The notes beneath the pieces are model-generated. The model searched no databases, had not been told where the DNA came from, and saw only the letters and a program-made list of their open reading frames with translations. Of a stretch of DNA of 64,000 nucleotides, positions 1 through 64,000 are shown in pieces (positions within the stretch are counted from its first letter, which is position 1; each line of letters starts with the position of its first letter). The stretch spans positions 147,522 through 211,521 of the forward strand of contig NZ_JAOVZT010000007.1 in the NCBI RefSeq assembly GCF_025716945.1. The letters are read 5' to 3'. This stretch comes from Geodermatophilus sp. YIM 151500 (GTDB taxonomy: Bacteria; Actinomycetota; Actinomycetes; Mycobacteriales; Geodermatophilaceae). The position numbers and the translations under genes are program-made.

Positions 1-55
1 GCGGGGTCCGGACCTGCTGCCCGAAGATCCACAGCGGACTAGCGTCGGTGCATGA
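1..55 (+). CDS. 3' end of an unidentified upstream gene (partial)
   Basis: The frame beginning at base 2 is open until a TGA at 53-55. That stop overlaps the ATG of the next small frame (ATGA at 52-55), a typical translational-coupling junction in this window. Only about 17 residues are visible, ending in TSVGA, so no function can be given. A second frame also ends nearby (TAG at 40-42), so the frame choice is tentative. Confidence 0.25.
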   Translation, partial: RGPDLLPEDPQRTSVGA

Positions 56-213
56 CGTCACCGCCGCCGACGCCGCAGCCACCGTCGCCCACGCCGTTCC
101 CCACCGACCCGACGCCGTCCCCGACCGAACCGGCGCCGCCGCCGGTCCCGCCGCCGGGACCCGTCCCCGAGCCGGTCTCCCCGCCACCGGACCCCGGACT
201 GCCGCCCGCCTGA
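52..213 (+). CDS. possible proline-rich 53-residue protein
   Basis: An ATG at 52 opens a 53-codon frame ending in TGA at 211-213. The product is almost entirely Pro, Thr, Ser, Glu and Asp with PPP and PTP runs, and has no signal peptide or membrane segment. It could be a real small proline-rich protein coupled to the gene ending at 55, or chance open frame in CCG-rich DNA. The GTG frame starting at 48 runs into the following gene and is a less likely reading. I do not recognise it. Confidence 0.3.
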   Translation: MTSPPPTPQPPSPTPFPTDPTPSPTEPAPPPVPPPGPVPEPVSPPPDPGLPPA

Positions 214-244
214 CGTCGTCCCCTCCCGGTCCAGGAGATCTGCC

Positions 245-907
245 GTGTCCGCCAAGCGCTTCGCCGACCGCCGCGAGGCCGGGCGCCTCCTCGCCCGGGC
301 ACTGACCCCACCGCCGCCGGGACCGATCGTCGTCCTGGGCCTGCCACGCGGCGGCGTCGTGGTGGCCGCGGAGGTGGCCGACGCCCTCGACGCGCCGCTC
401 GACGTGCTCGTCGTCCGCAAGCTCGGCCTGCCCTGGCAACCAGAACTGGCCATGGGGGCGATCGCCGCCGTGGGCGACACGGTGGAGACGGTGGAGACCG
501 AGGCGGTCCTCTCCCGCGTGCGGATCGCGTACGACACCTTCGCGGCCGTCCGCGACGACGAGCTCGTCGAGCTGCGACGGCGCGAGGAGGCCTATCGCGG
601 CGGCCGGCCACCGCTCGACGTCGCCGGGCGTGCCGTGGTCCTCGTGGACGACGGCCTGGCCACCGGCTCGACGATGCGGGCCGCCGTCGCGGCGGTCCGC
701 CGGCAGGGGCCCGCCTCGCTCACCGTCGCCGTGCCGGTCGGGTCGCCGCGGGTCTGCGGCGAGCTGGAGCCGGAGGTCGACCGGATCCTGTGCCTCGAGG
801 CGCCGCGCAGCTTCCGCGCCGTCGGCCAGGCCTACGACGACTTCGGCGAGACGTCCGACGACGAGGTCGTCGCGGCTCTCCGCGGTGCCCGCCCGGCCGC
901 CTCCTGA
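245..907 (+). CDS. phosphoribosyltransferase-domain protein
   Basis: A 220-residue type I phosphoribosyltransferase-fold protein. The PRPP-binding loop is clear: four hydrophobic residues, DDGLATGST at 135-143. An N-terminal PRGG segment lies near residue 36, as in the stand-alone actinobacterial group often called 'phosphoribosyltransferase family' and sometimes fused to dienelactone hydrolase. The real substrate of that group is not established, and nothing here points to purine or pyrimidine salvage specifically. GTG at 245 is chosen because AGGAG lies just before it (231-235). The gene stands alone; the next one begins after a 177-bp regulatory gap. Confidence 0.85.
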   Translation: MSAKRFADRREAGRLLARALTPPPPGPIVVLGLPRGGVVVAAEVADALDAPLDVLVVRKLGLPWQPELAMGAIAAVGDTVETVETEAVLSRVRIAYDTFAAVRDDELVELRRREEAYRGGRPPLDVAGRAVVLVDDGLATGSTMRAAVAAVRRQGPASLTVAVPVGSPRVCGELEPEVDRILCLEAPRSFRAVGQAYDDFGETSDDEVVAALRGARPAAS

Positions 908-1009
908 GCGACCGGCACGACACGACCTGCGCGAGACGAGCGGCCAGGTCCCGGCCGATCGTGACCCTTCCGTCACCGGGGTCGCTGTTCCCCTCCTCAC
1001 ACCCGCGCG

Positions 1010-1015
1010 TAGGCT
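1010..1015 (+). promoter_or_regulatory. candidate -10 element (TAGGCT)
   Basis: TAGGCT fits the actinobacterial TANNNT -10 pattern and would place the start of transcription near 1021-1023, just before the Rex-type box. No convincing -35 hexamer is visible at the right distance. Inferred. Confidence 0.35.
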
Positions 1016-1029
1016 CGTGACCGGACACT

Positions 1030-1047
1030 TTGTGAAGCATTTCACAA
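1030..1047. promoter_or_regulatory. Rex operator (ROP-type redox box)
   Basis: TTGTGAAGCATTTCACAA is a perfect inverted repeat, TTGTGAA-N4-TTCACAA, identical to the Streptomyces Rex consensus. Rex is the NADH/NAD-sensing repressor whose known Streptomyces targets include nuo and cyd operons. It sits 38 bp before the start of the flavoprotein gene that heads the nuo block, just downstream of a TAGGCT -10-like element. Bound repressor would block initiation or early elongation. The box is seen directly; binding is inferred. Confidence 0.85.
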
Positions 1048-1084
1048 GCACGGCGCCACGAGTTCCGGGGAGGAGGGCGCGGCG

Positions 1085-2518
1085 ATGGCCGGCACCGCGA
1101 CACCGCAGGGTCCGTCGCCGGTCGCGCTGCCGTCGTCCGTCGCGCTGCCGTCGTCCGTCGCGCTGCCGTCGCCCGTCGCGCTGCCGTCGTCCGTCGCGCT
1201 GCCGTCGCCCGTCGCGCTGCCGTCGTCCGTCGCGCTGCCGTCACCGGTCCCGCTGCCGTCACCGGGTGACCGGACCAGTGACGTCGTCGTCGTCGGCGCC
1301 GGCCCCGCCGGGTCGAGCGCCGCCTGGCACCTGGCCCGCTCGGGGCTCGACGTCGCCCTCCTCGAGAAGGCCCGCTTCCCCCGCGACAAGGTGTGCGGTG
1401 ACGGGCTGACCCCGCGCGGGGTCAAGGCACTCGACGACATGGGGGTCGACACCTCGCCGGCTGCCGGCTGGGTCCGCCACCGCGGGCTGCGCGTGCGCGG
1501 CGGCGGCCGGGTGGTCGAGGTCGACTGGCCGCAGCTGCGCCGCTGGCCCGACTTCGGTCTCGTCCGCACCCGCCGTGACCTCGATGCGCTGCTCGCCGCC
1601 CATGCGCAGGCCGCCGGCACCCGGCTGCACACCGGGGTCACCGTCACCGGCCCGCTGCTCGACGACGCGGGGCGGGTCGCCGGCGTCCGGGGCGAGGGCC
1701 CGGACGGCGAGCCGCTGACCTGGCGCGCGCGGCTCGTCGTCTCCGCCGAGGGCTGCTCCGGTCGGCTGGCCAAGGCGCTCGGCCTCCATCGCCGCGAGGA
1801 CCGCCCCCTCGGCGTCGCCGTCCGCCGGTACGTGCGCACTCCGCGGACCCACGACGACTACCTCGACATCTCCTTCGACCTCGCACCCGGCGGCCCCAGC
1901 GCCGAGTCGATGCCCGGTTACGGCTGGATCTTCGGCCTGGGCGACGGGACGGCGAACGTCGGGTACGGCCTGCTCGACTCCCGTCGCGGCCGGGGCGACC
2001 AGCGGGCCGTGCTGCGCAAATGGCTGGCGACCCTGCCGCCGGAGTGGCAGCTCGACGACGACCACGCGGTCTCCCCGCTGCGCGGCGCGGGCCTGCCCAT
2101 GGCGCTGCACCGGGCGCCGGCGTACGGCCGTGGGCTGCTGCTGGCCGGTGACGCCGTCGGGGCGGTCAACCCTTTCAACGGCGAGGGGATCAGCTACGCG
2201 ATGGAGACCGGACGGATGGCGGCCGAGACGGCCGCCCGGGCCCTGGCCGCGCCGGAGGGGCCGGCGCGCGAGGCCGAGCTGCGCCGCTATCCCGCACGGC
2301 TGCGGGCCGAGTACGGGCGCCACCACCGGCTGGGCATCGGTTTCCTCGCCCTGCTGAGCCGGCCGGACGTCGTCCGGTTCACGACCGCCCACGGGCTGCC
2401 CCGCCCGGTGCTCGTCGCCGTGGCACTGCGGCTGATGGGCAACCTCACCGACGGCCGGGACGGCGACGGCGTCGACCGCGCCATCGCCGCGATCACCCGC
2501 CTGGTTCCGGCGGTGTGA
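1085..2518 (+). CDS. geranylgeranyl-reductase-family FAD oxidoreductase (menaquinone reductase-like)
   Basis: A 477-residue flavoprotein. After a low-complexity N-terminus the FAD dinucleotide fold begins with VVVVGAGPAGSSAAW (67-81). A KVCGDGLTPRG segment follows near 105-115, and a second FAD contact LLAGDAVGAVNPFNGEGI lies near 355, all typical of the geranylgeranyl reductase family. Actinobacterial relatives such as MenJ saturate an isoprene unit of menaquinone, which fits the position just ahead of nuoA. ATG at 1085 has GGGGAGGAGGG upstream, so the eight-copy hexapeptide repeat (residues 12-59) is probably translated. That extension is unusual; an internal start after it lacks a Shine-Dalgarno sequence. 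Confidence 0.88.
   Translation: MAGTATPQGPSPVALPSSVALPSSVALPSPVALPSSVALPSPVALPSSVALPSPVPLPSPGDRTSDVVVVGAGPAGSSAAWHLARSGLDVALLEKARFPRDKVCGDGLTPRGVKALDDMGVDTSPAAGWVRHRGLRVRGGGRVVEVDWPQLRRWPDFGLVRTRRDLDALLAAHAQAAGTRLHTGVTVTGPLLDDAGRVAGVRGEGPDGEPLTWRARLVVSAEGCSGRLAKALGLHRREDRPLGVAVRRYVRTPRTHDDYLDISFDLAPGGPSAESMPGYGWIFGLGDGTANVGYGLLDSRRGRGDQRAVLRKWLATLPPEWQLDDDHAVSPLRGAGLPMALHRAPAYGRGLLLAGDAVGAVNPFNGEGISYAMETGRMAAETAARALAAPEGPAREAELRRYPARLRAEYGRHHRLGIGFLALLSRPDVVRFTTAHGLPRPVLVAVALRLMGNLTDGRDGDGVDRAIAAITRLVPAV
1118..1261 (+). repeat. eight tandem 18-bp units encoding (P/S)VALPS
   Basis: Eight in-frame 18-bp units encode PVALPS or SVALPS, the last being PVPLPS. Units differ mainly at one base that switches the boundary residue between Ser (TCC) and Pro (CCC). 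This is a minisatellite inside a coding region, probably variable in copy number between strains. Confidence 0.9.
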
Positions 2519-2602
2519 CCGTGCTGCACATCACAACGAAGACGCATGTCGACACGCTGCGTGCACGCCTGGCCGTTGCGCGGAACGTGATCGGACTCAC
2601 CG

Positions 2603-2608
2603 TAGGGT
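2603..2608 (+). promoter_or_regulatory. TAGGGT: -10 element or Shine-Dalgarno of nuoA
   Basis: TAGGGT lies 7 nt before the nuoA ATG. Its AGGG can act as a ribosome binding site. As a -10 element it would put the transcript start at or next to the ATG, giving a leaderless nuoA mRNA. No good -35 is present at normal spacing (TTGCGC at 2576 is 21 nt away). Confidence 0.3.
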
Positions 2609-2615
2609 GCCGCTG

Positions 2616-2978
2616 ATGTTCTCGATGTACGTCCCGATCCTCGGGCTGTTCGCGCTGGCCGCGGCCTTCGCCGTCTTCTCGGTGGCCGTCGCGCCGTTCG
2701 TCGGACCGCGCCGTCACAACCGGGCCAAGCTGGCCGCCTACGAGTGCGGCATCGAGCCGGTCGACCAGCCGCTGACCGGCGGCCGCTTCCCGGTCAAGTA
2801 CTACCTGACGGCGATGCTCTTCATCGTCTTCGACATCGAGATCGTCTTCCTCTACCCGTGGGCCGTGGCCAACGACGCGCTCGGCGTCTTCGGGTTGATC
2901 GAGATGGTCGTCTTCATCGGCACGGTGTTCATCGCGTACGCCTACGTCTGGCGGCGCGGCGGGCTCGAGTGGGACTGA
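2616..2978 (+). CDS. nuoA: NADH-quinone oxidoreductase subunit A
   Basis: A 120-residue membrane subunit of complex I with three hydrophobic helices and the conserved YECGIEP segment followed by the [19 protein letters not shown] region, which identifies NuoA. ATG at 2616 is preferred over a GTG at 2607 because AGGG sits 8 nt upstream and related proteins begin at this point. It is the first of fourteen nuo genes in canonical order and may carry its own promoter (see 2603-2608). Confidence 0.96.
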
Positions 2979-2991
2979 GAGGGCGCAGGCG

Positions 2992-3669
2992 ATGGGACTC
3001 GAGGAGAAGCTGCCCAGCGGCGTGCTGCTGACCACCGTGGAGAAGGTGGTCAACTGGACGCGGAAGTCGTCGCTGTGGCCGGCCACGTTCGGCCTGGCCT
3101 GCTGCGCCATCGAGATGATGGCGACCGGGGCGGGGCGCTACGACCTGGCCCGCTTCGGCATGGAGGTCTTCCGCGCCTCGCCGCGGCAGGCCGACCTCAT
3201 GATCGTGGCCGGCCGGGTCAGCCAGAAGATGGCCCCGGTGCTCCGGCAGATCTACGACCAGATGCCCGAGCCGCGCTGGGTGCTGTCGATGGGCGTGTGC
3301 GCCAGCTCCGGCGGCATGTTCAACAACTACGCAGTCGTGCAGGGCGTCGACCACATCGTGCCCGTCGACATGTACCTGCCCGGCTGCCCGCCGCGGCCGG
3401 AGATGTTGATGGACGCCATCCTCAAGCTGCACCACAAGATCATGAACGAGCCCCTCGGTGACCGGCGCGCCCGCCACCTGGAGCAGGCCCGGCAGGAGGG
3501 CCGCACACGCGACCTGCTGGTCGAGATGCCCTCCACGGTGCGCGCCGACAAGAACCTGCGCCGTGCCTACGAGGAGGCCGCCGCCCAGGGCCGGACCGGT
3601 CAGTTCGCCATCGAGCAGCGCGACGGCAACGTCGTCCTGCCCGAGCAGCTGGGTCGGGTCGCCCGATGA
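2992..3669 (+). CDS. nuoB: NADH-quinone oxidoreductase subunit B
   Basis: A 225-residue peripheral-arm subunit holding the terminal [4Fe-4S] cluster N2, which passes electrons to quinone. Its ligands are visible as the tandem C37-C38, C103 (GVCASSGG) and C132 (PGCPPRPE). The length includes a C-terminal tail of about 50 residues beyond the usual core. Thirteen bases separate it from nuoA and its stop overlaps nuoC (ATGA), so translation is coupled. Confidence 0.97.
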
Positions 3670-4402
3670 CCGGTCCGGGTGACCGCAGCGGACGCACCGA
3701 GGCCTCGGAGGGCGCGACCGCACCGAGCGGCGGCTTCCGCAAGGGCGCGTTCGGCGTCACCGGCAGCGGCGACACCTCCGGCTTCGGCGGGCTGGTGCGG
3801 GTCGAGCCGGGCGGCGCCGTGGCCCTGCACTCGACCGAGCGGCCCTACGGCGGCTACTTCGACGAGGTCACCGACGCCCTGGTCGACGCGGTCGGCGAGC
3901 AGACCTACGCCGCTGCGGTGCAGCGGGTGCTCGTCGACCGGGGCGAGATCACCTACTTCGTCGTCCGCGAACACCTGCTCACCCTGGTCCGGGCCCTCCG
4001 CGACGACGAGGCGCTGCGCTTCGAGCTGTGCAGCAGTCTCTCCGGCGTCGACTACCTCGACAGCGGTGGCCCGGCAGCCGCGCCCGGCCGCCCGCGGCTG
4101 CACGTCGTCTACCACCTGACCTCGATGACCTACCGCCGCCGCATCCGGCTGGAGGTCGCGGTCACCGCCGAGGACCCGCACGTCCCGTCGGTCGTCGGCG
4201 TCTACCCGACGGCCGACTGGCACGAGCGGGAGACCTACGACATGTTCGGCGTCGTCTTCGACGGCCACCCGTCGCTCACCCGGATCCTCATGCCCGACGA
4301 CTGGGACGGCTTCCCCCAGCGCAAGGACTACCCGCTCGGCGGCGTCCCGGTCGAGTACCACGACGCGACCATCCCGCCCCCGGACACCCGCCGGAGCTAC
4401 CG

Positions 4403-4406
<4 letters not shown>
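3666..4406 (+). CDS. nuoC: NADH-quinone oxidoreductase subunit C
   Basis: A 246-residue subunit of the complex I quinone module. The 30-kDa-subunit signature is present near the C-terminus: a [18 protein letters not shown] stretch, then [20 protein letters not shown]. The first 45 residues are Gly-, Thr- and Ser-rich and look disordered. Start and stop both overlap neighbours by 4 bp (nuoB and nuoD). NuoC is separate from NuoD here, unlike the E. coli fusion. Confidence 0.96.
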
Positions 4407-5733
<1,327 letters not shown>

Positions 5734-5737
<4 letters not shown>

Positions 5738-6777
5738 CCGCGCTGCCCGGCAGCCCCGAGGGGACGGCGACCACCGGGCTGGACTCGACCCCGGTCGACT
5801 CGCGCCCGGGGACCCTGGCCGAGCTGCCGCCGCTGACGGAGACCACCCGCGAGGAAGCGCGCCAGATCATGGCCCGCTACCCCGAGCCGCGCTCGGCGCT
5901 GCTGCCGATGCTGCACCTGGTGCAGTCGGTCCAGGGCTACGTCTCCCCCGAGGGCGTCGCGCTGTGCGCGGAGGAGCTCGGCCTGACCAAGGCCGAGGTC
6001 GGTGCGGTGGCGACCTTCTACACGATGTACAAGCGTCGCCCGACCGGCCGGCACCTGGTCAGCGTGTGCACGAACACCCTCTGCAACGTGCTCGGCGGGC
6101 AGCGCATCTTCGACGCGCTGGCGGCCGACCTCGGCGTCGGTCACGACGAGACGACCGACGACGGCTCGCTCACCCTCGAGCACGCCGAGTGCCTCGCGGC
6201 CTGCGACTACGCCCCGGTGGTCACCGTCGACTACGAGTTCTACGACCAGCAGGACGTCGACAGCGCCCGCGAGCTGGTCGCCGCGCTCCGCCGCGGGGAG
6301 AAGCCGGACCCCACCCGGGGCGCGCCGCTGACCGACTTCCGCGGCATCTCCCGGCAGCTGGCCGGCTTCACCCAGCACCCCGACCGGGCCGCCGCGCGGG
6401 CCGCGGTCGACGCGCCCATGCAGGACGAGCCCACCCTGCGCGGCGTCCGGCTGGCCGCCGAGCGCGGCGAGGCGGCGCCGCCGCTGCCCCGCCGCCGGGA
6501 GCCCGAGCCGGCGGACCGCGGCGAGCCGCGCGAGACGGTGCGGCCGACGGGCCGCACCGGCCAGACACCGGAGGAGGAGGCCGCTGACGCCCGCGTCGCC
6601 GCGGCCGACACCCCCGCGGAGAAGGCAGGCGCCGCCGAGGCACACCCCGACCGCGGCACCGAGTACGGCCGCCGCGACCCCGGCGAGGGACCTCGTCGAG
6701 GAGAAGGCACGGAGACCCCGGCCACGAAGACGCCCGGCCAGGCCGGGCAGGGAACCTCGATCGAGCGGGAGCGCTGA
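5734..6777 (+). CDS. nuoE: NADH-quinone oxidoreductase subunit E with long C-terminal tail
   Basis: A 347-residue 24-kDa-type subunit. It binds the off-path [2Fe-2S] cluster N1a through C112, C117, C153 and C157 (CTNTLC and CLAAC). The thioredoxin-like core ends near residue 205-220. The remaining 120 or more residues are charged and rich in Arg, Glu, Pro and Gly, probably disordered, and absent from E. coli NuoE (about 166 residues). Start overlaps nuoD by 4 bp; nuoF begins 1 nt after the stop. Confidence 0.95.
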
Positions 6778-6778
6778 C

Positions 6779-8110
6779 ATGCCCCTCACCCCCGTGCTCA
6801 CCTCGCGGTGGGGCGCCGAGCAGTCGTGGCGGCTGGCCACCTACGAGCGGCTCGACGGCTACGTCGCGCTGCGCCGGGCGCTGCGCATGCAGCCCGACGA
6901 GCTGGTCACCCTGGTCAAGGACTCCGGCCTGCGCGGTCGTGGCGGAGCCGGCTTCCCGACCGGCATGAAGTGGAGCTTCATCCCGCAGCCGAAGCCGGGG
7001 GAGACGCCCACCGGCCCCGCGGCGCTGCCCAAGTACCTCGTGGTCAACGCCGACGAGGGCGAGCCGGGCACCTGCAAGGACGTCCCGCTGATGATGGCCG
7101 ACCCGCACTCGCTGGTGGAGGGCGTGATCATCTCCGCGTACGCCATCCGGTCGCACTTCGCCGTCATCTACGTCCGGGGCGAGGCCGTCCACGCCCACCG
7201 CCGGCTGGTGTCCGCGGTCGAGGAGGCCTACGCGGCCGGCTACCTGGGCCGCGACGTCCTCGGCTCGGGCTACGACCTGGAGCTGGTCGTCCACGCCGGC
7301 GCGGGTGCCTACATCTGCGGCGAGGAGACCGCCCTGCTCGACTCGCTGGAGGGGTACCGGGGCCAGCCGCGGCTCAAGCCGCCGTTCCCCGCGGTCGCCG
7401 GCCTCTACGGGGCGCCCACCGTGATCAACAACGTGGAGACGCTGGCCAGCGTCCCGTTCGTCGTCCGGGGCGGCGCCGACTGGTTCAAGGAGTTCGGGCC
7501 GGAGAAGAGCCCGGGTCCCAAGATCTACTCGATCTCCGGCCGCGTCGTCCGGCCCGGCCAGTACGAGTGCCCGATGGGCACGACGATGCGCGAGCTGATC
7601 GACATGGCCGGCGGCATCCGCCCCGGCCACGAGCTCAAGTTCTGGACGCCGGGCGGGTCGTCGACGCCCTACTTCACCGCCGAGCACCTCGACGTCCCGC
7701 TGGACTTCGACTCGGTCGCCGCCGCGGGCTCCATGCTCGGCACGACCGCGCTGATGGTCTTCGACGAGACCGACTCGATCGTCGAGGCCACCCTGCGGTT
7801 CACCGAGTTCTACGCGCACGAGAGCTGCGGCAAGTGCACCCCGTGCCGCGAGGGCACCTTTTGGCTGGTCCAGATCCTCGAGCGGCTGGTGCACGGCGAG
7901 GGCACCGCCCGCGACCTCGACACCCTGCTCGACACCTGCGACAACATCCTCGGCCGGTCGTTCTGCGCCCTCGGCGACGGCGCGACCAGCTGCATCTCCA
8001 GCTCCCTGAAGTACTTCAAGGACGACTACGTGGCCCTGCTGCCCCCCGAGGAACGGGCCCGCCTGGGCCGCTCCCTGCCCATCGAGCCGGTGAAGGTCGG
8101 TGCCGCCTGA
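6779..8110 (+). CDS. nuoF: NADH-quinone oxidoreductase subunit F
   Basis: A 443-residue 51-kDa-type subunit, the NADH-oxidising flavoprotein of complex I. The glycine-rich NADH motif [10 protein letters not shown] (about 54-63), the FMN motif [12 protein letters not shown], the [11 protein letters not shown] segment and the [4Fe-4S] ligands [11 protein letters not shown] with a distant FCALGDGA are all present. Only one base separates it from nuoE, and its TGA overlaps the nuoG ATG. Confidence 0.97.
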
Positions 8111-10599
8111 TGAGCGTCCCGCCCGCGACCGGCCCCACGACGCCGGTCCCCGCGCCGGCGCTGCCGCCCGGCGTCCCGGGGCCGCACACCCCACCGGACG
8201 CCGTGCACTGCACCGTCGACGGCTTCGACGTCGCCGTGCCCAAGGGGACGCTGATCATCCGGGCCGCCGAGATGGTCGGCATCCAGATCCCGCGGTTCTG
8301 CGACCACCCGCTGCTCGAGCCGGTCGGCGCCTGCCGCCAGTGCCTGGTGGAGGTGGAGGGCCAGCGCAAGCCGGTGGCCTCCTGCACCATGCCGGTCACC
8401 GAGGGCATGGCGGTGAAGACGCAGCTCACCAGCCCGGTCGCCGACAAGGCGCAGCAGGGCACCATGGAGCTGCTGCTGATCAACCACCCGCTGGACTGCC
8501 CGGTCTGCGACAAGGGCGGCGAGTGCCCGCTGCAGAACCAGGCGATGAGCAACGGCCGGGCCGAGAGCCGCTTCGTCGACGTCAAGCGGACCTACCCCAA
8601 GCCGCTGCCCATCTCCAGCCAGGTGCTGCTCGACCGCGAGCGCTGCGTGCTGTGCGCCCGGTGCACCCGCTTCTCCTCGCAGATCGCCGGTGACCCGTTC
8701 ATCGAGCTGTTCGAGCGGGGCGCGCTGGAGCAGGTGGCGATCTACGAGGACGAGCCGTTCGAGTCCTACTTCTCGGGCAACACCACCCAGATCTGCCCGG
8801 TCGGCGCGCTGACCAGCGCCCAGTACCGGTTCCGGTCGCGCCCGTTCGACCTGCGCAGCGAGGCCAGCGTCTGCGAGCACTGCGCCTCCGGCTGCGCGCA
8901 GCGCACCGACTACCGGCGCGGCAAGGTCCTGCGCCGGCTGGCCGGCGAGGACCCGGCGGTCAACGAGGAGTGGAACTGCGACAAGGGCCGCTGGGCGTTC
9001 CGCTACGCCACGGCCACCGAGCGCCTCACCACCCCGCTGGTCCGCCGGGACGGGGTGCTCCGGCCGGCGTCTTGGCCGGAGGCCTGGGCGGCGGCGGCCG
9101 AGGGGCTGCGGGCCGCGAGGGCCGCCGGCGGGGTCGGCGTGCTGCCCGGCGGGCGGCTGACGGTCGAGGACGCCTACGCCTACGCCACCTTCGCCCGGGT
9201 CGCCCTCGGCACCAACGACGTCGACGCCCGCGCCCGCGCCCACTCGGCCGAGGAGCTGGCCTTCCTCGGCGCGCTGGTGGCCGGCACCGGCCCCGGCCGC
9301 GGCGGCGTCACCTACGAGGAGCTGGCCGCCGCCCCCGCGGTGCTGCTGGCCGGCTTCGAGCCGGAGGAGGAGTCGCCGATCGTCTTCCTCCGCCTGCGGC
9401 GCGCCGTCCGCAGCCGGCGCCTGCCGGTCTTCGACCTGGCGCCCTTCGCCACGCGGGCCGCGGAGAAGCTCCGTGCGACCGTGCTGACCACGCTGCCCGG
9501 CGAGGAGGGCCGCTCGCTGCGCGCCCTGGCCGAGGGCAGCTGGGGCGGCCCGGCGGTCGAGGCGCTGCGGCAGCCGGGCGCCGTCGTCCTGGCCGGCGAG
9601 CGGCTGGCCGAGGCGCCCGGCGCCTTCTCCGCGCTGGTCGCCCTCGCCGACGCGACCGGTGCCCGGGTGGCCTGGGTGCCGCGCCGGGCGGGGGAGCGCG
9701 GGGCGGTGGAGGCCGGCGCGCTGCCGGGCCTGCTGCCCGGCGGGCGCAGCGTCACCGACGCCGGCGACCGCGCCGAGGTGGCGCAGCGCTGGGGTGTGCC
9801 GCTCGACGCCGTGCCGGCGACCCCGGGCCGCGACACCACCGGCATCCTCGCCGCCGTCCGCGACGGGCAGCTGGGCGGTCTGCTCGTCGGCGGGGTCGAC
9901 CCGGCCGACCTGCCCGACCCGCGGCTGGCCGAGCAGGCCCTCGCCGCCGCTGGGTTCGTCGTGAGCCTGGAGATGCTGCCCAGCGCGGTGACCGCGCACG
10001 CCGACGTCGTGCTGCCGGTCGCCGCCGCACCCGAGAAGGCGGGCAGCTACCTCGACTGGGAGGGCCGGGTCCGCACCTTCGACGCCACCCTCCACGGCAC
10101 CGGCCAGCTCCCCGACGGCCGCGTGCTGCAGGGCCTGGCCGAGGAGATGGACGTCGACCTGGGCCTGCCCACCCCGGAGGCGGCGCGGGCCCAGCTCGCC
10201 GCGCTCGGTGGCGCGGCCCGGCCCTACCCGCGCGACGGGCTCGACGTCGCCCCTCACGGCGCGCCGGACCTGCGCGACGACGAGGCGCTGCTGGCCTCCT
10301 GGCGCCAGCTGCTCGACGTCGGCACCCTGCAGCGCGACGAGCCCGAGCTGGCCGGCACCGCCCGGCCTCCGGTGGCCCGGCTCGGCAAGGACGCCGCCCG
10401 GCGGCTGGGCCTGGCCGACGGCGACCCGCTGACCGTCACCGGCAGCGCCGGGTCGGTCACCCTGCCGGTCGTGGTCACCGAGATGCCCGGCCGGGTGGTG
10501 TGGCTGCCGATGAGGTCCCCGGGCTGCGAACTGCGCACCCAGCTCGGCACGGCTCCCGGGGGCGTCGTCCGGCTCTTCGCCGCGGGAGGGGCGCGATGA
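8110..10599 (+). CDS. nuoG: NADH-quinone oxidoreductase subunit G
   Basis: An 829-residue iron-sulfur subunit. The N-terminal [2Fe-2S] ligands are C64, C75, C78 and C92. [13 protein letters not shown] and CVLCARC with a later CPVGAL supply the two [4Fe-4S] sites. CEHCASGC plus a later C in EEWNCDKG provide the extra N7-type cluster found in E. coli and actinobacteria. The second half is a molybdopterin-oxidoreductase-like domain without recognisable cofactor residues, as is normal in NuoG. It starts within the nuoF stop (TGATG). Confidence 0.96.
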
Positions 10600-12101
10600 A
10601 CCTGCTGGCCGCGGCCGTACCGCTGACGCCGCTCGCGGCGGCCGACCAGCCCACGCTGGAGGACTTCGGCACCGACGTCTGGTGGATCGTGCTGATCAAG
10701 ATCCTCGGTGTCTTCGTCCTGCTGGTGCTGATGACGCTGTTCGCCATCGTCTTCGAGCGCAAGGTCGTGGCCCGGATGCAGCAGCGGATCGGCCCCAACC
10801 GGGTCGGCCCGCGCGGCTACCTGCAGAGCCTCGCCGACGGGCTGAAGCTGGCGTTCAAGGAAGACATCATGCCGGCGCTGGCCGACAAGCCGGTCTACTT
10901 CCTGGCTCCGGTGATCTCGGCCATCCCGGCCTTCGTGGCCTTCTCGGTGATCCCGCTGGGCCCGACGGTCAGCATCTTCGGCCAGCGCACGCCGCTGCAG
11001 CTCACCGACGCCCCCATCGGGGTGCTCGTCGTGCTGGCCATGTCGGCGATGGGGGTCTACGGCATCGTGCTGGCCGGCTGGGCGTCCGGCTCGACCTACC
11101 CGCTGCTCGGGGGGCTGCGCAGCGCCGCGCAGATGGTCAGCTACGAGATCGCGATGGGCCTGTCGATCGTCGCGGTCTTCCTCTACGCCGGGTCGATCTC
11201 GACGTCGGAGATCGTGGCCGCGCAGGCCGACGGCAACCAGCTGTCGTTCTTCGGTCTGGAGTTCACCGGCCCCAGCTGGTTCATCGTGCTGCTGCCGGTC
11301 TCCTTCGTCATCTACGCCATCGCCGTCGTGGGCGAGACCAACCGCGCGCCCTTCGACCTGCCCGAGGCGGAGAGCGAGCTGGTCGGCGGGTTCCACACCG
11401 AGTACACGTCGCTGAAGTTCGCGCTGTTCTTCCTCGCCGAGTACATCAACATGGTCACCGTCTCCGCCCTGGCCGCGACGCTGTTCCTCGGCGGCTGGCG
11501 GGCCCCGTGGCCGCTGTCGCTCTGGGACGGCGCCAACTCCGGCTGGTGGCCGCTGCTGTGGTTCTTCCTCAAGGTCGTCGCCGCGCTGTTCGTCTTCATC
11601 TGGCTGCGCGGCACCCTGCCCCGGCTGCGCTACGACCAGTTCATGCGCTTCGGCTGGAAGGTGCTCGTCCCCACCGCGCTGGTGTGGATCATCGCCGTCG
11701 CCACCATGCGCACCGTGGCCCGCGAGGCGGACCTGACCACCGGTCAGGTGGCGCTGTTCGTCGGCGTCCCGCTGGCGCTGGTCATCCTGGTCGGCCTCGC
11801 GGCGGTGAGCCGGGCGGCCAACCGCGCCACGAGGCTGGCCGCCCTCGAGGCGGCCGCCGGCTCCAACCACCCGACCGAGCCCGAGCCCGAGGTGCTGCCC
11901 GCGACCGGGCCGCGCCGCCGTCCCACCGGCGGCCCGAGCCGGTCCGAGGGCGGCTTCCCCGTCCCGCCGCTGGACCTGAAGGTGCCCCCCTCGCCACGCC
12001 TGCGCGCCCGTGAGCCGGTGGCGCCGGACGGCGCCGTCGTGGCCACCGGACGACGCGGCAGCACCGCCACCGCCACCGAGGAGGACGGCGATGACCGATA
12101 A
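10596..12101 (+). CDS. nuoH: NADH-quinone oxidoreductase subunit H
   Basis: A 501-residue membrane subunit joining the peripheral and membrane arms and forming the quinone entry channel. Eight or so hydrophobic helices, the [19 protein letters not shown] segment and the [15 protein letters not shown] loop are diagnostic. A hydrophilic tail of about 100 residues (Pro, Arg, Gly-rich) extends past the last helix, longer than in E. coli (325 residues in all). It overlaps nuoG by 4 bp and nuoI by 11 bp. Confidence 0.96.
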
Positions 12102-12729
12102 CAACGACCAGGGCGCGACGGTCGCCCGGCGGTCCGGGGGCGAGGTCGAGCGCTCTCCCGGCCGCGACCGCCGCCCGGCCGTCCGCGACAGCGTCATCCC
12201 CGCGCCCGGGCAGGGCTTCGGCGTCACCTTCGCGCAGATCTTCCGCAAGGTGACCACCGAGCAGTACCCGTTCGAGCCGAAGGTGACCAAGCCGCGCTAC
12301 CACGGCCGGCACGTGCTCAACCGGCACCCCGACGGGCTGGAGAAGTGCGTCGGCTGCGAGCTGTGCGCCTGGGCCTGCCCGGCCGACGCCATCTACGTCG
12401 AGGGCGGGGACAACACCGAGGACGAGCGCTGGTCGCCCGGCGAGCGGTACGGCCGCGTCTACCAGATCAACTACCTGCGCTGCATCTTCTGCGGCCTGTG
12501 CATCGAGGCCTGCCCGACCCGCTCGCTGACGATGAGCAACGACTTCGAGCTGGCCGACGACAACCGGCGGGACCTGATCTACACCAAGGAGCAGCTGATG
12601 GCCCCGCTGCTGCCCGGCATGGAGGCCCCGCCGCACCCGATGCGGCTCGGGGACGACGAGAAGGACTACTACGTGCGGACGCCGGAAGCCGGCTCGCCCG
12701 CCGAACCCGTGGTGGGGGAGAAGGTATGA
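12091..12729 (+). CDS. nuoI: NADH-quinone oxidoreductase subunit I
   Basis: A 212-residue ferredoxin-like subunit with two [4Fe-4S] clusters (N6a, N6b). Ligands are C86, C89, C92, C96 ([12 protein letters not shown]) and C131, C134, C137, C141 ([12 protein letters not shown]). The first 40 residues are a charged extension. ATG at 12091 lies inside the end of nuoH, preceded by GAGGAGG, which decides the start. The stop overlaps nuoJ. Confidence 0.97.
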
Positions 12730-13598
12730 CCCCGCTCGCGGGCCTGACCCCGCTCGCCGCCGCGGCGGACACCTCCGTCCGGCTCGGCGGGGGCGAGACG
12801 GTCGCCTTCTGGGTCCTCGGCCCGGTCGCCCTCGCCGGTGCCCTGGGCATGGTGTTCAGCCGCAACGCCGTCCACTCGGCGCTGTGGCTGGTGCTCACCA
12901 TGCTGTCGCTGGGCGTCTTCTACGTCATCCAGGACGCGCCCTTCCTCGGCGCGGTGCAGGTGATCGTCTACACCGGCGCGATCATGATCCTCTTCCTGTT
13001 CGTGCTCATGCTCGTCGGCCGCGACTCGTCGGACTCCGTCGTCGAGTCGCTGCGCGGGCAGCGGGTCGCCGCCACCGTGCTCGGCGTCGGCTTCGCCGCG
13101 CTGGTCGGTGCGGGCATCGCCCGGGCCACCGAGGGCCTGGGGGTGGTCGGTCTCGAGGAGGTGCAGGGCCAGAACGGCAACATCCCGGCGGTCGCCGAGC
13201 TGCTGTTCACCCGGTACCTGCTGGCCTTCGAGGTGACCAGCGCGCTGCTGATCACCGCGGCCGTCGGCGCGATGGTGCTGGCGCACGTCGAGCGCGAGCC
13301 CGGCAGCCGCCGGACGCAGAAGGAGCTGTCGAAGGCGCGTTTCCTCACCGAGCGGCCCTCGACGCTGCCCGGCCCGGGCGTGTACGCGCGCGCCAACTCA
13401 GTGGCCGCCCCGGCCCTGCTGCCCGACGGGCGGCCGTCGGTGGACAGCTTCGCCACCGGCATCGAGCCCCAGCCGGTCGAGCAGATGCCCCGGCCGACCG
13501 GCCGTGCGCAGCTCGGCCAGCCCGACGCCTCGCTGGGCACGCTCGACCCCGAGCGCGTCGACGGCGGCCCGGTCGACCAGGCGGAGGACCGGCGGTGA
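12726..13598 (+). CDS. nuoJ: NADH-quinone oxidoreductase subunit J
   Basis: A 290-residue membrane subunit with five hydrophobic helices in the first 190 residues, including the conserved [21 protein letters not shown] pi-bulge helix region. The last 100 residues are hydrophilic and Pro/Arg-rich, a tail that E. coli NuoJ (184 residues) lacks. It overlaps nuoI and nuoK by 4 bp each. Confidence 0.95.
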
Positions 13599-13894
13599 CG
13601 CTCACCTGGTACCTGGTGCTGGCGGCCATCCTCTTCACCATCGGCGCGGCCGGGGTGCTCGTCCGGCGCAACGCGATCGTCGTGTTCATGTGCGTCGAGC
13701 TGATGCTCAACTCGGTGAACCTGACGCTGGTCACCTTCGCGCGGGCCACCGGCACCCTCGACGGCCAGGTCATGGCGTTCTTCGTCATGGTCGTCGCCGC
13801 GGCCGAGGTGGTCGTCGGTCTGGCGATCATCATGTCGATCTACCGCACCCGCCGGTCGGCCTCGGTCGACGACGCCAACCTGCTCAAGTACTGA
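13595..13894 (+). CDS. nuoK: NADH-quinone oxidoreductase subunit K
   Basis: A 99-residue three-helix subunit of the antiporter-like membrane arm. The conserved acidic residue in [14 protein letters not shown] and the second in [12 protein letters not shown] are present. GTG at 13595 overlaps the nuoJ stop and gives the family's usual length. Confidence 0.96.
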
Positions 13895-13968
13895 CCCGCC
13901 AGCCGACCGCTGGACGACCCCCGTGACGGAGACCCCCGTGCCCGACCCCGCCGTGCCCGAGACCCGCC

Positions 13969-15876
13969 GTGGCTGAGGCCGCGCCCGCCGAGGGGCTCGC
14001 CGCCGCCGCCTGGCTGCTGATCGCCCTGCCGATGGCCGGCGCCGCCGTCCTGCTGCTCGCCGGCCGGCGGGCCGATCGCTGGGGGCACCTGCTCGGCTGC
14101 GCCACCGTCCTCGCGGCCTTCCTGCTCGGGGTCCTGATCACCGTCGACGTCGCCGGGCTGCCCGAGCGGTCGGCCGCGGTGGAGCTGTTCACGTTCATCG
14201 CCACCGGATCGCTCGACGTCCGCGCCGGGCTGCTGGTCGATCCGCTGTCGCTGGCCTTCGTGCTGCTGATCACCGGCGTGGGCTCGCTGATCCACGTCTA
14301 CTCGGTCGGCTACATGGCGCACGACCCGGGACGCCGCCGGTTCTTCGGCTACCTCAACCTCTTCGTCGCCGCGATGCTGCTGCTCGTCCTGGGCGACAGC
14401 TTCGTCGCGCTCTACGTCGGCTGGGAGGGCGTCGGCCTGGCGTCCTACCTGCTCATCGCCTTCTGGTACCGCCGCCCGGCCGCGGCCACGGCCGCCAAGA
14501 AGGCGTTCATCATGAACCGGGTCGGCGACGTCGGCCTGGCGCTGGCGATCTTCGTGATGTTCGCCCAGCTGGGCACCACGTCCTTCGAGGGGGTCTTCGG
14601 CTCGGTCGAGGCGCTGGCCGGCGGCACCCTCACCGCCCTCGGCCTGCTGCTGCTGCTCGGCGCCTGCGGGAAGTCCGGGCAGTTCCCGCTGCAGTCCTGG
14701 CTGCCCGACGCGATGGAGGGCCCCACCCCGGTCTCCGCGCTGATCCACGCGGCGACGATGGTCACCGCCGGGGTCTACCTGATCGCCCGGGCGGCGCCCA
14801 TCTACGACCAGACGCCGACGGCGCGGGCCGCCGTCCTGGCGGTCGGGGCGCTCACCCTGATGATCGGCGCCATCGCCGGCTGCGCCTACGACGACATCAA
14901 GAAGGTGCTGGCCTGGTCGACGGTCAGCCAGATCGGCTACATGTTCCTGGCCGTCGGCCTCGGCCCGGTCGGTTACGCCGCGGGGCTGGCCCACCTGCTC
15001 ACCCACGGCTTCTTCAAGGCCGGCCTGTTCCTCGGCGCCGGATCGGTGATGCACGCGATGGGCGACCAGGTCGACATGCGCCGCTTCGGCGGGCTGGCCC
15101 GCAAGGTGCCGATCACCTTCGTCACCTTCGGCCTGGGCTACCTGGCCCTCATCGGGTTCCCGTTCCTGTCGGGCTACTTCACGAAGGACGCGATCATCGA
15201 GGCCGCGCTGGACCGCGGCGACACCTGGGGGCTGGTGCTGGGCGGGGTGGCGATCCTCGGCGCCGGGCTGACCGCGTTCTACATGACCCGGCTCATGCTG
15301 CTGACGTTCGCCGGGAAGGCGCGGTGGACCGACGACCAGCACCCGCACGAGTCCCCGCCGGTGATGACCGTGCCGATGATCCTGCTGGCGGTCGGGTCGG
15401 TCGGCGCGGGCTTCGTGCTCGTCTCGGTCGCCCCGCTGGCCGACTGGCTGGAGCCGGTGTTCGGCGAGCCGGCCGAGCCCGAGCACGTGATCGCCCCGGC
15501 CCTGGTCGCCGCCGTGGTCACCGCGGTCGCCGCGGCGGGGGTGGTCGCGGCCTGGCTGTTCGTCGGCCGCCGCGAGGTGCCGCTCACCGCTCCGGCGCGG
15601 GTGTCGCCGGTGACCCGGGCGGCGCGCAACGCGCTGTACGCCGACACGGTCAACGAGTCGCTGTTCATGCGTCCCGGGCAGTGGCTGACCCGGGCGCTGG
15701 TGTGGGTCGACAACCGCGGTGTCGACGGCGCCGTCAACGGACTGGCCGCCGCGTTCGGCGGGTCGTCGTCCCGGCTCGGCCGCGCGCAGACCGGCTTCGT
15801 GCGCACCTACGCGCTCGGCATGCTGGGCGGCGCCGTCGTCGTCGCGGGCGCGCTGCTGGCGGTGACCGCCGGGTGA
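13969..15876 (+). CDS. nuoL: NADH-quinone oxidoreductase subunit L
   Basis: A 635-residue antiporter-like proton-pumping subunit at the end of the membrane arm. Key residues sit in YVGWEGVGLASYLLI (helix 5 Glu), ACGKSGQFPLQSWLPDAMEGPTPVSALIHAATMV (helix 7-8 Lys and the broken-helix Pro) and LLTHGFFKAGLFLGAGS. The C-terminus forms the lateral helix and last transmembrane helix. GTG at 13969 is chosen; the 74-nt gap after nuoK contains several other GTGs in other frames. Confidence 0.95.
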   Translation: MAEAAPAEGLAAAAWLLIALPMAGAAVLLLAGRRADRWGHLLGCATVLAAFLLGVLITVDVAGLPERSAAVELFTFIATGSLDVRAGLLVDPLSLAFVLLITGVGSLIHVYSVGYMAHDPGRRRFFGYLNLFVAAMLLLVLGDSFVALYVGWEGVGLASYLLIAFWYRRPAAATAAKKAFIMNRVGDVGLALAIFVMFAQLGTTSFEGVFGSVEALAGGTLTALGLLLLLGACGKSGQFPLQSWLPDAMEGPTPVSALIHAATMVTAGVYLIARAAPIYDQTPTARAAVLAVGALTLMIGAIAGCAYDDIKKVLAWSTVSQIGYMFLAVGLGPVGYAAGLAHLLTHGFFKAGLFLGAGSVMHAMGDQVDMRRFGGLARKVPITFVTFGLGYLALIGFPFLSGYFTKDAIIEAALDRGDTWGLVLGGVAILGAGLTAFYMTRLMLLTFAGKARWTDDQHPHESPPVMTVPMILLAVGSVGAGFVLVSVAPLADWLEPVFGEPAEPEHVIAPALVAAVVTAVAAAGVVAAWLFVGRREVPLTAPARVSPVTRAARNALYADTVNESLFMRPGQWLTRALVWVDNRGVDGAVNGLAAAFGGSSSRLGRAQTGFVRTYALGMLGGAVVVAGALLAVTAG

Positions 15877-15919
15877 ACCGAGAACTGCTCCCCAGGACCG
15901 ACGGAGAGGTGCGCCGACG

Positions 15920-17647
15920 GTGAGTGCGTCCCTGTACCTGGTCGCCATGATCGCGGTGCCCGCGGTCGGCGCGGCCGTCACCGCCGCGCTGCCCGGCGCG
16001 CCCGAGGGTCGCGACGAGCGCGCCAAGCGGCTGGCCCTGGGCACCAGCCTGGTGGTCCTGGTGCTCGCCGTGCTGGCCGCGCTGGCCTTCGACCCCGGCG
16101 GCGACCGCTTCCAACTGACGTCGTCGGTGTCCTGGATCCCCGACTTCGGGGTCTCCTTCGCCCTCGGCGTCGACGGCATCGCCCTGGTGATGCTGCTGCT
16201 CATCGGCGTCCTGGTGCCGGTGGTGGTGCTGGCCTCGTGGCGCGACACCGCCCCCGGCGAGCGCTCGATGCGCACGTTCTTCGCCTGGCTGCTGCTGCTC
16301 GAGTCGATGATGGTCGGGGTCTTCGCCGCGACGGACGTGTTCCTCTTCTACGTCTTCTTCGAGGCGATGCTCGTCCCGATGTACTTCCTGATCGGCAGCT
16401 TCGGCGGGCCGCGCCGGCAGTACGCCGCGGTGAAGTTCTTCCTGTACAGCCTGGTCGGCGGGCTGGTGATGCTCGCCGCGGTCATCGGCCTGTACGTGGT
16501 CAGCAGCAGCTCCCTCGGCGAGGGCACCTTCGCCTTCGACGCCCTGCGCTCGATCGAGATCGACCCGGGTGTGCAGAAGCTGCTGTTCCTCGGCTTCTTC
16601 GTCGCCTTCGCCATCAAGGCGCCGCTCGTGCCGTTCCACACCTGGCTGCCCGATTCCGGTGCCGAGGCGCCCATCGGTGGCGCGGTGCTGCTGGTCGGCG
16701 TGCTGGACAAGGTGGGCACCTTCGGGTTCCTGCGCTACTGCCTGCCGCTGTTCCCCGACGCGTCCCGCGACTTCGCGCCGTGGGTGCTGGCGCTCGCCGT
16801 GGCGGGCATCCTCTACGCCGCGCTGCTGGCCATGGGCCAGAGCGACATGAAGCGGTTGGTGTCCTACACGTCGATCTCGCACTTCGGGTTCATCGCGCTG
16901 GGCATCTTCGCGTTCAGCACCGAGGCGGCCACCGGCGCGGTGCTGTACATGGTCAACCACGGCATCGCCACCGGGCTGCTGTTCCTCGTCGTCGGCATGC
17001 TCATCGCCCGGGGCGGGTCGCGGCGCATCGCCGACTACGGCGGCGTCGCGAGCCGGGCACCGCTGCTGGCCGGCGCCTTCCTCGTCGCCGGCCTGGCGTC
17101 GCTGGCCCTGCCGGGCACCAACAGCTTCGTCAGCGAGTTCCTGGTGCTCATCGGCTCGTTCCCGACGCGGCCGGTGTTCACCGTCCTGGCGACCGTCGGC
17201 ATCATCCTGGCCGCTCTCTACATCCTGCTGATGTACCAGCGCACGATGCACGGCCCGCCCCGCGGCGTCCTGGTGGGCGCCGACGACACCACCGGCGGGC
17301 ACGGTGCGCCCGACCGGGAGGACGCCGCGGCGGAGGCGGTGCCCGCGGCCGAGGCGGCGCCCGCGTCGGAGACGGTGCCCGCGTCGGCTGCGGAGGCCGG
17401 CGCGGCGACGGCGACCGCCACCGCGACCGAGGCCGCCCCGCGCGCCGGGTCGCTGCGCGTCCGCGACCTCGACCGGCGCGAGCTCGCGGTCGTCACGCCG
17501 CTGATCGCGCTGATCCTCGCGCTCGGCTTCTACCCGCAGCCCGTGCTGGACCTGATCGAGCCGGCCGTCGCCGCGACCATGTCCGACGTCGGCGCCGATC
17601 CTGCCGGCACCGCACCCGACACCGACCCGACCGGGGGGACCGACTGA
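15920..17647 (+). CDS. nuoM: NADH-quinone oxidoreductase subunit M with Ala-rich insertion
   Basis: A 575-residue antiporter-like subunit. Conserved pumping segments include FYVFFEAMLVPMYFLIG, the Lys of IKAPLVPFHTWLPDSGAEAP and MKRLVSYTSISHFGFI. Between the penultimate and last helices (residues about 455-515) is an insertion of Ala, Glu, Thr and Ser repeats absent from E. coli NuoM; it is probably a disordered surface loop. GTG at 15920 has GGAGAGG upstream. Its stop overlaps nuoN (TGATG). Confidence 0.95.
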   Translation: MSASLYLVAMIAVPAVGAAVTAALPGAPEGRDERAKRLALGTSLVVLVLAVLAALAFDPGGDRFQLTSSVSWIPDFGVSFALGVDGIALVMLLLIGVLVPVVVLASWRDTAPGERSMRTFFAWLLLLESMMVGVFAATDVFLFYVFFEAMLVPMYFLIGSFGGPRRQYAAVKFFLYSLVGGLVMLAAVIGLYVVSSSSLGEGTFAFDALRSIEIDPGVQKLLFLGFFVAFAIKAPLVPFHTWLPDSGAEAPIGGAVLLVGVLDKVGTFGFLRYCLPLFPDASRDFAPWVLALAVAGILYAALLAMGQSDMKRLVSYTSISHFGFIALGIFAFSTEAATGAVLYMVNHGIATGLLFLVVGMLIARGGSRRIADYGGVASRAPLLAGAFLVAGLASLALPGTNSFVSEFLVLIGSFPTRPVFTVLATVGIILAALYILLMYQRTMHGPPRGVLVGADDTTGGHGAPDREDAAAEAVPAAEAAPASETVPASAAEAGAATATATATEAAPRAGSLRVRDLDRRELAVVTPLIALILALGFYPQPVLDLIEPAVAATMSDVGADPAGTAPDTDPTGGTD

Positions 17648-19197
17648 TGGGCGACATCACCGCCCCCGACCTCTCGCTGGCCGCCCTCGCCCCGCTGCTG
17701 TTCGTCTTCGGCGCCGCCTGCGTCGGCGTGCTGGTCGAGGCGTTCGGCCCGCGGGGCAACCGGCAGCCGGTGCAGCTCGCCGTCGCCCTCGTCGGCACCC
17801 TGGGCGGGCTGGTCAGCGTCCTGCTGCTGGCCGGCCGCGGCGAGGTCACCGCCGGCGGAGCGCTCGCGGTCGACGGCGCCGCGCTGTTCCTGCAGGCCGT
17901 GATCGCCGGGCTCGGCGCGCTGTCGATCCTGCTGTTCGCCGAGCGGGCGCTGGACCCGGCCCGGTCGGCGTTCGTCACCTCCGCGGCCGTCCCGGTGGGC
18001 AGCCCGCGCGACCGCGAGCAGGCCATGTCACCGCGGGTGCAGACCGAGGTCTACCCGTTGGCCACCTTCGCCATCGGCGGCATGATGCTGTTCGCCGCGA
18101 GCAACGACCTGCTCATCATGTTCGTCGCGCTCGAGGTGCTCAGCCTTCCGCTGTACCTGATCAGCGGGATGGCGCGGCGACGGCGGCTGCTGTCGCAGGA
18201 GGCGGCGGTCAAGTACTTCCTCCTCGGCGCCTTCGCGTCGGGCTTCTTCCTCTACGGCCTGGCCCTCGTCTACGGCGCCACCGGCAGCATCCGGTTGTCC
18301 GACGTCCGCGCCTACGCCGCCGTCGGCGGTGCCGACGTGCTGCTGGTTCTGGGCCTGGCGCTGCTCGTCGTCGGACTGATGTTCAAGGCCAGCGTCGCCC
18401 CGTTCCACACCTGGACGCCGGACGTCTACCAGGGCGCCCCGACACCGGTCACCGCGTTCATGGCCGCCTGCACCAAGGTCGCCGCCTTCGCCGCCGTGCT
18501 GCGGCTGCTCTACGTCGCCTTCGGCACCAGCGAGTGGACCTGGCGGCCGCTGGTCTACGGCATCGCCATCGTGTCGATGGTCGTCGGCGCCGTCCTCGGG
18601 CTCACCCAGACCGACCTCAAGCGGATGCTCGCCTACTCCTCCATCGCGCACGCCGGGTTCCTGCTCGTCGGTGTCATCGCGCTCGGCGCCGGCAGCGACG
18701 GCGGCGGCTCCGGGCTGTCGTCGACGATGTTCTACCTGCTCGCCTACGGCCTCACCACGCTCGGCGCGTTCGCGGTGCTCACCCTGGTCCGCGACGGCGA
18801 CGGGGAGGCCACGCACCTGTCGCAGTGGGCCGGCCTGGCCCAGCGCTCGCCGCTCACCGCAGCGATCATGGGCATCTTCCTGCTCGCCCTCGCCGGCATC
18901 CCGCTCACCAGCGGCTTCACCGGCAAGTTCGCCGTGTTCCGAGCCGCGATCGAGGACGGCGCCTGGCCGCTGGTCCTGGTCGCGGTGCTGGCCAGCGCGG
19001 TCGCGGCGTTCTTCTACGTCCGGGTCATCGTGCTCATGTACTTCTCCGCACCCGCGGAGGAGGGCCCGACCGTCGGCGTCCCGGGGCTGCCCACGACCAT
19101 CGCGCTCGCCGTGACCGTGACCGCCACGCTGGTGCTCGGCGTCGCGCCCGGGCCGGTGCTCGACCTGGCCCAGCGGGCGGCTATCTTCGTCGGTTGA
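17647..19197 (+). CDS. nuoN: NADH-quinone oxidoreductase subunit N
   Basis: A 516-residue antiporter-like subunit, the last of the operon. Diagnostic segments are FVALEVLSLPLYLISGMARR, KYFLLGAFASGFFLYG, the Lys of FKASVAPFHTWTPDVYQGAPTP and LKRMLAYSSIAHAGF. ATG at 17647 overlaps the nuoM stop, and its own TGA overlaps the ATG of the polyprenyl synthase, which suggests co-translation of that gene with complex I. Confidence 0.95.
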   Translation: MGDITAPDLSLAALAPLLFVFGAACVGVLVEAFGPRGNRQPVQLAVALVGTLGGLVSVLLLAGRGEVTAGGALAVDGAALFLQAVIAGLGALSILLFAERALDPARSAFVTSAAVPVGSPRDREQAMSPRVQTEVYPLATFAIGGMMLFAASNDLLIMFVALEVLSLPLYLISGMARRRRLLSQEAAVKYFLLGAFASGFFLYGLALVYGATGSIRLSDVRAYAAVGGADVLLVLGLALLVVGLMFKASVAPFHTWTPDVYQGAPTPVTAFMAACTKVAAFAAVLRLLYVAFGTSEWTWRPLVYGIAIVSMVVGAVLGLTQTDLKRMLAYSSIAHAGFLLVGVIALGAGSDGGGSGLSSTMFYLLAYGLTTLGAFAVLTLVRDGDGEATHLSQWAGLAQRSPLTAAIMGIFLLALAGIPLTSGFTGKFAVFRAAIEDGAWPLVLVAVLASAVAAFFYVRVIVLMYFSAPAEEGPTVGVPGLPTTIALAVTVTATLVLGVAPGPVLDLAQRAAIFVG

Positions 19198-20252
19198 TGA
19201 CCGGAGCCCGCGCCGCAGTCGGCAGCACGCCTCCCGACGCCTGGCACCGGGGCTCCACCCCGGCGTCGACGATCGGGCCGTGGCTGCCCGACGGCGCGCT
19301 CGGCGACGCGCTCGCCGACGGCCTGGCGGCCGTCGAGGCGGCGCTCGCGGCCGCCGTCGACAACGACCACCCGTTCGTCCGCGAGGCCGCCGGGCACCTC
19401 ATGGCCGCGGGCGGCAAGCGGTTCCGCCCGCTGCTGGCGCTGCTCGCCGCCCAGCTCGGCGACCCGGCCGCTCCCGAGGTGGTCCGCGCCGCCGTGGTGT
19501 GCGAGCTCACCCACCTGGCCACGCTCTACCACGACGACGTCATGGACGAGGCCACCGTGCGGCGGGGGGCGCCCAGCGCCAACAGCCGGTGGAGCAACAG
19601 CGTCGCGATCCTGACCGGCGACCTGCTGTTCGCCCGCGCGTCCGACCTGCTGGCCGACCTGGGCCCGGAAGCGGTGCGCATCCAGGCGCGGACCTTCGAG
19701 CGGCTGGTGACCGGGCAGATCCGGGAGACCGTGGGCGCCGCTCCGGGCGACGACCCGGTGGCCCACTACCTCGACGTGCTCGCCGACAAGACCGGCTCGC
19801 TCGTGGCGACGTCCGCCCGCTTCGGCGCGGCCTTCGCGGGGGTGCCCGCGCCGCTGGTGGCCGAGCTGACCGCGTTCGGCGAGGAGGTCGGCGTGGCCTT
19901 CCAGCTGTCCGACGACCTGCTCGACATCGTCAGCGCCGACGGCTCCTCCGGCAAGGAGCCCGGCACCGACCTGCGCGAGGGCATCGCCACGCTGCCCGTG
20001 CTGTTCGCGCTGGCCGGCGACGACCCGGCGGAGGCGCGGCTGCGCGAGCTGGTGTCCCGGCCGGTCACCGACGACGCCGAGCACGCCGAGGCGCTGTCGC
20101 TGCTGCGCGCGTCGACCGCGCTCGTCCGCGCCACCGGGGTGCTGCGCGCCTACGCCGACCGGGCGCAGGCACGGCTGGAGGCCGTGCCGCCCGGCGACGT
20201 CCGCGACGCGTTCACCGCCCTCTGCGACTACGTGGTCACCCGCAGCAGCTGA
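19197..20252 (+). CDS. trans-polyprenyl diphosphate synthase
   Basis: A 351-residue all-trans isoprenyl diphosphate synthase. The first Asp-rich motif is DDVMD (113-117) followed by RRG, and the second is DDLLD (239-243); the GGKRFRPLL motif for isopentenyl diphosphate binding is upstream. Small residues before the first DDxxD are expected in long-chain synthases of the hepta- to nonaprenyl class. Placement after nuoN with an overlapping TGATG suggests it makes the menaquinone tail. Exact chain length cannot be read from the sequence. Confidence 0.9.
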   Translation: MTGARAAVGSTPPDAWHRGSTPASTIGPWLPDGALGDALADGLAAVEAALAAAVDNDHPFVREAAGHLMAAGGKRFRPLLALLAAQLGDPAAPEVVRAAVVCELTHLATLYHDDVMDEATVRRGAPSANSRWSNSVAILTGDLLFARASDLLADLGPEAVRIQARTFERLVTGQIRETVGAAPGDDPVAHYLDVLADKTGSLVATSARFGAAFAGVPAPLVAELTAFGEEVGVAFQLSDDLLDIVSADGSSGKEPGTDLREGIATLPVLFALAGDDPAEARLRELVSRPVTDDAEHAEALSLLRASTALVRATGVLRAYADRAQARLEAVPPGDVRDAFTALCDYVVTRSS

Positions 20253-20289
20253 CCGCGACGGCGGCCGGGACGGCGGGGATGCTGGGGGC

Positions 20290-21552
20290 ATGCCGCCGTC
20301 GCGATCTGGCCGCCGCCCGCCCGCCGCGCTCCGCACCGCCGTCCCCGCGGCCGCGCTCGTCGCTGCGCTGGCCGCCTGCGCGAGCGACGGGGGCGCCGCG
20401 GGTGACGGCGCCGCGGGTGAGGCGGCGCCCGCCTCCTCGCCGGGGAGCCCGCCGGCACCGGCGTCGGCCGCACCGGCCACCGTGCCCGCGCTGCAGGTCC
20501 AGGTGGTCGCCGAGGGCCTCGACCACCCCTGGGACGTCGCGCAGGCGCCGGACGGCACGCTGCTGCTCGACGAGCGGCCCGGCGGGCTGACCGCCGTCCT
20601 GCCCGGCGGGCGCGTCCAGGACGTCGCCGCCGACTTCGGCGACCTGTTCGCCGAGGGGGAGACCGGCCTGATGGGCCTGGCGCTGGACCCGGGGTTCGAC
20701 GGCAACCGCCGGTTCTACACCTGCCAGGGCGTGCAGGACGGTCCGACCGGCGCGCCGGCCGTGCAGGTGGTGGCCTGGACGGTGGCCGACGACTGGAGCT
20801 CGGCCACGCGGGTCGCCGATCCGCTGGTGGGAGGCATCCCCGTCAACGCGGGGACCGGCCGGCACGGCGGCTGCCGGGTCGAGTTCGGCCCGGACGGCTC
20901 GCTGTACGTGGGCACGGGCGACAACGCGATCGGCACCACCCCGCAGGACCTCGGCACCCTCGCCGGCAAGGTGCTGCGGGTCGACCCGGCCACCGGCGCG
21001 GCGCTGCCGGACAACCCCTTCGCCGGAGCCGGCGACGGCGCCGACGACCTGCTCTGGACCTACGGGCACCGCAACGTGCAGGGCCTGGCCGTCCGCCCGG
21101 GCACCGACCAGGTGTACTCCGTCGAGCACGGACCCGACCGCGACGACGAGGTCAACCTGCTGCGGCCGGGCGGCAACTACGGCTGGAACCCGGTCGGGGC
21201 GGGCGTCTACGACGAGTCCGTGCCGATGACCGACCCGCAACTGCCGGGCGCCGTCGCGGCCGCGTGGTCGTCGGGCGACGAGCGGGTGGCCCCGAGCGGC
21301 GCCACGTTCCTGCAGGGCGCGCAGTGGGGCGCCTACGACGGGCTGCTGCTCGTCGGGGCGCTGCGCGGGGAGCGGGTGATCGCGCTCCGGCTCGACGAGG
21401 CCGGTGCCCTGGTCGAGCAGTTCCCGCTGCCGGAGCTCGACGGCACCCACGGCCGCATCCGCAGCCCCCAGCTCGGGAACGACGGCGCGCTCTACCTGAC
21501 CACCGACAACGGCGGCGGCCGGGACCAGCTCCTGAGGGTCACCCCGAGCTGA
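20290..21552 (+). CDS. lipoprotein PQQ-dependent sugar dehydrogenase (Gdh/YliI-type)
   Basis: A 420-residue secreted protein. An Arg-rich n-region and hydrophobic core end in the lipobox LAAC with Cys30, so it is probably anchored on the outside of the membrane. A Pro/Ala-rich linker follows. The rest is a six-bladed propeller of the glucose/sorbosone dehydrogenase family: GLDHPWDVAQAPDG, GLMGLALDPGF, the GRHGGCRVEFGPDGSLYVGTGD segment, YGHRNVQGLA and HGPDRDDEVN. Family members oxidise aldoses with PQQ; no PQQ synthesis genes are in this window. It is monocistronic and ends in a strong hairpin. Confidence 0.85.
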   Translation: MPPSRSGRRPPAALRTAVPAAALVAALAACASDGGAAGDGAAGEAAPASSPGSPPAPASAAPATVPALQVQVVAEGLDHPWDVAQAPDGTLLLDERPGGLTAVLPGGRVQDVAADFGDLFAEGETGLMGLALDPGFDGNRRFYTCQGVQDGPTGAPAVQVVAWTVADDWSSATRVADPLVGGIPVNAGTGRHGGCRVEFGPDGSLYVGTGDNAIGTTPQDLGTLAGKVLRVDPATGAALPDNPFAGAGDGADDLLWTYGHRNVQGLAVRPGTDQVYSVEHGPDRDDEVNLLRPGGNYGWNPVGAGVYDESVPMTDPQLPGAVAAAWSSGDERVAPSGATFLQGAQWGAYDGLLLVGALRGERVIALRLDEAGALVEQFPLPELDGTHGRIRSPQLGNDGALYLTTDNGGGRDQLLRVTPS

Positions 21553-21560
21553 CGAGGGGT

Positions 21561-21601
21561 GTCGCGCCGAGTGGGCCCGGAGGGTCTCCACTCGGCGCGA
21601 C
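21561..21601. terminator. bidirectional intrinsic terminator
   Basis: A perfect 13-bp inverted repeat (GTCGCGCCGAGTG and its complement) with a 15-nt loop lies between convergent genes. It can stop transcription of the sugar dehydrogenase from the left and korB from the right. There is no T-tract, which is usual in high-GC genomes. Confidence 0.75.
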
Positions 21602-21672
21602 GGAGCGGCTCGACGCGACCGGGGGAGCGTCAGCTGGCCGCGGTGTCCTCCGGAGGACGACGATGTTCCGCG

Positions 21673-22760
<1,088 letters not shown>

Positions 22761-22764
<4 letters not shown>

Positions 22765-24740
22765 CGGGCACCTCCGGGGGCGGCGGCCACGGCGGCCGCG
22801 GTGGGAGTGGTGGAGTCGATGACGCCCTGCAGCACGGCGGCGAGCTCCGCCGCGCGGAAGGGCAGGCCGCGCACCTGCGTGTGGCTCTCGACGTCGACGA
22901 GGTACTTCGCCCGCAGCAGCAGCGCGAGCTGGCCCATGTTCATCTCCGGGCAGACGACGCGGTCGTAGCGGCGCAGGACGTCGCCCAGGTCGGCCGGCAT
23001 CGGGTTGACGTGCCGCAGGTGGATCTGGGCGATCGACCGGCCGGAGCGCCGGATGCGCCGGCAGGCGGCGCCGATCGGGCCGTACGTGGAGCCCCAGCCG
23101 ACGACAGCCACCCGGGCGTCGCCGTCCGGGTCCTCGACCTCGGTGGCCGGGATGTCGGCGGCGATGCCGTCGATCTTGGCCTGCCGGGTGCGGGTCATGA
23201 GGTCGTGGTTGGCCGGGTCGTAGGAGATGTTGCCGGTCTTGTCAGCCTTCTCGAGCCCGCCGATCCGGTGCTGCAGCCCGGCGGTGCCGGGCACGGCCCA
23301 GGCGCGGGCCAGGGTCTCCGGATCGCGCAGGTAGGGGAGGAAGGTGCCGTCCTCGCCGTTGGGCTCGGTGGCGAAGTCGACCCGCAGGTCGGGCAGCGAG
23401 TCGACGTCGGGGATGGCCCACGGCTCGGCGCCGTTCGCCAGGTAGCCGTCGGAGAGCAGCACGACCGGCGTCCGGTACGTCAGCGCGATCCGCGCGGCCT
23501 CCAACGCGGCGTCGAAGCAGTCGCCGGGGGAGCGCGGGGCGATGACCGGCAGCGGCGCCTCGCCGTTGCGCCCGAACATGGCCTGCAGCAGGTCCGACTG
23601 CTCGGTCTTGGTCGGCAGGCCGGTCGACGGCCCGCCGCGCTGGACGTCGACGACCACCAGCGGTAGCTCGGTCATGACCGCCAGGCCGATGGTCTCCGAC
23701 TTCAGCGAGATGCCGGGGCCGGACGTCGTGGTGACGCCGAGGGCGCCACCGAACGCGGCGCCCAGCGCCGCACCGATCCCGGCGATCTCGTCCTCGGCCT
23801 GGAAGGTGCGCACGCCGAAGGCCTTGTGCTTGGACAGCTCGTGCAGGATGTCCGAGGCCGGGGTGATCGGGTAGGCGCCCAGGAACACGGGCAGGCCGGA
23901 CCGCTGCCCGGCGGCGACGAGGCCGAACGCCAGCGCCTGGTTGCCGGAGATGTTGCGGTAGCGGCCCGGCGCCATCGGGGCGGGCTTGACCTCGTAGCTG
24001 ACCGCGAAGGCCTCGGTGGTCTCGCCGTAGTTGAAGCCGGCGCGGAAGGCGGTGATGTTGGCCGCGGCGATCTCCGGCTTGCGGCGGAACTGCCGCTCGA
24101 GGAAGCGGACCGTGCCCTCGGTCGGCCGGTGGTACATCCACGAGAGCAGGCCGAGCGTGAACATGTTCTTGCTCCGCTCGGCCTCCTTCTTGCCCAGACC
24201 GGAGTCGGCCAGGGCGTCGAGCGTCAGCGAGGTGAGCGGCACGCTGACCACCTGCCACCCCTCGAGCGAGCCGTCCTCGAGCGGGTTCTCGGTGTAGCCG
24301 ACCTTGGCCAGGTTGCGCGGGGTGAACTCGTCGCTGTCGGCGATGAGCAGACCGCCGCCGGGGAGATCGGAGATGTTGGCCTTGAGGGCGGCCGGGTTCA
24401 TCGCCACCAGCACGTCGGGTGCGTCGCCCGGCGTCATGATGTCGTGGTCGGCGAAGTGCAGCTGGAACGAGCTGACGCCGGGCAGCGTGCCCGTCGGCGC
24501 GCGGATCTCGGCGGGGAAGTTGGGCAGCGTCGAGAGGTCGTTGCCGAAGGACGCCGTCTCGCTGGTGAAGCGGTTGCCGGTGAGCTGCATGCCGTCGCCG
24601 GAGTCACCGGCCAGCCGGATGACCACGCGATCGAGTTCGACGACGCTCTTGACCAGGCCGCCCGGTGCGGATGGCGCGAGCTCCGCGGGGCCGTGACCGT
24701 TGCCCGCGGCGGTCGCCGTCGACGGGGTGGTGCTCGTCAT
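22761..24740 (-). CDS. korA: 2-oxoacid:ferredoxin oxidoreductase subunit alpha (gamma-alpha fusion)
   Basis: A 659-residue fusion. The N-terminal gamma domain begins after 35 disordered residues with [14 protein letters not shown] (42-55). The alpha domain has the YPITPASD motif near 290 and the [19 protein letters not shown] and [13 protein letters not shown] segments. Gamma and alpha domains supply CoA and substrate contacts. Reading leftwards, GGTGGAGG lies 7-14 nt before the ATG. It faces away from htpX across a 268-bp gap and forms an operon with korB. Confidence 0.94.
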
Positions 24741-25008
24741 GGGTGATCAACCTCCACCGGCCGAGGTTACGTGCGGGTGCCCGCGGCCGGTCTGTGGAAC
24801 CGGACACCCCGAACCATCCATCCTTGCCCGTCCCGGCCCACCGCACACGGGTCCCGGGCGCATCCCCGGCACCAACCCGTCCGGGCCGCCGGTCATTCCG
24901 GCGCGGGCCCGGTCGCTCGTGCCGTCGCGGCGGTGCACAGCTCGCCCACCCTCGGGGGACGCGCCCGGCCCCGGGGAACGGCGTCCTGGCAGCCGGCGTT
25001 GGACAGGC
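24741..25008. other. divergent intergenic region korA / htpX
   Basis: This 268-bp gap must hold the promoters of both divergent genes. The korA ribosome binding site is visible at its left end. I see no confident -35/-10 pair and no long inverted repeat. Open frame continues upstream of htpX in the same phase, but it has no recognisable protein features. Confidence 0.4.
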
Positions 25009-25887
25009 GTGCAGCGCTGGAACAACGGGCTCAAGACCGCCGTCCTCCTCGGCCTGATGGCCGGCCTCATCCTCGCCGCCGGCCAGCTGATCGGGGGATC
25101 GCAGGGCCTCCTCGTCGCCGTCTTCATCGCCCTCGCGGTCAACGGCTTCGCCTACTTCAACTCCGACAAGCTCGCGCTGCGGGCCATGCGGGCCTTCCCG
25201 GTGACCGAGACCCAGGCTCCCGCGCTGTACGCCATGGTCCGCGAGCTGGCCACCGAGGCCCGCCAGCCGATGCCGCGCCTGTACGTCAGCCCGACCGACC
25301 AGCCCAACGCCTTCGCCACGGGGCGCAACCCGCGCAACGCCGCGGTCTGCTGCACGCAGGGCATCCTCGAGCTGCTCGACCGGCGCGAGCTGCGCGGCGT
25401 GCTGGCCCACGAGCTCTCGCACGTCTACAACCGTGACATCCTCATCAGCTCGGTCGCGGGCGCCATGGCGACGGTGATCACCTACCTGGCGCACATGGCG
25501 ATGTTCGCCTCGCTGTTCGGCGGCCGCTCCGAGGAGGACCGCGGCGGCGGCAACGCGCTGGGCAGCCTCCTGCTCGTCGTCCTCGGCCCGATCGCCGCGG
25601 CCGTGGTGCAGATGGCGGTCAGCCGGAGCCGCGAGTACCAGGCCGACGCGTCCGGCGCCCGGCTGTCGCAGGACCCGCTGGCCCTGGCCAGCGCGCTGCG
25701 CAAGATCGAGCGCGGCGCCGCCGCCCGGCCGCTGCCGCAGGAGGACCGGCTGGTGACCCAGAGCCACTTGATGATCGCCAATCCGTTCCGCGGGCAGGGC
25801 ATGGCGTCGCTGTTCACCACCCACCCGCCGATGGCGCAGCGGATCGCGCGCCTGGAGGGCATGGCGCGCGAACTCGGCCACACCTGA
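25009..25887 (+). CDS. htpX: zinc metalloprotease HtpX
   Basis: A 292-residue membrane protease of family M48B that degrades damaged membrane proteins. Two N-terminal hydrophobic helices (about 10-45) precede the catalytic HELSH (134-138). Two more follow near 150-205, and the third zinc ligand is the Glu in SREYQAD (209). GTG at 25009 gives the family's usual length (about 290) and has GGACAGG close upstream; the longer in-frame extension is Pro/Arg-rich and unlike HtpX. It stands alone between divergent korA and convergent yajQ. Confidence 0.92.
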
Positions 25888-25946
25888 GAGGACCCTCGCC
25901 CCGAGGGGGGCTCGGCCACACCTGGGAGGACCCTCGCCCCGAGGGG
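25873..25946. repeat. 36-bp direct duplication of the htpX 3' end and terminator
   Basis: Bases 25873-25908 and 25911-25946 are the same 36-bp unit with one difference. The unit carries the last htpX codons, the stop and a CCCTCG-CCC-CGAGGG hairpin. Duplication gives two terminator hairpins in tandem between the convergent htpX and yajQ. Each copy also contains GAGGACCCTCG, which also begins the repeat element after rpoC. Confidence 0.85.
25893..25945. terminator. two tandem short terminator hairpins
   Basis: CCCTCG-CCC-CGAGGG occurs twice, at 25893-25907 and 25931-25945, each a 6-bp GC stem with a 3-nt loop. They sit between convergent genes, so they could serve both strands. Confidence 0.55.
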
Positions 25947-25948
25947 AC

Positions 25949-26440
25949 TCAGCGGTAGTTGTCGAACTGGAGGGCGACGTCGAGGTCCTTGTCGCGCAGC
26001 AGGCGCTGCACGGCCTGCAGGTCGTCGCGCTTCTTGCCGCTCACCCGCAGCTGGTCGCCCTGGATCTGCGCCTGCACGCCCCTCGGGCCCTCGTCGCGGA
26101 TGATCTTCGCGATCCTCTTGGCCGTGTCGGACTCGATGCCCTGCTTGATGCGGGCGCCGAGCTTGTAGCCCTTGCCCGAGGCCTGCGGCTCGCCGGCGTC
26201 CAGGGACTTCAGCGAGATGCCCCGCTTGACCAGCTTCTCCTTGAAGACGTCCAGCGCCGCGGCCACCCGCTCCTCGGTGTCGGCCTGCAGCGTCACGCCG
26301 TCCTCGCCGGCCCAGGCGATGCTGGCGTTGGTGCCGCGGAAGTCGAACCGCTGCGACAGCTCCTTGCCCGCCTGGTTGAGGGCGTTGTCGACCTCCTGCC
26401 GGTCGACCTTGCTCACGACGTCGAAGGACGAGTCGGCCAT
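25949..26440 (-). CDS. yajQ: YajQ-family nucleotide-binding protein
   Basis: A 163-residue protein, the exact family length. It begins [13 protein letters not shown] and has the conserved [19 protein letters not shown] and the C-terminal LQFDNYR. YajQ proteins have two ferredoxin-like domains; some bind cyclic di-GMP and act with transcription factors, while others are only known to bind nucleotides or tRNA. AAGGAG precedes the ATG. The possible c-di-GMP link is of interest because a GGDEF-EAL gene lies 4 kb away, but no direct connection is visible. Confidence 0.93.
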
Positions 26441-26502
26441 GGTGCGCTCCTTCCGCTCTGCGGCGCCGTCCCGGGGATGCCGGGCCGCCGTCCGCCGTCT
26501 TG

Positions 26503-26508
26503 TACGCT
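26503..26508 (+). promoter_or_regulatory. candidate -10 element of tRNA-Tyr
   Basis: TACGCT preceded by TG (an extended -10 form) lies 18 bp before the tRNA. No clear -35 hexamer is seen. Confidence 0.4.
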
Positions 26509-26526
26509 GCTCCGGTACCACCGCAC

Positions 26527-26608
26527 GGCGGGTTGCCCGAGTGGCCAAAGGGAGCGGACTGTAAATCCGTCGGCTCAGCCTACGAAGGTTCGAATCCTTC
26601 ACCCGCCA
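26527..26608 (+). tRNA. tRNA-Tyr (GTA)
   Basis: An 82-nt class II tRNA. The acceptor arms GGCGGGT and ACCCGCC pair, and the discriminator is A. The anticodon stem GCGGA/TCCGT encloses CTGTAAA with anticodon GTA. The long variable arm (CGGCTCAGCCTACG region) is expected for Tyr in bacteria. The T arm has GGTTCGAATCC. CCA is not encoded. Confidence 0.96.
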
Positions 26609-26620
26609 CGCCCGGTCCGA

Positions 26621-26650
26621 CGGCCCCCGGCACCCACGTGCCGGGGGCCG
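26621..26650 (+). terminator. intrinsic terminator after tRNA-Tyr
   Basis: A perfect 13-bp stem (CGGCCCCCGGCAC and its complement) with loop CCAC lies 12 nt after the tRNA. It could also stop any leftward readthrough from the gene at 26725-27105. Confidence 0.8.
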
Positions 26651-26724
26651 TCGCGGTTCGCGGAGGGGTGGGTTCAGCCCGCGGTGGGCGCCCGCGCGGC
26701 GGCGACCGCGGTGCGCTCCAGCGG

Positions 26725-27105
26725 CTACCCGCCGAGGAAGAGCCAGCCGAAGGCGATGTCCACGTAGCGGGTGCACCGCACCGCGACCTCCACGCCGTCG
26801 GTCTCGGCCGACCACGCGTCCAGCCGGGCACCGCCGTCGGCGAGCTGGTCGGCCACCGCCGCGGCGGCCGTGGCCCGGGTGAGCGGCAGGTCCTCACCCA
26901 ACCCGGCGGCGTAGACCGCGGCCTCGTCGGCCCGGTTGGCCGCGGCCAGAGCCGCGCCGTCGCAGACCGCCTGCACCTCCTGCTGCTCCAGGAACGCGTC
27001 GGACGCGGCGATCGCGCCGAAGGCCATCAGCGCCGCGACGGTCCAGCAGACCAGCACGAAGGGCAGCGTCGAGCCCTGCTCCCCTCCGGCCACCTCCCGT
27101 CGCAC
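26725..27105 (-). CDS. TadE/TadG-like membrane protein
   Basis: A 126-residue protein. After a short charged N-terminus ([13 protein letters not shown]) comes one hydrophobic helix (about 13-35), then the [16 protein letters not shown] segment. This 'GS[14 protein letters not shown]' layout is that of TadE/G-like pseudopilins ('Flp pilus-assembly TadE/G-like', Rv3654c-type). The rest is a short extracytoplasmic domain. The GTG start is preceded by weak purines only. No tadA/B/C genes are next to it here, so it is an orphan in this window; a Tad locus may lie elsewhere. Confidence 0.65.
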
Positions 27106-27247
27106 GCCGGGCAGCGTAGAGCCCCGCGGGCGTGGTCCACCGCCCCCGGCCGGCGGATGTGGACGACGCGGTCACCCGACCGGGTGGCCGGCCGGCGCCT
27201 GTGGACGACGGCAACCCTCGGTCCCGCGGCGCGACAGGATGCGGCCC

Positions 27248-27544
27248 ATGTCGTCCGACGAGTCGATCGAGGTCCCCGTGCTCGAACTGTTCGGCCTCGC
27301 CGGTGCGCTGCGCGTCGGGGCGGGGACGGCGGAGGAGGCCCGCGCCCGGCTGGTCCCCGGCGCCCCGGTCGGCGGCCGGCTGCAGCCGGCGGTCGACGCC
27401 TTCCTCGCCGGGCACGGGCTCACCGCCCGCGGGTTGGCGGGAGAGCTGCACCGGCTCGACGCCGCCGTCGCCGAGGTCGCCGGCTCCTGGCTGGCCCTCG
27501 ACGCCGGGCTGCTCGTCCGCCGTGGCCAGGTGCGCACCCCGTGA
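27248..27544 (+). CDS. small helical protein, possible WXG100/ESX-like partner
   Basis: A 98-residue acidic protein predicted mostly helical: two helices around 11-35 and 45-85 separated by a Pro/Gly turn (VPGAPVGG). It ends in an SWLALDAGLLVRRG segment. There is no signal peptide. The stop overlaps the GTG of the following large gene (GTGA at 27541-27544), so the two are coupled. Size and helical hairpin layout are compatible with a type VII secretion target or chaperone, but the canonical WXG turn is not present. I do not recognise a named family. Confidence 0.55.
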   Translation: MSSDESIEVPVLELFGLAGALRVGAGTAEEARARLVPGAPVGGRLQPAVDAFLAGHGLTARGLAGELHRLDAAVAEVAGSWLALDAGLLVRRGQVRTP

Positions 27545-29676
27545 CCACGCCGCCGGCGCCAGTCCCGCTCGACCCGCCCCCGGAGGACCCGACCGCGCTC
27601 GACGACCTCGCCGGCGACGCAGGAGTCGCCGCCGATCGGCTGGGGGAGCTCGCCGCGCACCTGGGCGGTCCCGCGGCCGCGGCGCCCCGCTGGCGGGGTG
27701 AGGACGCGGTGGCGGCCACCGCGCGCGTGGCCGTGATCGCCGACCTGGCGGCGGGCAGCGCCGCGGCCCTGCAGCGCGCCGCCGCGCGGCTGGTGGCCCA
27801 CGCCGCGGAGCTGCGCGCCGTCCGCCGCCGGATCCGCCGGCTGCAGGAAGAGCAGGAGGAGGACTTCGCGCGCACGCGGATCCAGCTCTCCACGCCGCTG
27901 GACCCCGCCGGGTGGACCGCCACGGGACCGGTCCACGCGGCAACCGCCCTGGAGCGGCTCGCAGCGGCCGAGCGGGAGCGGAGCCGGGAGCACGCGCGCC
28001 TCCTCGACCGGCTGTCCGACGCGGACACCACCACCGTCCGGGCGCTCGCCCTCCCCGGCGGCGACGGGCCCACCGGCCCGTCGGGCGCGGTGCAGCGCTG
28101 GTCCGCCCACCTGGTGGCCGTCCTGCCCGCCTGGGGCCGGGACGAGCTGGCCGACCGCGGCCGGGCCCTCGCCGACGCCTTCCTCGCGGGGCCGGGCGAG
28201 GAGGAGCACCTGATCTCCCTCGACGCGCTCGAACGGCGCGCCCGCGCCGTCGGGTCCGCCGCCGGCGAGGAGGCCTTCGCCGCGGCCTTCCTGGGCGGTC
28301 TCGGCGTCGCCGGCCTCCGCACGGCGCTGGAGACCGCCGCGCACGCCGACCTGGGCCCCGGCAGCGCCTTCGCGCGGTTGCTCGCGCGGGCGCTGGCCGC
28401 GGCCGCCGATCCGGACGACGGCACCGTCGACGCCCCCGTCGCCGGCCTGCTCGCCGAGCCGCTCCTGTCACCGGCCGATCCGCCCGGTCCCGCCGAGGGC
28501 GTCGCCGGGGGCATCGCGGCCGTCCTGCTGGCCGGTGCCGGCGCCGGCGGCGCGCGGGGCGTCCCACCGGCGGTGGTGGCCTCGTGGGGGCGCGATCTGC
28601 TGGCCCGGGAGCGGGTGGCGGGAGCGCCACCGGCGGCGCCCCCCGGCACCGGTCCGGCGCGGCTCGACCCGGTGGGCGTCGTGCTGGACACCCTCGTCGC
28701 CGCGGGCTCCGCCGACGCCGGTGCGGCGCTGCTGGCCGACCGCGACACCTGGTCGACGCTGCTGGCGCGCGACCGGGGCGACGGCGGCGCACTGCTGGCC
28801 GAGGTGGTCGCGCTGGCCGGGCGGGCGGAGGGCGGAGCCGGCCAACGGGCGGTGCGCAGCGGCCTCGAGGCGCTCGGCGCGGGCATCCGCGACGGCGACC
28901 CCGCCCACCGGTCGGTCGACCTGGCGGTGGTCGCCCGGGTGGCGCCGGCGCTGGGGACGGCGATCGCCGGCCACGTCGGGCACACGGCCGAGCTGCTCGG
29001 CACCGCGCTCGACGGGCGGTCGACCGGCCCGGCCGATCCCGCCCTCCGCGGCCTGGGCCACCTGACCACCCACCGCGCCGCCGCCCACGCGGTGGAGGGG
29101 GCGCTGCGAGAGTGGGCGTCCCGGCGACCGGTGGAGCTCGGCCCGGCCGGGCCCATCGGCCCGCTGCCCGCCGTCGAGGTGCCGAGCGCGTACCTCGCCG
29201 TCCAGGAGTACGGCCAGCGCCTGGCCGCGGCGATGAACGGGTTCGACCGCCAGGCCGAGGCGTTGCTCCGCAAGCGGCGGTGGGATGCCACGGTGGGCCT
29301 GCTGTGCCTGGTGCTGCGCGGGCCCTGGGGCGAGGTGGCCGGTCTCGTCGAGCCCTTTGCCGCGCACTGGCTGCGGGCCGACGGCACCTGGGACGACGGC
29401 GCCGAGCGGGGCCTGCCCGTCCGCCCGACCGACGCCGGCCGCGCCGCCCTCGCGGCGCTGCCACCCGACCAGCGGGCGCACGCGGTGGCCGCCGCCCGCA
29501 CGGCGGAGACCTCCTTCCGGTTGACCGCGCACGCGCTCGGCTCGCCGGAACCACCGAGGTCCCCGGAGTGGAGCTTCTCGGAGGAGCTGCGGGAGGCGGC
29601 CCTGTCGGCGGCGACGGACCTCGGCCTCGGCCGCTGGGAGGAGCGCGACGGGCCGGAGAAGGGGAGGAAGCGGTGA
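27541..29676 (+). CDS. large alanine-rich helical protein with WXG-like N-terminus
   Basis: A 711-residue cytosolic-looking protein. Residues 20-110 are helical with a central RWRG (W51) turn, then a charged coiled-coil stretch (RRRIRRLQEEQEEDF), similar in layout to WXG100-like N-domains of type VII secretion substrates. A middle region (about 370-500) has DRDTWSTLLARDRGDGG and repeated helical segments resembling the DUF6571-like proteins of actinobacteria, from memory. The C-terminus is charged, ending EKGRKR. No enzymatic motif or toxin domain is recognisable. Translation is coupled to the small gene before it. Confidence 0.6.
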   Translation: MTTPPAPVPLDPPPEDPTALDDLAGDAGVAADRLGELAAHLGGPAAAAPRWRGEDAVAATARVAVIADLAAGSAAALQRAAARLVAHAAELRAVRRRIRRLQEEQEEDFARTRIQLSTPLDPAGWTATGPVHAATALERLAAAERERSREHARLLDRLSDADTTTVRALALPGGDGPTGPSGAVQRWSAHLVAVLPAWGRDELADRGRALADAFLAGPGEEEHLISLDALERRARAVGSAAGEEAFAAAFLGGLGVAGLRTALETAAHADLGPGSAFARLLARALAAAADPDDGTVDAPVAGLLAEPLLSPADPPGPAEGVAGGIAAVLLAGAGAGGARGVPPAVVASWGRDLLARERVAGAPPAAPPGTGPARLDPVGVVLDTLVAAGSADAGAALLADRDTWSTLLARDRGDGGALLAEVVALAGRAEGGAGQRAVRSGLEALGAGIRDGDPAHRSVDLAVVARVAPALGTAIAGHVGHTAELLGTALDGRSTGPADPALRGLGHLTTHRAAAHAVEGALREWASRRPVELGPAGPIGPLPAVEVPSAYLAVQEYGQRLAAAMNGFDRQAEALLRKRRWDATVGLLCLVLRGPWGEVAGLVEPFAAHWLRADGTWDDGAERGLPVRPTDAGRAALAALPPDQRAHAVAAARTAETSFRLTAHALGSPEPPRSPEWSFSEELREAALSAATDLGLGRWEERDGPEKGRKR

Positions 29677-29785
29677 CCGTCACCCGATCCGGTGACAAGT
29701 CGTCTGTTTACAACCACGGAGCGTGACGACATGACTGGCCGTCACCCGTTAGTGATCGACGGTGCTTGCCCGTCCGGGTGACGGG
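29671..29785. promoter_or_regulatory. cluster of GTCAC/GTGAC inverted repeats upstream of the repeat-peptide gene
   Basis: Five GTCACC or GGTGAC motifs lie in 115 bp: 29672-29677, 29679-29684, 29691-29696, 29742-29747 and 29778-29783. Three copies of the 10-mer CCGTCACCCG or its complement occur, and 29740-29749 pairs perfectly with 29776-29785. GTNAC inverted pairs are the kind of site bound by BldD, the c-di-GMP-dependent actinobacterial repressor. The assignment is inference. The 29740/29776 pair could also fold in the RNA leader. Confidence 0.5.
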
Positions 29786-29886
29786 AAGCAATGTGCCGGG
29801 TGCGGTCCGTACCGAACGACGCTCTGCCCCCGCGCGTGAGTGACTGCCGCACTCGTCGCAGTCGGTCGTGCCTTGAGGAGGACGTC

Positions 29887-30015
29887 ATGAGCAGCATGCA
29901 GAGCGCAGTCGTGTCCCGTCGCGGGGCCTCGTGGTCGCGGGGGGCCTCGTGGTCGCGGGGGGCCTCGTGGTCGCGCGGCGCCTCCTGGTCCCGCGGCGCC
30001 AAGTGGTCGCACTGA
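29887..30015 (+). CDS. 42-residue peptide with five RGASWS repeats
   Basis: ATG at 29887 follows GAGGAGGACGTC, one of the best ribosome binding sites in the window, which decides this start. The product is a leader of 11 residues (MSSMQSAVVSR), five hexapeptides RGASWS (the last RGAKWS) and a final His. It has no signal sequence, is strongly basic, and carries a Trp every six residues. Codons in units 1-3 differ synonymously from those in unit 4 (GGG/TCG versus GGC/TCC), so the peptide sequence seems selected. G-A-S-W repeats recall the tails of some actinobacterial subtilases, from memory. Function unknown. Confidence 0.7.
   Translation: MSSMQSAVVSRRGASWSRGASWSRGASWSRGASWSRGAKWSH
29920..30009 (+). 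repeat. five tandem 18-bp units (RGASWS)
   Basis: Five contiguous 18-bp units in frame. Units 2 and 3 are identical, unit 1 differs by one base, unit 4 by four, all synonymous, and unit 5 replaces Ser by Lys. Confidence 0.9.
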
Positions 30016-30025
30016 GCGGATCCCT

Positions 30026-30046
30026 CGCGTCGGTCCCTCCGACGCG
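30026..30046 (+). terminator. short hairpin after the repeat peptide
   Basis: An 8-bp perfect stem CGCGTCGG/CCGACGCG with loop TCCCT, 10 nt after the stop codon. A likely first terminator or mRNA-end structure. Confidence 0.5.
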
Positions 30047-30110
30047 CTGAGGCGGCCCTCGGGCCCCGCCCCAGAACCTGCCTTCCGCATCCCGCCGGCT
30101 CCGGCCGGCA

Positions 30111-30149
30111 CGAGCAGGGCAGCCGGTCGCCGACCGGCTGCCCTGCTCG
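30111..30149 (+). terminator. strong intrinsic terminator
   Basis: A 19-base perfect inverted repeat, CGAGCAGGGCAGCCGGTCG and its complement, separated by one base, so about 17 bp of stem with a small loop. It isolates the repeat-peptide transcript from the GGDEF-EAL gene 145 bp downstream. Confidence 0.85.
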
Positions 30150-30293
30150 CGTCCGGGGACCGCGCGATCGCCCCACGCCGGGTCTGCGGGCCCCGCGCCC
30201 GGCCGGGGGCGGGCCGATCCGCGGGGGCCGCCCGCGCAGGGTGCGCTGCTAGCCTCTGGCCGCCCACCTTCCCCGGGGAAACGCAGGTTTGCC

Positions 30294-32831
30294 GTGGCCG
30301 AGCCGGACGAGCGCGCGCCCGACCGGTCCTCGACCGATCGGAGCCCGTGGGCGGTGACGGCCGTCGTCCTGGCCTGCACCGTGCCCGTGGCCGTCGGGAC
30401 GCTGTCGCCGCGGTTGTCCTCGGTCGACGTCCTGCCGCTGCTCGCCGTGGCCCTGGCCATGGTCGTGGCCGAGTCGCTGACGTTGCGCTTCGAGTTCCGC
30501 TCGCACGGCTTCACCTGGTCGGCGAGCGAGCTGGCGCTGGTCATCGCGCTCGTGCAGATCGGGGGGACGTGGACGGCCATCGCCCGCGCGGTCGCCGTGG
30601 GGGTCGTCGTCCTCGCGCAGGGGTTCCCCCGGGCCAAGGTGCTGTTCAACGCCGCCGTCGCGGTGCTCGAGGTGTGCGCCGCCGTCCTGGTCCTCGACGC
30701 GCTGCCGGGAGGCGCGATCACCGAGCCGCTGACCTGGCTGGCGTACCTGGTCGCGTTGTTCGCCGCCAACCTGGTCGGCACGCTGCTCATCGCGGCGGCC
30801 ATCACCGCGACGGAGGGCTACCCGGGCCGCACGCTGTGGGCGCGGTTGTTCGTCCCCGTCCTGTTCGTCGGCCCGATGTCCGCCGTGGTCGGGTTGGCCG
30901 TGCTCAACCTGGTCGCGGTGACCGCCTGGACGTGGCTGCTGATCGTGCCGATCATCGTGGCGCTGGCGCTCCTCTACCGCCGCTTCGGCGCGGTGACGCG
31001 GGAGAGCCAGGCCCTGGAGCAGGTGTACGCGTTCGCGCGGCGGGTGGAGCAGCTGCCGGCCGACGAGGACGGCACCCCGCAGGTCGTCGAGGCGGTCCGG
31101 GAGCTGATGCACGCCGAGCGTGCCGCTCTGTGGCTGCCGCCGTACCTGGACGAGGAGCCGCGGCTGGTCGTCGCCGCGGAGGACGGCTCGGTCTGGTACG
31201 ACGGGCCCGGCGACCCGGACGACCTGTTCCGGCGCCGGGCCGTCGAGGGCGACGAGACCCCGGTGCTGGGATCGCTGGCCCGCGCCGACCGTCAGGAGGC
31301 CGCGGCGCTGGCGCGTCGGGGCGTCTCCGACCTGCTCGGGGCGCCGGTGGTCACGGCGGCCGGCGAGCCGGGCTACCTCGAGGTGTGCGACCGCCGCGGC
31401 GACAACCTCTCGTTCGTCGAGAGCGACCGGTCGGCGCTGGACTCCATGCTCACCCACGTCAACGCCGCCATCCGCCAGCAGCAGTTGCTCACCCAGATCC
31501 GCTACGACGCCGACCACGACCGGTTGACCGGGCTGCCCAACCGGCAGCGCCTGGCGGCCGAGATCGACCAGTTGCTGGCCGCGGACCCGGTCGGCGCCCG
31601 CGCCGGGCTCGTCCTCGCCTCGCTGGGCAACTACACCGAGGTCACCGACACCCTGGGGCACGCGGCCAGCGACGAGCTGCTGCTGGTGACCGCCGGGCTG
31701 CTGCGCGAGCACGCGCCCCCGCAGGCCTTGGTGGCGCGGATGGAGGGCGACCAGTTCGCCGTCCTGCTGCCCGGCCTCTCCCTGGCGGCCACCGAGCGCG
31801 CCGCGCGGCGGCTGCGGGAGGCGGCATCCTGCCGCGCCCGGGTGGCGGGGCTCGACCTCGAGGTCACGCTGACCATCGGGGTGGCGGCCGCGCCGGTGCA
31901 CGGCACCGACTCGGGCACCCTCATGCAGCGGGCCGACGTCGCCCTGCTGGCCGCCGGCGGCTCCGGCGGCGTGGCCAGCTACCACCCGGTGCTCGACCAG
32001 CAGAGCCTGCGCCGGCTGCAGCTGGGCACCGAGCTGGAGCAGGCGATGCGCGACGGCTCCATCGGTGTCGTCTTCCAGCCGATCATCGACGCGCAGAGCT
32101 CCGACATCGTCTCCGTCGAGACCCTCGTCCGCTGGGCGCACCCGCGCTACGGCCCGATCCCGCCCGACGACTTCATCCACCTCGCCGAGCAGATCGGCCG
32201 CATCGGCGCGCTGACCGACCACGTGCTCGACCTGGCGCTGGCGCGCTGCCGCCGCTGGCTGGACCAGGACATCGCGCTGTCGGTGGCGGTCAACCTGTCC
32301 GCGCACTGCCTCGGCGAGCCCGACCTGGTCGCACGGGTCCGCCGGGCGCTGCAGCGCCACGGCGTGCCGGGCGAGCTGCTCACCCTGGAGCTGACCGAGG
32401 GCAGCGTCGTGAGCGACTCGGTGCGCGGCAGCACGGTGCTCGGCGACCTGCACGCGCTGGGCCTGCGGCTGTCGATGGACGACTTCGGGACCGGCTACTC
32501 GTCGCTGTCGCAGCTGCGCCACCTGCCCATCGACGAGGTCAAGATCGACAAGTCCTTCGTGCTGGGCATGTCGACCAGCCAGGGCGAGTCGTTCATCGCC
32601 CGCTCGATCATCGAGCTCGCGCACAACCTGGGCCTCCGGGTGGTCGCCGAGGGTGTCGAGGACGAGGCGACCCGCAACCTGCTGGCCGAGATGGGGTGCG
32701 ACAAGCTGCAGGGTTTCCTGGTCAGCCGCCCGCTGCCGGAGGACCGCCTGGAAAGCTGGCTGCTGGCGCGCACCGGTGTCCGGACGGCAGCCCCCGGGGC
32801 GGCTCACCGGCGGCTGTTCGTCCGCACGTGA
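30294..32831 (+). CDS. membrane GGDEF-EAL protein, probable c-di-GMP phosphodiesterase
   Basis: An 845-residue protein. Residues about 18-225 hold roughly seven hydrophobic helices forming a membrane sensor. A GAF-like segment follows (about 240-395), then a GGDEF domain beginning DHDRLTGLPNR, and an EAL domain. The GGDEF signature reads EGDQF (484-488), so cyclase activity is doubtful. The EAL motif is ETL (609-611). Downstream motifs such as VNLSA, DDFGTGYSS, KIDKSF and VAEGVE are intact, so hydrolysis of c-di-GMP is likely. GTG at 30294 has a weak AGG upstream. Monocistronic, with a repeat element directly after the stop. Confidence 0.88.
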   Translation: MAEPDERAPDRSSTDRSPWAVTAVVLACTVPVAVGTLSPRLSSVDVLPLLAVALAMVVAESLTLRFEFRSHGFTWSASELALVIALVQIGGTWTAIARAVAVGVVVLAQGFPRAKVLFNAAVAVLEVCAAVLVLDALPGGAITEPLTWLAYLVALFAANLVGTLLIAAAITATEGYPGRTLWARLFVPVLFVGPMSAVVGLAVLNLVAVTAWTWLLIVPIIVALALLYRRFGAVTRESQALEQVYAFARRVEQLPADEDGTPQVVEAVRELMHAERAALWLPPYLDEEPRLVVAAEDGSVWYDGPGDPDDLFRRRAVEGDETPVLGSLARADRQEAAALARRGVSDLLGAPVVTAAGEPGYLEVCDRRGDNLSFVESDRSALDSMLTHVNAAIRQQQLLTQIRYDADHDRLTGLPNRQRLAAEIDQLLAADPVGARAGLVLASLGNYTEVTDTLGHAASDELLLVTAGLLREHAPPQALVARMEGDQFAVLLPGLSLAATERAARRLREAASCRARVAGLDLEVTLTIGVAAAPVHGTDSGTLMQRADVALLAAGGSGGVASYHPVLDQQSLRRLQLGTELEQAMRDGSIGVVFQPIIDAQSSDIVSVETLVRWAHPRYGPIPPDDFIHLAEQIGRIGALTDHVLDLALARCRRWLDQDIALSVAVNLSAHCLGEPDLVARVRRALQRHGVPGELLTLELTEGSVVSDSVRGSTVLGDLHALGLRLSMDDFGTGYSSLSQLRHLPIDEVKIDKSFVLGMSTSQGESFIARSIIELAHNLGLRVVAEGVEDEATRNLLAEMGCDKLQGFLVSRPLPEDRLESWLLARTGVRTAAPGAAHRRLFVRT

Positions 32832-32835
32832 GAGA

Positions 32836-32891
32836 GGGCCTCCCTGCTCCCCACCGCTCGCACGCTCGCGGCGGGCCCTGCAGGGAGGCCC
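32836..32891 (+). repeat. structured intergenic repeat, copy 1 (after the GGDEF-EAL gene)
   Basis: Begins 5 nt after the stop codon. A perfect 12-bp outer stem (32836-32847 with 32880-32891, GGGCCTCCCTGC) encloses an inner stem CCC-A-CCG / CGG-C-GGG with the 12-nt loop CTCGCACGCTCG. This is the cleanest member of the family. It may also act as terminator of the gene. The tRNA-Thr promoter follows at once. Confidence 0.85.
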
Positions 32892-32903
32892 GGGGCCATC
32901 GGG

Positions 32904-32909
32904 TACAGT
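32904..32909 (+). promoter_or_regulatory. candidate -10 element of tRNA-Thr
   Basis: TACAGT lies 20 bp before the tRNA, a good TANNNT match. The position of the -35 falls in the repeat element and shows no consensus hexamer. Confidence 0.5.
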
Positions 32910-32929
32910 CGTCGACGGCTCCGGCCACG

Positions 32930-33002
32930 GCCCCTTTAGCTCAGTCGGCAGAGCGTCTCCATGGTAAGGAGAAGGTCTACGGTTCGATTCCGTAAAGGGG
33001 CT
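32930..33002 (+). tRNA. tRNA-Thr (GGT)
   Basis: A 73-nt cloverleaf. Acceptor GCCCCTT pairs with AAGGGGC; discriminator T. The anticodon stem TCTCC/GGAGA encloses ATGGTAA, anticodon GGT. The T arm is GGTTCGATTCC. CCA is not encoded. It is followed 74 nt later by tRNA-Met. Confidence 0.96.
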
Positions 33003-33033
33003 CTGACCCGCGTTCACCTCGCGCGGGTATCCT
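33003..33033 (+). promoter_or_regulatory. candidate promoter of tRNA-Met
   Basis: CTGACC (33003-33008) and TATCCT (33028-33033) are 19 bp apart. The -35 begins right after the tRNA-Thr acceptor. The distance to the tRNA start is 43 bp. It would allow expression of tRNA-Met and perhaps rpmG independently of tRNA-Thr. Confidence 0.4.
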
Positions 33034-33076
33034 GACCGACCGGTCCTGTCGCCCGACCGGGCCGCCCGGTCCCTCC

Positions 33077-33150
33077 GGCGGTGTAGCTCAGCCAGGCAGA
33101 GCAAGCGGCTCATAATCGCTGTGTCACCGGTTCAAATCCGGTCACCGCTA
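33077..33150 (+). tRNA. tRNA-Met (CAT), probably elongator
   Basis: A 74-nt cloverleaf. Acceptor GGCGGTG pairs with CACCGCT (one G-U pair at the end); discriminator A. The anticodon stem AGCGG/TCGCT encloses CTCATAA, anticodon CAT. The first acceptor pair is formed, so it is not the initiator. Ile-lysidine tRNA cannot be fully excluded by eye. CCA is not encoded. Confidence 0.9.
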
Positions 33151-33256
33151 CTTCCGACGGGCCCCCAGGTGGGCCCGTCGTCGCGTCGGACCCTCGGGCC
33201 GACCGCACCGACGGGCCCGGAGCCGGCCCGAACCGACAAGGCGAGGAGAGCACCCC

Positions 33257-33421
33257 GTGGCAGCCACCGACATCCGTCCGAAGATCACCCTGGCCTGCCA
33301 GGAGTGCAAGAACCGCAACTACATCACCCGCAAGAACCGGCGGAACGACCCCGACCGGCTCGAGCTGCGGAAGTACTGCCCGTACGACCGCAAGCACACC
33401 GTGCACCGCGAGACCCGCTGA
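33257..33421 (+). CDS. rpmG: 50S ribosomal protein L33
   Basis: A 54-residue L33 with the [17 protein letters not shown] start and a basic [17 protein letters not shown] segment. Three of four zinc-type Cys are present (C14, C17, C41); the fourth position is Asp44 (CPYD), so zinc binding is probably weakened or lost. GTG at 33257 has AGGAGAG upstream. It sits between tRNA-Met and the had genes, a conserved actinobacterial arrangement. Confidence 0.95.
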
Positions 33422-33425
33422 CCCG

Positions 33426-33878
33426 GTGCCGCTCGACAGGTCGCTGGCGGGGCGCAGCTATCCGCCGTCGGCCGTCTACGAGGTGGGCCGCGCCAAGATC
33501 GCCGAGTTCGCGCGGGCGGTCGGCGCCGACGACGCGGTTCACACCGACCCCGGCGCGGCCCGTGCCGCCGGCCATCCCGACGTCGTCGCCCCGCCGACGT
33601 TCGCCATCGTCGTGACCCTCGGCGCCGCCGACGTCGTGCTCGACGATCCCGACGTCGATCTCGACTACGGCCGCGTGGTCCACGGGGAGCAGCGCTTCAC
33701 CCATCACCGGCCGATCCGGGCAGGCGACCGGCTGGTCAGCACGACCACGATCGACGCCGCGCGCACGGTCGCCGGGAACGACCTGCTCACGACGCGCGTC
33801 GACGTCCGCACCGAGGACGGCGAGGACGTGTGCACCGCCGTGTCGGTGCTCGTGGCCCGGGGCGGGGGTCCGGCGTGA
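33426..33878 (+). CDS. hadA: MaoC-like dehydratase, HadA-type
   Basis: A 150-residue single hot-dog-fold protein of the FAS1-like MaoC N-terminal group (KIAEFARAVGADDAVHTDP, VVAPPTFAIV). It corresponds to the HadA/HadC subunits of mycobacterial (3R)-hydroxyacyl-ACP dehydratase, which are the non-catalytic partners of HadB. Its GTG is 4 nt after rpmG and its stop overlaps hadB. In mycobacteria this complex serves mycolate FAS-II; the substrate in this organism is not evident. Confidence 0.85.
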   Translation: MPLDRSLAGRSYPPSAVYEVGRAKIAEFARAVGADDAVHTDPGAARAAGHPDVVAPPTFAIVVTLGAADVVLDDPDVDLDYGRVVHGEQRFTHHRPIRAGDRLVSTTTIDAARTVAGNDLLTTRVDVRTEDGEDVCTAVSVLVARGGGPA

Positions 33879-34300
33879 CCCGCCGGACCGCGGCCGACGC
33901 CCCGGTCGGCGCCGAGCTGCCCGAGCGGGTCTTCCCCGTCACGCGCGCCGACCTGGTGCGCTACGCCGGCGCCTCCGGCGACTTCAACCCGATCCACTGG
34001 AGCGACCGGGTCGCCACGTCCGTCGGCCTGCCCGGGGTGATCGCCCACGGCATGCTGACGATGGGCCTGGCCGGCCGCGCGGTCAGCGACTGGGCCGGCG
34101 ACCCGGCCGCCGTCGTCGAGTACCACGTGCGCTTCGGGCGGCCGGTGGAGGTGCCCGACGACGACCGCGGCGCCGAGATCGCCGTCCGCGGCGTGGTGGC
34201 CGCCGGGCTCGACGGCGGGCGGGTGCGCGTCGACCTCACGGTCACCAGCGGCGGCGAGAAGGTGCTCTCGCTCGCCCGGGCGGTCGTGCAGCTGGCCTGA
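33875..34300 (+). CDS. hadB: MaoC-like dehydratase, HadB-type catalytic subunit
   Basis: A 141-residue hot-dog protein with the hydratase-2 motif: catalytic Asp and His in GDFNPIHW, followed by GLPGVIAHGMLTMGL. It would dehydrate (3R)-hydroxyacyl thioesters as a heterodimer with HadA. GTG at 33875 overlaps the hadA stop. No HadC homologue follows; the next gene is on the other strand. Confidence 0.87.
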   Translation: MTRRTAADAPVGAELPERVFPVTRADLVRYAGASGDFNPIHWSDRVATSVGLPGVIAHGMLTMGLAGRAVSDWAGDPAAVVEYHVRFGRPVEVPDDDRGAEIAVRGVVAAGLDGGRVRVDLTVTSGGEKVLSLARAVVQLA

Positions 34301-34304
34301 CCGG

Positions 34305-34320
34305 GCCGGGTGCCCCCGGC
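34305..34320. terminator. weak hairpin between convergent hadB and aspC
   Basis: A 6-bp stem GCCGGG/CCCGGC with loop TGCC lies 5 nt after the hadB stop. It is short, but it is the only hairpin between the convergent genes. Confidence 0.35.
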
Positions 34321-34337
34321 GACGTCGGCCGGCCTGG

Positions 34338-35591
34338 TCAGCCGGCTGCCGAGAACAGCCGCTGCATCCGGGACACGCCCTCGACCAGGTCGTCGTCGCC
34401 GAGCGCGTAGGACATCCGCAGGTAGCCCGGCGTGCCGAACGCCTCGCCCGGGACGACGGCGACCTCCGCCTCCTCGAGGACGATCTCCGCGAGCTCGATG
34501 CTCGACGACGCCGTCCGCCCGGCGACGGGCCGGCCGAGCAGCCCCTTGACCGAGGGGTAGGCGTAGAAGGCGCCCTGCGGCTCGGGGCAGGCCACACCGG
34601 GGATCTCGCGCAGCATGGAGACGATCAGCTTCCGGCGCCGGTCGAACGCCTCCCGCATCGCCGCCACCGCCGACAGGTCGCCGTTGAGCGCGGCGATCGC
34701 CGCGGCCTGCGACACGTTGGCCACGTTGGAGGTGGCGTGCGACTGGAGGTTGGTGGCCGCCTTCACGACGTCGGCGGGGCCGACGATCCAGCCGACCCGC
34801 CAACCGGTCATCGCGTAGGTCTTCGCCACCCCGTTGACCACGACGCAGCGGTCGGCGATCTCCGGCACCACGACCGGCATGGACGGCGCGGTCGCACCGC
34901 CGTAGGTGAGGTGCTCGTAGATCTCGTCGGTGAGCACCCACAGCCCCGTCTCGGCCGCCCACCGGCCGATCTCGGCGACCTGCTGCTCGGGGTAGACCGC
35001 CCCGGTGGGGTTGGACGGCGAGCAGAACAGCACGACCTTGGTGCGGGGGGTGCGGGCGGCCTCGAGCTGGCCGACCGACACGAGGTAGCCGCTCTGCTCG
35101 TCGGCCAGGACCGGGACGGGCACGCCGCCGGCCAGCTTGATCGCCTCCGGGTACGTCGTCCAGTAGGGCGCGGGCAGCAGGACCTCGTCGCCCGGGTCGA
35201 GCATCGCGGCGAAGGCCTCGTAGACGGCCTGCTTGCCGCCGTTCGTCACCAGCACGTTGGCCGGGGTCGCCGCCAGCCCGGAGTCGCGCGCCGTCTTGGC
35301 GACGATCGCCTCCTTGAGCGCGGGCAGGCCGCCCGCCGGGGTGTAGCGGTGCATGGCCGGCTGGCGGGCGGCGGCGATCGCGGCCTCGACGACGTAGTCC
35401 GGGGTGGGGAAGTCCGGCTCGCCGGCGCCGAAGCCGATGACCGGCTTCCCGGCCGCCTTCAGCGCCTTGGCCTTGGCGTCGACGGCGAGCGTGGCCGACT
35501 CGGTGATGGCGGCCAGCCGGCGCGACACGCGGCGCTCGGCGGGGGGCGGCTGCGACGGGGCGGCGGGCTCCTGCGCGGACACGGCGGTCAT
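34338..35591 (-). CDS. aspC: PLP-dependent aminotransferase, aspartate aminotransferase type
   Basis: A 417-residue class I aminotransferase of the Ib group. Landmarks are [25 protein letters not shown], the SNPTGAVYP loop, the PLP-contacting Asp/Tyr in [12 protein letters not shown], and the Schiff-base Lys in [14 protein letters not shown]. The C-terminal Arg is in LRMSYA. It would make oxaloacetate and glutamate from aspartate and 2-oxoglutarate. Its position beside secE/nusG matches Streptomyces. The first 25 residues are a Pro/Ala-rich extension. Confidence 0.9.
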
Positions 35592-35653
35592 GGGCCCATC
35601 GTGTCAAAGCGGCTCCGGCCGGACCGCCCGGGACCGACGGCGTCCCGGCCTCG

Positions 35654-35684
35654 TTGGCTGCCGGGGCGGCCGGTCCCGTACACT
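35654..35684 (+). promoter_or_regulatory. candidate promoter for tRNA-Trp / secE-nusG
   Basis: TTGGCT (35654-35659) and TACACT (35679-35684) are 19 bp apart, a plausible housekeeping promoter. It lies 140 bp before tRNA-Trp, in the gap between divergent aspC and the tRNA. Confidence 0.45.
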
Positions 35685-35823
35685 CGCAGGCCTGGGGCTG
35701 CTGACCCCGCCACCGGCGTGCCCCGGATCCCCGCGGGACCGGTGTGCGTGTGGCAGGGGTCGGGCGTCCCGGGCCCCGTCCGGGGCGCGGCGCCGGCTGC
35801 GGTGCCGCACCGGTCCGGGGCAT

Positions 35824-35896
<73 letters not shown>

Positions 35897-36033
35897 CCCG
35901 AGCGCTCGGCCGCTCCCGGAGACGCGGCGAGCGGTTCGACCGGCGCACGGACCAGGGCACGACCGCACCGGACGACGGTGACACCGACCGGGGCCCGCAC
36001 GAGGGCCCACCACGACGAGGCGAGCGAGGCGCA

Positions 36034-36561
36034 GTGAGCGACGACCAGCGGGACCGCGAGGACGATCCCCGCGGCGCCACGGACGCCGAGCTGACCGACG
36101 AGCGGATCGACCGGGAGACGCCGGGCGTCGACGACGCCGCGGAGCTGGAGGCGGCCGAGGACGAGGTCGCCTCGGAGGCGGCCGCCGAGGAGGGCAAGGT
36201 CGTCGGTGCGCCGACCCGACGCCGCGGTCGCGCCATCACCGCCGAGGGCGACGACGACACCGCCGTCCCGGCCCGGCGTCCGGCCCGGAGTGCCGCCCGC
36301 CCGGCCGGCCGGGCGGAGGGCGCCGGCACCCGTTCCCGAGCGGCCGCCGAGCGGGCACGGGCCGAGGAGCTGCGGCCCCGGCGCTCGCTGCGCCGCTTCC
36401 TGCGCGAGGTGGTCGCCGAGCTGCGCAAGGTCATCTGGCCGGGACGCCGCGAGCTGATCACGTACACGACCGTGGTGATCGTCTTCGTGGCCTTCATCGT
36501 CGCCCTGGTGGCCGGGCTCGACCTGCTCTTCGCCCAGGGCGTGATCGCCGTCTTCGGCTGA
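36034..36561 (+). CDS. secE: preprotein translocase subunit SecE with long N-terminal extension
   Basis: A 175-residue protein. The functional part is the C-terminal 60 residues: the amphipathic helix [18 protein letters not shown] and one transmembrane helix (about 143-168). It clamps SecY in the translocon. The first 115 residues are acidic then Arg/Ala-rich and look disordered; core SecE is only about 60-80 residues. The GTG at 36034 has GAGGCGAGCGAGG before it. nusG follows after 51 nt. Confidence 0.93.
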
Positions 36562-36612
36562 CCGTCCGCGCCACCGGCCCCGACGCTGCACCCGCAACAG
36601 GAAGAGACCCCC

Positions 36613-37497
36613 GTGACCGACCCCCGCGAGCCCTTCGCGACCGACAGCGCCGTCGACGACCCGGCGTACGCCACCGATCTCGACGACGCGCGCATGGACG
36701 TCCGCGGAACCGCCGACCTCGAGACGGGCGCCGGCGAGACCGGTGCCGCCGAGGGGACGAGCGACACCGCCGACCTCGACACCGCCAGCGAGGTGGCCGA
36801 CGCGACGCCCGCCGTCGAGGGGGGCGATCCGGGCAGCCTGGCCAGCGACCCGCTGGTCGCGCCGGCGGCCGACTCCGACGGCGACGTGATCGAGGACCCG
36901 GCCGAGGTCATGCGCCAGAAGCTGCGCCTGCTGCCCGGCGACTGGTACGTCGTGCATTCCTACGCGGGCTACGAGAACAAGGTGAAGACCAACCTCGAGG
37001 CGCGCATCCAGTCGCTGGACGTCGAGGACTACATCTACCAGATCGAGGTGCCCACCGAGGAGGTCACCGAGATCAAGAACGGCAAGCGCGCGCAGGTCAA
37101 CCGCAAGGTGCTGCCCGGCTACCTGCTCGTCCGCATGGAGCTCAACGACGAGTCGTGGGGCGCGGTGCGCAACACCCCGGGCGTCACCGGCTTCGTCGGC
37201 GCGACGTCCCGGCCCTCGCCGCTGACCCTCGACGAGGTCGTGAAGATCCTCGCCCCGGCCGCCACCCCGCAGGCCGCCCGTGTGCCGGAGACCGCCGGCG
37301 CGGCCGCCGCGGCCCCGACCGCCGTCGTCGACTTCGAGATCGGCGAGTCGGTCACCGTCATGGACGGGCCGTTCGCGACCCTGCCCGCGACGATCAACGA
37401 GATCAACGCCGAGCAGCAGAAGCTGCAGGTGCTCGTCTCCATCTTCGGCCGCGAGACCCCGGTCGAGCTGTCCTTCAACCAGGTCCAGAAGTTGTAG
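36613..37497 (+). CDS. nusG: transcription elongation factor NusG with acidic N-terminal extension
   Basis: A 294-residue protein. The NGN domain begins near residue 110 ([20 protein letters not shown]) and contains [12 protein letters not shown] and the [10 protein letters not shown] segment. The KOW domain (about 240-294) starts [18 protein letters not shown]. NusG binds RNA polymerase to modulate pausing and couples to Rho or the ribosome. The first 107 residues are Asp, Thr, Ala and Glu-rich, as in other actinobacteria. Its stop is followed by a structured repeat. Confidence 0.95.
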
Positions 37498-37502
37498 CGG
37501 TC

Positions 37503-37558
37503 GGGCCCGGTGCCCCCCGACCCTCGCTCCGCTCGGGCCGGGACCCTGCTCCGGGGCC
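37503..37558 (+). repeat. structured intergenic repeat, copy 2 (nusG-rplK)
   Basis: Begins 6 nt after the nusG stop. The 5' arm GGCCCGG pairs with CCGGGGCC (one bulge). The core runs CCCCCCGACCCTCGCTCC, then GCTCGGGCCGGGACCCT, a forward-oriented variant. The tail CCTTCCAGCCCAGATCAC follows, shared with copies 3, 4 and 6 in its CC-T-TCCAG part. Confidence 0.7.
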
Positions 37559-37595
37559 TTCCAGCCCAGATCACGAGAGAAGACGAAGGAAAGCG

Positions 37596-38024
37596 ATGCC
37601 CCCCAGGAAGCGGTTGACCGCGGTCATCAAGCTCCAGATCAACGCCGGCGCGGCCACCCCCGCGCCGCCGGTCGGTCCGGCGCTCGGCCAGCACGGCGTC
37701 AACATCATGGAGTTCTGCAAGGCCTACAACGCCGCGACCGAGTCGCAGCGCGGCAACGTGATCCCGGTCGAGATCTCGGTGTTCGAGGACCGGTCCTTCA
37801 CCTTCGTCACCAAGACCCCGCCGGCCGCCCGGATGCTGCTCAAGGCCGCCGGTGTCGAGAAGGGCTCGGGGGAGCCGCACAAGACCAAGGTCGCCACCGT
37901 CACCCGCGACCAGGTCCGCGAGATCGCCCAGACCAAGATGCCCGACCTCAACGCCAACTCGCTCGACGAGGCGGAGAAGATCATCGCCGGCACCGCCCGG
38001 TCGATGGGCATCACCGTCCAGTAA
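37596..38024 (+). CDS. rplK: 50S ribosomal protein L11
   Basis: A 142-residue L11 of normal length, part of the GTPase-associated centre with 23S rRNA and the target of thiopeptides. The Pro-rich switch [20 protein letters not shown] (residues 22-41) and the C-terminal rRNA-binding GTARSMGI are intact. SD-like AAGGAAAG precedes ATG 37596. It is followed by repeat copy 3 and then rplA. Confidence 0.97.
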
Positions 38025-38035
38025 CCCGATGGAAC

Positions 38036-38088
38036 GGCCTCGTCCAGAGGCTCGGCCCGAGCGTGCGAGGGCTGAGGAGGACGAGGTC
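38036..38088 (-). repeat. structured intergenic repeat, copy 3 (rplK-rplA), core inverted
   Basis: Begins 12 nt after the rplK stop. The outer stem is CCTCGTCC (38038-38045) with GGACGAGG (38079-38086). Read on the minus strand the core is CTC-A-GCC, loop CTCGCACGCTCG (identical to copy 1), GGC-C-GAG. Both inner stem halves have changed in a compensatory way relative to copy 1. The downstream tail CCTTCCAGTGG remains in plus orientation. Confidence 0.85.
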
Positions 38089-38160
38089 CTTCCAGTGGGA
38101 GGGCCGGCCAGGCCCGTTCACCACACGATCCCCGGCGACCGCCGGGGGAGAGGAACCACC

Positions 38161-38880
38161 ATGGCGAAGCACGGCAAGAAGTACCGCGCGGCGGCCGCGC
38201 AGGTCGACCACGACAACCTCTACACCCCGCTGCAGGCGGCGGCCCTGGCCAAGCAGACCTCGACGACCAGCTACGACGCGACGGTCGAGGTGGCCATGCG
38301 CCTCGGAGTCGACCCGCGCAAGGCCGACCAGATGGTCCGCGGCACGGTGAACCTGCCGCACGGCACGGGGAAGACCGCCCGCGTCATCGTCTTCGCGACC
38401 GGTGACAAGGCCGCCGAGGCGGAGGCCGCCGGGGCCGACGTCGTCGGGTCCGACGACCTGATCGAGCGCATCCAGGGCGGCTTCCTGGACTTCGACGCCG
38501 CGATCGCCACGCCGGACCAGATGGCCAAGGTCGGCCGCATCGCCCGCATCCTGGGCCCCCGCGGCCTGATGCCGAACCCGAAGACCGGCACGGTGACCCC
38601 CGACGTCACCAAGGCGGTCAACGACATCAAGGGCGGGAAGATCAACTTCCGCGTCGACAAGCAGGCGAACCTGCACCTGATCATCGGCAAGACGTCGTTC
38701 GACGACGCGAAGCTGGTCGAGAACTACGCGGCCGCGCTCGACGAGGTGCTGCGCGCCAAGCCGTCGGCGGCCAAGGGCCGGTACCTGAAGAAGGTCACCA
38801 TCTCCACGACCATGGGTCCGGGCATCCCGGTCGACCCGAACCGCACCCGCAACCTGACCGTCGACGAGGCCACCGCCTAG
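38161..38880 (+). CDS. rplA: 50S ribosomal protein L1
   Basis: A 239-residue L1 of normal length, binding the mobile L1 stalk of 23S rRNA. Recognisable segments are [21 protein letters not shown] and the C-terminal [30 protein letters not shown] lies before ATG 38161. A strong terminator follows, so rplK-rplA and rplJ-rplL are separate units. Confidence 0.97.
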
Positions 38881-38906
38881 CCAGGACGCCGTCCCCCGGT
38901 CCGGTC

Positions 38907-38942
38907 GGAGGCCCCGCAGCGCACCCGCGCTGCGGGGCCTCC
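38907..38942 (+). terminator. intrinsic terminator after rplA
   Basis: A perfect 16-bp stem, GGAGGCCCCGCAGCGC with its complement, and loop ACCC, 26 nt after the rplA stop. It is followed by CGCTGTG rather than a T-run. Confidence 0.88.
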
Positions 38943-39291
38943 GCTGTGCGTGCGGGCCGTCGTCGCGACCGGACCGCCGATCTCGGCGCGCCCGGCCGCC
39001 GCTCGCCGGCCCGCGGAGGCGCGGGGACCCGGCCCGCCGGCACCGCGCCGGGGTGGCGTACCCTTGCTCGCGTTCCCCCCTAGACCGCTGGTCGTCGCAC
39101 GTGCGCGTGCGATCGAAGGTCCCGGAGTTCCGGGCGGCCCGCGCAGGAGGACGGTCCGATCGGCGGGCGCCCGCGCGTCCCGTCCCTCGCCCCGTGCGCC
39201 CTGCGCCGGGGCGTTCCTCGTCTCCGGGCCCGGTGATCGTCCGCGCTCGCGCCGTCGCACGAGCGGTCGCCCGACAGACGAGAGGAGGCCC
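38943..39291 (+). promoter_or_regulatory. rplJ promoter and leader region
   Basis: A gene-free stretch of about 350 bp. A -10-like TACCCT at 39059-39064 would start a leader of about 220 nt. The leader contains a TCGCACG-TGCG-CGTGCGA hairpin at 39095-39112 and ends in the AGAGGAGG ribosome binding site. In many bacteria this leader binds L10-L12 for autogenous control; that is family knowledge, and I did not identify the binding fold itself. Confidence 0.45.
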
Positions 39292-39924
39292 ATGCCCACG
39301 CAGGCCAAGGCCGCGGTGATCGACGAGATCACCGAGCGGTTCGAGAAGTCCAGCGCGGCCGTGCTCACCGAGTACCGCGGGCTGACCGTGGCGCAGCTGA
39401 CCCAGCTGCGCCGTTCCCTCGGTGAGGGCAGCAGCTACGCCATCGTCAAGAACACCCTGACGAAGCGGGCGGCGGAGTCGGTCGGGCATGCCGACCTCGG
39501 TCCGCTGCTCAGCGGCCCGACCGCGATCGCCTTCATCGAGGGCGACCCGGTGGAGGCCGCCAAGGCCATCCGCGACTTCGCCCGCGCCCACCCGCTGCTC
39601 GTCATCAAGGGCGGCGTGGTCGAAGGCCGCACGGTCGACGCCGGTGAGGTCACCGCCCTCGCCGACGTCGAGCCGCGCGAGGTGCTCCTGGCCAAGCTGG
39701 CCGGCGCGATGAAGGGCAACCTGACCAAGGCCGCCGGGCTGTTCCAGGCCCCGCTGTCGCAGGTCGCCCGGCTGGCCGAGGCGCTCAAGGAGAAGAAGCC
39801 CGCCGAGACGGGCGGTGCCGCTCCCGAGGCCGCCCCCGAGGCCGTCCCGGCCGCTGCTGCCGAAACCACCACCGACACCCCCGACACCGCTGCCGCCGGC
39901 GACGCCCCGGCGAGCACCGACTGA
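39292..39924 (+). CDS. rplJ: 50S ribosomal protein L10
   Basis: A 210-residue L10, the base of the ribosomal stalk that anchors L7/L12 dimers. The N-terminal rRNA-binding domain ([37 protein letters not shown]) is intact. The C-terminal helix (about 150-172) binds L12, followed by an Ala, Glu, Thr-rich tail of 35 residues not present in E. coli. ATG at 39292 directly follows AGAGGAGGCCC. Confidence 0.96.
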
Positions 39925-39940
39925 CCCAGAAGGAGAGATC

Positions 39941-40333
39941 ATGGCCAAGCTGTCCACCACGGAGCTGCTCGACGCGTTCAAGGAGATGACGCTGCTCGAG
40001 CTCTCCGACTTCGTGAAGCAGTTCGAGGAGACCTTCGAGGTCACCGCCGCCGCGCCGGTCGCCATGGCGGCCGCCCCCGCGGCCGGTGGCGGCGGCGCTG
40101 CCGCCGAGGAGGCCGTGGAGCAGGACGAGTTCGACGTCATCCTCGAGGCCGCCGGCGACAAGAAGATCCAGGTCATCAAGGAGGTGCGCGGCCTGACCTC
40201 GCTCGGCCTCAAGGAGGCCAAGGACCTGGTCGACGGTGCGCCGAAGCCGCTGCTGGAGAAGGTCGCCAAGGACGTCGCGGAGAAGGCCAAGGCCGCCCTG
40301 GAGGGCGCCGGCGCCACCGTCACCGTCAAGTAG
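39941..40333 (+). CDS. rplL: 50S ribosomal protein L7/L12
   Basis: A 130-residue L12. The N-terminal dimerisation domain (about 1-40) is followed by an Ala/Gly hinge ([16 protein letters not shown]) and the factor-binding domain with [21 protein letters not shown]. It recruits and stimulates translational GTPases. AGAAGGAGAG precedes the ATG. Repeat copy 4 begins 2 nt after the stop. Confidence 0.97.
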
Positions 40334-40335
40334 GA

Positions 40336-40405
40336 GGACCCCGCGGCCCTCGGGCCCCCTGCCGGAACCCGCCGCGAGCGTGCGAGTGGTGGGGAGCGGG
40401 GGTCC
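40336..40405 (-). repeat. structured intergenic repeat, copy 4 (after rplL), core inverted
   Basis: Outer arms GGACCCCGC (40336-40344) and GCGGGGGTCC (40396-40405) pair with one bulge. Read on the minus strand the core at 40368-40394 is CCC-A-CCA, loop CTCGCACGCTCG, CGG-C-GGG, nearly identical to copy 1. An extra 23 nt (GGCCCTCGGGCCCCC region) is inserted on the left. The tail CCGTTCCAGCGGGGTCAC at 40419-40436 is in plus orientation, as in copy 6. Confidence 0.8.
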
Positions 40406-40665
40406 TTCGCGAGCGGGGCCGTTCCAGCGGGGTCACAGGGGCCGTCCTCCTCCGGGAGGGCGGCCCCTGCCGCGTCCGGGCCCGCCGGCACACCTCCCGC
40501 GGAGGGAAAGAGCGCGGCGTGGCGGTCCCACGGGCGCCACCTGTTTGGCATCATGTCCGTGCCGCCCAGCCCCGGCAGCCCCCGGCGCCCGCGCCGGAGC
40601 TCCCTGCCCGCCGGACGCCAGCACCGCGTCGGAGTGTGTCGCCGGTCTCCGAGCCGACCCCGACG

Positions 40666-40694
40666 TGGACATCGCGCGCGGGCAGGGGTAGGGT
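40666..40694 (+). promoter_or_regulatory. rpoBC promoter
   Basis: TGGACA (40666-40671) and TAGGGT (40689-40694) with exactly 17 bp between them, a strong match to the actinobacterial housekeeping promoter. It would start transcription near 40701, giving a leader of about 197 nt before rpoB. Confidence 0.75.
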
Positions 40695-40744
40695 TCTCTG
40701 TTGCGCTGCCCCCTGACTGCTTGCCCGCCGAGACGGGTCACCAG

Positions 40745-40774
40745 GGGTGCCCGGGAAACGGCTCCCGGGCACCC
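40745..40774 (+). promoter_or_regulatory. rpoB leader stem-loop (possible attenuator)
   Basis: A perfect 12-bp stem, GGGTGCCCGGGA with its complement, and a 6-nt loop, about 45 nt after the predicted transcript start and 124 nt before the rpoB start. It could attenuate rpoBC or terminate small leader RNAs. No T-run follows. Confidence 0.55.
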
Positions 40775-40897
40775 GGTCGACCGGTCCGGTCCGGAGCCTC
40801 GCGGGCCCAGGCGGCGGCCCCGCCATTACCGACGACGACCCAGGACGCCCCCGCTCTTCACCGCCCGCACGTCGTGAGGTCCTTGGAAGGACGCATC

Positions 40898-44407
<3,510 letters not shown>

Positions 44408-44411
44408 GAAA

Positions 44412-44467
44412 GGACCCCCGTGCCCCCCGCCACTAGCACGCTCGCGGCGGGGCCCTGCACGGGGGCC
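44412..44467 (+). repeat. structured intergenic repeat, copy 5 (rpoB-rpoC)
   Basis: Begins 5 nt after the rpoB stop. The outer stem is CCCCCGTGC (44415-44423) with GCACGGGGG (44457-44465), perfect. The interior of 33 nt matches copy 1 at most positions: CCC-G-CCA, loop CTAGCACGCTCG, CGG-C-GGG, then GCCCT. The tail differs from the others (CACGGTCAACAG). Confidence 0.85.
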
Positions 44468-44523
44468 ACGGTCAACAGCTGACTCAAGCGTTTCGGAACT
44501 AGCCCCGGAAAGGGGTCCACTCA

Positions 44524-48429
<3,906 letters not shown>

Positions 48430-48433
48430 ACGA

Positions 48434-48503
48434 GGACCCTCGTCCCCCCACGCCTCGCAGGCTCGGCGCGGGACCCTGACGAGGGCCGTTCCAGCGGGTC
48501 ACG
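48434..48503 (+). repeat. structured intergenic repeat, copy 6 (after rpoC)
   Basis: Begins 5 nt after the rpoC stop. The outer stem is CCCTCGTC (48437-48444) with GACGAGGG (48478-48485). The inner stem is CCC-A-CGC / GCG-C-GGG with loop CTCGCAGGCTCG: the CCG/CGG pairs of copy 1 have become CGC/GCG, a compensatory change. The tail CCGTTCCAGCGGGTCAC is almost identical to that of copy 4. Confidence 0.87.
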
Positions 48504-48535
48504 AGGGCCCTCGGGTGCGAATCCGGGGGCCCTCG
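48502..48535. terminator. terminator between rpoC and the convergent oxidoreductase gene
   Basis: A 9-bp perfect stem CGAGGGCCC/GGGCCCTCG with a 16-nt loop, right after repeat copy 6. Together they probably end the rpoBC transcript. Confidence 0.65.
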
Positions 48536-48702
48536 CGTATCCAGGGCGACGGGTCCGCGCCGATCAGGGACGGCACACGAGCCGGGGTGGACCCGTCGCG
48601 GGGGCCCGGAGGGCCTCCCGACGGGGACACGGGCAGCGGCTCGACGGTGGTGGGGGACGGCACCTGGCCGCGGTGCGATCCGGAGGATCGCGCTGTCACG
48701 GC

Positions 48703-49749
48703 TCAACCGGCGAGCCTGCGCATCGTCTCGACGGTGCGCAGCCGGCCCTCGGGCGACTGGGCGAGCGGTTGCAGCGCCAGAATGGTGACGCCGGCCTCGG
48801 CGTAGGCGGCGATGCGCTCGGAGACGTGGCCCTCCGGCCCGATGAGCGACACCGCCCGCACCAGCTCGTCGGGCAGCGCTGCGGCGGCCTCGTCCTTGCG
48901 GCCGTCCAGGTAGAGGTCCTGCACGGTCTTCGCCTCGGCCTCGAAGCCGTACCGGACGGCGAGGTCGTTGTAGAAGTTCTTGCCGCGCGCCCCCATCCCG
49001 CCGACGTACAGCGCCAGCTGCGGGCGGACGGCGTCGTGCAGCTCGTCGACGTCCTCGCCGATGGCGACCGGCACGCTGACCAGCACCTGCAGCTCCCCGA
49101 GCGCCGGGTCGCGCTTGGCCCGGCCCGCCGCCAGCGCCTCGCCCCAGACGTCGCCGACCTTCTCCGGGTAGAGCCAGATCGGCTCCCAGATCTCCGCGAC
49201 CTCGGCGGCCAGCTCCACGTTCTTCGGCCCGAGCGCGGCGAGCAGCACGGGGATCCGGTCGCGCACCGGCTGGTTGATCAGCTTGAGCGGCTTGCCCAGC
49301 CCGGTGCCCCGGTCGGCCGGCAGCGGGATCGTGTACCGGGGCCCGTCGTGCTGCAGTCGCTCCCGGCGCCACACCTGCCGGCAGATCTCGACGACCTCCC
49401 GGGTGCGCTGCAGGGGAGCGTCGTACGGAACGCCGTGCCACCCCTCGATGACCTGCGGCCCGGAGGCACCCAGGCCGAGGGTGAAGCGGCCGCCCGAGAC
49501 GAAGTCCAGCCCGGCCGCGGTCATCGCGGTGAGCGCCGGCGTCCGGCTGTAGATCGGGAGGATGCTGCTCATCAGCTCGACCCGCTCCGTCACCGCGGCG
49601 AGGTACCCCAGCTGGCTGACCGCGTCGAACGTGTACACCTCGGCCACCATCGCGACGTCGAGCCCGGCCGCCTCGAGGTCCCGCATCTCCGCGGCGGTCT
49701 GCCGGAAGCCTCCGCTGTAGCTGGCCTGGATGCCGATCCGCACCTGCAC
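48703..49749 (-). CDS. LLM-class (F420-dependent type) flavin/deazaflavin oxidoreductase
   Basis: A 348-residue TIM-barrel protein of the bacterial luciferase-like family. N-terminal RIGIQASYSGGF, LMSSILPIYSRTPALTAMTAAGLDFVSGGRFTLGLGASGPQVIEGWHG and a late VTILALQPLAQSPEGRLRTVE segment match the actinobacterial F420-type group. These enzymes usually move hydride between F420 (or FMN) and varied substrates; the substrate here is unknown. It is on the minus strand, convergent with rpoC, and 67 bp after the small gene at 49816. Confidence 0.85.
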   Translation of the reverse strand: MQVRIGIQASYSGGFRQTAAEMRDLEAAGLDVAMVAEVYTFDAVSQLGYLAAVTERVELMSSILPIYSRTPALTAMTAAGLDFVSGGRFTLGLGASGPQVIEGWHGVPYDAPLQRTREVVEICRQVWRRERLQHDGPRYTIPLPADRGTGLGKPLKLINQPVRDRIPVLLAALGPKNVELAAEVAEIWEPIWLYPEKVGDVWGEALAAGRAKRDPALGELQVLVSVPVAIGEDVDELHDAVRPQLALYVGGMGARGKNFYNDLAVRYGFEAEAKTVQDLYLDGRKDEAAAALPDELVRAVSLIGPEGHVSERIAAYAEAGVTILALQPLAQSPEGRLRTVETMRRLAG

Positions 49750-49815
49750 TCCTCGAGGGTCGCGGGCGCCCTCGTCGGCGCCGGGCCGACCGTATCGGCC
49801 CCCCGGGGTGCCGGC

Positions 49816-50031
49816 TCAGCGCGGGCGGACCACCCCGACGACCTCGGTGACGACCCGGACGCCGTCGACGTCGGGCGGCACCGCGCCGGCCGCGTCGGCA
49901 TCGGCGAGGTCGACCTTCACGACGTAGCCCGACGACCGCCGGGCCAGGCCGATGCCGACCACGCCGGGCGCAGCCGCCAGCCGCTCGGACAGGGCGCTGC
50001 GGGCGGCCCGCGCCGCGGCTCGGTCACTCAC
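49816..50031 (-). CDS. 71-residue protein resembling the propeptide-like domain of the neighbouring protease
   Basis: An N-terminal helix (RAAARAARSALSERLAAAPG) precedes a beta-rich part, VVGIGLARRSSGYVVKVDL, then VPPDVDGVRVVTEVVGVVRP. The pattern 'GVGIG...V-V-V-L ... LP-VDGV-V-V-VVG' resembles residues 54-104 of the protease encoded 139 bp upstream (AVAVGLL, VAVRLAG, LDVRVIGRVRAL). It could be a stand-alone inhibitor-like or chaperone-like copy of that domain. The similarity is seen by eye only. No membrane segment. Confidence 0.6.
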   Translation of the reverse strand: MSDRAAARAARSALSERLAAAPGVVGIGLARRSSGYVVKVDLADADAAGAVPPDVDGVRVVTEVVGVVRPR

Positions 50032-50169
50032 GCCCCCATGGTGCCTCGCCGAGGAGGCGGAGGACAGAGCCGGGCCGCCGTCCGCCCGGAACGGCCCCCG
50101 CCCGCGTACCGAGCGGGCGTACGAGGGCCGGCCCGCCCGAGGTACCGCGCAGCCCGCGAGGACGGGGCC

Positions 50170-51219
50170 TCACTCGGGGACCCACTCCGCGTCGAGGGTC
50201 GTGAGCACGGTGGCCATCGGTGCGGCGAAGGTCACCCCGGCGCCGCCCGGTCCGCCGGTCGAGCTGCCGGCGAAGAGCAGGCCCAGCGGCCCGCGGTCGG
50301 CGCTGCGCCAGATGACCGACCCGCTGTCACCGCCCGCGCTGAACGCCGTTCCCTCGCCGGTGACCTCCACCTGGTCGTCGAACCGGAGGACCCGGCCGGC
50401 CGGGGAACCCGCCGGGTCGTCGTAGACGACCGACAGGCCGTCGACCTCGACGGCGGTCACGCGCCCGACGGTGTGCCCGGTCGTGCGGCCGAGCTTCTCG
50501 ACCGCCTCGTCGGGCTCGACGTCGAGCCCGTCCGGCACGGGACCGGTCAACGGTCCGCCGGGGAGGAGACCCGGCCGGGCGTCGTCGTCGTCGAGGACGG
50601 CGATCGCGGCGTCGACGACGTTGGCGCCCTCGGCGACCAGGCGGACGAAGCGGGTGAGGGTCGCGATCCGGTCGGCCGCGGTGCCGCCGTCGGCCGGCCC
50701 GGGCTGCAGCACCGGGTCGCCGACGGTCGCGGCGTCGCTCGCGGCGAGCACGTGGTTGTTGGACAGCACCGCGAGCGATCCGCCGACCCGGACGAAGCCG
50801 CCGAGCGTGCCCGCGGTCACGGTGGGGTGGGCGACGGACAGCCCCGGACGCAGCGGTCGCGTCCGCCGCTGCAACCGGTCGGGGGACCAGTTGTCGCCGG
50901 GGGAGGACAGGGCCCGCACCCGCCCGATCACCCGGACGTCGAGCTCGGCGTCCGCCGCGCGTCCGAGGTCGGGCAGCCGCGCGCGGTCGTCGTCCCCGGC
51001 CAGCCGCACCGCCACGCGCGCGCCGCCACCCGCGAGCGGCAGCAGGCCGACGGCGACGGCGCCGCCGCCCTTCCCGGCCGCCGCCGCGTGCGGGTCGAGC
51101 GGCGCCTTCGCCGCGACCTCGTCGAGGATGCGGGCCTTGAGCTCGCGGGCCGAGTCCAGTTCCACGTGCGCGACCTCCTCGTCCGGTGGTGCGGCAACGG
51201 TAGGGCCGGCCACCGACAC
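50170..51219 (-). CDS. trypsin-like serine protease (Nal1/S1-like, cytoplasmic)
   Basis: A 349-residue protein. Residues 1-105 form a charged helix and a small alpha/beta domain. The protease domain begins about 130 with GTLGGFVRVGGSLAVLSNNHVLA, giving the catalytic His156, then Asp203 in NVVDAAIAV, and Ser299 in AGGDSGSVI. There is no signal peptide or transmembrane segment, so it probably acts inside the cell or leaves by another route. Its target is unknown. It seems to form a unit with the small gene after it. Confidence 0.8.
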   Translation of the reverse strand: MSVAGPTVAAPPDEEVAHVELDSARELKARILDEVAAKAPLDPHAAAAGKGGGAVAVGLLPLAGGGARVAVRLAGDDDRARLPDLGRAADAELDVRVIGRVRALSSPGDNWSPDRLQRRTRPLRPGLSVAHPTVTAGTLGGFVRVGGSLAVLSNNHVLAASDAATVGDPVLQPGPADGGTAADRIATLTRFVRLVAEGANVVDAAIAVLDDDDARPGLLPGGPLTGPVPDGLDVEPDEAVEKLGRTTGHTVGRVTAVEVDGLSVVYDDPAGSPAGRVLRFDDQVEVTGEGTAFSAGGDSGSVIWRSADRGPLGLLFAGSSTGGPGGAGVTFAAPMATVLTTLDAEWVPE

Positions 51220-51408
51220 GGCCGGGATCCGGCGCGGCGGGGTGCTGTCGCCGGACCAGGGGCCGGGGTACCGTCCGGGAGCCGCCGGGCGTGCCCGTGG
51301 ATCACCTCACCGCGGCCGGGAATCCGGCCGTCCCGCCGGGTGTTGCCCCCGGTGTCGACCGCTCCGGTGGTCGACGGCGGCCGCCGTCCGCGGTGCCCGG
51401 ACCCGCTT

Positions 51409-51437
51409 TTGACCGGCTCCGGAGCCGCGGGTATCGT
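51409..51437 (+). promoter_or_regulatory. str operon (rpsL) promoter
   Basis: TTGACC (51409-51414) and TATCGT (51432-51437) with 17 bp spacing, close to consensus. The start of transcription would be near 51444. Confidence 0.8.
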
Positions 51438-51447
51438 GGTCTGCCGT

Positions 51448-51465
51448 GCCCAGGGTGCCCTGGGC
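51448..51465 (+). promoter_or_regulatory. hairpin at the 5' end of the rpsL leader
   Basis: GCCCAGGG and CCCTGGGC form an 8-bp stem right at the predicted transcript 5' end. It might protect the mRNA or influence early elongation. Inferred. Confidence 0.45.
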
Positions 51466-51778
51466 CTGCTCCCGTTCGCGGTGCGCCTGCGTGTCCAGAG
51501 GCTCGGCCCCTGGCCGCCGGGGCCGCCTCCCGGCCGTCGACGGCCGGAGGGTGGCGGCGCCGAGTCGCGAGGGGCGACCGATCCGGTCCGACACGGGGCC
51601 GGTCCCGGGGACGGCGACACGCCCGACCGCGGGGACCGGACGCGTCGTCGTGGGCGGAACCCGGCGCCCGGCAGGACCGGCACCCCGCACGCCGGAACCG
51701 CAGAGCACCACAGCCCAGCACCACGTCAGCAGCACGAGTCGAGCACGACCCAGCGCAGGTAGGAGATCCAGGCCGCCC

Positions 51779-52153
51779 ATGCCCACGATCAACCAGCTGG
51801 TCCGCAAGGGCCGCGAGGACAAGGTCGAGAAGACCAAGACTCCGGCGCTGAAGGGTTCGCCCCAGCGCCGCGGCGTGTGCACCCGCGTCTACACGACGAC
51901 GCCGAAGAAGCCGAACTCGGCGCTGCGCAAGGTCGCTCGCGTCCGTCTCACCAGCGGCATCGAGGTCACCGCGTACATCCCGGGCGTCGGCCACAACCTG
52001 CAGGAGCACTCGATGGTGCTCGTGCGCGGCGGTCGGGTGAAGGACCTCCCCGGCGTCCGGTACAAGATCATCCGCGGTTCGCTGGACACCCAGGGCGTCC
52101 GCAACCGCAAGCAGGCTCGCAGCCGGTACGGCGCGAAGAAGGAGAAGAGCTGA
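51779..52153 (+). CDS. rpsL: 30S ribosomal protein S12
   Basis: A 124-residue S12 of the decoding centre. [11 protein letters not shown] and [12 protein letters not shown] carry the lysines (43 and 88 positions) whose change gives streptomycin resistance; both are wild type. The ATG at 51779 gives the standard [12 protein letters not shown] start. rpsG begins 1 nt after the stop. Confidence 0.98.
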
Positions 52154-52154
52154 C

Positions 52155-52625
52155 ATGCCGCGCAAGGGCCCCGCGCCGCGTCGCCCCCTGGTCTCCGACC
52201 CGGTCTACCAGTCGCCGCTGGTCACCCAGCTGGTGAACAAGGTGCTCGTCGACGGCAAGCGCTCGGTCGCCGAGTCGATCGTCTACGGCGCCCTCGAGGG
52301 CTGCCGCGCCAAGACCGACACCGACCCGGTGGTCACGCTCAAGCGCGCGCTCGACAACGTCAAGCCGGCCCTCGAGGTCCGCAGCCGCCGGGTCGGTGGC
52401 GCGACCTACCAGGTGCCGGTCGAGGTGCGGCCCTCGCGCAGCACCACGCTGGGCCTGCGCTGGCTGATCCAGTACAGCCGCGCACGCCGGGAGAAGACGA
52501 TGACCGAGCGGCTGATGAACGAGCTGCTCGACGCCAGCAACGGCCTCGGCGCCGCGGTGAAGCGTCGCGAGGACACGCACAAGATGGCCGAGTCGAACAA
52601 GGCGTTCGCCCACTACCGCTGGTGA
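52155..52625 (+). CDS. rpsG: 30S ribosomal protein S7
   Basis: A 156-residue S7 that organises the head of the small subunit. [10 protein letters not shown], the [22 protein letters not shown] segment, [20 protein letters not shown] and the C-terminal [13 protein letters not shown] are all typical. It starts at once after rpsL and is separated by 98 nt from fusA. Confidence 0.98.
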
Positions 52626-52723
52626 CAGCGCCCCTGCCGGGGCCCGACGGGCCCGGCGCCCGCTCCCGGCGGGCCGGGTGACCCCCGAGCCCGCCCGCGG
52701 ACCGCGATCCACGAGGAGAAGTC

Positions 52724-54823
<2,100 letters not shown>

Positions 54824-54913
54824 CCTGCCGGGCGGGACACCGCCCCGCCCGGCCCCCGGCAAGCCCACCCCCAGAGCACGCAGTACCTGCGTCACCACGA
54901 GGAGAGGAACCCA

Positions 54914-56107
54914 GTGGCCAAGGCCAAGTTCGAGCGGACCAAGCCGCACGTCAACATCGGCACCATCGGGCACATCGACCACGGCAAGACCACGCTGACC
55001 GCGGCGATCACCAAGGTGCTGCACGACAAGTACCCGAACCTCAACGAGGCGTCGGCCTTCGACCAGATCGACAAGGCGCCCGAGGAGAAGGCCCGCGGCA
55101 TCACGATCTCGATCGCGCACGTCGAGTACCAGACGGAGAACCGGCACTACGCGCACGTCGACTGCCCCGGTCACGCGGACTACATCAAGAACATGATCAC
55201 CGGTGCGGCGCAGATGGACGGCGCCATCCTGGTCGTCGCCGCGACCGACGGCCCGATGCCGCAGACCAAGGAGCACGTCCTCCTGGCCCGCCAGGTCGGC
55301 GTCCCCTACATCGTCGTGGCGCTCAACAAGGCCGACATGGTCGACGACGAGGAGATCCTCGAGCTCGTCGAGCTGGAGGTCCGCGAGCTGCTGAGCGAGT
55401 ACGAGTTCCCGGGCGACGACGTCCCGGTGGTCCGCGTCTCGGCGCTCAAGGCCCTCGAGGGCGACGCCGAGTGGGGCGAGAAGCTCATGGAGCTGATGAA
55501 CGCCGTCGACACCGCGATCCCCGAGCCGCAGCGCGAGGTCGACAAGCCCTTCCTCATGCCGGTCGAGGACGTCTTCACCATCACCGGCCGCGGCACCGTC
55601 GTGACCGGTCGCGTGGAGCGCGGCGTCGTCAAGGTGAACGAGGAGGTCGAGATCGTCGGCATCCGTCCGTCGTCGACCAAGACCACCGTCACCGGCGTCG
55701 AGATGTTCCGCAAGCTGCTCGACCAGGGCCAGGCCGGTGACAACGTCGGTCTGCTGCTGCGCGGCATCAAGCGCGAGGACGTCGAGCGCGGCCAGGTCGT
55801 CGTCAAGCCGGGCTCGATCACCCCGCACACGCAGTTCGAGGGCTCGGTCTACATCCTCTCCAAGGACGAGGGTGGCCGGCACACGCCGTTCTTCAACAAC
55901 TACCGTCCGCAGTTCTACTTCCGGACGACGGACGTGACCGGCGTGGTCACCCTGCCCTCGGGAACCGAGATGGTCATGCCCGGCGACAACACCGAGATGA
56001 CGGTCGAGCTGATCCAGCCGATCGCCATGGAGGAGGGCCTGCGGTTCGCCATCCGCGAGGGTGGCCGCACCGTCGGCGCCGGCCGCGTCACCAAGATCCT
56101 CAAGTAA
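54914..56107 (+). CDS. tuf: elongation factor Tu
   Basis: A 397-residue EF-Tu that delivers aminoacyl-tRNA. Motifs are GHIDHGKTT (19-27), [25 protein letters not shown] and NKADM. GTG at 54914 follows GAGGAGAGGAA. A strong terminator lies after the gene, closing the str operon. Confidence 0.98.
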
Positions 56108-56116
56108 TCCCCCACG

Positions 56117-56152
56117 GACGGGCGGTGGCCGCCGAGCCGGCCACCGCCCGTC
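56117..56152 (+). terminator. intrinsic terminator after tuf
   Basis: A perfect 15-bp stem, GACGGGCGGTGGCCG with its complement, and a 6-nt loop, 9 nt after the tuf stop. It separates the str and S10 operons. Confidence 0.88.
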
Positions 56153-56213
56153 GCCGGGTCATCCCGACCCCTCCAGCATTCAGAACACCGATCGGCAGGA
56201 GCAGAAGACAGCG

Positions 56214-56519
56214 ATGGCGGGACAGAAGATCCGCATCCGGCTGAAGGCCTACGACCACGAGGCGATCGACGCCTCGGCGCGGCGCATCGTCGAGACGGTC
56301 ACCAAGACCGGTGCGCGCGTCGTCGGCCCGGTGCCGCTGCCGACGGAGAAGAACGTGTACTGCGTCATCCGCTCGCCGCACAAGTACAAGGACTCGCGCG
56401 AGCACTTCGAGATGCGCACGCACAAGCGCCTCATCGACATCCTCGACCCGACGCCGAAGACCGTCGACGCGCTCATGCGCATCGACCTGCCGGCCTCGGT
56501 CGACGTCAACATCCAGTAA
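56214..56519 (+). CDS. rpsJ: 30S ribosomal protein S10
   Basis: A 101-residue S10 (NusE), which also joins transcription antitermination complexes with NusB and links NusG to the ribosome. [40 protein letters not shown] and the [16 protein letters not shown] segment are typical. CAGGAGCAG lies before ATG 56214. It heads the S10 operon; no separate promoter is obvious in the 62 nt after the tuf terminator. Confidence 0.98.
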
Positions 56520-56535
56520 GGGACCGGGACCAGTC

Positions 56536-57201
56536 ATGGCGAGTACGTTCCGCGGTCTCCTCGGCGAGAAGCTGGGGATGACCCAGGTCTTCGACGAGAA
56601 CAACCGCATCGTGCCGGTGACCGTCGTCAAGGCGGGCCCGTGCGTGGTCACGCAGGTGCGCACCCCGGAGGTCGACGGCTACTCCGCCGTCCAGCTCGGC
56701 TTCGGCGAGATCGACCCGCGCAAGGTGAACAAGCCCGAGGGCGGGCACTTCGCCAAGGCGGGCGTGACGCCCCGGCGGCACCTGGTGGAGCTGCGCACCG
56801 AGGACGCCTCGAACTACACGGTCGGCCAGGAGCTGACCGCCGAGGTGCTCGACGGCGTCGCCAAGGTCGACGTCATCGGCACCAGCAAGGGCAAGGGCAC
56901 CGCCGGCGTCATGAAGCGCCACGGCTTCAAGGGCCTCGGCGCGAGCCACGGCACCCAGCGCAAGCACCGCTCGCCCGGATCGATCGGCGGCTGCGCCACC
57001 CCCGGCCGGGTCTTCAAGGGCCTGCGCATGGCCGGCCGCATGGGCGCGGTGAAGACGACCACCCTCTCGCTCAAGGTGCACAAGGTGGACGCCGAGCGCG
57101 GGCTGGTTCTGATCAAGGGCGCCATCCCGGGCCCGCGCGGTGGGCTGGTGCTCGTCCGCTCCGCGGTCAAGGGCGGCCCCGTGGGGAGTGACGCGAAGTG
57201 A
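56536..57201 (+). CDS. rplC: 50S ribosomal protein L3
   Basis: A 221-residue L3 that reaches towards the peptidyl transferase centre. [21 protein letters not shown], the central [16 protein letters not shown] loop and the [14 protein letters not shown] segment are intact. It begins 16 nt after rpsJ, and its stop overlaps the GTG of rplD. Confidence 0.97.
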
Positions 57202-58193
57202 CCAGCACGCGAAGCCGAGCTGCCGGCGAGCGCGCCGACCGGCAGGTCGACGTCCGCACGCCCGCCGGGCAGACCGCGGGCAGCGCGACGCTGCCCGGTG
57301 AGATCTTCGACCGCGACGCGAACCTGTCGCTGATGCACCAGGTGGTGACCGCGCAGCTCGCTGCCGCCCGGCAGGGCACGCACGCGACCAGGACGCGCGG
57401 CCAGGTCCGCGGCGGTGGCAGCAAGCCGTACCGGCAGAAGGGCACCGGCCGGGCGCGCCAGGGCTCGACCCGGGCGCCCCAGTTCGAGGGCGGTGGCACC
57501 GTCCACGGGCCGCAGCCCCGTGACTACAGCCAGCGGACGCCGAAGAAGATGAAGGCGGCCGCGCTGCGCGGGGCGCTCTCCGACCGCGCCCGGGAGAACC
57601 GGGTGCACGTCGTCACCACCTTCGTCGAGGGTGACGCCCCGAAGACCAAGGCGGCCCTGGCCACGCTGGACGCGGTCAGCTCGGCCAAGCGGGTGCTCGT
57701 GGTGCTCGACTCCGCTGACACGCTGAACTGGATCAGCCTGCGCAACGTGCCCCGCGTGCACCTGCTCGAGACCGGTCAGCTCAACACCTACGACGTCCTG
57801 GTCGCCGACGAGGTCGTCTTCACCGAGGCGGCGCTGGCGGAGTTCGTCTCCGGCCGCTCCGGCGGTGCCGCGGAACCGGGCACCGCCAAGCCGGACCTGG
57901 CCACGCACCTCACGCCGGGCGGCGTCCCGTCCGTCGCCCCCGCCGAGGGCGAGGGCACCGTCGAGACCGCTGCCGAGGAGCCGGCGAAGGCCGACGCGAA
58001 GAAGGGCCCGGCGGCGGCCGTCGACGCCGCGCCGTCGACCGCGGCCGAGGCCGCGGCCGCCCCTGCGGAGCAGGCCGAGGCCGCCGACGCCGGCCCCGAT
58101 GCCGTCGCGCCCAGTGACGAGGCGTCCTCCGCGGCGGGCACCACGCCGGCGGCGGAGAAGAACGCTGCGAAGACGAACGAGGAGACGGCATGA
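57198..58193 (+). CDS. rplD: 50S ribosomal protein L4 with about 110-residue C-terminal tail
   Basis: A 331-residue L4. The normal L4 fold covers residues about 1-218: [20 protein letters not shown] in the tunnel loop, then the [15 protein letters not shown] and [17 protein letters not shown] segments. Residues about 219-331 are an Ala, Glu, Pro, Thr and Lys-rich low-complexity tail; ordinary bacterial L4 ends near 205-220. The tail has the same base composition as the core and no stop or frameshift between them. Overlaps rplC and rplW by 4 bp each. Confidence 0.96.
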
Positions 58194-58492
58194 GCGTCCG
58201 CGACCCCCGGGACGTCGTGCTGTCCCCGGTCATCTCGGAGAAGAGCTACGGGCTGCTCGACGAGAACCAGTACACGTTCATCGTCCGGCCCGACGCCAAC
58301 AAGACGCAGATCAAGATCGCGGTCGAGCAGATCTTCGACGTGAAGGTGCTCGGTGTGAACACGGTCAACCGGCAGGGCAAGCGCAAGCGCGCCAAGGGCA
58401 ACCGGATGGGCAAGCGCAAGGACACCAAGCGCGCCATCGTGTCGGTCGCGCCCGGCGACCGGATCGAGATCTTCGGGGGCCCGGGGGCCTGA
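58190..58492 (+). CDS. rplW: 50S ribosomal protein L23
   Basis: A 100-residue L23 at the exit of the peptide tunnel, the docking site for trigger factor and [23 protein letters not shown], the [22 protein letters not shown] segment and the basic loop [16 protein letters not shown] are typical. It overlaps rplD by 4 bp. Confidence 0.97.
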
Positions 58493-58562
58493 CGGCGGGT
58501 ACCGCCGTCGACCTCCGCCCATCCGCACCGGACCAGAGAAGAAGACAAGGGACGAAACACCC

Positions 58563-59396
<834 letters not shown>

Positions 59397-59411
59397 GGAG
59401 TCTGACGCACG

Positions 59412-59693
59412 ATGCCACGCAGCCTGAAGAAGGGCCCCTTCGTGGACGACCACCTGCTCAAGAAGGTGGACGCCCAGAACGAGAAGGGCACCAAGAACGT
59501 CATCCGCACCTGGTCGCGGCGCTCGACGATCATCCCCGACATGCTCGGGCACACGATCGCCGTGCACGACGGCCGCAAGCACGTGCCGGTGTTCGTGACC
59601 GAGGCCATGGTCGGGCACAAGCTCGGCGAGTTCGCGCCCACGCGCACGTTCCGTGGGCACGTCAAGGACGACCGCCGGTCGCGTCGCGGCTGA
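59412..59693 (+). CDS. rpsS: 30S ribosomal protein S19
   Basis: A 93-residue S19 of the small-subunit head. [19 protein letters not shown] and [20 protein letters not shown] are typical. GAGGAG lies in the 15-nt gap after rplB. Confidence 0.98.
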
Positions 59694-59707
59694 GCAGGCA
59701 GAGAGAG

Positions 59708-60190
59708 ATGACGATGACTTCCCAGGTGGGACAGGAGGCACCGGCGGCCCGGGCGACGGCCCGGTTCGTCCGCGTGACCCCCATGAAGGCGCGCCGGGTG
59801 GTGGACCTCATCCGCTACCTGCCGACCGACGAGGCCCTGGCTCTGCTGCGCTTCGCACCGCAGAGCGCCAGCGAGCCGGTGGCCAAGGTGGTCGCCAGCG
59901 CGGTGGCCAACGCCGAGCACAACCTCCGGCTGGACCCCGACACGCTGGTCATCAGCGCCGCGTACGTCGACGAGGGGCCGACGCTCAAGCGCATCCGCCC
60001 GCGGGCCCAGGGGCGGGCCTACCGGATCAACAAGCGGACCAGCCACATCACCGTCGAGGTCAGCGAGGTCGCCACGAGCGCCGCGCTGGCGCAGAAGGCG
60101 CGCAAGGCGCGGCGGGAGACCGGGCAGTCCGGCACCTCCGACCGCCTCGACGGCCGACAGAAGCGCAGCACGAGGGGAGGGACCCGCTAG
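59708..60190 (+). CDS. rplV: 50S ribosomal protein L22
   Basis: A 160-residue L22 lining the exit tunnel. [34 protein letters not shown] and the tip loop [20 protein letters not shown] are intact. A basic C-terminal tail of about 40 residues goes beyond the usual 110-115. ATG at 59708 follows AGAGAGAG; an ATG two codons later (59714) is possible. Its TAG overlaps the GTG of rpsC. Confidence 0.97.
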
Positions 60191-61110
60191 TGGGTCAGAA
60201 GGTCAACCCGCACGGGTTCCGGCTCGGCATCACCACCGACTACAAGTCCCGGTGGTACGCCGACAAGCTCTACAAGGACTACGTCAAGGAAGACGTGGCG
60301 ATCCGCCGCCTCATGACCAAGGGCATGGAGCGGGCCGGCATCTCGAAGGTGGAGATCGAGCGCACCCGTGACCGGGTCCGCGTCGACATCCACACCGCCC
60401 GGCCGGGCATCGTCATCGGCCGCCGCGGCGCCGAGGCCGACCGCATCCGCGGCGAGCTGGAGAAGCTCACCGGCAAGCAGGTGCAGCTCAACATCCTCGA
60501 GGTCAAGAACCCCGAGGCCGACGCGCAGCTGGTCGCGCAGGCCGTCGCCGAGCAGCTCTCCAGCCGCGTCAGCTTCCGCCGCGCCATGCGCAAGGCGATG
60601 CAGGCCGCGCAGCGCAGCCCGCAGGTGAAGGGCATCCGGGTGCAGTGCTCGGGTCGCCTCGGCGGCACCGAGATGAGCCGGTCGGAGTTCTACCGCGAGG
60701 GCCGGGTGCCGCTGCACACGCTCCGCGCGAACATCGACTACGGCCTGTACGAGGCCCGTACCACCTTCGGCCGCATCGGCGTGAAGGTGTGGATCTACAA
60801 GGGCGACGTCAGCGGCTCGCGCGCCGAGCGGGAGGCCCTCGAGGCCCTCGCCGCGCGGCAGCAGCGGCGCGAGCGGGCCCAGCGCCCGCAGCGCCGCTCG
60901 GGGTCCAGCGGCACCACCGCCGGCGGCACCGAGGCCGGCCGCGCGGCCGCCGAGGCCCCCGCGGCCCCGGCGACCGGGCCGGCCGACGCCCCCGTGGCCA
61001 CCTCCGGCGAGGCGCCCGCACCGGTCGTGGCGGACACCGCCGGGCCCGAGGGCACCTCGGTCGCGGAGTCGGCCGCCGACACCACCACGTCGACCGAGCA
61101 GGAGAGCTGA
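60190..61110 (+). CDS. rpsC: 30S ribosomal protein S3 with about 85-residue C-terminal tail
   Basis: A 306-residue S3 at the mRNA entry site. [20 protein letters not shown], the KH-domain motif [14 protein letters not shown] and the [22 protein letters not shown] segment are normal up to about residue 220. The remainder starts Arg/Gln-rich and continues as an Ala, Thr, Pro, Glu low-complexity tail to 306; E. coli S3 has 233 residues. GTG at 60190 overlaps the rplV stop. Confidence 0.97.
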
Positions 61111-61114
61111 CGCA

Positions 61115-61531
61115 ATGCTGATCCCACGGCGCGTCAAGCACCGCAAGCAGCACCACCCCGACCGCTCCGGCCGGGCCAAGGGCGGCACCGCCATCAACTT
61201 CGGCGAGTACGCCATCCAGGCCCTCGAGCCCGCGTACGTGACCAACCGGCAGATCGAGTCAGCCCGGATCGCCATGACCCGGCACATCCGGCGTGGCGGC
61301 AAGGTGTGGATCACCATCTACCCCGACCGGCCGCTGACCAAGAAGCCCGCCGAGACCCGCATGGGCTCGGGCAAGGGCTCGCCGGAGTGGTGGGTCGCCA
61401 ACGTCAAGCCCGGCCGGGTCATGTTCGAGCTCTCGGGCGTGGCCGAGCCGGTCGCCCGCGAGGCCATGCGCCGGGCCATCCACAAGCTGCCCATGAAGTG
61501 CCGCTTCATCACGCGCGAAGGAGAGGTGTGA
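61115..61531 (+). CDS. rplP: 50S ribosomal protein L16
   Basis: A 138-residue L16 near the A-site. [37 protein letters not shown] and [19 protein letters not shown] are typical. It begins 4 nt after rpsC and overlaps rpmC (TGATG). Confidence 0.98.
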
Positions 61532-61764
61532 TGGCTGCCGGTCTGACCGCTCCGGAGCTGCGCGAGCTCTCGGCCGACGAGCTCGCCACGCGGCTGCGCG
61601 AGTCCAAGGAAGAACTGTTCAACCTGCGGTTCCAGGTGGCCACCGGCCAGCTGGACAACAACCGGCGGCTGCAGACCGTCCGCCGTGACATCGCGCGGAT
61701 CTACACGATCATGCGCGAGCGCGAGCTCGGTCTCTCGGTCGCCCCGAACGAGGGTGTGGCATGA
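61531..61764 (+). CDS. rpmC: 50S ribosomal protein L29
   Basis: A 77-residue helical L29 beside L23 at the tunnel exit. The [15 protein letters not shown]-type segment reads [20 protein letters not shown], followed by [21 protein letters not shown] at 61531 overlaps the rplP stop and is preceded by AAGGAGAGG. Overlaps rpsQ by 4 bp. Confidence 0.97.
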
Positions 61765-62066
61765 GCGAGTCACCGGAGGTCGCGCTCAGCCGCGCGTCGG
61801 GTCCCCAGCAGGCCGGCCGCGGCTACCGCAAGGTCCGGGAGGGCCTGGTGGTCAGCGACAAGATGCAGAAGACGATCGTCGTCGAGGTCGAGGACCGCGT
61901 GAAGCACGGCCTCTACGGCAAGGTCATCCGACGCACCAGCAAGCTGAAGGCGCACGACGAGAACGGCATCGCCGGCGTCGGCGACCGGGTGCAGATCATG
62001 GAGACCCGACCGCTGTCGGCCACCAAGCGCTGGCGACTGGTCGAGGTCTTGGAGAAGGCGAAGTAA
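61761..62066 (+). CDS. rpsQ: 30S ribosomal protein S17
   Basis: A 101-residue S17 binding the 5' domain of 16S rRNA. After about 20 extra residues come [20 protein letters not shown], the [21 protein letters not shown] segment and [20 protein letters not shown]. Last gene before the 258-bp gap to rplN. Confidence 0.97.
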
Positions 62067-62126
62067 CCGCACGCCTCGCTGGGCGGCTCACCTCACACGG
62101 ACCGGAGGAGGACGCCCCGGCGGCGC

Positions 62127-62140
62127 CGGGTATCGTGGTC
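62127..62140 (+). promoter_or_regulatory. candidate internal promoter of the spc operon
   Basis: The stretch CGGGTATCGTGGTC at 62127-62140 repeats the 13-base -10 region of the rpsL promoter (GGGTATCGTGGTC at 51429-51441 in rpsL). The -35 position here (GAGGAC, 62108-62113) is not consensus. It would serve rplN-rplX-rplE-rpsN. Confidence 0.5.
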
Positions 62141-62218
62141 AGTCGGCTTTGATCGGCCGGCGACCACGGTGCCGGCCCGGTTCCCGTGAAGATCGTCCGG
62201 CGCCAGCCGGACGCCGAC

Positions 62219-62308
62219 GGGGGATCCGAGCGAAGCGAGCATCCCCTCGGAACGACAGGCAGCCGCGCGTAGCGCATCAAGGCAGTTAGAGGTCGCACAC
62301 AGTGCGAC
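62219..62308 (+). promoter_or_regulatory. structured rplN leader
   Basis: Two hairpins lie before rplN. GGGGAT (62220-62225) pairs with ATCCCC (62241-62246) around GCGAAGCGAGC. GTCGCAC (62292-62298) pairs with GTGCGAC (62302-62308), ending 6 nt before the GGAG binding site (62315-62318). The second could control rplN translation. Inferred from structure only. Confidence 0.4.
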
Positions 62309-62324
62309 GGACACGGAGTGCGAA

Positions 62325-62693
62325 GTGATTCAGCAGGAGTCGCGACTGCGGGTCGCCGACAACACCGGAGCGAAGGAGATCCTCTGCATCCGCGTTCTCG
62401 GCGGCTCCGGGCGACGCTACGCGGGCATCGGTGACGTCATCGTCGCCACCGTGAAGGACGCGCTGCCCGGTGCCGGGGTCAAGCGGGGTGACGTGGTCAA
62501 GGCCGTCGTCGTCCGCACGGCGAAGGAGCGCCGTCGTCCGGACGGTTCCTACATCCGCTTCGACGAGAACGCCGCGGTCATCATCCGCGACAGCGGCGAC
62601 CCCCGCGGGACGCGCATCTTCGGCCCCGTCGGTCGCGAACTGCGCGACAAGCGCTTCATGCGGATCATCTCGCTCGCCCCGGAGGTGCTCTGA
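62325..62693 (+). CDS. rplN: 50S ribosomal protein L14
   Basis: A 122-residue L14 at the subunit interface, exact family length. [41 protein letters not shown] and the C-terminal [12 protein letters not shown] are typical. GTG at 62325 has GGAG 6 nt upstream. It heads the spc gene group. Confidence 0.98.
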
Positions 62694-62695
62694 CC

Positions 62696-63061
62696 ATGGC
62701 GAACAGCAAGACGAAGTCCGCGACGAGCCGCAAGAAGGCGCCGTCGATGAAGGTGAAGAAGGGCGACAAGGTCCTCGTGCTCGCGGGCAAGGACCGGGGT
62801 GCCACCGGCCGGGTCATCGCCGCCTATCCGCAGGACCAGAAGGTCCTCGTCGAGGGCGTCGGCCGGGTCAAGAAGCACACCCGGATCAGCACCTCGCAGC
62901 GCGGCGCCCAGCAGGGCGGCATCGTCACCCAGGAGGCGCGCATCCACGTGAGCAACGTGATGGTGCTCGACTCCGAGGACAAGCCGACCCGGGTCGGCTA
63001 CCGCTTCGACGAGGAAGGCCGCAAGGTCCGGGTCTCGCGGCGCACCGGTAAGGACCTCTGA
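62696..63061 (+). CDS. rplX: 50S ribosomal protein L24
   Basis: A 121-residue L24, an assembly initiator. The KOW segment [33 protein letters not shown] and the [20 protein letters not shown] segment are typical. The first 15 residues are a basic extension. It begins 2 nt after rplN. Confidence 0.97.
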
Positions 63062-63065
63062 ACCC

Positions 63066-63665
63066 ATGCCCGCAACCACGGAGAGCGCACCCACCCGTGA
63101 GCTGCCCCGGCTGCTCGCCCGCTACCGCGAGGAGATCGCGCCGGCGCTGCAGTCCGAGTTCGGCCACGGCAACGTCATGCAGATCCCGCGGCTGACCAAG
63201 ATCGTGGTCAACATGGGCGTCGGCGAGGCCACCCGAGACGCCAAGCTGATGGACGGCGCCGTCCGCGACCTGACCGCCATCACCGGTCAGAAGCCGGCCG
63301 TCGTCCGGGCCCGCAAGTCCATCGCCCAGTTCAAGCTGCGCGAGGGCATGCCGATCGGCGCCAAGGTCACCCTCCGCGGGGACCGGATGTGGGAGTTCCT
63401 CGACCGGCTGCTGTCCCTGGCGCTGCCCCGCATCCGCGACTTCCGCGGTCTGTCGGCCAAGCAGTTCGACGGCCACGGCAACTACACGTTCGGTCTGACC
63501 GAGCAGTCGATGTTCCGCGAGATCGACGTCGACAAGATCGACCGGCCGCGCGGCATGGACATCACGCTGGTCACCACCGCCACCAACGACGACGAGGGCC
63601 GCGAGCTGCTGCGCCTGCTCGGCTTCCCCTTCGCCGGCCAGCCCGTCGTGCAGACCACCCGCTGA
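63066..63665 (+). CDS. rplE: 50S ribosomal protein L5
   Basis: A 199-residue L5 that binds 5S rRNA and contacts S13. The [21 protein letters not shown] segment, [20 protein letters not shown] and [20 protein letters not shown] are intact. The N-terminal 18 residues are extra. It lies 4 nt after rplX. Confidence 0.98.
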
Positions 63666-63685
63666 GCCGGGCAGGGAGAGAAGAG

Positions 63686-63871
63686 ATGGCCAAGAAGGCT
63701 CTGATCAACAAGGCGGCCCGCAAGCCGAAGTTCGCCGTCCGCGCGTACACCCGCTGCCAGCGCTGCGGCCGGCCGCACGCGGTCTTCCGCAAGTTCGGCC
63801 TCTGCCGGATCTGCCTGCGGGAGATGGCGCACGCCGGGGAGCTCCCCGGTGTGAGCAAGTCCTCGTGGTAG
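63686..63871 (+). CDS. rpsN: 30S ribosomal protein S14 type Z
   Basis: A 61-residue zinc-binding S14 with Cys ligands 24, 27, 40 and 43 (CQRCGR, CRICLRE). The short zinc form is standard for the spc operon of actinobacteria. GGGAGAGAAGAG precedes the ATG. It is followed 3 nt after the stop by repeat copy 7. Confidence 0.97.
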
Positions 63872-63873
63872 AA

Positions 63874-63930
63874 GGACCCGGCTGCCCCCCACGACACGCT
63901 TCGCGCGCCGCGGGTCCCTGCAGCCGGGCC
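63874..63930 (+). repeat. structured intergenic repeat, copy 7 (after rpsN)
   Basis: Begins 3 nt after the rpsN stop. The outer stem is CCCGGCTGC (63877-63885) with GCAGCCGGG (63920-63928), perfect. The core is more diverged (CCCCCACGACACGCTTCG, then CGCGCCGCGGGTCCCT) but keeps the CCCCCAC start and GCGGG-TCCCT end. The tail CCGCTCCATCAAATCAC parallels that of copies 4 and 6. Confidence 0.75.
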
Positions 63931-64000
63931 GCTCCATCAAATCACTGAACACCGAGAGGCCCCGCCCGACGGCACCAGCCGGACGGCGAGAGGAACCGCG
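63931..64000 (+). other. leader of the next gene (rpsH expected), cut by the window end
   Basis: After repeat copy 7 there is no start codon in a supported frame. The last bases, GGCGAGAGGAACCGCG, contain a good ribosome binding site, so a gene should begin just past 64000. By conserved order it would be rpsH. Inferred. Confidence 0.5.

Follow-up and report, generated by a model that had tools for sequence, protein, structure and literature searches.

Geodermatophilus sp. YIM 151500 carries, in front of a flavoenzyme gene (GGR) and one gene away from the complex I (nuo) genes, a palindrome that is most likely an operator for the regulator Rex. This raises the question of which genes the operator serves, and whether GGR and nuo are governed together by one NADH-responsive switch. 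The window considered here is the whole stretch of 64,000 nucleotides. Its relevant features are the following.

1010 to 1015, plus strand: -10-like hexamer TAGGCT of the putative promoter P1, with conserved spacing to the operator; its start site is predicted
1030 to 1047, no strand: candidate Rex operator (ROP) TTGTGAAGCATTTCACAA, with palindromic arms, from a consensus scan; kept in all 42 related named loci
1085 to 2518, plus strand: GGR, a flavoenzyme of the nuo-linked subfamily of the geranylgeranyl reductase family (superfamily model TIGR02032, 234.2 bits, above the cut-off of 158.8)
1112 to 1260, plus strand: tandem repeat (18-bp unit, 8.3 copies) within the 5' end of the GGR frame, from a repeat search
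2587 to 2600, no strand: CRP-like dyad GTGA-N6-TCAC in the GGR-nuoA gap, directly 5' of the P2 hexamer; conserved in relatives
2603 to 2608, plus strand: -10-like hexamer TAGGGT of the putative promoter P2, at the conserved fixed position -13 to -8 of the nuoA ATG (2616)
2616 to 2978, plus strand: nuoA (NF005922, 206.6 bits, cut-off 155)
2992 to 8110, plus strand: nuoB to nuoF, from NCBIfam matches (outer frame limits; the starts of nuoD and nuoE are not fixed)
13969 to 17647, plus strand: nuoL- and nuoM-type antiporter subunits (Pfam PF00361/PF00662)
19374 to 20252, plus strand: polyprenyl diphosphate synthase 3' of the nuo genes (PF00348, 196.9 bits; domain start taken from the match)

The scan for nuo genes covered the frames up to 8110 and from 13969, with the interval between them and nuoN outside its scope. 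The PF00348 match spans residues 281-522 of an open reading frame at 18534-20252. A UbiE/MenG-type methyltransferase gene lies about 2-3 kb upstream of the window start and, with GGR, nuo and the polyprenyl diphosphate synthase, makes this a menaquinone and complex I neighbourhood.

The operator and its probable regulator

The palindrome departs at no position from the ROP consensus TTGTGAANNNNTTCACAA, exactly as the sequence-only reading had claimed. Also as claimed, it stands 5' of the flavoenzyme gene (ATG at 1085) and not directly 5' of nuoA (ATG at 2616). It is the only match to the consensus with three or fewer mismatches in the window. Shuffled sequences held 0.10 such matches on average, with at least one in 9 of 100 shuffles, and none of 100 shuffles held a match to the exact 18-mer at the same tolerance. 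Throughout the 4.77-Mb genome the consensus finds one site without a mismatch, that at 1030-1047, none with one or two mismatches and eight with three; the reversed consensus, used as a control, gives five matches with up to three. Two of the eight weaker sites precede hppA and rex (see below). The other six fall in frames with coding-like composition (four sites) or beside unrelated genes (two), according to a frame test that is rough, for it puts the true operator, too, within a stop-to-stop frame. On these counts the operator is beyond chance, and it would represent a known role in a new layout.

Forty-two named loci of relatives were fetched by GGR protein similarity; nearly all are labelled Geodermatophilaceae, and the set covers genomes that possess GGR. 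Each of them contains one operator; it is free of mismatches in 37 and has a single one in five, and its arms are kept while the four inner bases vary. That the operator is a vestige or a chance palindrome devoid of function is scarcely credible in the face of this pattern, and of its being the sole site with zero to two mismatches in the genome.

The proposal presupposes a rex gene, and a profile search of the genome found one (G000:C51:124327-124935; NF003995, 237.7 bits, cut-off 126), about 24 kb upstream of the operator. It is followed by hemA-, hemC- and hemD-type genes. In Streptomyces avermitilis, rex is cotranscribed with hem genes, and Rex controls the nuoA1-N1 operon through an operator at nuoA1 that has been footprinted with the protein, whose binding there is released by NADH (PMC5355995, here and below from the available parts of its text). 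Because the rex gene is present and this counterpart is bound by Rex, the 18-mer at 1030-1047 is most likely a Rex operator. A weaker operator is found 5' of rex itself in 17 of 17 Geodermatophilaceae genomes examined, the present one included (three mismatches in 13, two in four), as expected for autoregulation. The left arm of this rex operator is degenerate (TTGTTC, or TTGTAC in the present genome) and lies 16-17 nt 5' of a TACCGT hexamer (L289-L305); it may double as a -35 element.

Two promoter-like elements

A hexamer of the form TA[GC][AG]NT ends 12-15 nt 5' of the operator in 43 of 43 loci (the 42 named loci and the window). In the wider set of nuoA loci described below, it lies within 30 nt of the operator in 67 of the 76 loci having one, whereas shuffles lead one to expect 1.8. 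A P1 transcript start at about 1022 is predicted, which would put the operator at about +8 to +25. The available text on S. avermitilis places a Rex footprint on and downstream of the start site of cydA1, and a Rex-protected region at -42 to -16 of nuoA1; the placement of the latter relative to the start thus differs from that predicted here (PMC5355995). A simple sigma-70-type promoter scan of positions 900-3000 gave no match.

The second element, P2, occupies the end of the 97-nt gap between GGR and nuoA (2518-2616) and has no Rex site. Among comparable loci (operator 5' of GGR, gap of at least 60 nt, window included), TAG[AG]NT stands exactly at -13 of nuoA in 30 of 31. The dyad GTGA-N6-TCAC is exact in 25 of the same 31 and within one mismatch in 29. 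Neither the hexamer at -13 nor the dyad is seen in the seven loci whose gaps measure 27-46 nt, or in the four whose gap holds the operator. Outside Geodermatophilaceae, TAG[AG]NT occurs somewhere in 29 of 55 GGR-nuoA gaps, with 3.2 expected. Since a conserved, Rex-free promoter-like element directly precedes nuoA, nuo probably also enjoys Rex-independent transcription from P2. This transcription is possibly leaderless, with a nuoA transcript that would begin at the ATG (2616) or close to it.

The earlier suggestion that GGR and nuo are co-transcribed meets with evidence on both sides. Such support as it has is indirect and comes from the single operator (up to one mismatch) at each of the 42 named loci, from the short gaps and from a search of the plus strand between 900 and 3000, which revealed no terminator-like element. 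On the other hand, with a conserved Rex-free P2 in the 97-nt gap, nuo would not have to rely on the promoter of GGR, and read-through from P1 may be minor.

The sequences show the operator, the rex gene, the conservation of the site and the rule of its position, and the motifs of P1 and P2; binding and repression by Rex, the start sites, read-through and the relative strength of the promoters are inferred. In the reading that we favour, with a probability of about 0.78, a Rex-repressed P1 drives GGR and reads into nuo, and P2 gives nuo a Rex-independent supply. At low NADH, Rex would sit just downstream of the transcript start and block P1. At a high NADH/NAD+ ratio it would be released, and a P1 transcript running through GGR into nuoA and the other nuo genes would make GGR and complex I rise together. 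P2, free of a Rex site, would probably maintain a basal supply of nuo whatever the state of Rex. In this organism, then, Rex control would be almost full for GGR and partial for nuo. The Rex switch thus probably tunes GGR and complex I together; such a switch is largely expected here, the layout being common among relatives.

Operator position in relatives and the probable target of Rex

Among the 42 named loci (one of which, L053, ends 5' of nuoA), the operator lies upstream of GGR in 38 and between GGR and nuoA in four, and in no case in both places. At least one site with no more than one mismatch is present in 54 of 59 relatives (own genome included), compared with one of 59 for the reversed control. 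The 100-locus set described below includes eight Geodermatophilaceae loci; four of them, three being from genomes of the named set, have the operator in the GGR-nuoA gap. In the GGR tree these four fall into two separate groups (G003 and G008; G004 and G022), and G014, sister to the latter pair, retains the operator 5' of GGR. Genome G031 lacks an adjacent GGR and has its operator 5' of nuoA. With the operator behind GGR in two groups and at nuoA in G031, Rex control of nuo is, to judge by operator position, constant within Geodermatophilaceae and that of GGR dispensable. One family thus displays three layouts: the operator 5' of GGR with P2, the same without P2, and the operator behind GGR. 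Their comparison separates the control of GGR from that of nuo.

The wider set consists of 100 nuoA loci from 99 genomes and 46 families, hand-picked to spread the families from matches in 197 and 150 genomes. One genome, G041, contributed two loci, and several f1 loci come from the same genomes as named loci. Sites with up to two mismatches near GGR or nuoA were counted as operators, and Rex matches with E between 1e-5 and 1e-3 (G041, G214, G230) were scored as rex-negative. Of the 83 rex-positive loci, 75 carry the operator; of the 17 rex-negative ones, a single locus does (Fisher p = 8e-12, ignoring relatedness). Nine of these 17 belong to f8 and four to f40, so that independent losses are few, and the three rex-positive f8 loci likewise have no operator. 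A GGR adjoins nuoA in no more than two rex-negative loci, of which one has the operator and the other has not. The former, L182 in genome G132, has its operator despite the failure to find rex; this genome is 73% complete, so that rex may just lie outside the assembled part.

The association with rex bears on another identity for the palindrome, namely a CRP/GlxR-type site that would subject the promoter to cAMP-type signalling instead of NADH. The 18-mer does contain TGTGANNNNNNTCACA, which we take to be the CRP/GlxR consensus. The genome has 12 matches to the CRP-type HTH model, two of them strong, and CRP-like dyads are found at P2 and upstream of hppA. G132 adds a site at one of the only two rex-negative loci with an adjacent GGR. 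This identity is nevertheless quite improbable, because the site tracks rex (75 of 83 against one of 17, though through few independent losses) and because, of 68 sites outside Geodermatophilaceae, 63 have A at position 7 and 65 have T at position 12, both of which a CRP site leaves free; this bias is favoured by the choice of sites with at most two mismatches. Furthermore, it is Rex that was footprinted on the S. avermitilis nuoA1 counterpart, according to the available text (PMC5355995).

With the Rex identity thus preferred, the position of the operator follows a simple rule. In the 63 rex-positive loci with an adjacent GGR it lies upstream of GGR in 55 and in the gap in four, all Geodermatophilaceae; it is missing from four, of which one is cut by a contig end and three have enough upstream sequence. 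Where rex is present and no GGR is adjacent, the operator lies within 600 nt 5' of nuoA in 16 of 20 loci. Since it precedes GGR where GGR is adjacent and nuoA where GGR is lacking or displaced, the operator marks, on this positional evidence, the start of the unit to which nuo belongs. This supports a GGR-nuo operon under Rex. The earlier placing of GGR in the Rex regulon stands in so far as the operator precedes a GGR that abuts nuoA, as in the 55 of 63 loci; it does not extend to the four of the 42 named loci in which the operator is behind GGR.

These positions also weigh upon the model in which Rex controls GGR only and nuo is transcribed from its own leaderless P2, the two being neighbours rather than an operon. 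The fixed distance of the P2 hexamer in 30 of 31 comparable loci and the excess of TAG[AG]NT in gaps outside Geodermatophilaceae (29 of 55) speak for this model. We consider it unlikely, as it does not account for the 16 of 20 rex-positive loci with the operator 5' of nuoA where GGR is missing or displaced. Nor does it account for the seven relatives with gaps of 27-46 nt, which have the operator 5' of GGR and no P2 hexamer at -13, or for the four loci in which the operator is in the gap with nuoA directly behind it. Together these three classes of loci point to nuo as the selected target.

In two f33 genomes (L172, L173), the nuoA operator is letter for letter the Rex-footprinted S. avermitilis nuoA1 site, as given in the available text (PMC5355995), while that of a third (L174) differs from it. 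GGR is about 1.9, 3.9 and 6.3 kb from nuoA in the three. Three f15 genomes (L227-L229) have two operators 32 nt apart 5' of nuoA.

The 600 nt upstream of 31 displaced GGR or MenJ-like loci besides the window's own (a scan whose score filter left out the own paralogues L245 to L250) contain a single operator, at L261 in G314, with one mismatch. The best upstream site has at least four mismatches in the other 30, and we reject the idea that Rex generally governs displaced GGRs or MenJ-like genes. Of the displaced GGRs examined, one in eight has an operator, that of G314 (beside another at nuoA), and the other seven have none. Judging by G314, GGR does not in every case come under Rex only as a side effect.

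Another candidate target is hppA, which is bound by Rex in S. avermitilis (PMC5355995, available parts) and is preceded by a three-mismatch site in the present genome. Among 25 hppA matches from 24 of 30 Geodermatophilaceae genomes, the best upstream site has three mismatches in four, four in one, five in 14 and at least six in six, counts in which the short loci L327 and L332 were misread. We do not count hppA as a further target, since its conserved dyad looks equally CRP-like and Rex-like. Indeed, CRP-like dyads recur in many relatives, as GTGA-N6-TCAC at nuoA and in a TGTGATC-N4-TTACA-like form near hppA (L325 and relatives). This suggests that a further regulator, CRP-like in kind, acts on energy genes in Geodermatophilaceae.

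The flavoenzyme, menaquinone and known systems

GGR carries an FAD-binding domain. Its nearest solved structure is 3oz2, a digeranylgeranylglycerophospholipid reductase (residues 2-352 of the 415 searched, E = 8.1e-23); this is by name an archaeal-lipid-type reductase. The distance from the operator to the GGR homology is 241 nt here, whereas it does not exceed 100 nt in any of the 38 named loci whose operator lies 5' of GGR. The N-terminal extension with the tandem repeat therefore seems peculiar to the present genome.

MenJ, the menaquinone reductase of Mycobacterium, belongs to the same geranylgeranyl reductase superfamily (PMC5936774, PMC9686282, available parts). GGR scores 228.9 bits against the MenJ model NF045655, far below its cut-off of 700. 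The own MenJ-like paralogue on contig 44 reaches 578.9 bits, also below the cut-off, which is exceeded by L273 (764) and L276 (761) in two rex-less f8 genomes. In a tree of 84 rows, 78 of them different, a branch supported at 98/98 separates all 59 nuo-linked or displaced GGR rows from the MenJ-like set, with which the contig 44 paralogue groups; the tree carries a long-branch warning, above all for L288, L245 and L246. Score and tree side rule out that GGR is MenJ. The two also differ in genomic place, and the 600 nt upstream of the MenJ-like gene on contig 44 yielded no Rex site. The sequence-only reading had gone on to propose redox control of menaquinone saturation; in that form the proposal finds no support, given that GGR is not MenJ and that the MenJ-like gene has another location, where no Rex site was found.

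Such control may still be hypothesized. Members of Geodermatophilaceae contain chiefly MK-9(H4) (PMC9686282), and deletion of menJ in Mycobacterium tuberculosis is described as yielding MK-9 instead of MK-9(H2) (as told in PMC5936774; available parts of both). One may naturally guess that another reductase carries out the second saturation. It is tentatively imagined, with more doubt than confidence, that the nuo-linked GGR is this second side-chain reductase, making H4 where MenJ makes H2. With the polyprenyl diphosphate synthase, the length and saturation of the quinone tail would then come under the NADH switch of complex I, a coupling that the lineages with the operator behind GGR would have given up. 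Were this true, cells would adapt their quinone to suit the dehydrogenase.

A ggr gene at a nuo locus is also found in Actinomyces oris, although GGR is only a putative counterpart, and the menaquinone methyltransferase gene (ubiE) adjoining ggr there is counted as a further shared feature; a Rex operator goes unmentioned there (PMC5478893, available parts). A Tn5 insertion in A. oris ggr shares its coaggregation class with insertions in nuoA, nuoJ and nuoG; this class also takes in two unrelated genes, and nuoH, nuoI and nuoM belong to a weaker class (PMC5478893). The common phenotype of ggr and nuo would be fitting for polarity or for shared function.

The word 'geranylgeranyl' is absent from the main texts, as far as available, of the S. 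avermitilis and S. coelicolor Rex papers (PMC5355995, PMC8981147), and nuo is unmentioned in the available parts of that on Saccharopolyspora spinosa Rex (PMC4172946). A search of the available literature revealed no paper joining Rex, geranylgeranyl reductase and menaquinone. A prediction that Rex targets GGR may exist in RegPrecise, which was outside the search; the comparative genomics of Rex is the subject of Ravcheev et al. (2012).

The closest known systems are the nuoA1-N1 operon of S. avermitilis (PMC5355995) and the Rex regulon of S. coelicolor (PMC8981147). In the available parts of these sources, they share with the present locus the operator type, the regulator family, the nuo operon as a target, the linkage of rex to hem genes and an operator within or just 3' of the promoter. 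Rex control of nuo is therefore already known in Streptomyces. The difference is that the S. avermitilis operator is at the nuoA1 promoter, whereas here it stands 5' of GGR, with a Rex-free promoter-like element added 5' of nuoA. It is the leading of the operon by GGR and the two-promoter layout that look new. A quinone-tail-type enzyme comes first in the putative complex I operon in most rex-positive families examined; together with P2, this would make a coupling of quinone chemistry to NADH directly testable.

Follow-up and report, generated by a model that had tools for sequence, protein, structure and literature searches.

This locus raises the question of what function is served by a 42-residue peptide built from a tandem Trp repeat, MSSMQSAVVSRRGASWSRGASWSRGASWSRGASWSRGAKWSH in translation, whose open reading frame lies at 29887-30015 (+ strand) of the window. 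The window is the whole stretch of DNA that was analyzed, with a length of 64,000 nucleotides. Five 18-bp repeat units were identified by TRF and from the translation at 29920-30009 (+), with limits at 29920-29937, 29938-29955, 29956-29973, 29974-29991, and 29992-30009. The initial annotation had described five RGASWS repeats; the count of five holds, and only the first four units read RGASWS, the fifth being RGAKWS. The peptide is rich in Trp and Arg and, as had been stated, basic with a Trp every six residues (pI ~12, hexad units). Units 1-3 are near-identical in DNA, and unit 4 is indeed written in other synonymous codons (cgcggcgcctcctggtcc). Neither the 773 kb of family loci nor the window contains a chain of at least six Trp residues at constant spacing, and the repeat of the peptide is thus far beyond what would be expected by chance. 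A second 18-bp tandem array is present in the window at 1112-1260 (8.3 copies, CCGTCGCCCGTCGCGCTG).

No signal peptide is apparent by inspection in the window peptide, and most of the other micropeptide versions also lack one. A Pfam search detected no Peptidase_S8 domain in the 42-residue product, and no protein family model matched the peptide above cut-off. When the peptide was modeled alone with AF2, no structure was obtained (pLDDT 62, pTM 0.13).

Counterparts of the peptide gene were found in ~96 genomes of the Geodermatophilaceae; in every case the gene that follows directly downstream is the same GGDEF-EAL gene, which is present in 96 of the 96 family loci. The family sample comprises Blastococcus, Geodermatophilus, Modestobacter, Klenkia, Goekera, and Trujillonella. 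A profile search matched 79 of 115 family genomes, more were added using a model of the 5′ leader, and the units were read for 96 genomes. Neither loss of the frame in relatives nor frameshifting indels among the repeat copies were seen, and the conservation of the frame in the ~96 related genomes bears out the proposal that the open reading frame is real. The peptide and the enzyme lie within a conserved synteny block that includes YajQ, TadE, rpmG, tRNAs, and hydratases, which counts against the use of their pairing in this family as evidence. An upstream open reading frame of ~710 residues (27544-29676), for which no match was obtained in Pfam or NCBIfam, is conserved but fast-changing and is missing from more than half of the family loci.

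The consensus unit in the family is R-x-x-[K/R]-W-x, present in one to five copies. There are 61 different units among the 96 genomes, with RGAKWN, RGHKWS, RTNKWT, RNPRWG, and RGWRWS as examples. One genome contains two paralogous enzymes, each behind its own peptide, MSRNGRWGRNGRWGRNGRWGRS (RNGRWG) and MSRAGRWGRAGRWGRAGRWGR (RAGRWG). Pentads, (TAWNG)8 and (AAWNG)3, appear in another genus of the Geodermatophilaceae, and octads such as MSGQDRTTFDGNTWTFVDGNTWTFVDGNTWTFVDGNTWTFADGNTWT appear in sister families. RGASWS is an unusual unit in the family, having no basic residue at position 4. The last copy, RGAKWS, has the look of the ancestral form, in which case RGASWS would have spread by duplication.

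Among 192 pairs of adjacent units from 95 arrays, 303 codon differences are synonymous and 9 are non-synonymous, and several of these nine stem from units that were read out of phase. At the positions that vary most among species (2, 3, and 6), the differences within arrays are 182 synonymous versus 3 non-synonymous; the mutational opportunity at these positions favors non-synonymous changes by 2.67:1. Purifying selection keeps each array uniform in every copy, and the earlier suggestion that it is the amino acid repeat that is kept, and not the DNA repeat, is substantiated by these counts. Near-identical units that are homogeneous within a species and divergent between species are also a feature of pheromone precursors. 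The synonymous bias within arrays, taken together with the diversity of units among the genomes, indicates that every lineage depends on its own precise unit and that the identity of the unit shifts between lineages. Such a pattern would be expected of a recognition code and not of a repeat with a generic role in binding or structure.

The proposed partner of the peptide is the GGDEF-EAL protein of 845 residues encoded at 30294-32831 (+). Pfam identified a GAF domain (31080-31472, +), a GGDEF domain (31509-31958, +), and an EAL domain (32031-32732, +). The motifs were read by eye: the GGDEF motif is degenerate (EGDQF) and the catalytic motifs of the EAL domain are apparently intact. The N-terminal membrane domain ('A3', 30294-31049, +) has no match in Pfam and is the proposed receptor of the repeat motif, from its AF2 model, the Foldseek matches, its fast evolution, and its covariation with the unit. 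Mean identity within the family is 44% for this sensor domain versus 83% for the rest of the enzyme, and the sensor domain diverges ~3.5 times faster.

Like MASE9 (PF20972) and the other MASE domains, the sensor domain is an N-terminal, multi-helix membrane domain found on GGDEF-EAL proteins and histidine kinases. The window domain itself, however, gives no score for MASE9, and nothing in the window's own genome matches it; the MASE9 cut-off is passed by two distant relatives of the domain, both on histidine kinases (L365 and L379). The AF2 model of the window domain, made with 66 relatives, has a pLDDT of 83.7 and a pTM of 0.82. The best high-probability neighbors in Foldseek are the S components of ECF transporters (TmRibU, ThiT, FolT, and CbiM); the matches have probabilities of 0.8-1.0, target-normalized TM values of ~0.5-0.67, and E-values of 0.05-0.5, which are not significant. 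ECF S components bind small ligands from outside. The resemblance is one of predicted fold, whereas the sensor domain is fused to signaling domains and is unrelated to the S components in sequence. With reserve, the domain may be described as MASE9-related and S-component-like.

Many c-di-GMP enzymes and kinases carry a membrane domain of the MASE type, and to our knowledge few of these domains have an established stimulus. A search of open-access papers yielded no ligand for MASE9. With the peptide, one MASE-type domain gains a candidate ligand that is paired with it genetically and appears to coevolve with it.

The distances between units correlate with the distances between sensor domains when the rest of the enzyme is controlled (r = 0.33, p = 0.001) in partial Mantel tests, which remove shared ancestry only in part. 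The reverse test, of the unit against the rest of the enzyme, gives an r of 0.007 (p = 0.42). The correlation of unit and sensor domain is 0.32 (p = 0.001) with the two hydratases and TadE also controlled, and likewise 0.32 (p = 0.001) with the flanking UTR controlled. None of the control sequences (the rest of the enzyme, the neighboring genes, and the UTR) correlates with the unit at p < 0.05. The alignment columns associated with unit positions at p ≤ 0.01 make up 25% of the sensor domain versus 8.8% of the rest of the enzyme, a difference of about three times. A fast-evolving sensor domain could simply be the better clock behind this correlation. An RNA-binding, membrane-binding, or polymerizing role, each of which had been considered in the initial annotation, has found no evidence here and fails to explain why the divergence of the units tracks the sensor domain. 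From the suggestion of a binding or aggregation module, binding is retained as the best fit and polymerization is dropped for want of evidence.

Arrays of the form (GASWS)n were detected in 25 of 296 genomes of Actinomycetota, and the membrane sensor domain was detected in 60 genomes in a draw of the same size from the phylum. Most of these arrays are located within a few hundred bases of a sensor-domain gene, usually directly upstream. A homogeneous W-repeat open reading frame lies within 700 bp of 36 of 67 sensor-domain genes, compared with 0 of 37 control GGDEF-EAL genes that lack the domain (Fisher p = 1e-9). These controls were drawn from the same order and not from the whole phylum. About half of the sensor-domain genes are without a recognized repeat partner at the strict threshold.

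The repeats are carried either on the tail of a secreted subtilase or on a stand-alone micropeptide. Among the (GASWS)n arrays, C-terminal tails of S8 subtilases predominate, and ten of the ten proteins whose tails were checked are Peptidase_S8 proteins. In the window's own genome, an S8 subtilase with a (GLSWS)n tail, part of which is masked as N, is encoded directly upstream of a second GGDEF-EAL gene (L233:6926-11607; G000:C6:10000-28700), the product of which has the same kind of N-terminal membrane domain. A third sensor-domain gene of this genome (L347; G000:C44:50600-56000) has no recognized repeat partner within 700 bp. The initial statement that similar G-A-S-W repeats occur in the tails of some actinobacterial subtilases was thus sound in the form of GxSW on S8 subtilases. 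The recommended check of the neighbors for S8 peptidases or c-di-GMP genes gave both: c-di-GMP genes adjoin the peptide gene, and subtilases carry similar repeats elsewhere.

Nine of ten sensor-domain proteins without GGDEF/EAL marks are histidine kinases, which contain GAF, PAS, or HAMP domains (L240, L242, L350, L357, L365, L369, L379, L382, and L384). Since the sensor and the repeat remain constant while the output is swapped between GGDEF-EAL and histidine kinase, the repeat most likely belongs with the input. An apparent Sec signal is carried by the partner in several genomes, where it is an S8 subtilase, a (GASLT)n protein, or a small protein with a single W motif. The (GASLT)n protein (MKSPLKV...AQA-(GASLT)n; L248, genome G496) has an apparent Sec signal followed by ~19 GASLT repeats, in which Leu replaces Trp, and is encoded upstream of a sensor gene. 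Ahead of the sister-family sensor genes L216, L211, L212, and L215 lie genes for small proteins that begin with a signal-like sequence and have a single W motif each (NSHKWY, as ...TPNSHKWY, LGSSWT, GVVWL, and DVVWT).

The peptide is probably one half of an undescribed peptide-and-sensor signaling system that is found across Actinomycetota. With a probability of roughly 0.6, it is a species-specific, multi-copy, Trp-centered ligand of the N-terminal membrane sensor in the downstream GGDEF-EAL protein. The pairing of the peptide with the sensor is well supported, and we infer direct binding, an extracellular location, an effect on c-di-GMP, and kin specificity. The repeat, or hexapeptides cut from the repeat, would bind the sensor domain from outside the cell, and binding would shift the activity of the enzyme. 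The affected activity would most likely be that of a c-di-GMP phosphodiesterase, given the degenerate GGDEF motif and the apparently intact EAL motifs. The ligand would in this way report kin or cell state, and c-di-GMP would be adjusted.

The literature search in open-access papers found no description of such a peptide-sensor pair, whose signaling function is a prediction. The wider proposal is a phylum-wide system of Actinomycetota in which species-specific tandem Trp-repeat ligands, encoded either by micropeptide genes or at the ends of secreted subtilases, act through an ECF-S-like/MASE9-like receptor on a c-di-GMP or histidine kinase output for pheromone-style kin recognition; it is put forward tentatively, at slightly under even odds. 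If the ligand reading is true, the system would be a bacterial parallel to the multi-copy pheromone precursors of fungi, and it could explain kin discrimination through c-di-GMP in developing soil and rock-surface actinobacteria.

The working mode may be analogous to that of the fungal repeat-pheromone precursors, such as yeast MF-alpha1, in which the units are processed by the subtilisin-family protease Kex2 (PMC5850478, PMC6339444). Both have several identical short units per precursor, a variable copy number, and species-specific units, and many of the versions found here are fused to a subtilase, the protease family to which Kex2 belongs. In contrast to the fungal precursors, the present ones come from bacteria, the window version lacks a secretion signal, and a processing site is not evident; in place of a GPCR, a MASE9-like c-di-GMP protein is proposed as the receptor, and there is no homology. 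The S8 subtilases with C-terminal GxSW repeats share with the window gene the Trp repeats and a place immediately ahead of a gene whose product has this kind of sensor domain. They carry pentads on a protease of ~450-700 residues, whereas the window gene encodes a 42-residue hexad peptide with no protease. The pentads of the subtilases and the hexads of the family share a theme and genetic partners, and they are treated here as similar, not as homologous, repeats.

The main rival to the ligand reading casts the peptide as an unsecreted accessory subunit, within the cell or on the membrane side, that tunes or stabilizes the sensor in its own cell. It holds this position because the family version of the peptide is without a signal peptide and export is the weak point of the ligand reading. 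Several other micropeptide versions likewise have no signal peptide, and the tight genetic pairing and the covariation with the sensor domain are explained equally well by an accessory subunit. Other lineages, however, carry the repeats on secreted subtilases or on a repeat protein that bears a signal peptide, and a uniform array that is diversified by species is more typical of recognition between cells. An accessory role is considered unlikely. For the proposed ligand, the unusual secretion route that had been suggested initially is possible.

It is improbable that the gene encodes the precursor of a RiPP or bacteriocin-like product, a modified or antimicrobial peptide for which the sensor would provide regulation or self-protection. 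A short, basic, Trp/Arg-rich, multi-copy core with a unit that varies by species would suit such a product, but the conserved neighborhood (TadE, YajQ, the enzyme, tRNAs, rpmG, and hydratases) contains neither a maturation enzyme nor an exporter, and such a precursor would not be expected to covary with the sensor domain.

The chances are slimmer still for a micropeptide that binds and sequesters c-di-GMP, as an analogue of the Arg-rich peptides of CleD. A tandem motif of Arg and an aromatic residue tied to c-di-GMP is common to both, here beside a c-di-GMP enzyme, and in CleD, c-di-GMP is bound by an Arg-rich tandem peptide of 28 residues (PMC5677366). The motif of the window family is different, however: the CleD motif [Y/F]XGP[D/E][R/K]R is absent from all of the units, and the units GASLT and SSSWS contain no Arg. 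CleD-type searches match almost only alphaproteobacterial CheY proteins (PMC5677366). The W-repeats are also paired with histidine kinases, and the species specificity is left unexplained by sequestration.

The claim of an excellent ribosome binding site was confirmed. The Shine-Dalgarno sequence GAGGAGG (29875-29881, +), which was located in the sequence, the UTR alignment, and the helix survey, ends 5 nt before the ATG, and in most orthologues it sits within a predicted hairpin (AUGCCU-GAGG-AGGCGU) in the helix survey. The conserved 5′ leader (29799-29886, +) was delimited from the alignment, the leader model, and the helix survey. Helix H1 (29800-29835, +) has the form GYGCGG...CCGCGC with an invariant GCTCTGYCCCCGCG, and helix H2 (29841-29864, +), GACTGC/GCAGTC, covaries with GACAGC/GCTGTC and GGCTG/CAGCC. 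H2 is misaligned by plain MAFFT, which leads to little covariation in RNAalifold; the covariation was revealed by a helix search of each sequence. Against Rfam 15 the leader gave no real match, only hairpin-like chance matches below the cut-off. A reading of the leader as a riboswitch was rejected: it is conserved and structured, but the window leader folds no better than shuffles (z 0.28). A promoter-like TTGCCC-17-CAATGT (29766-29794, +) was recognized by eye in the alignment, and its position is conserved in relatives; a consensus promoter scan of this very GC-rich DNA called no promoter for the peptide gene.

The two hairpins reported after the open reading frame are present at 30026-30046 (+), with an 8-bp stem (inverted repeat I10), and at 30111-30149 (+), with a perfect 19-bp stem (inverted repeat I1; fold z = -6.3). 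Neither is followed by a T run and neither is called by the terminator scan; the second is likely a terminator without a T run. The downstream alignment contains a conserved block, CGCTGCTAGCCTC (30244-30256, +), ~40 bp ahead of the start of the GGDEF-EAL gene, of which it is the probable separate promoter. The least probable of the explanations is that the frame encodes a leader peptide by which transcription of the GGDEF-EAL gene is attenuated (Trp/Arg codons and a terminator). A Trp codon does occur every six codons, hairpins follow the frame, and the 5′ leader is structured. However, all of the unit residues are kept uniform and not just the Trp/Arg codons, a conserved promoter-like block that is the enzyme's own lies beyond the hairpins, and comparable repeats are found as subtilase tails.

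In three Geodermatophilus genomes (L096, L235, and L236), a second copy of the promoter and leader is located ahead of another small gene, which encodes a short membrane protein in two of the genomes (70-77 residues, basic) and probably also in the third. The leader is a separable regulatory unit, since its second copy precedes a different small gene, and this arrangement suggests that the peptide and the other small gene are co-regulated.
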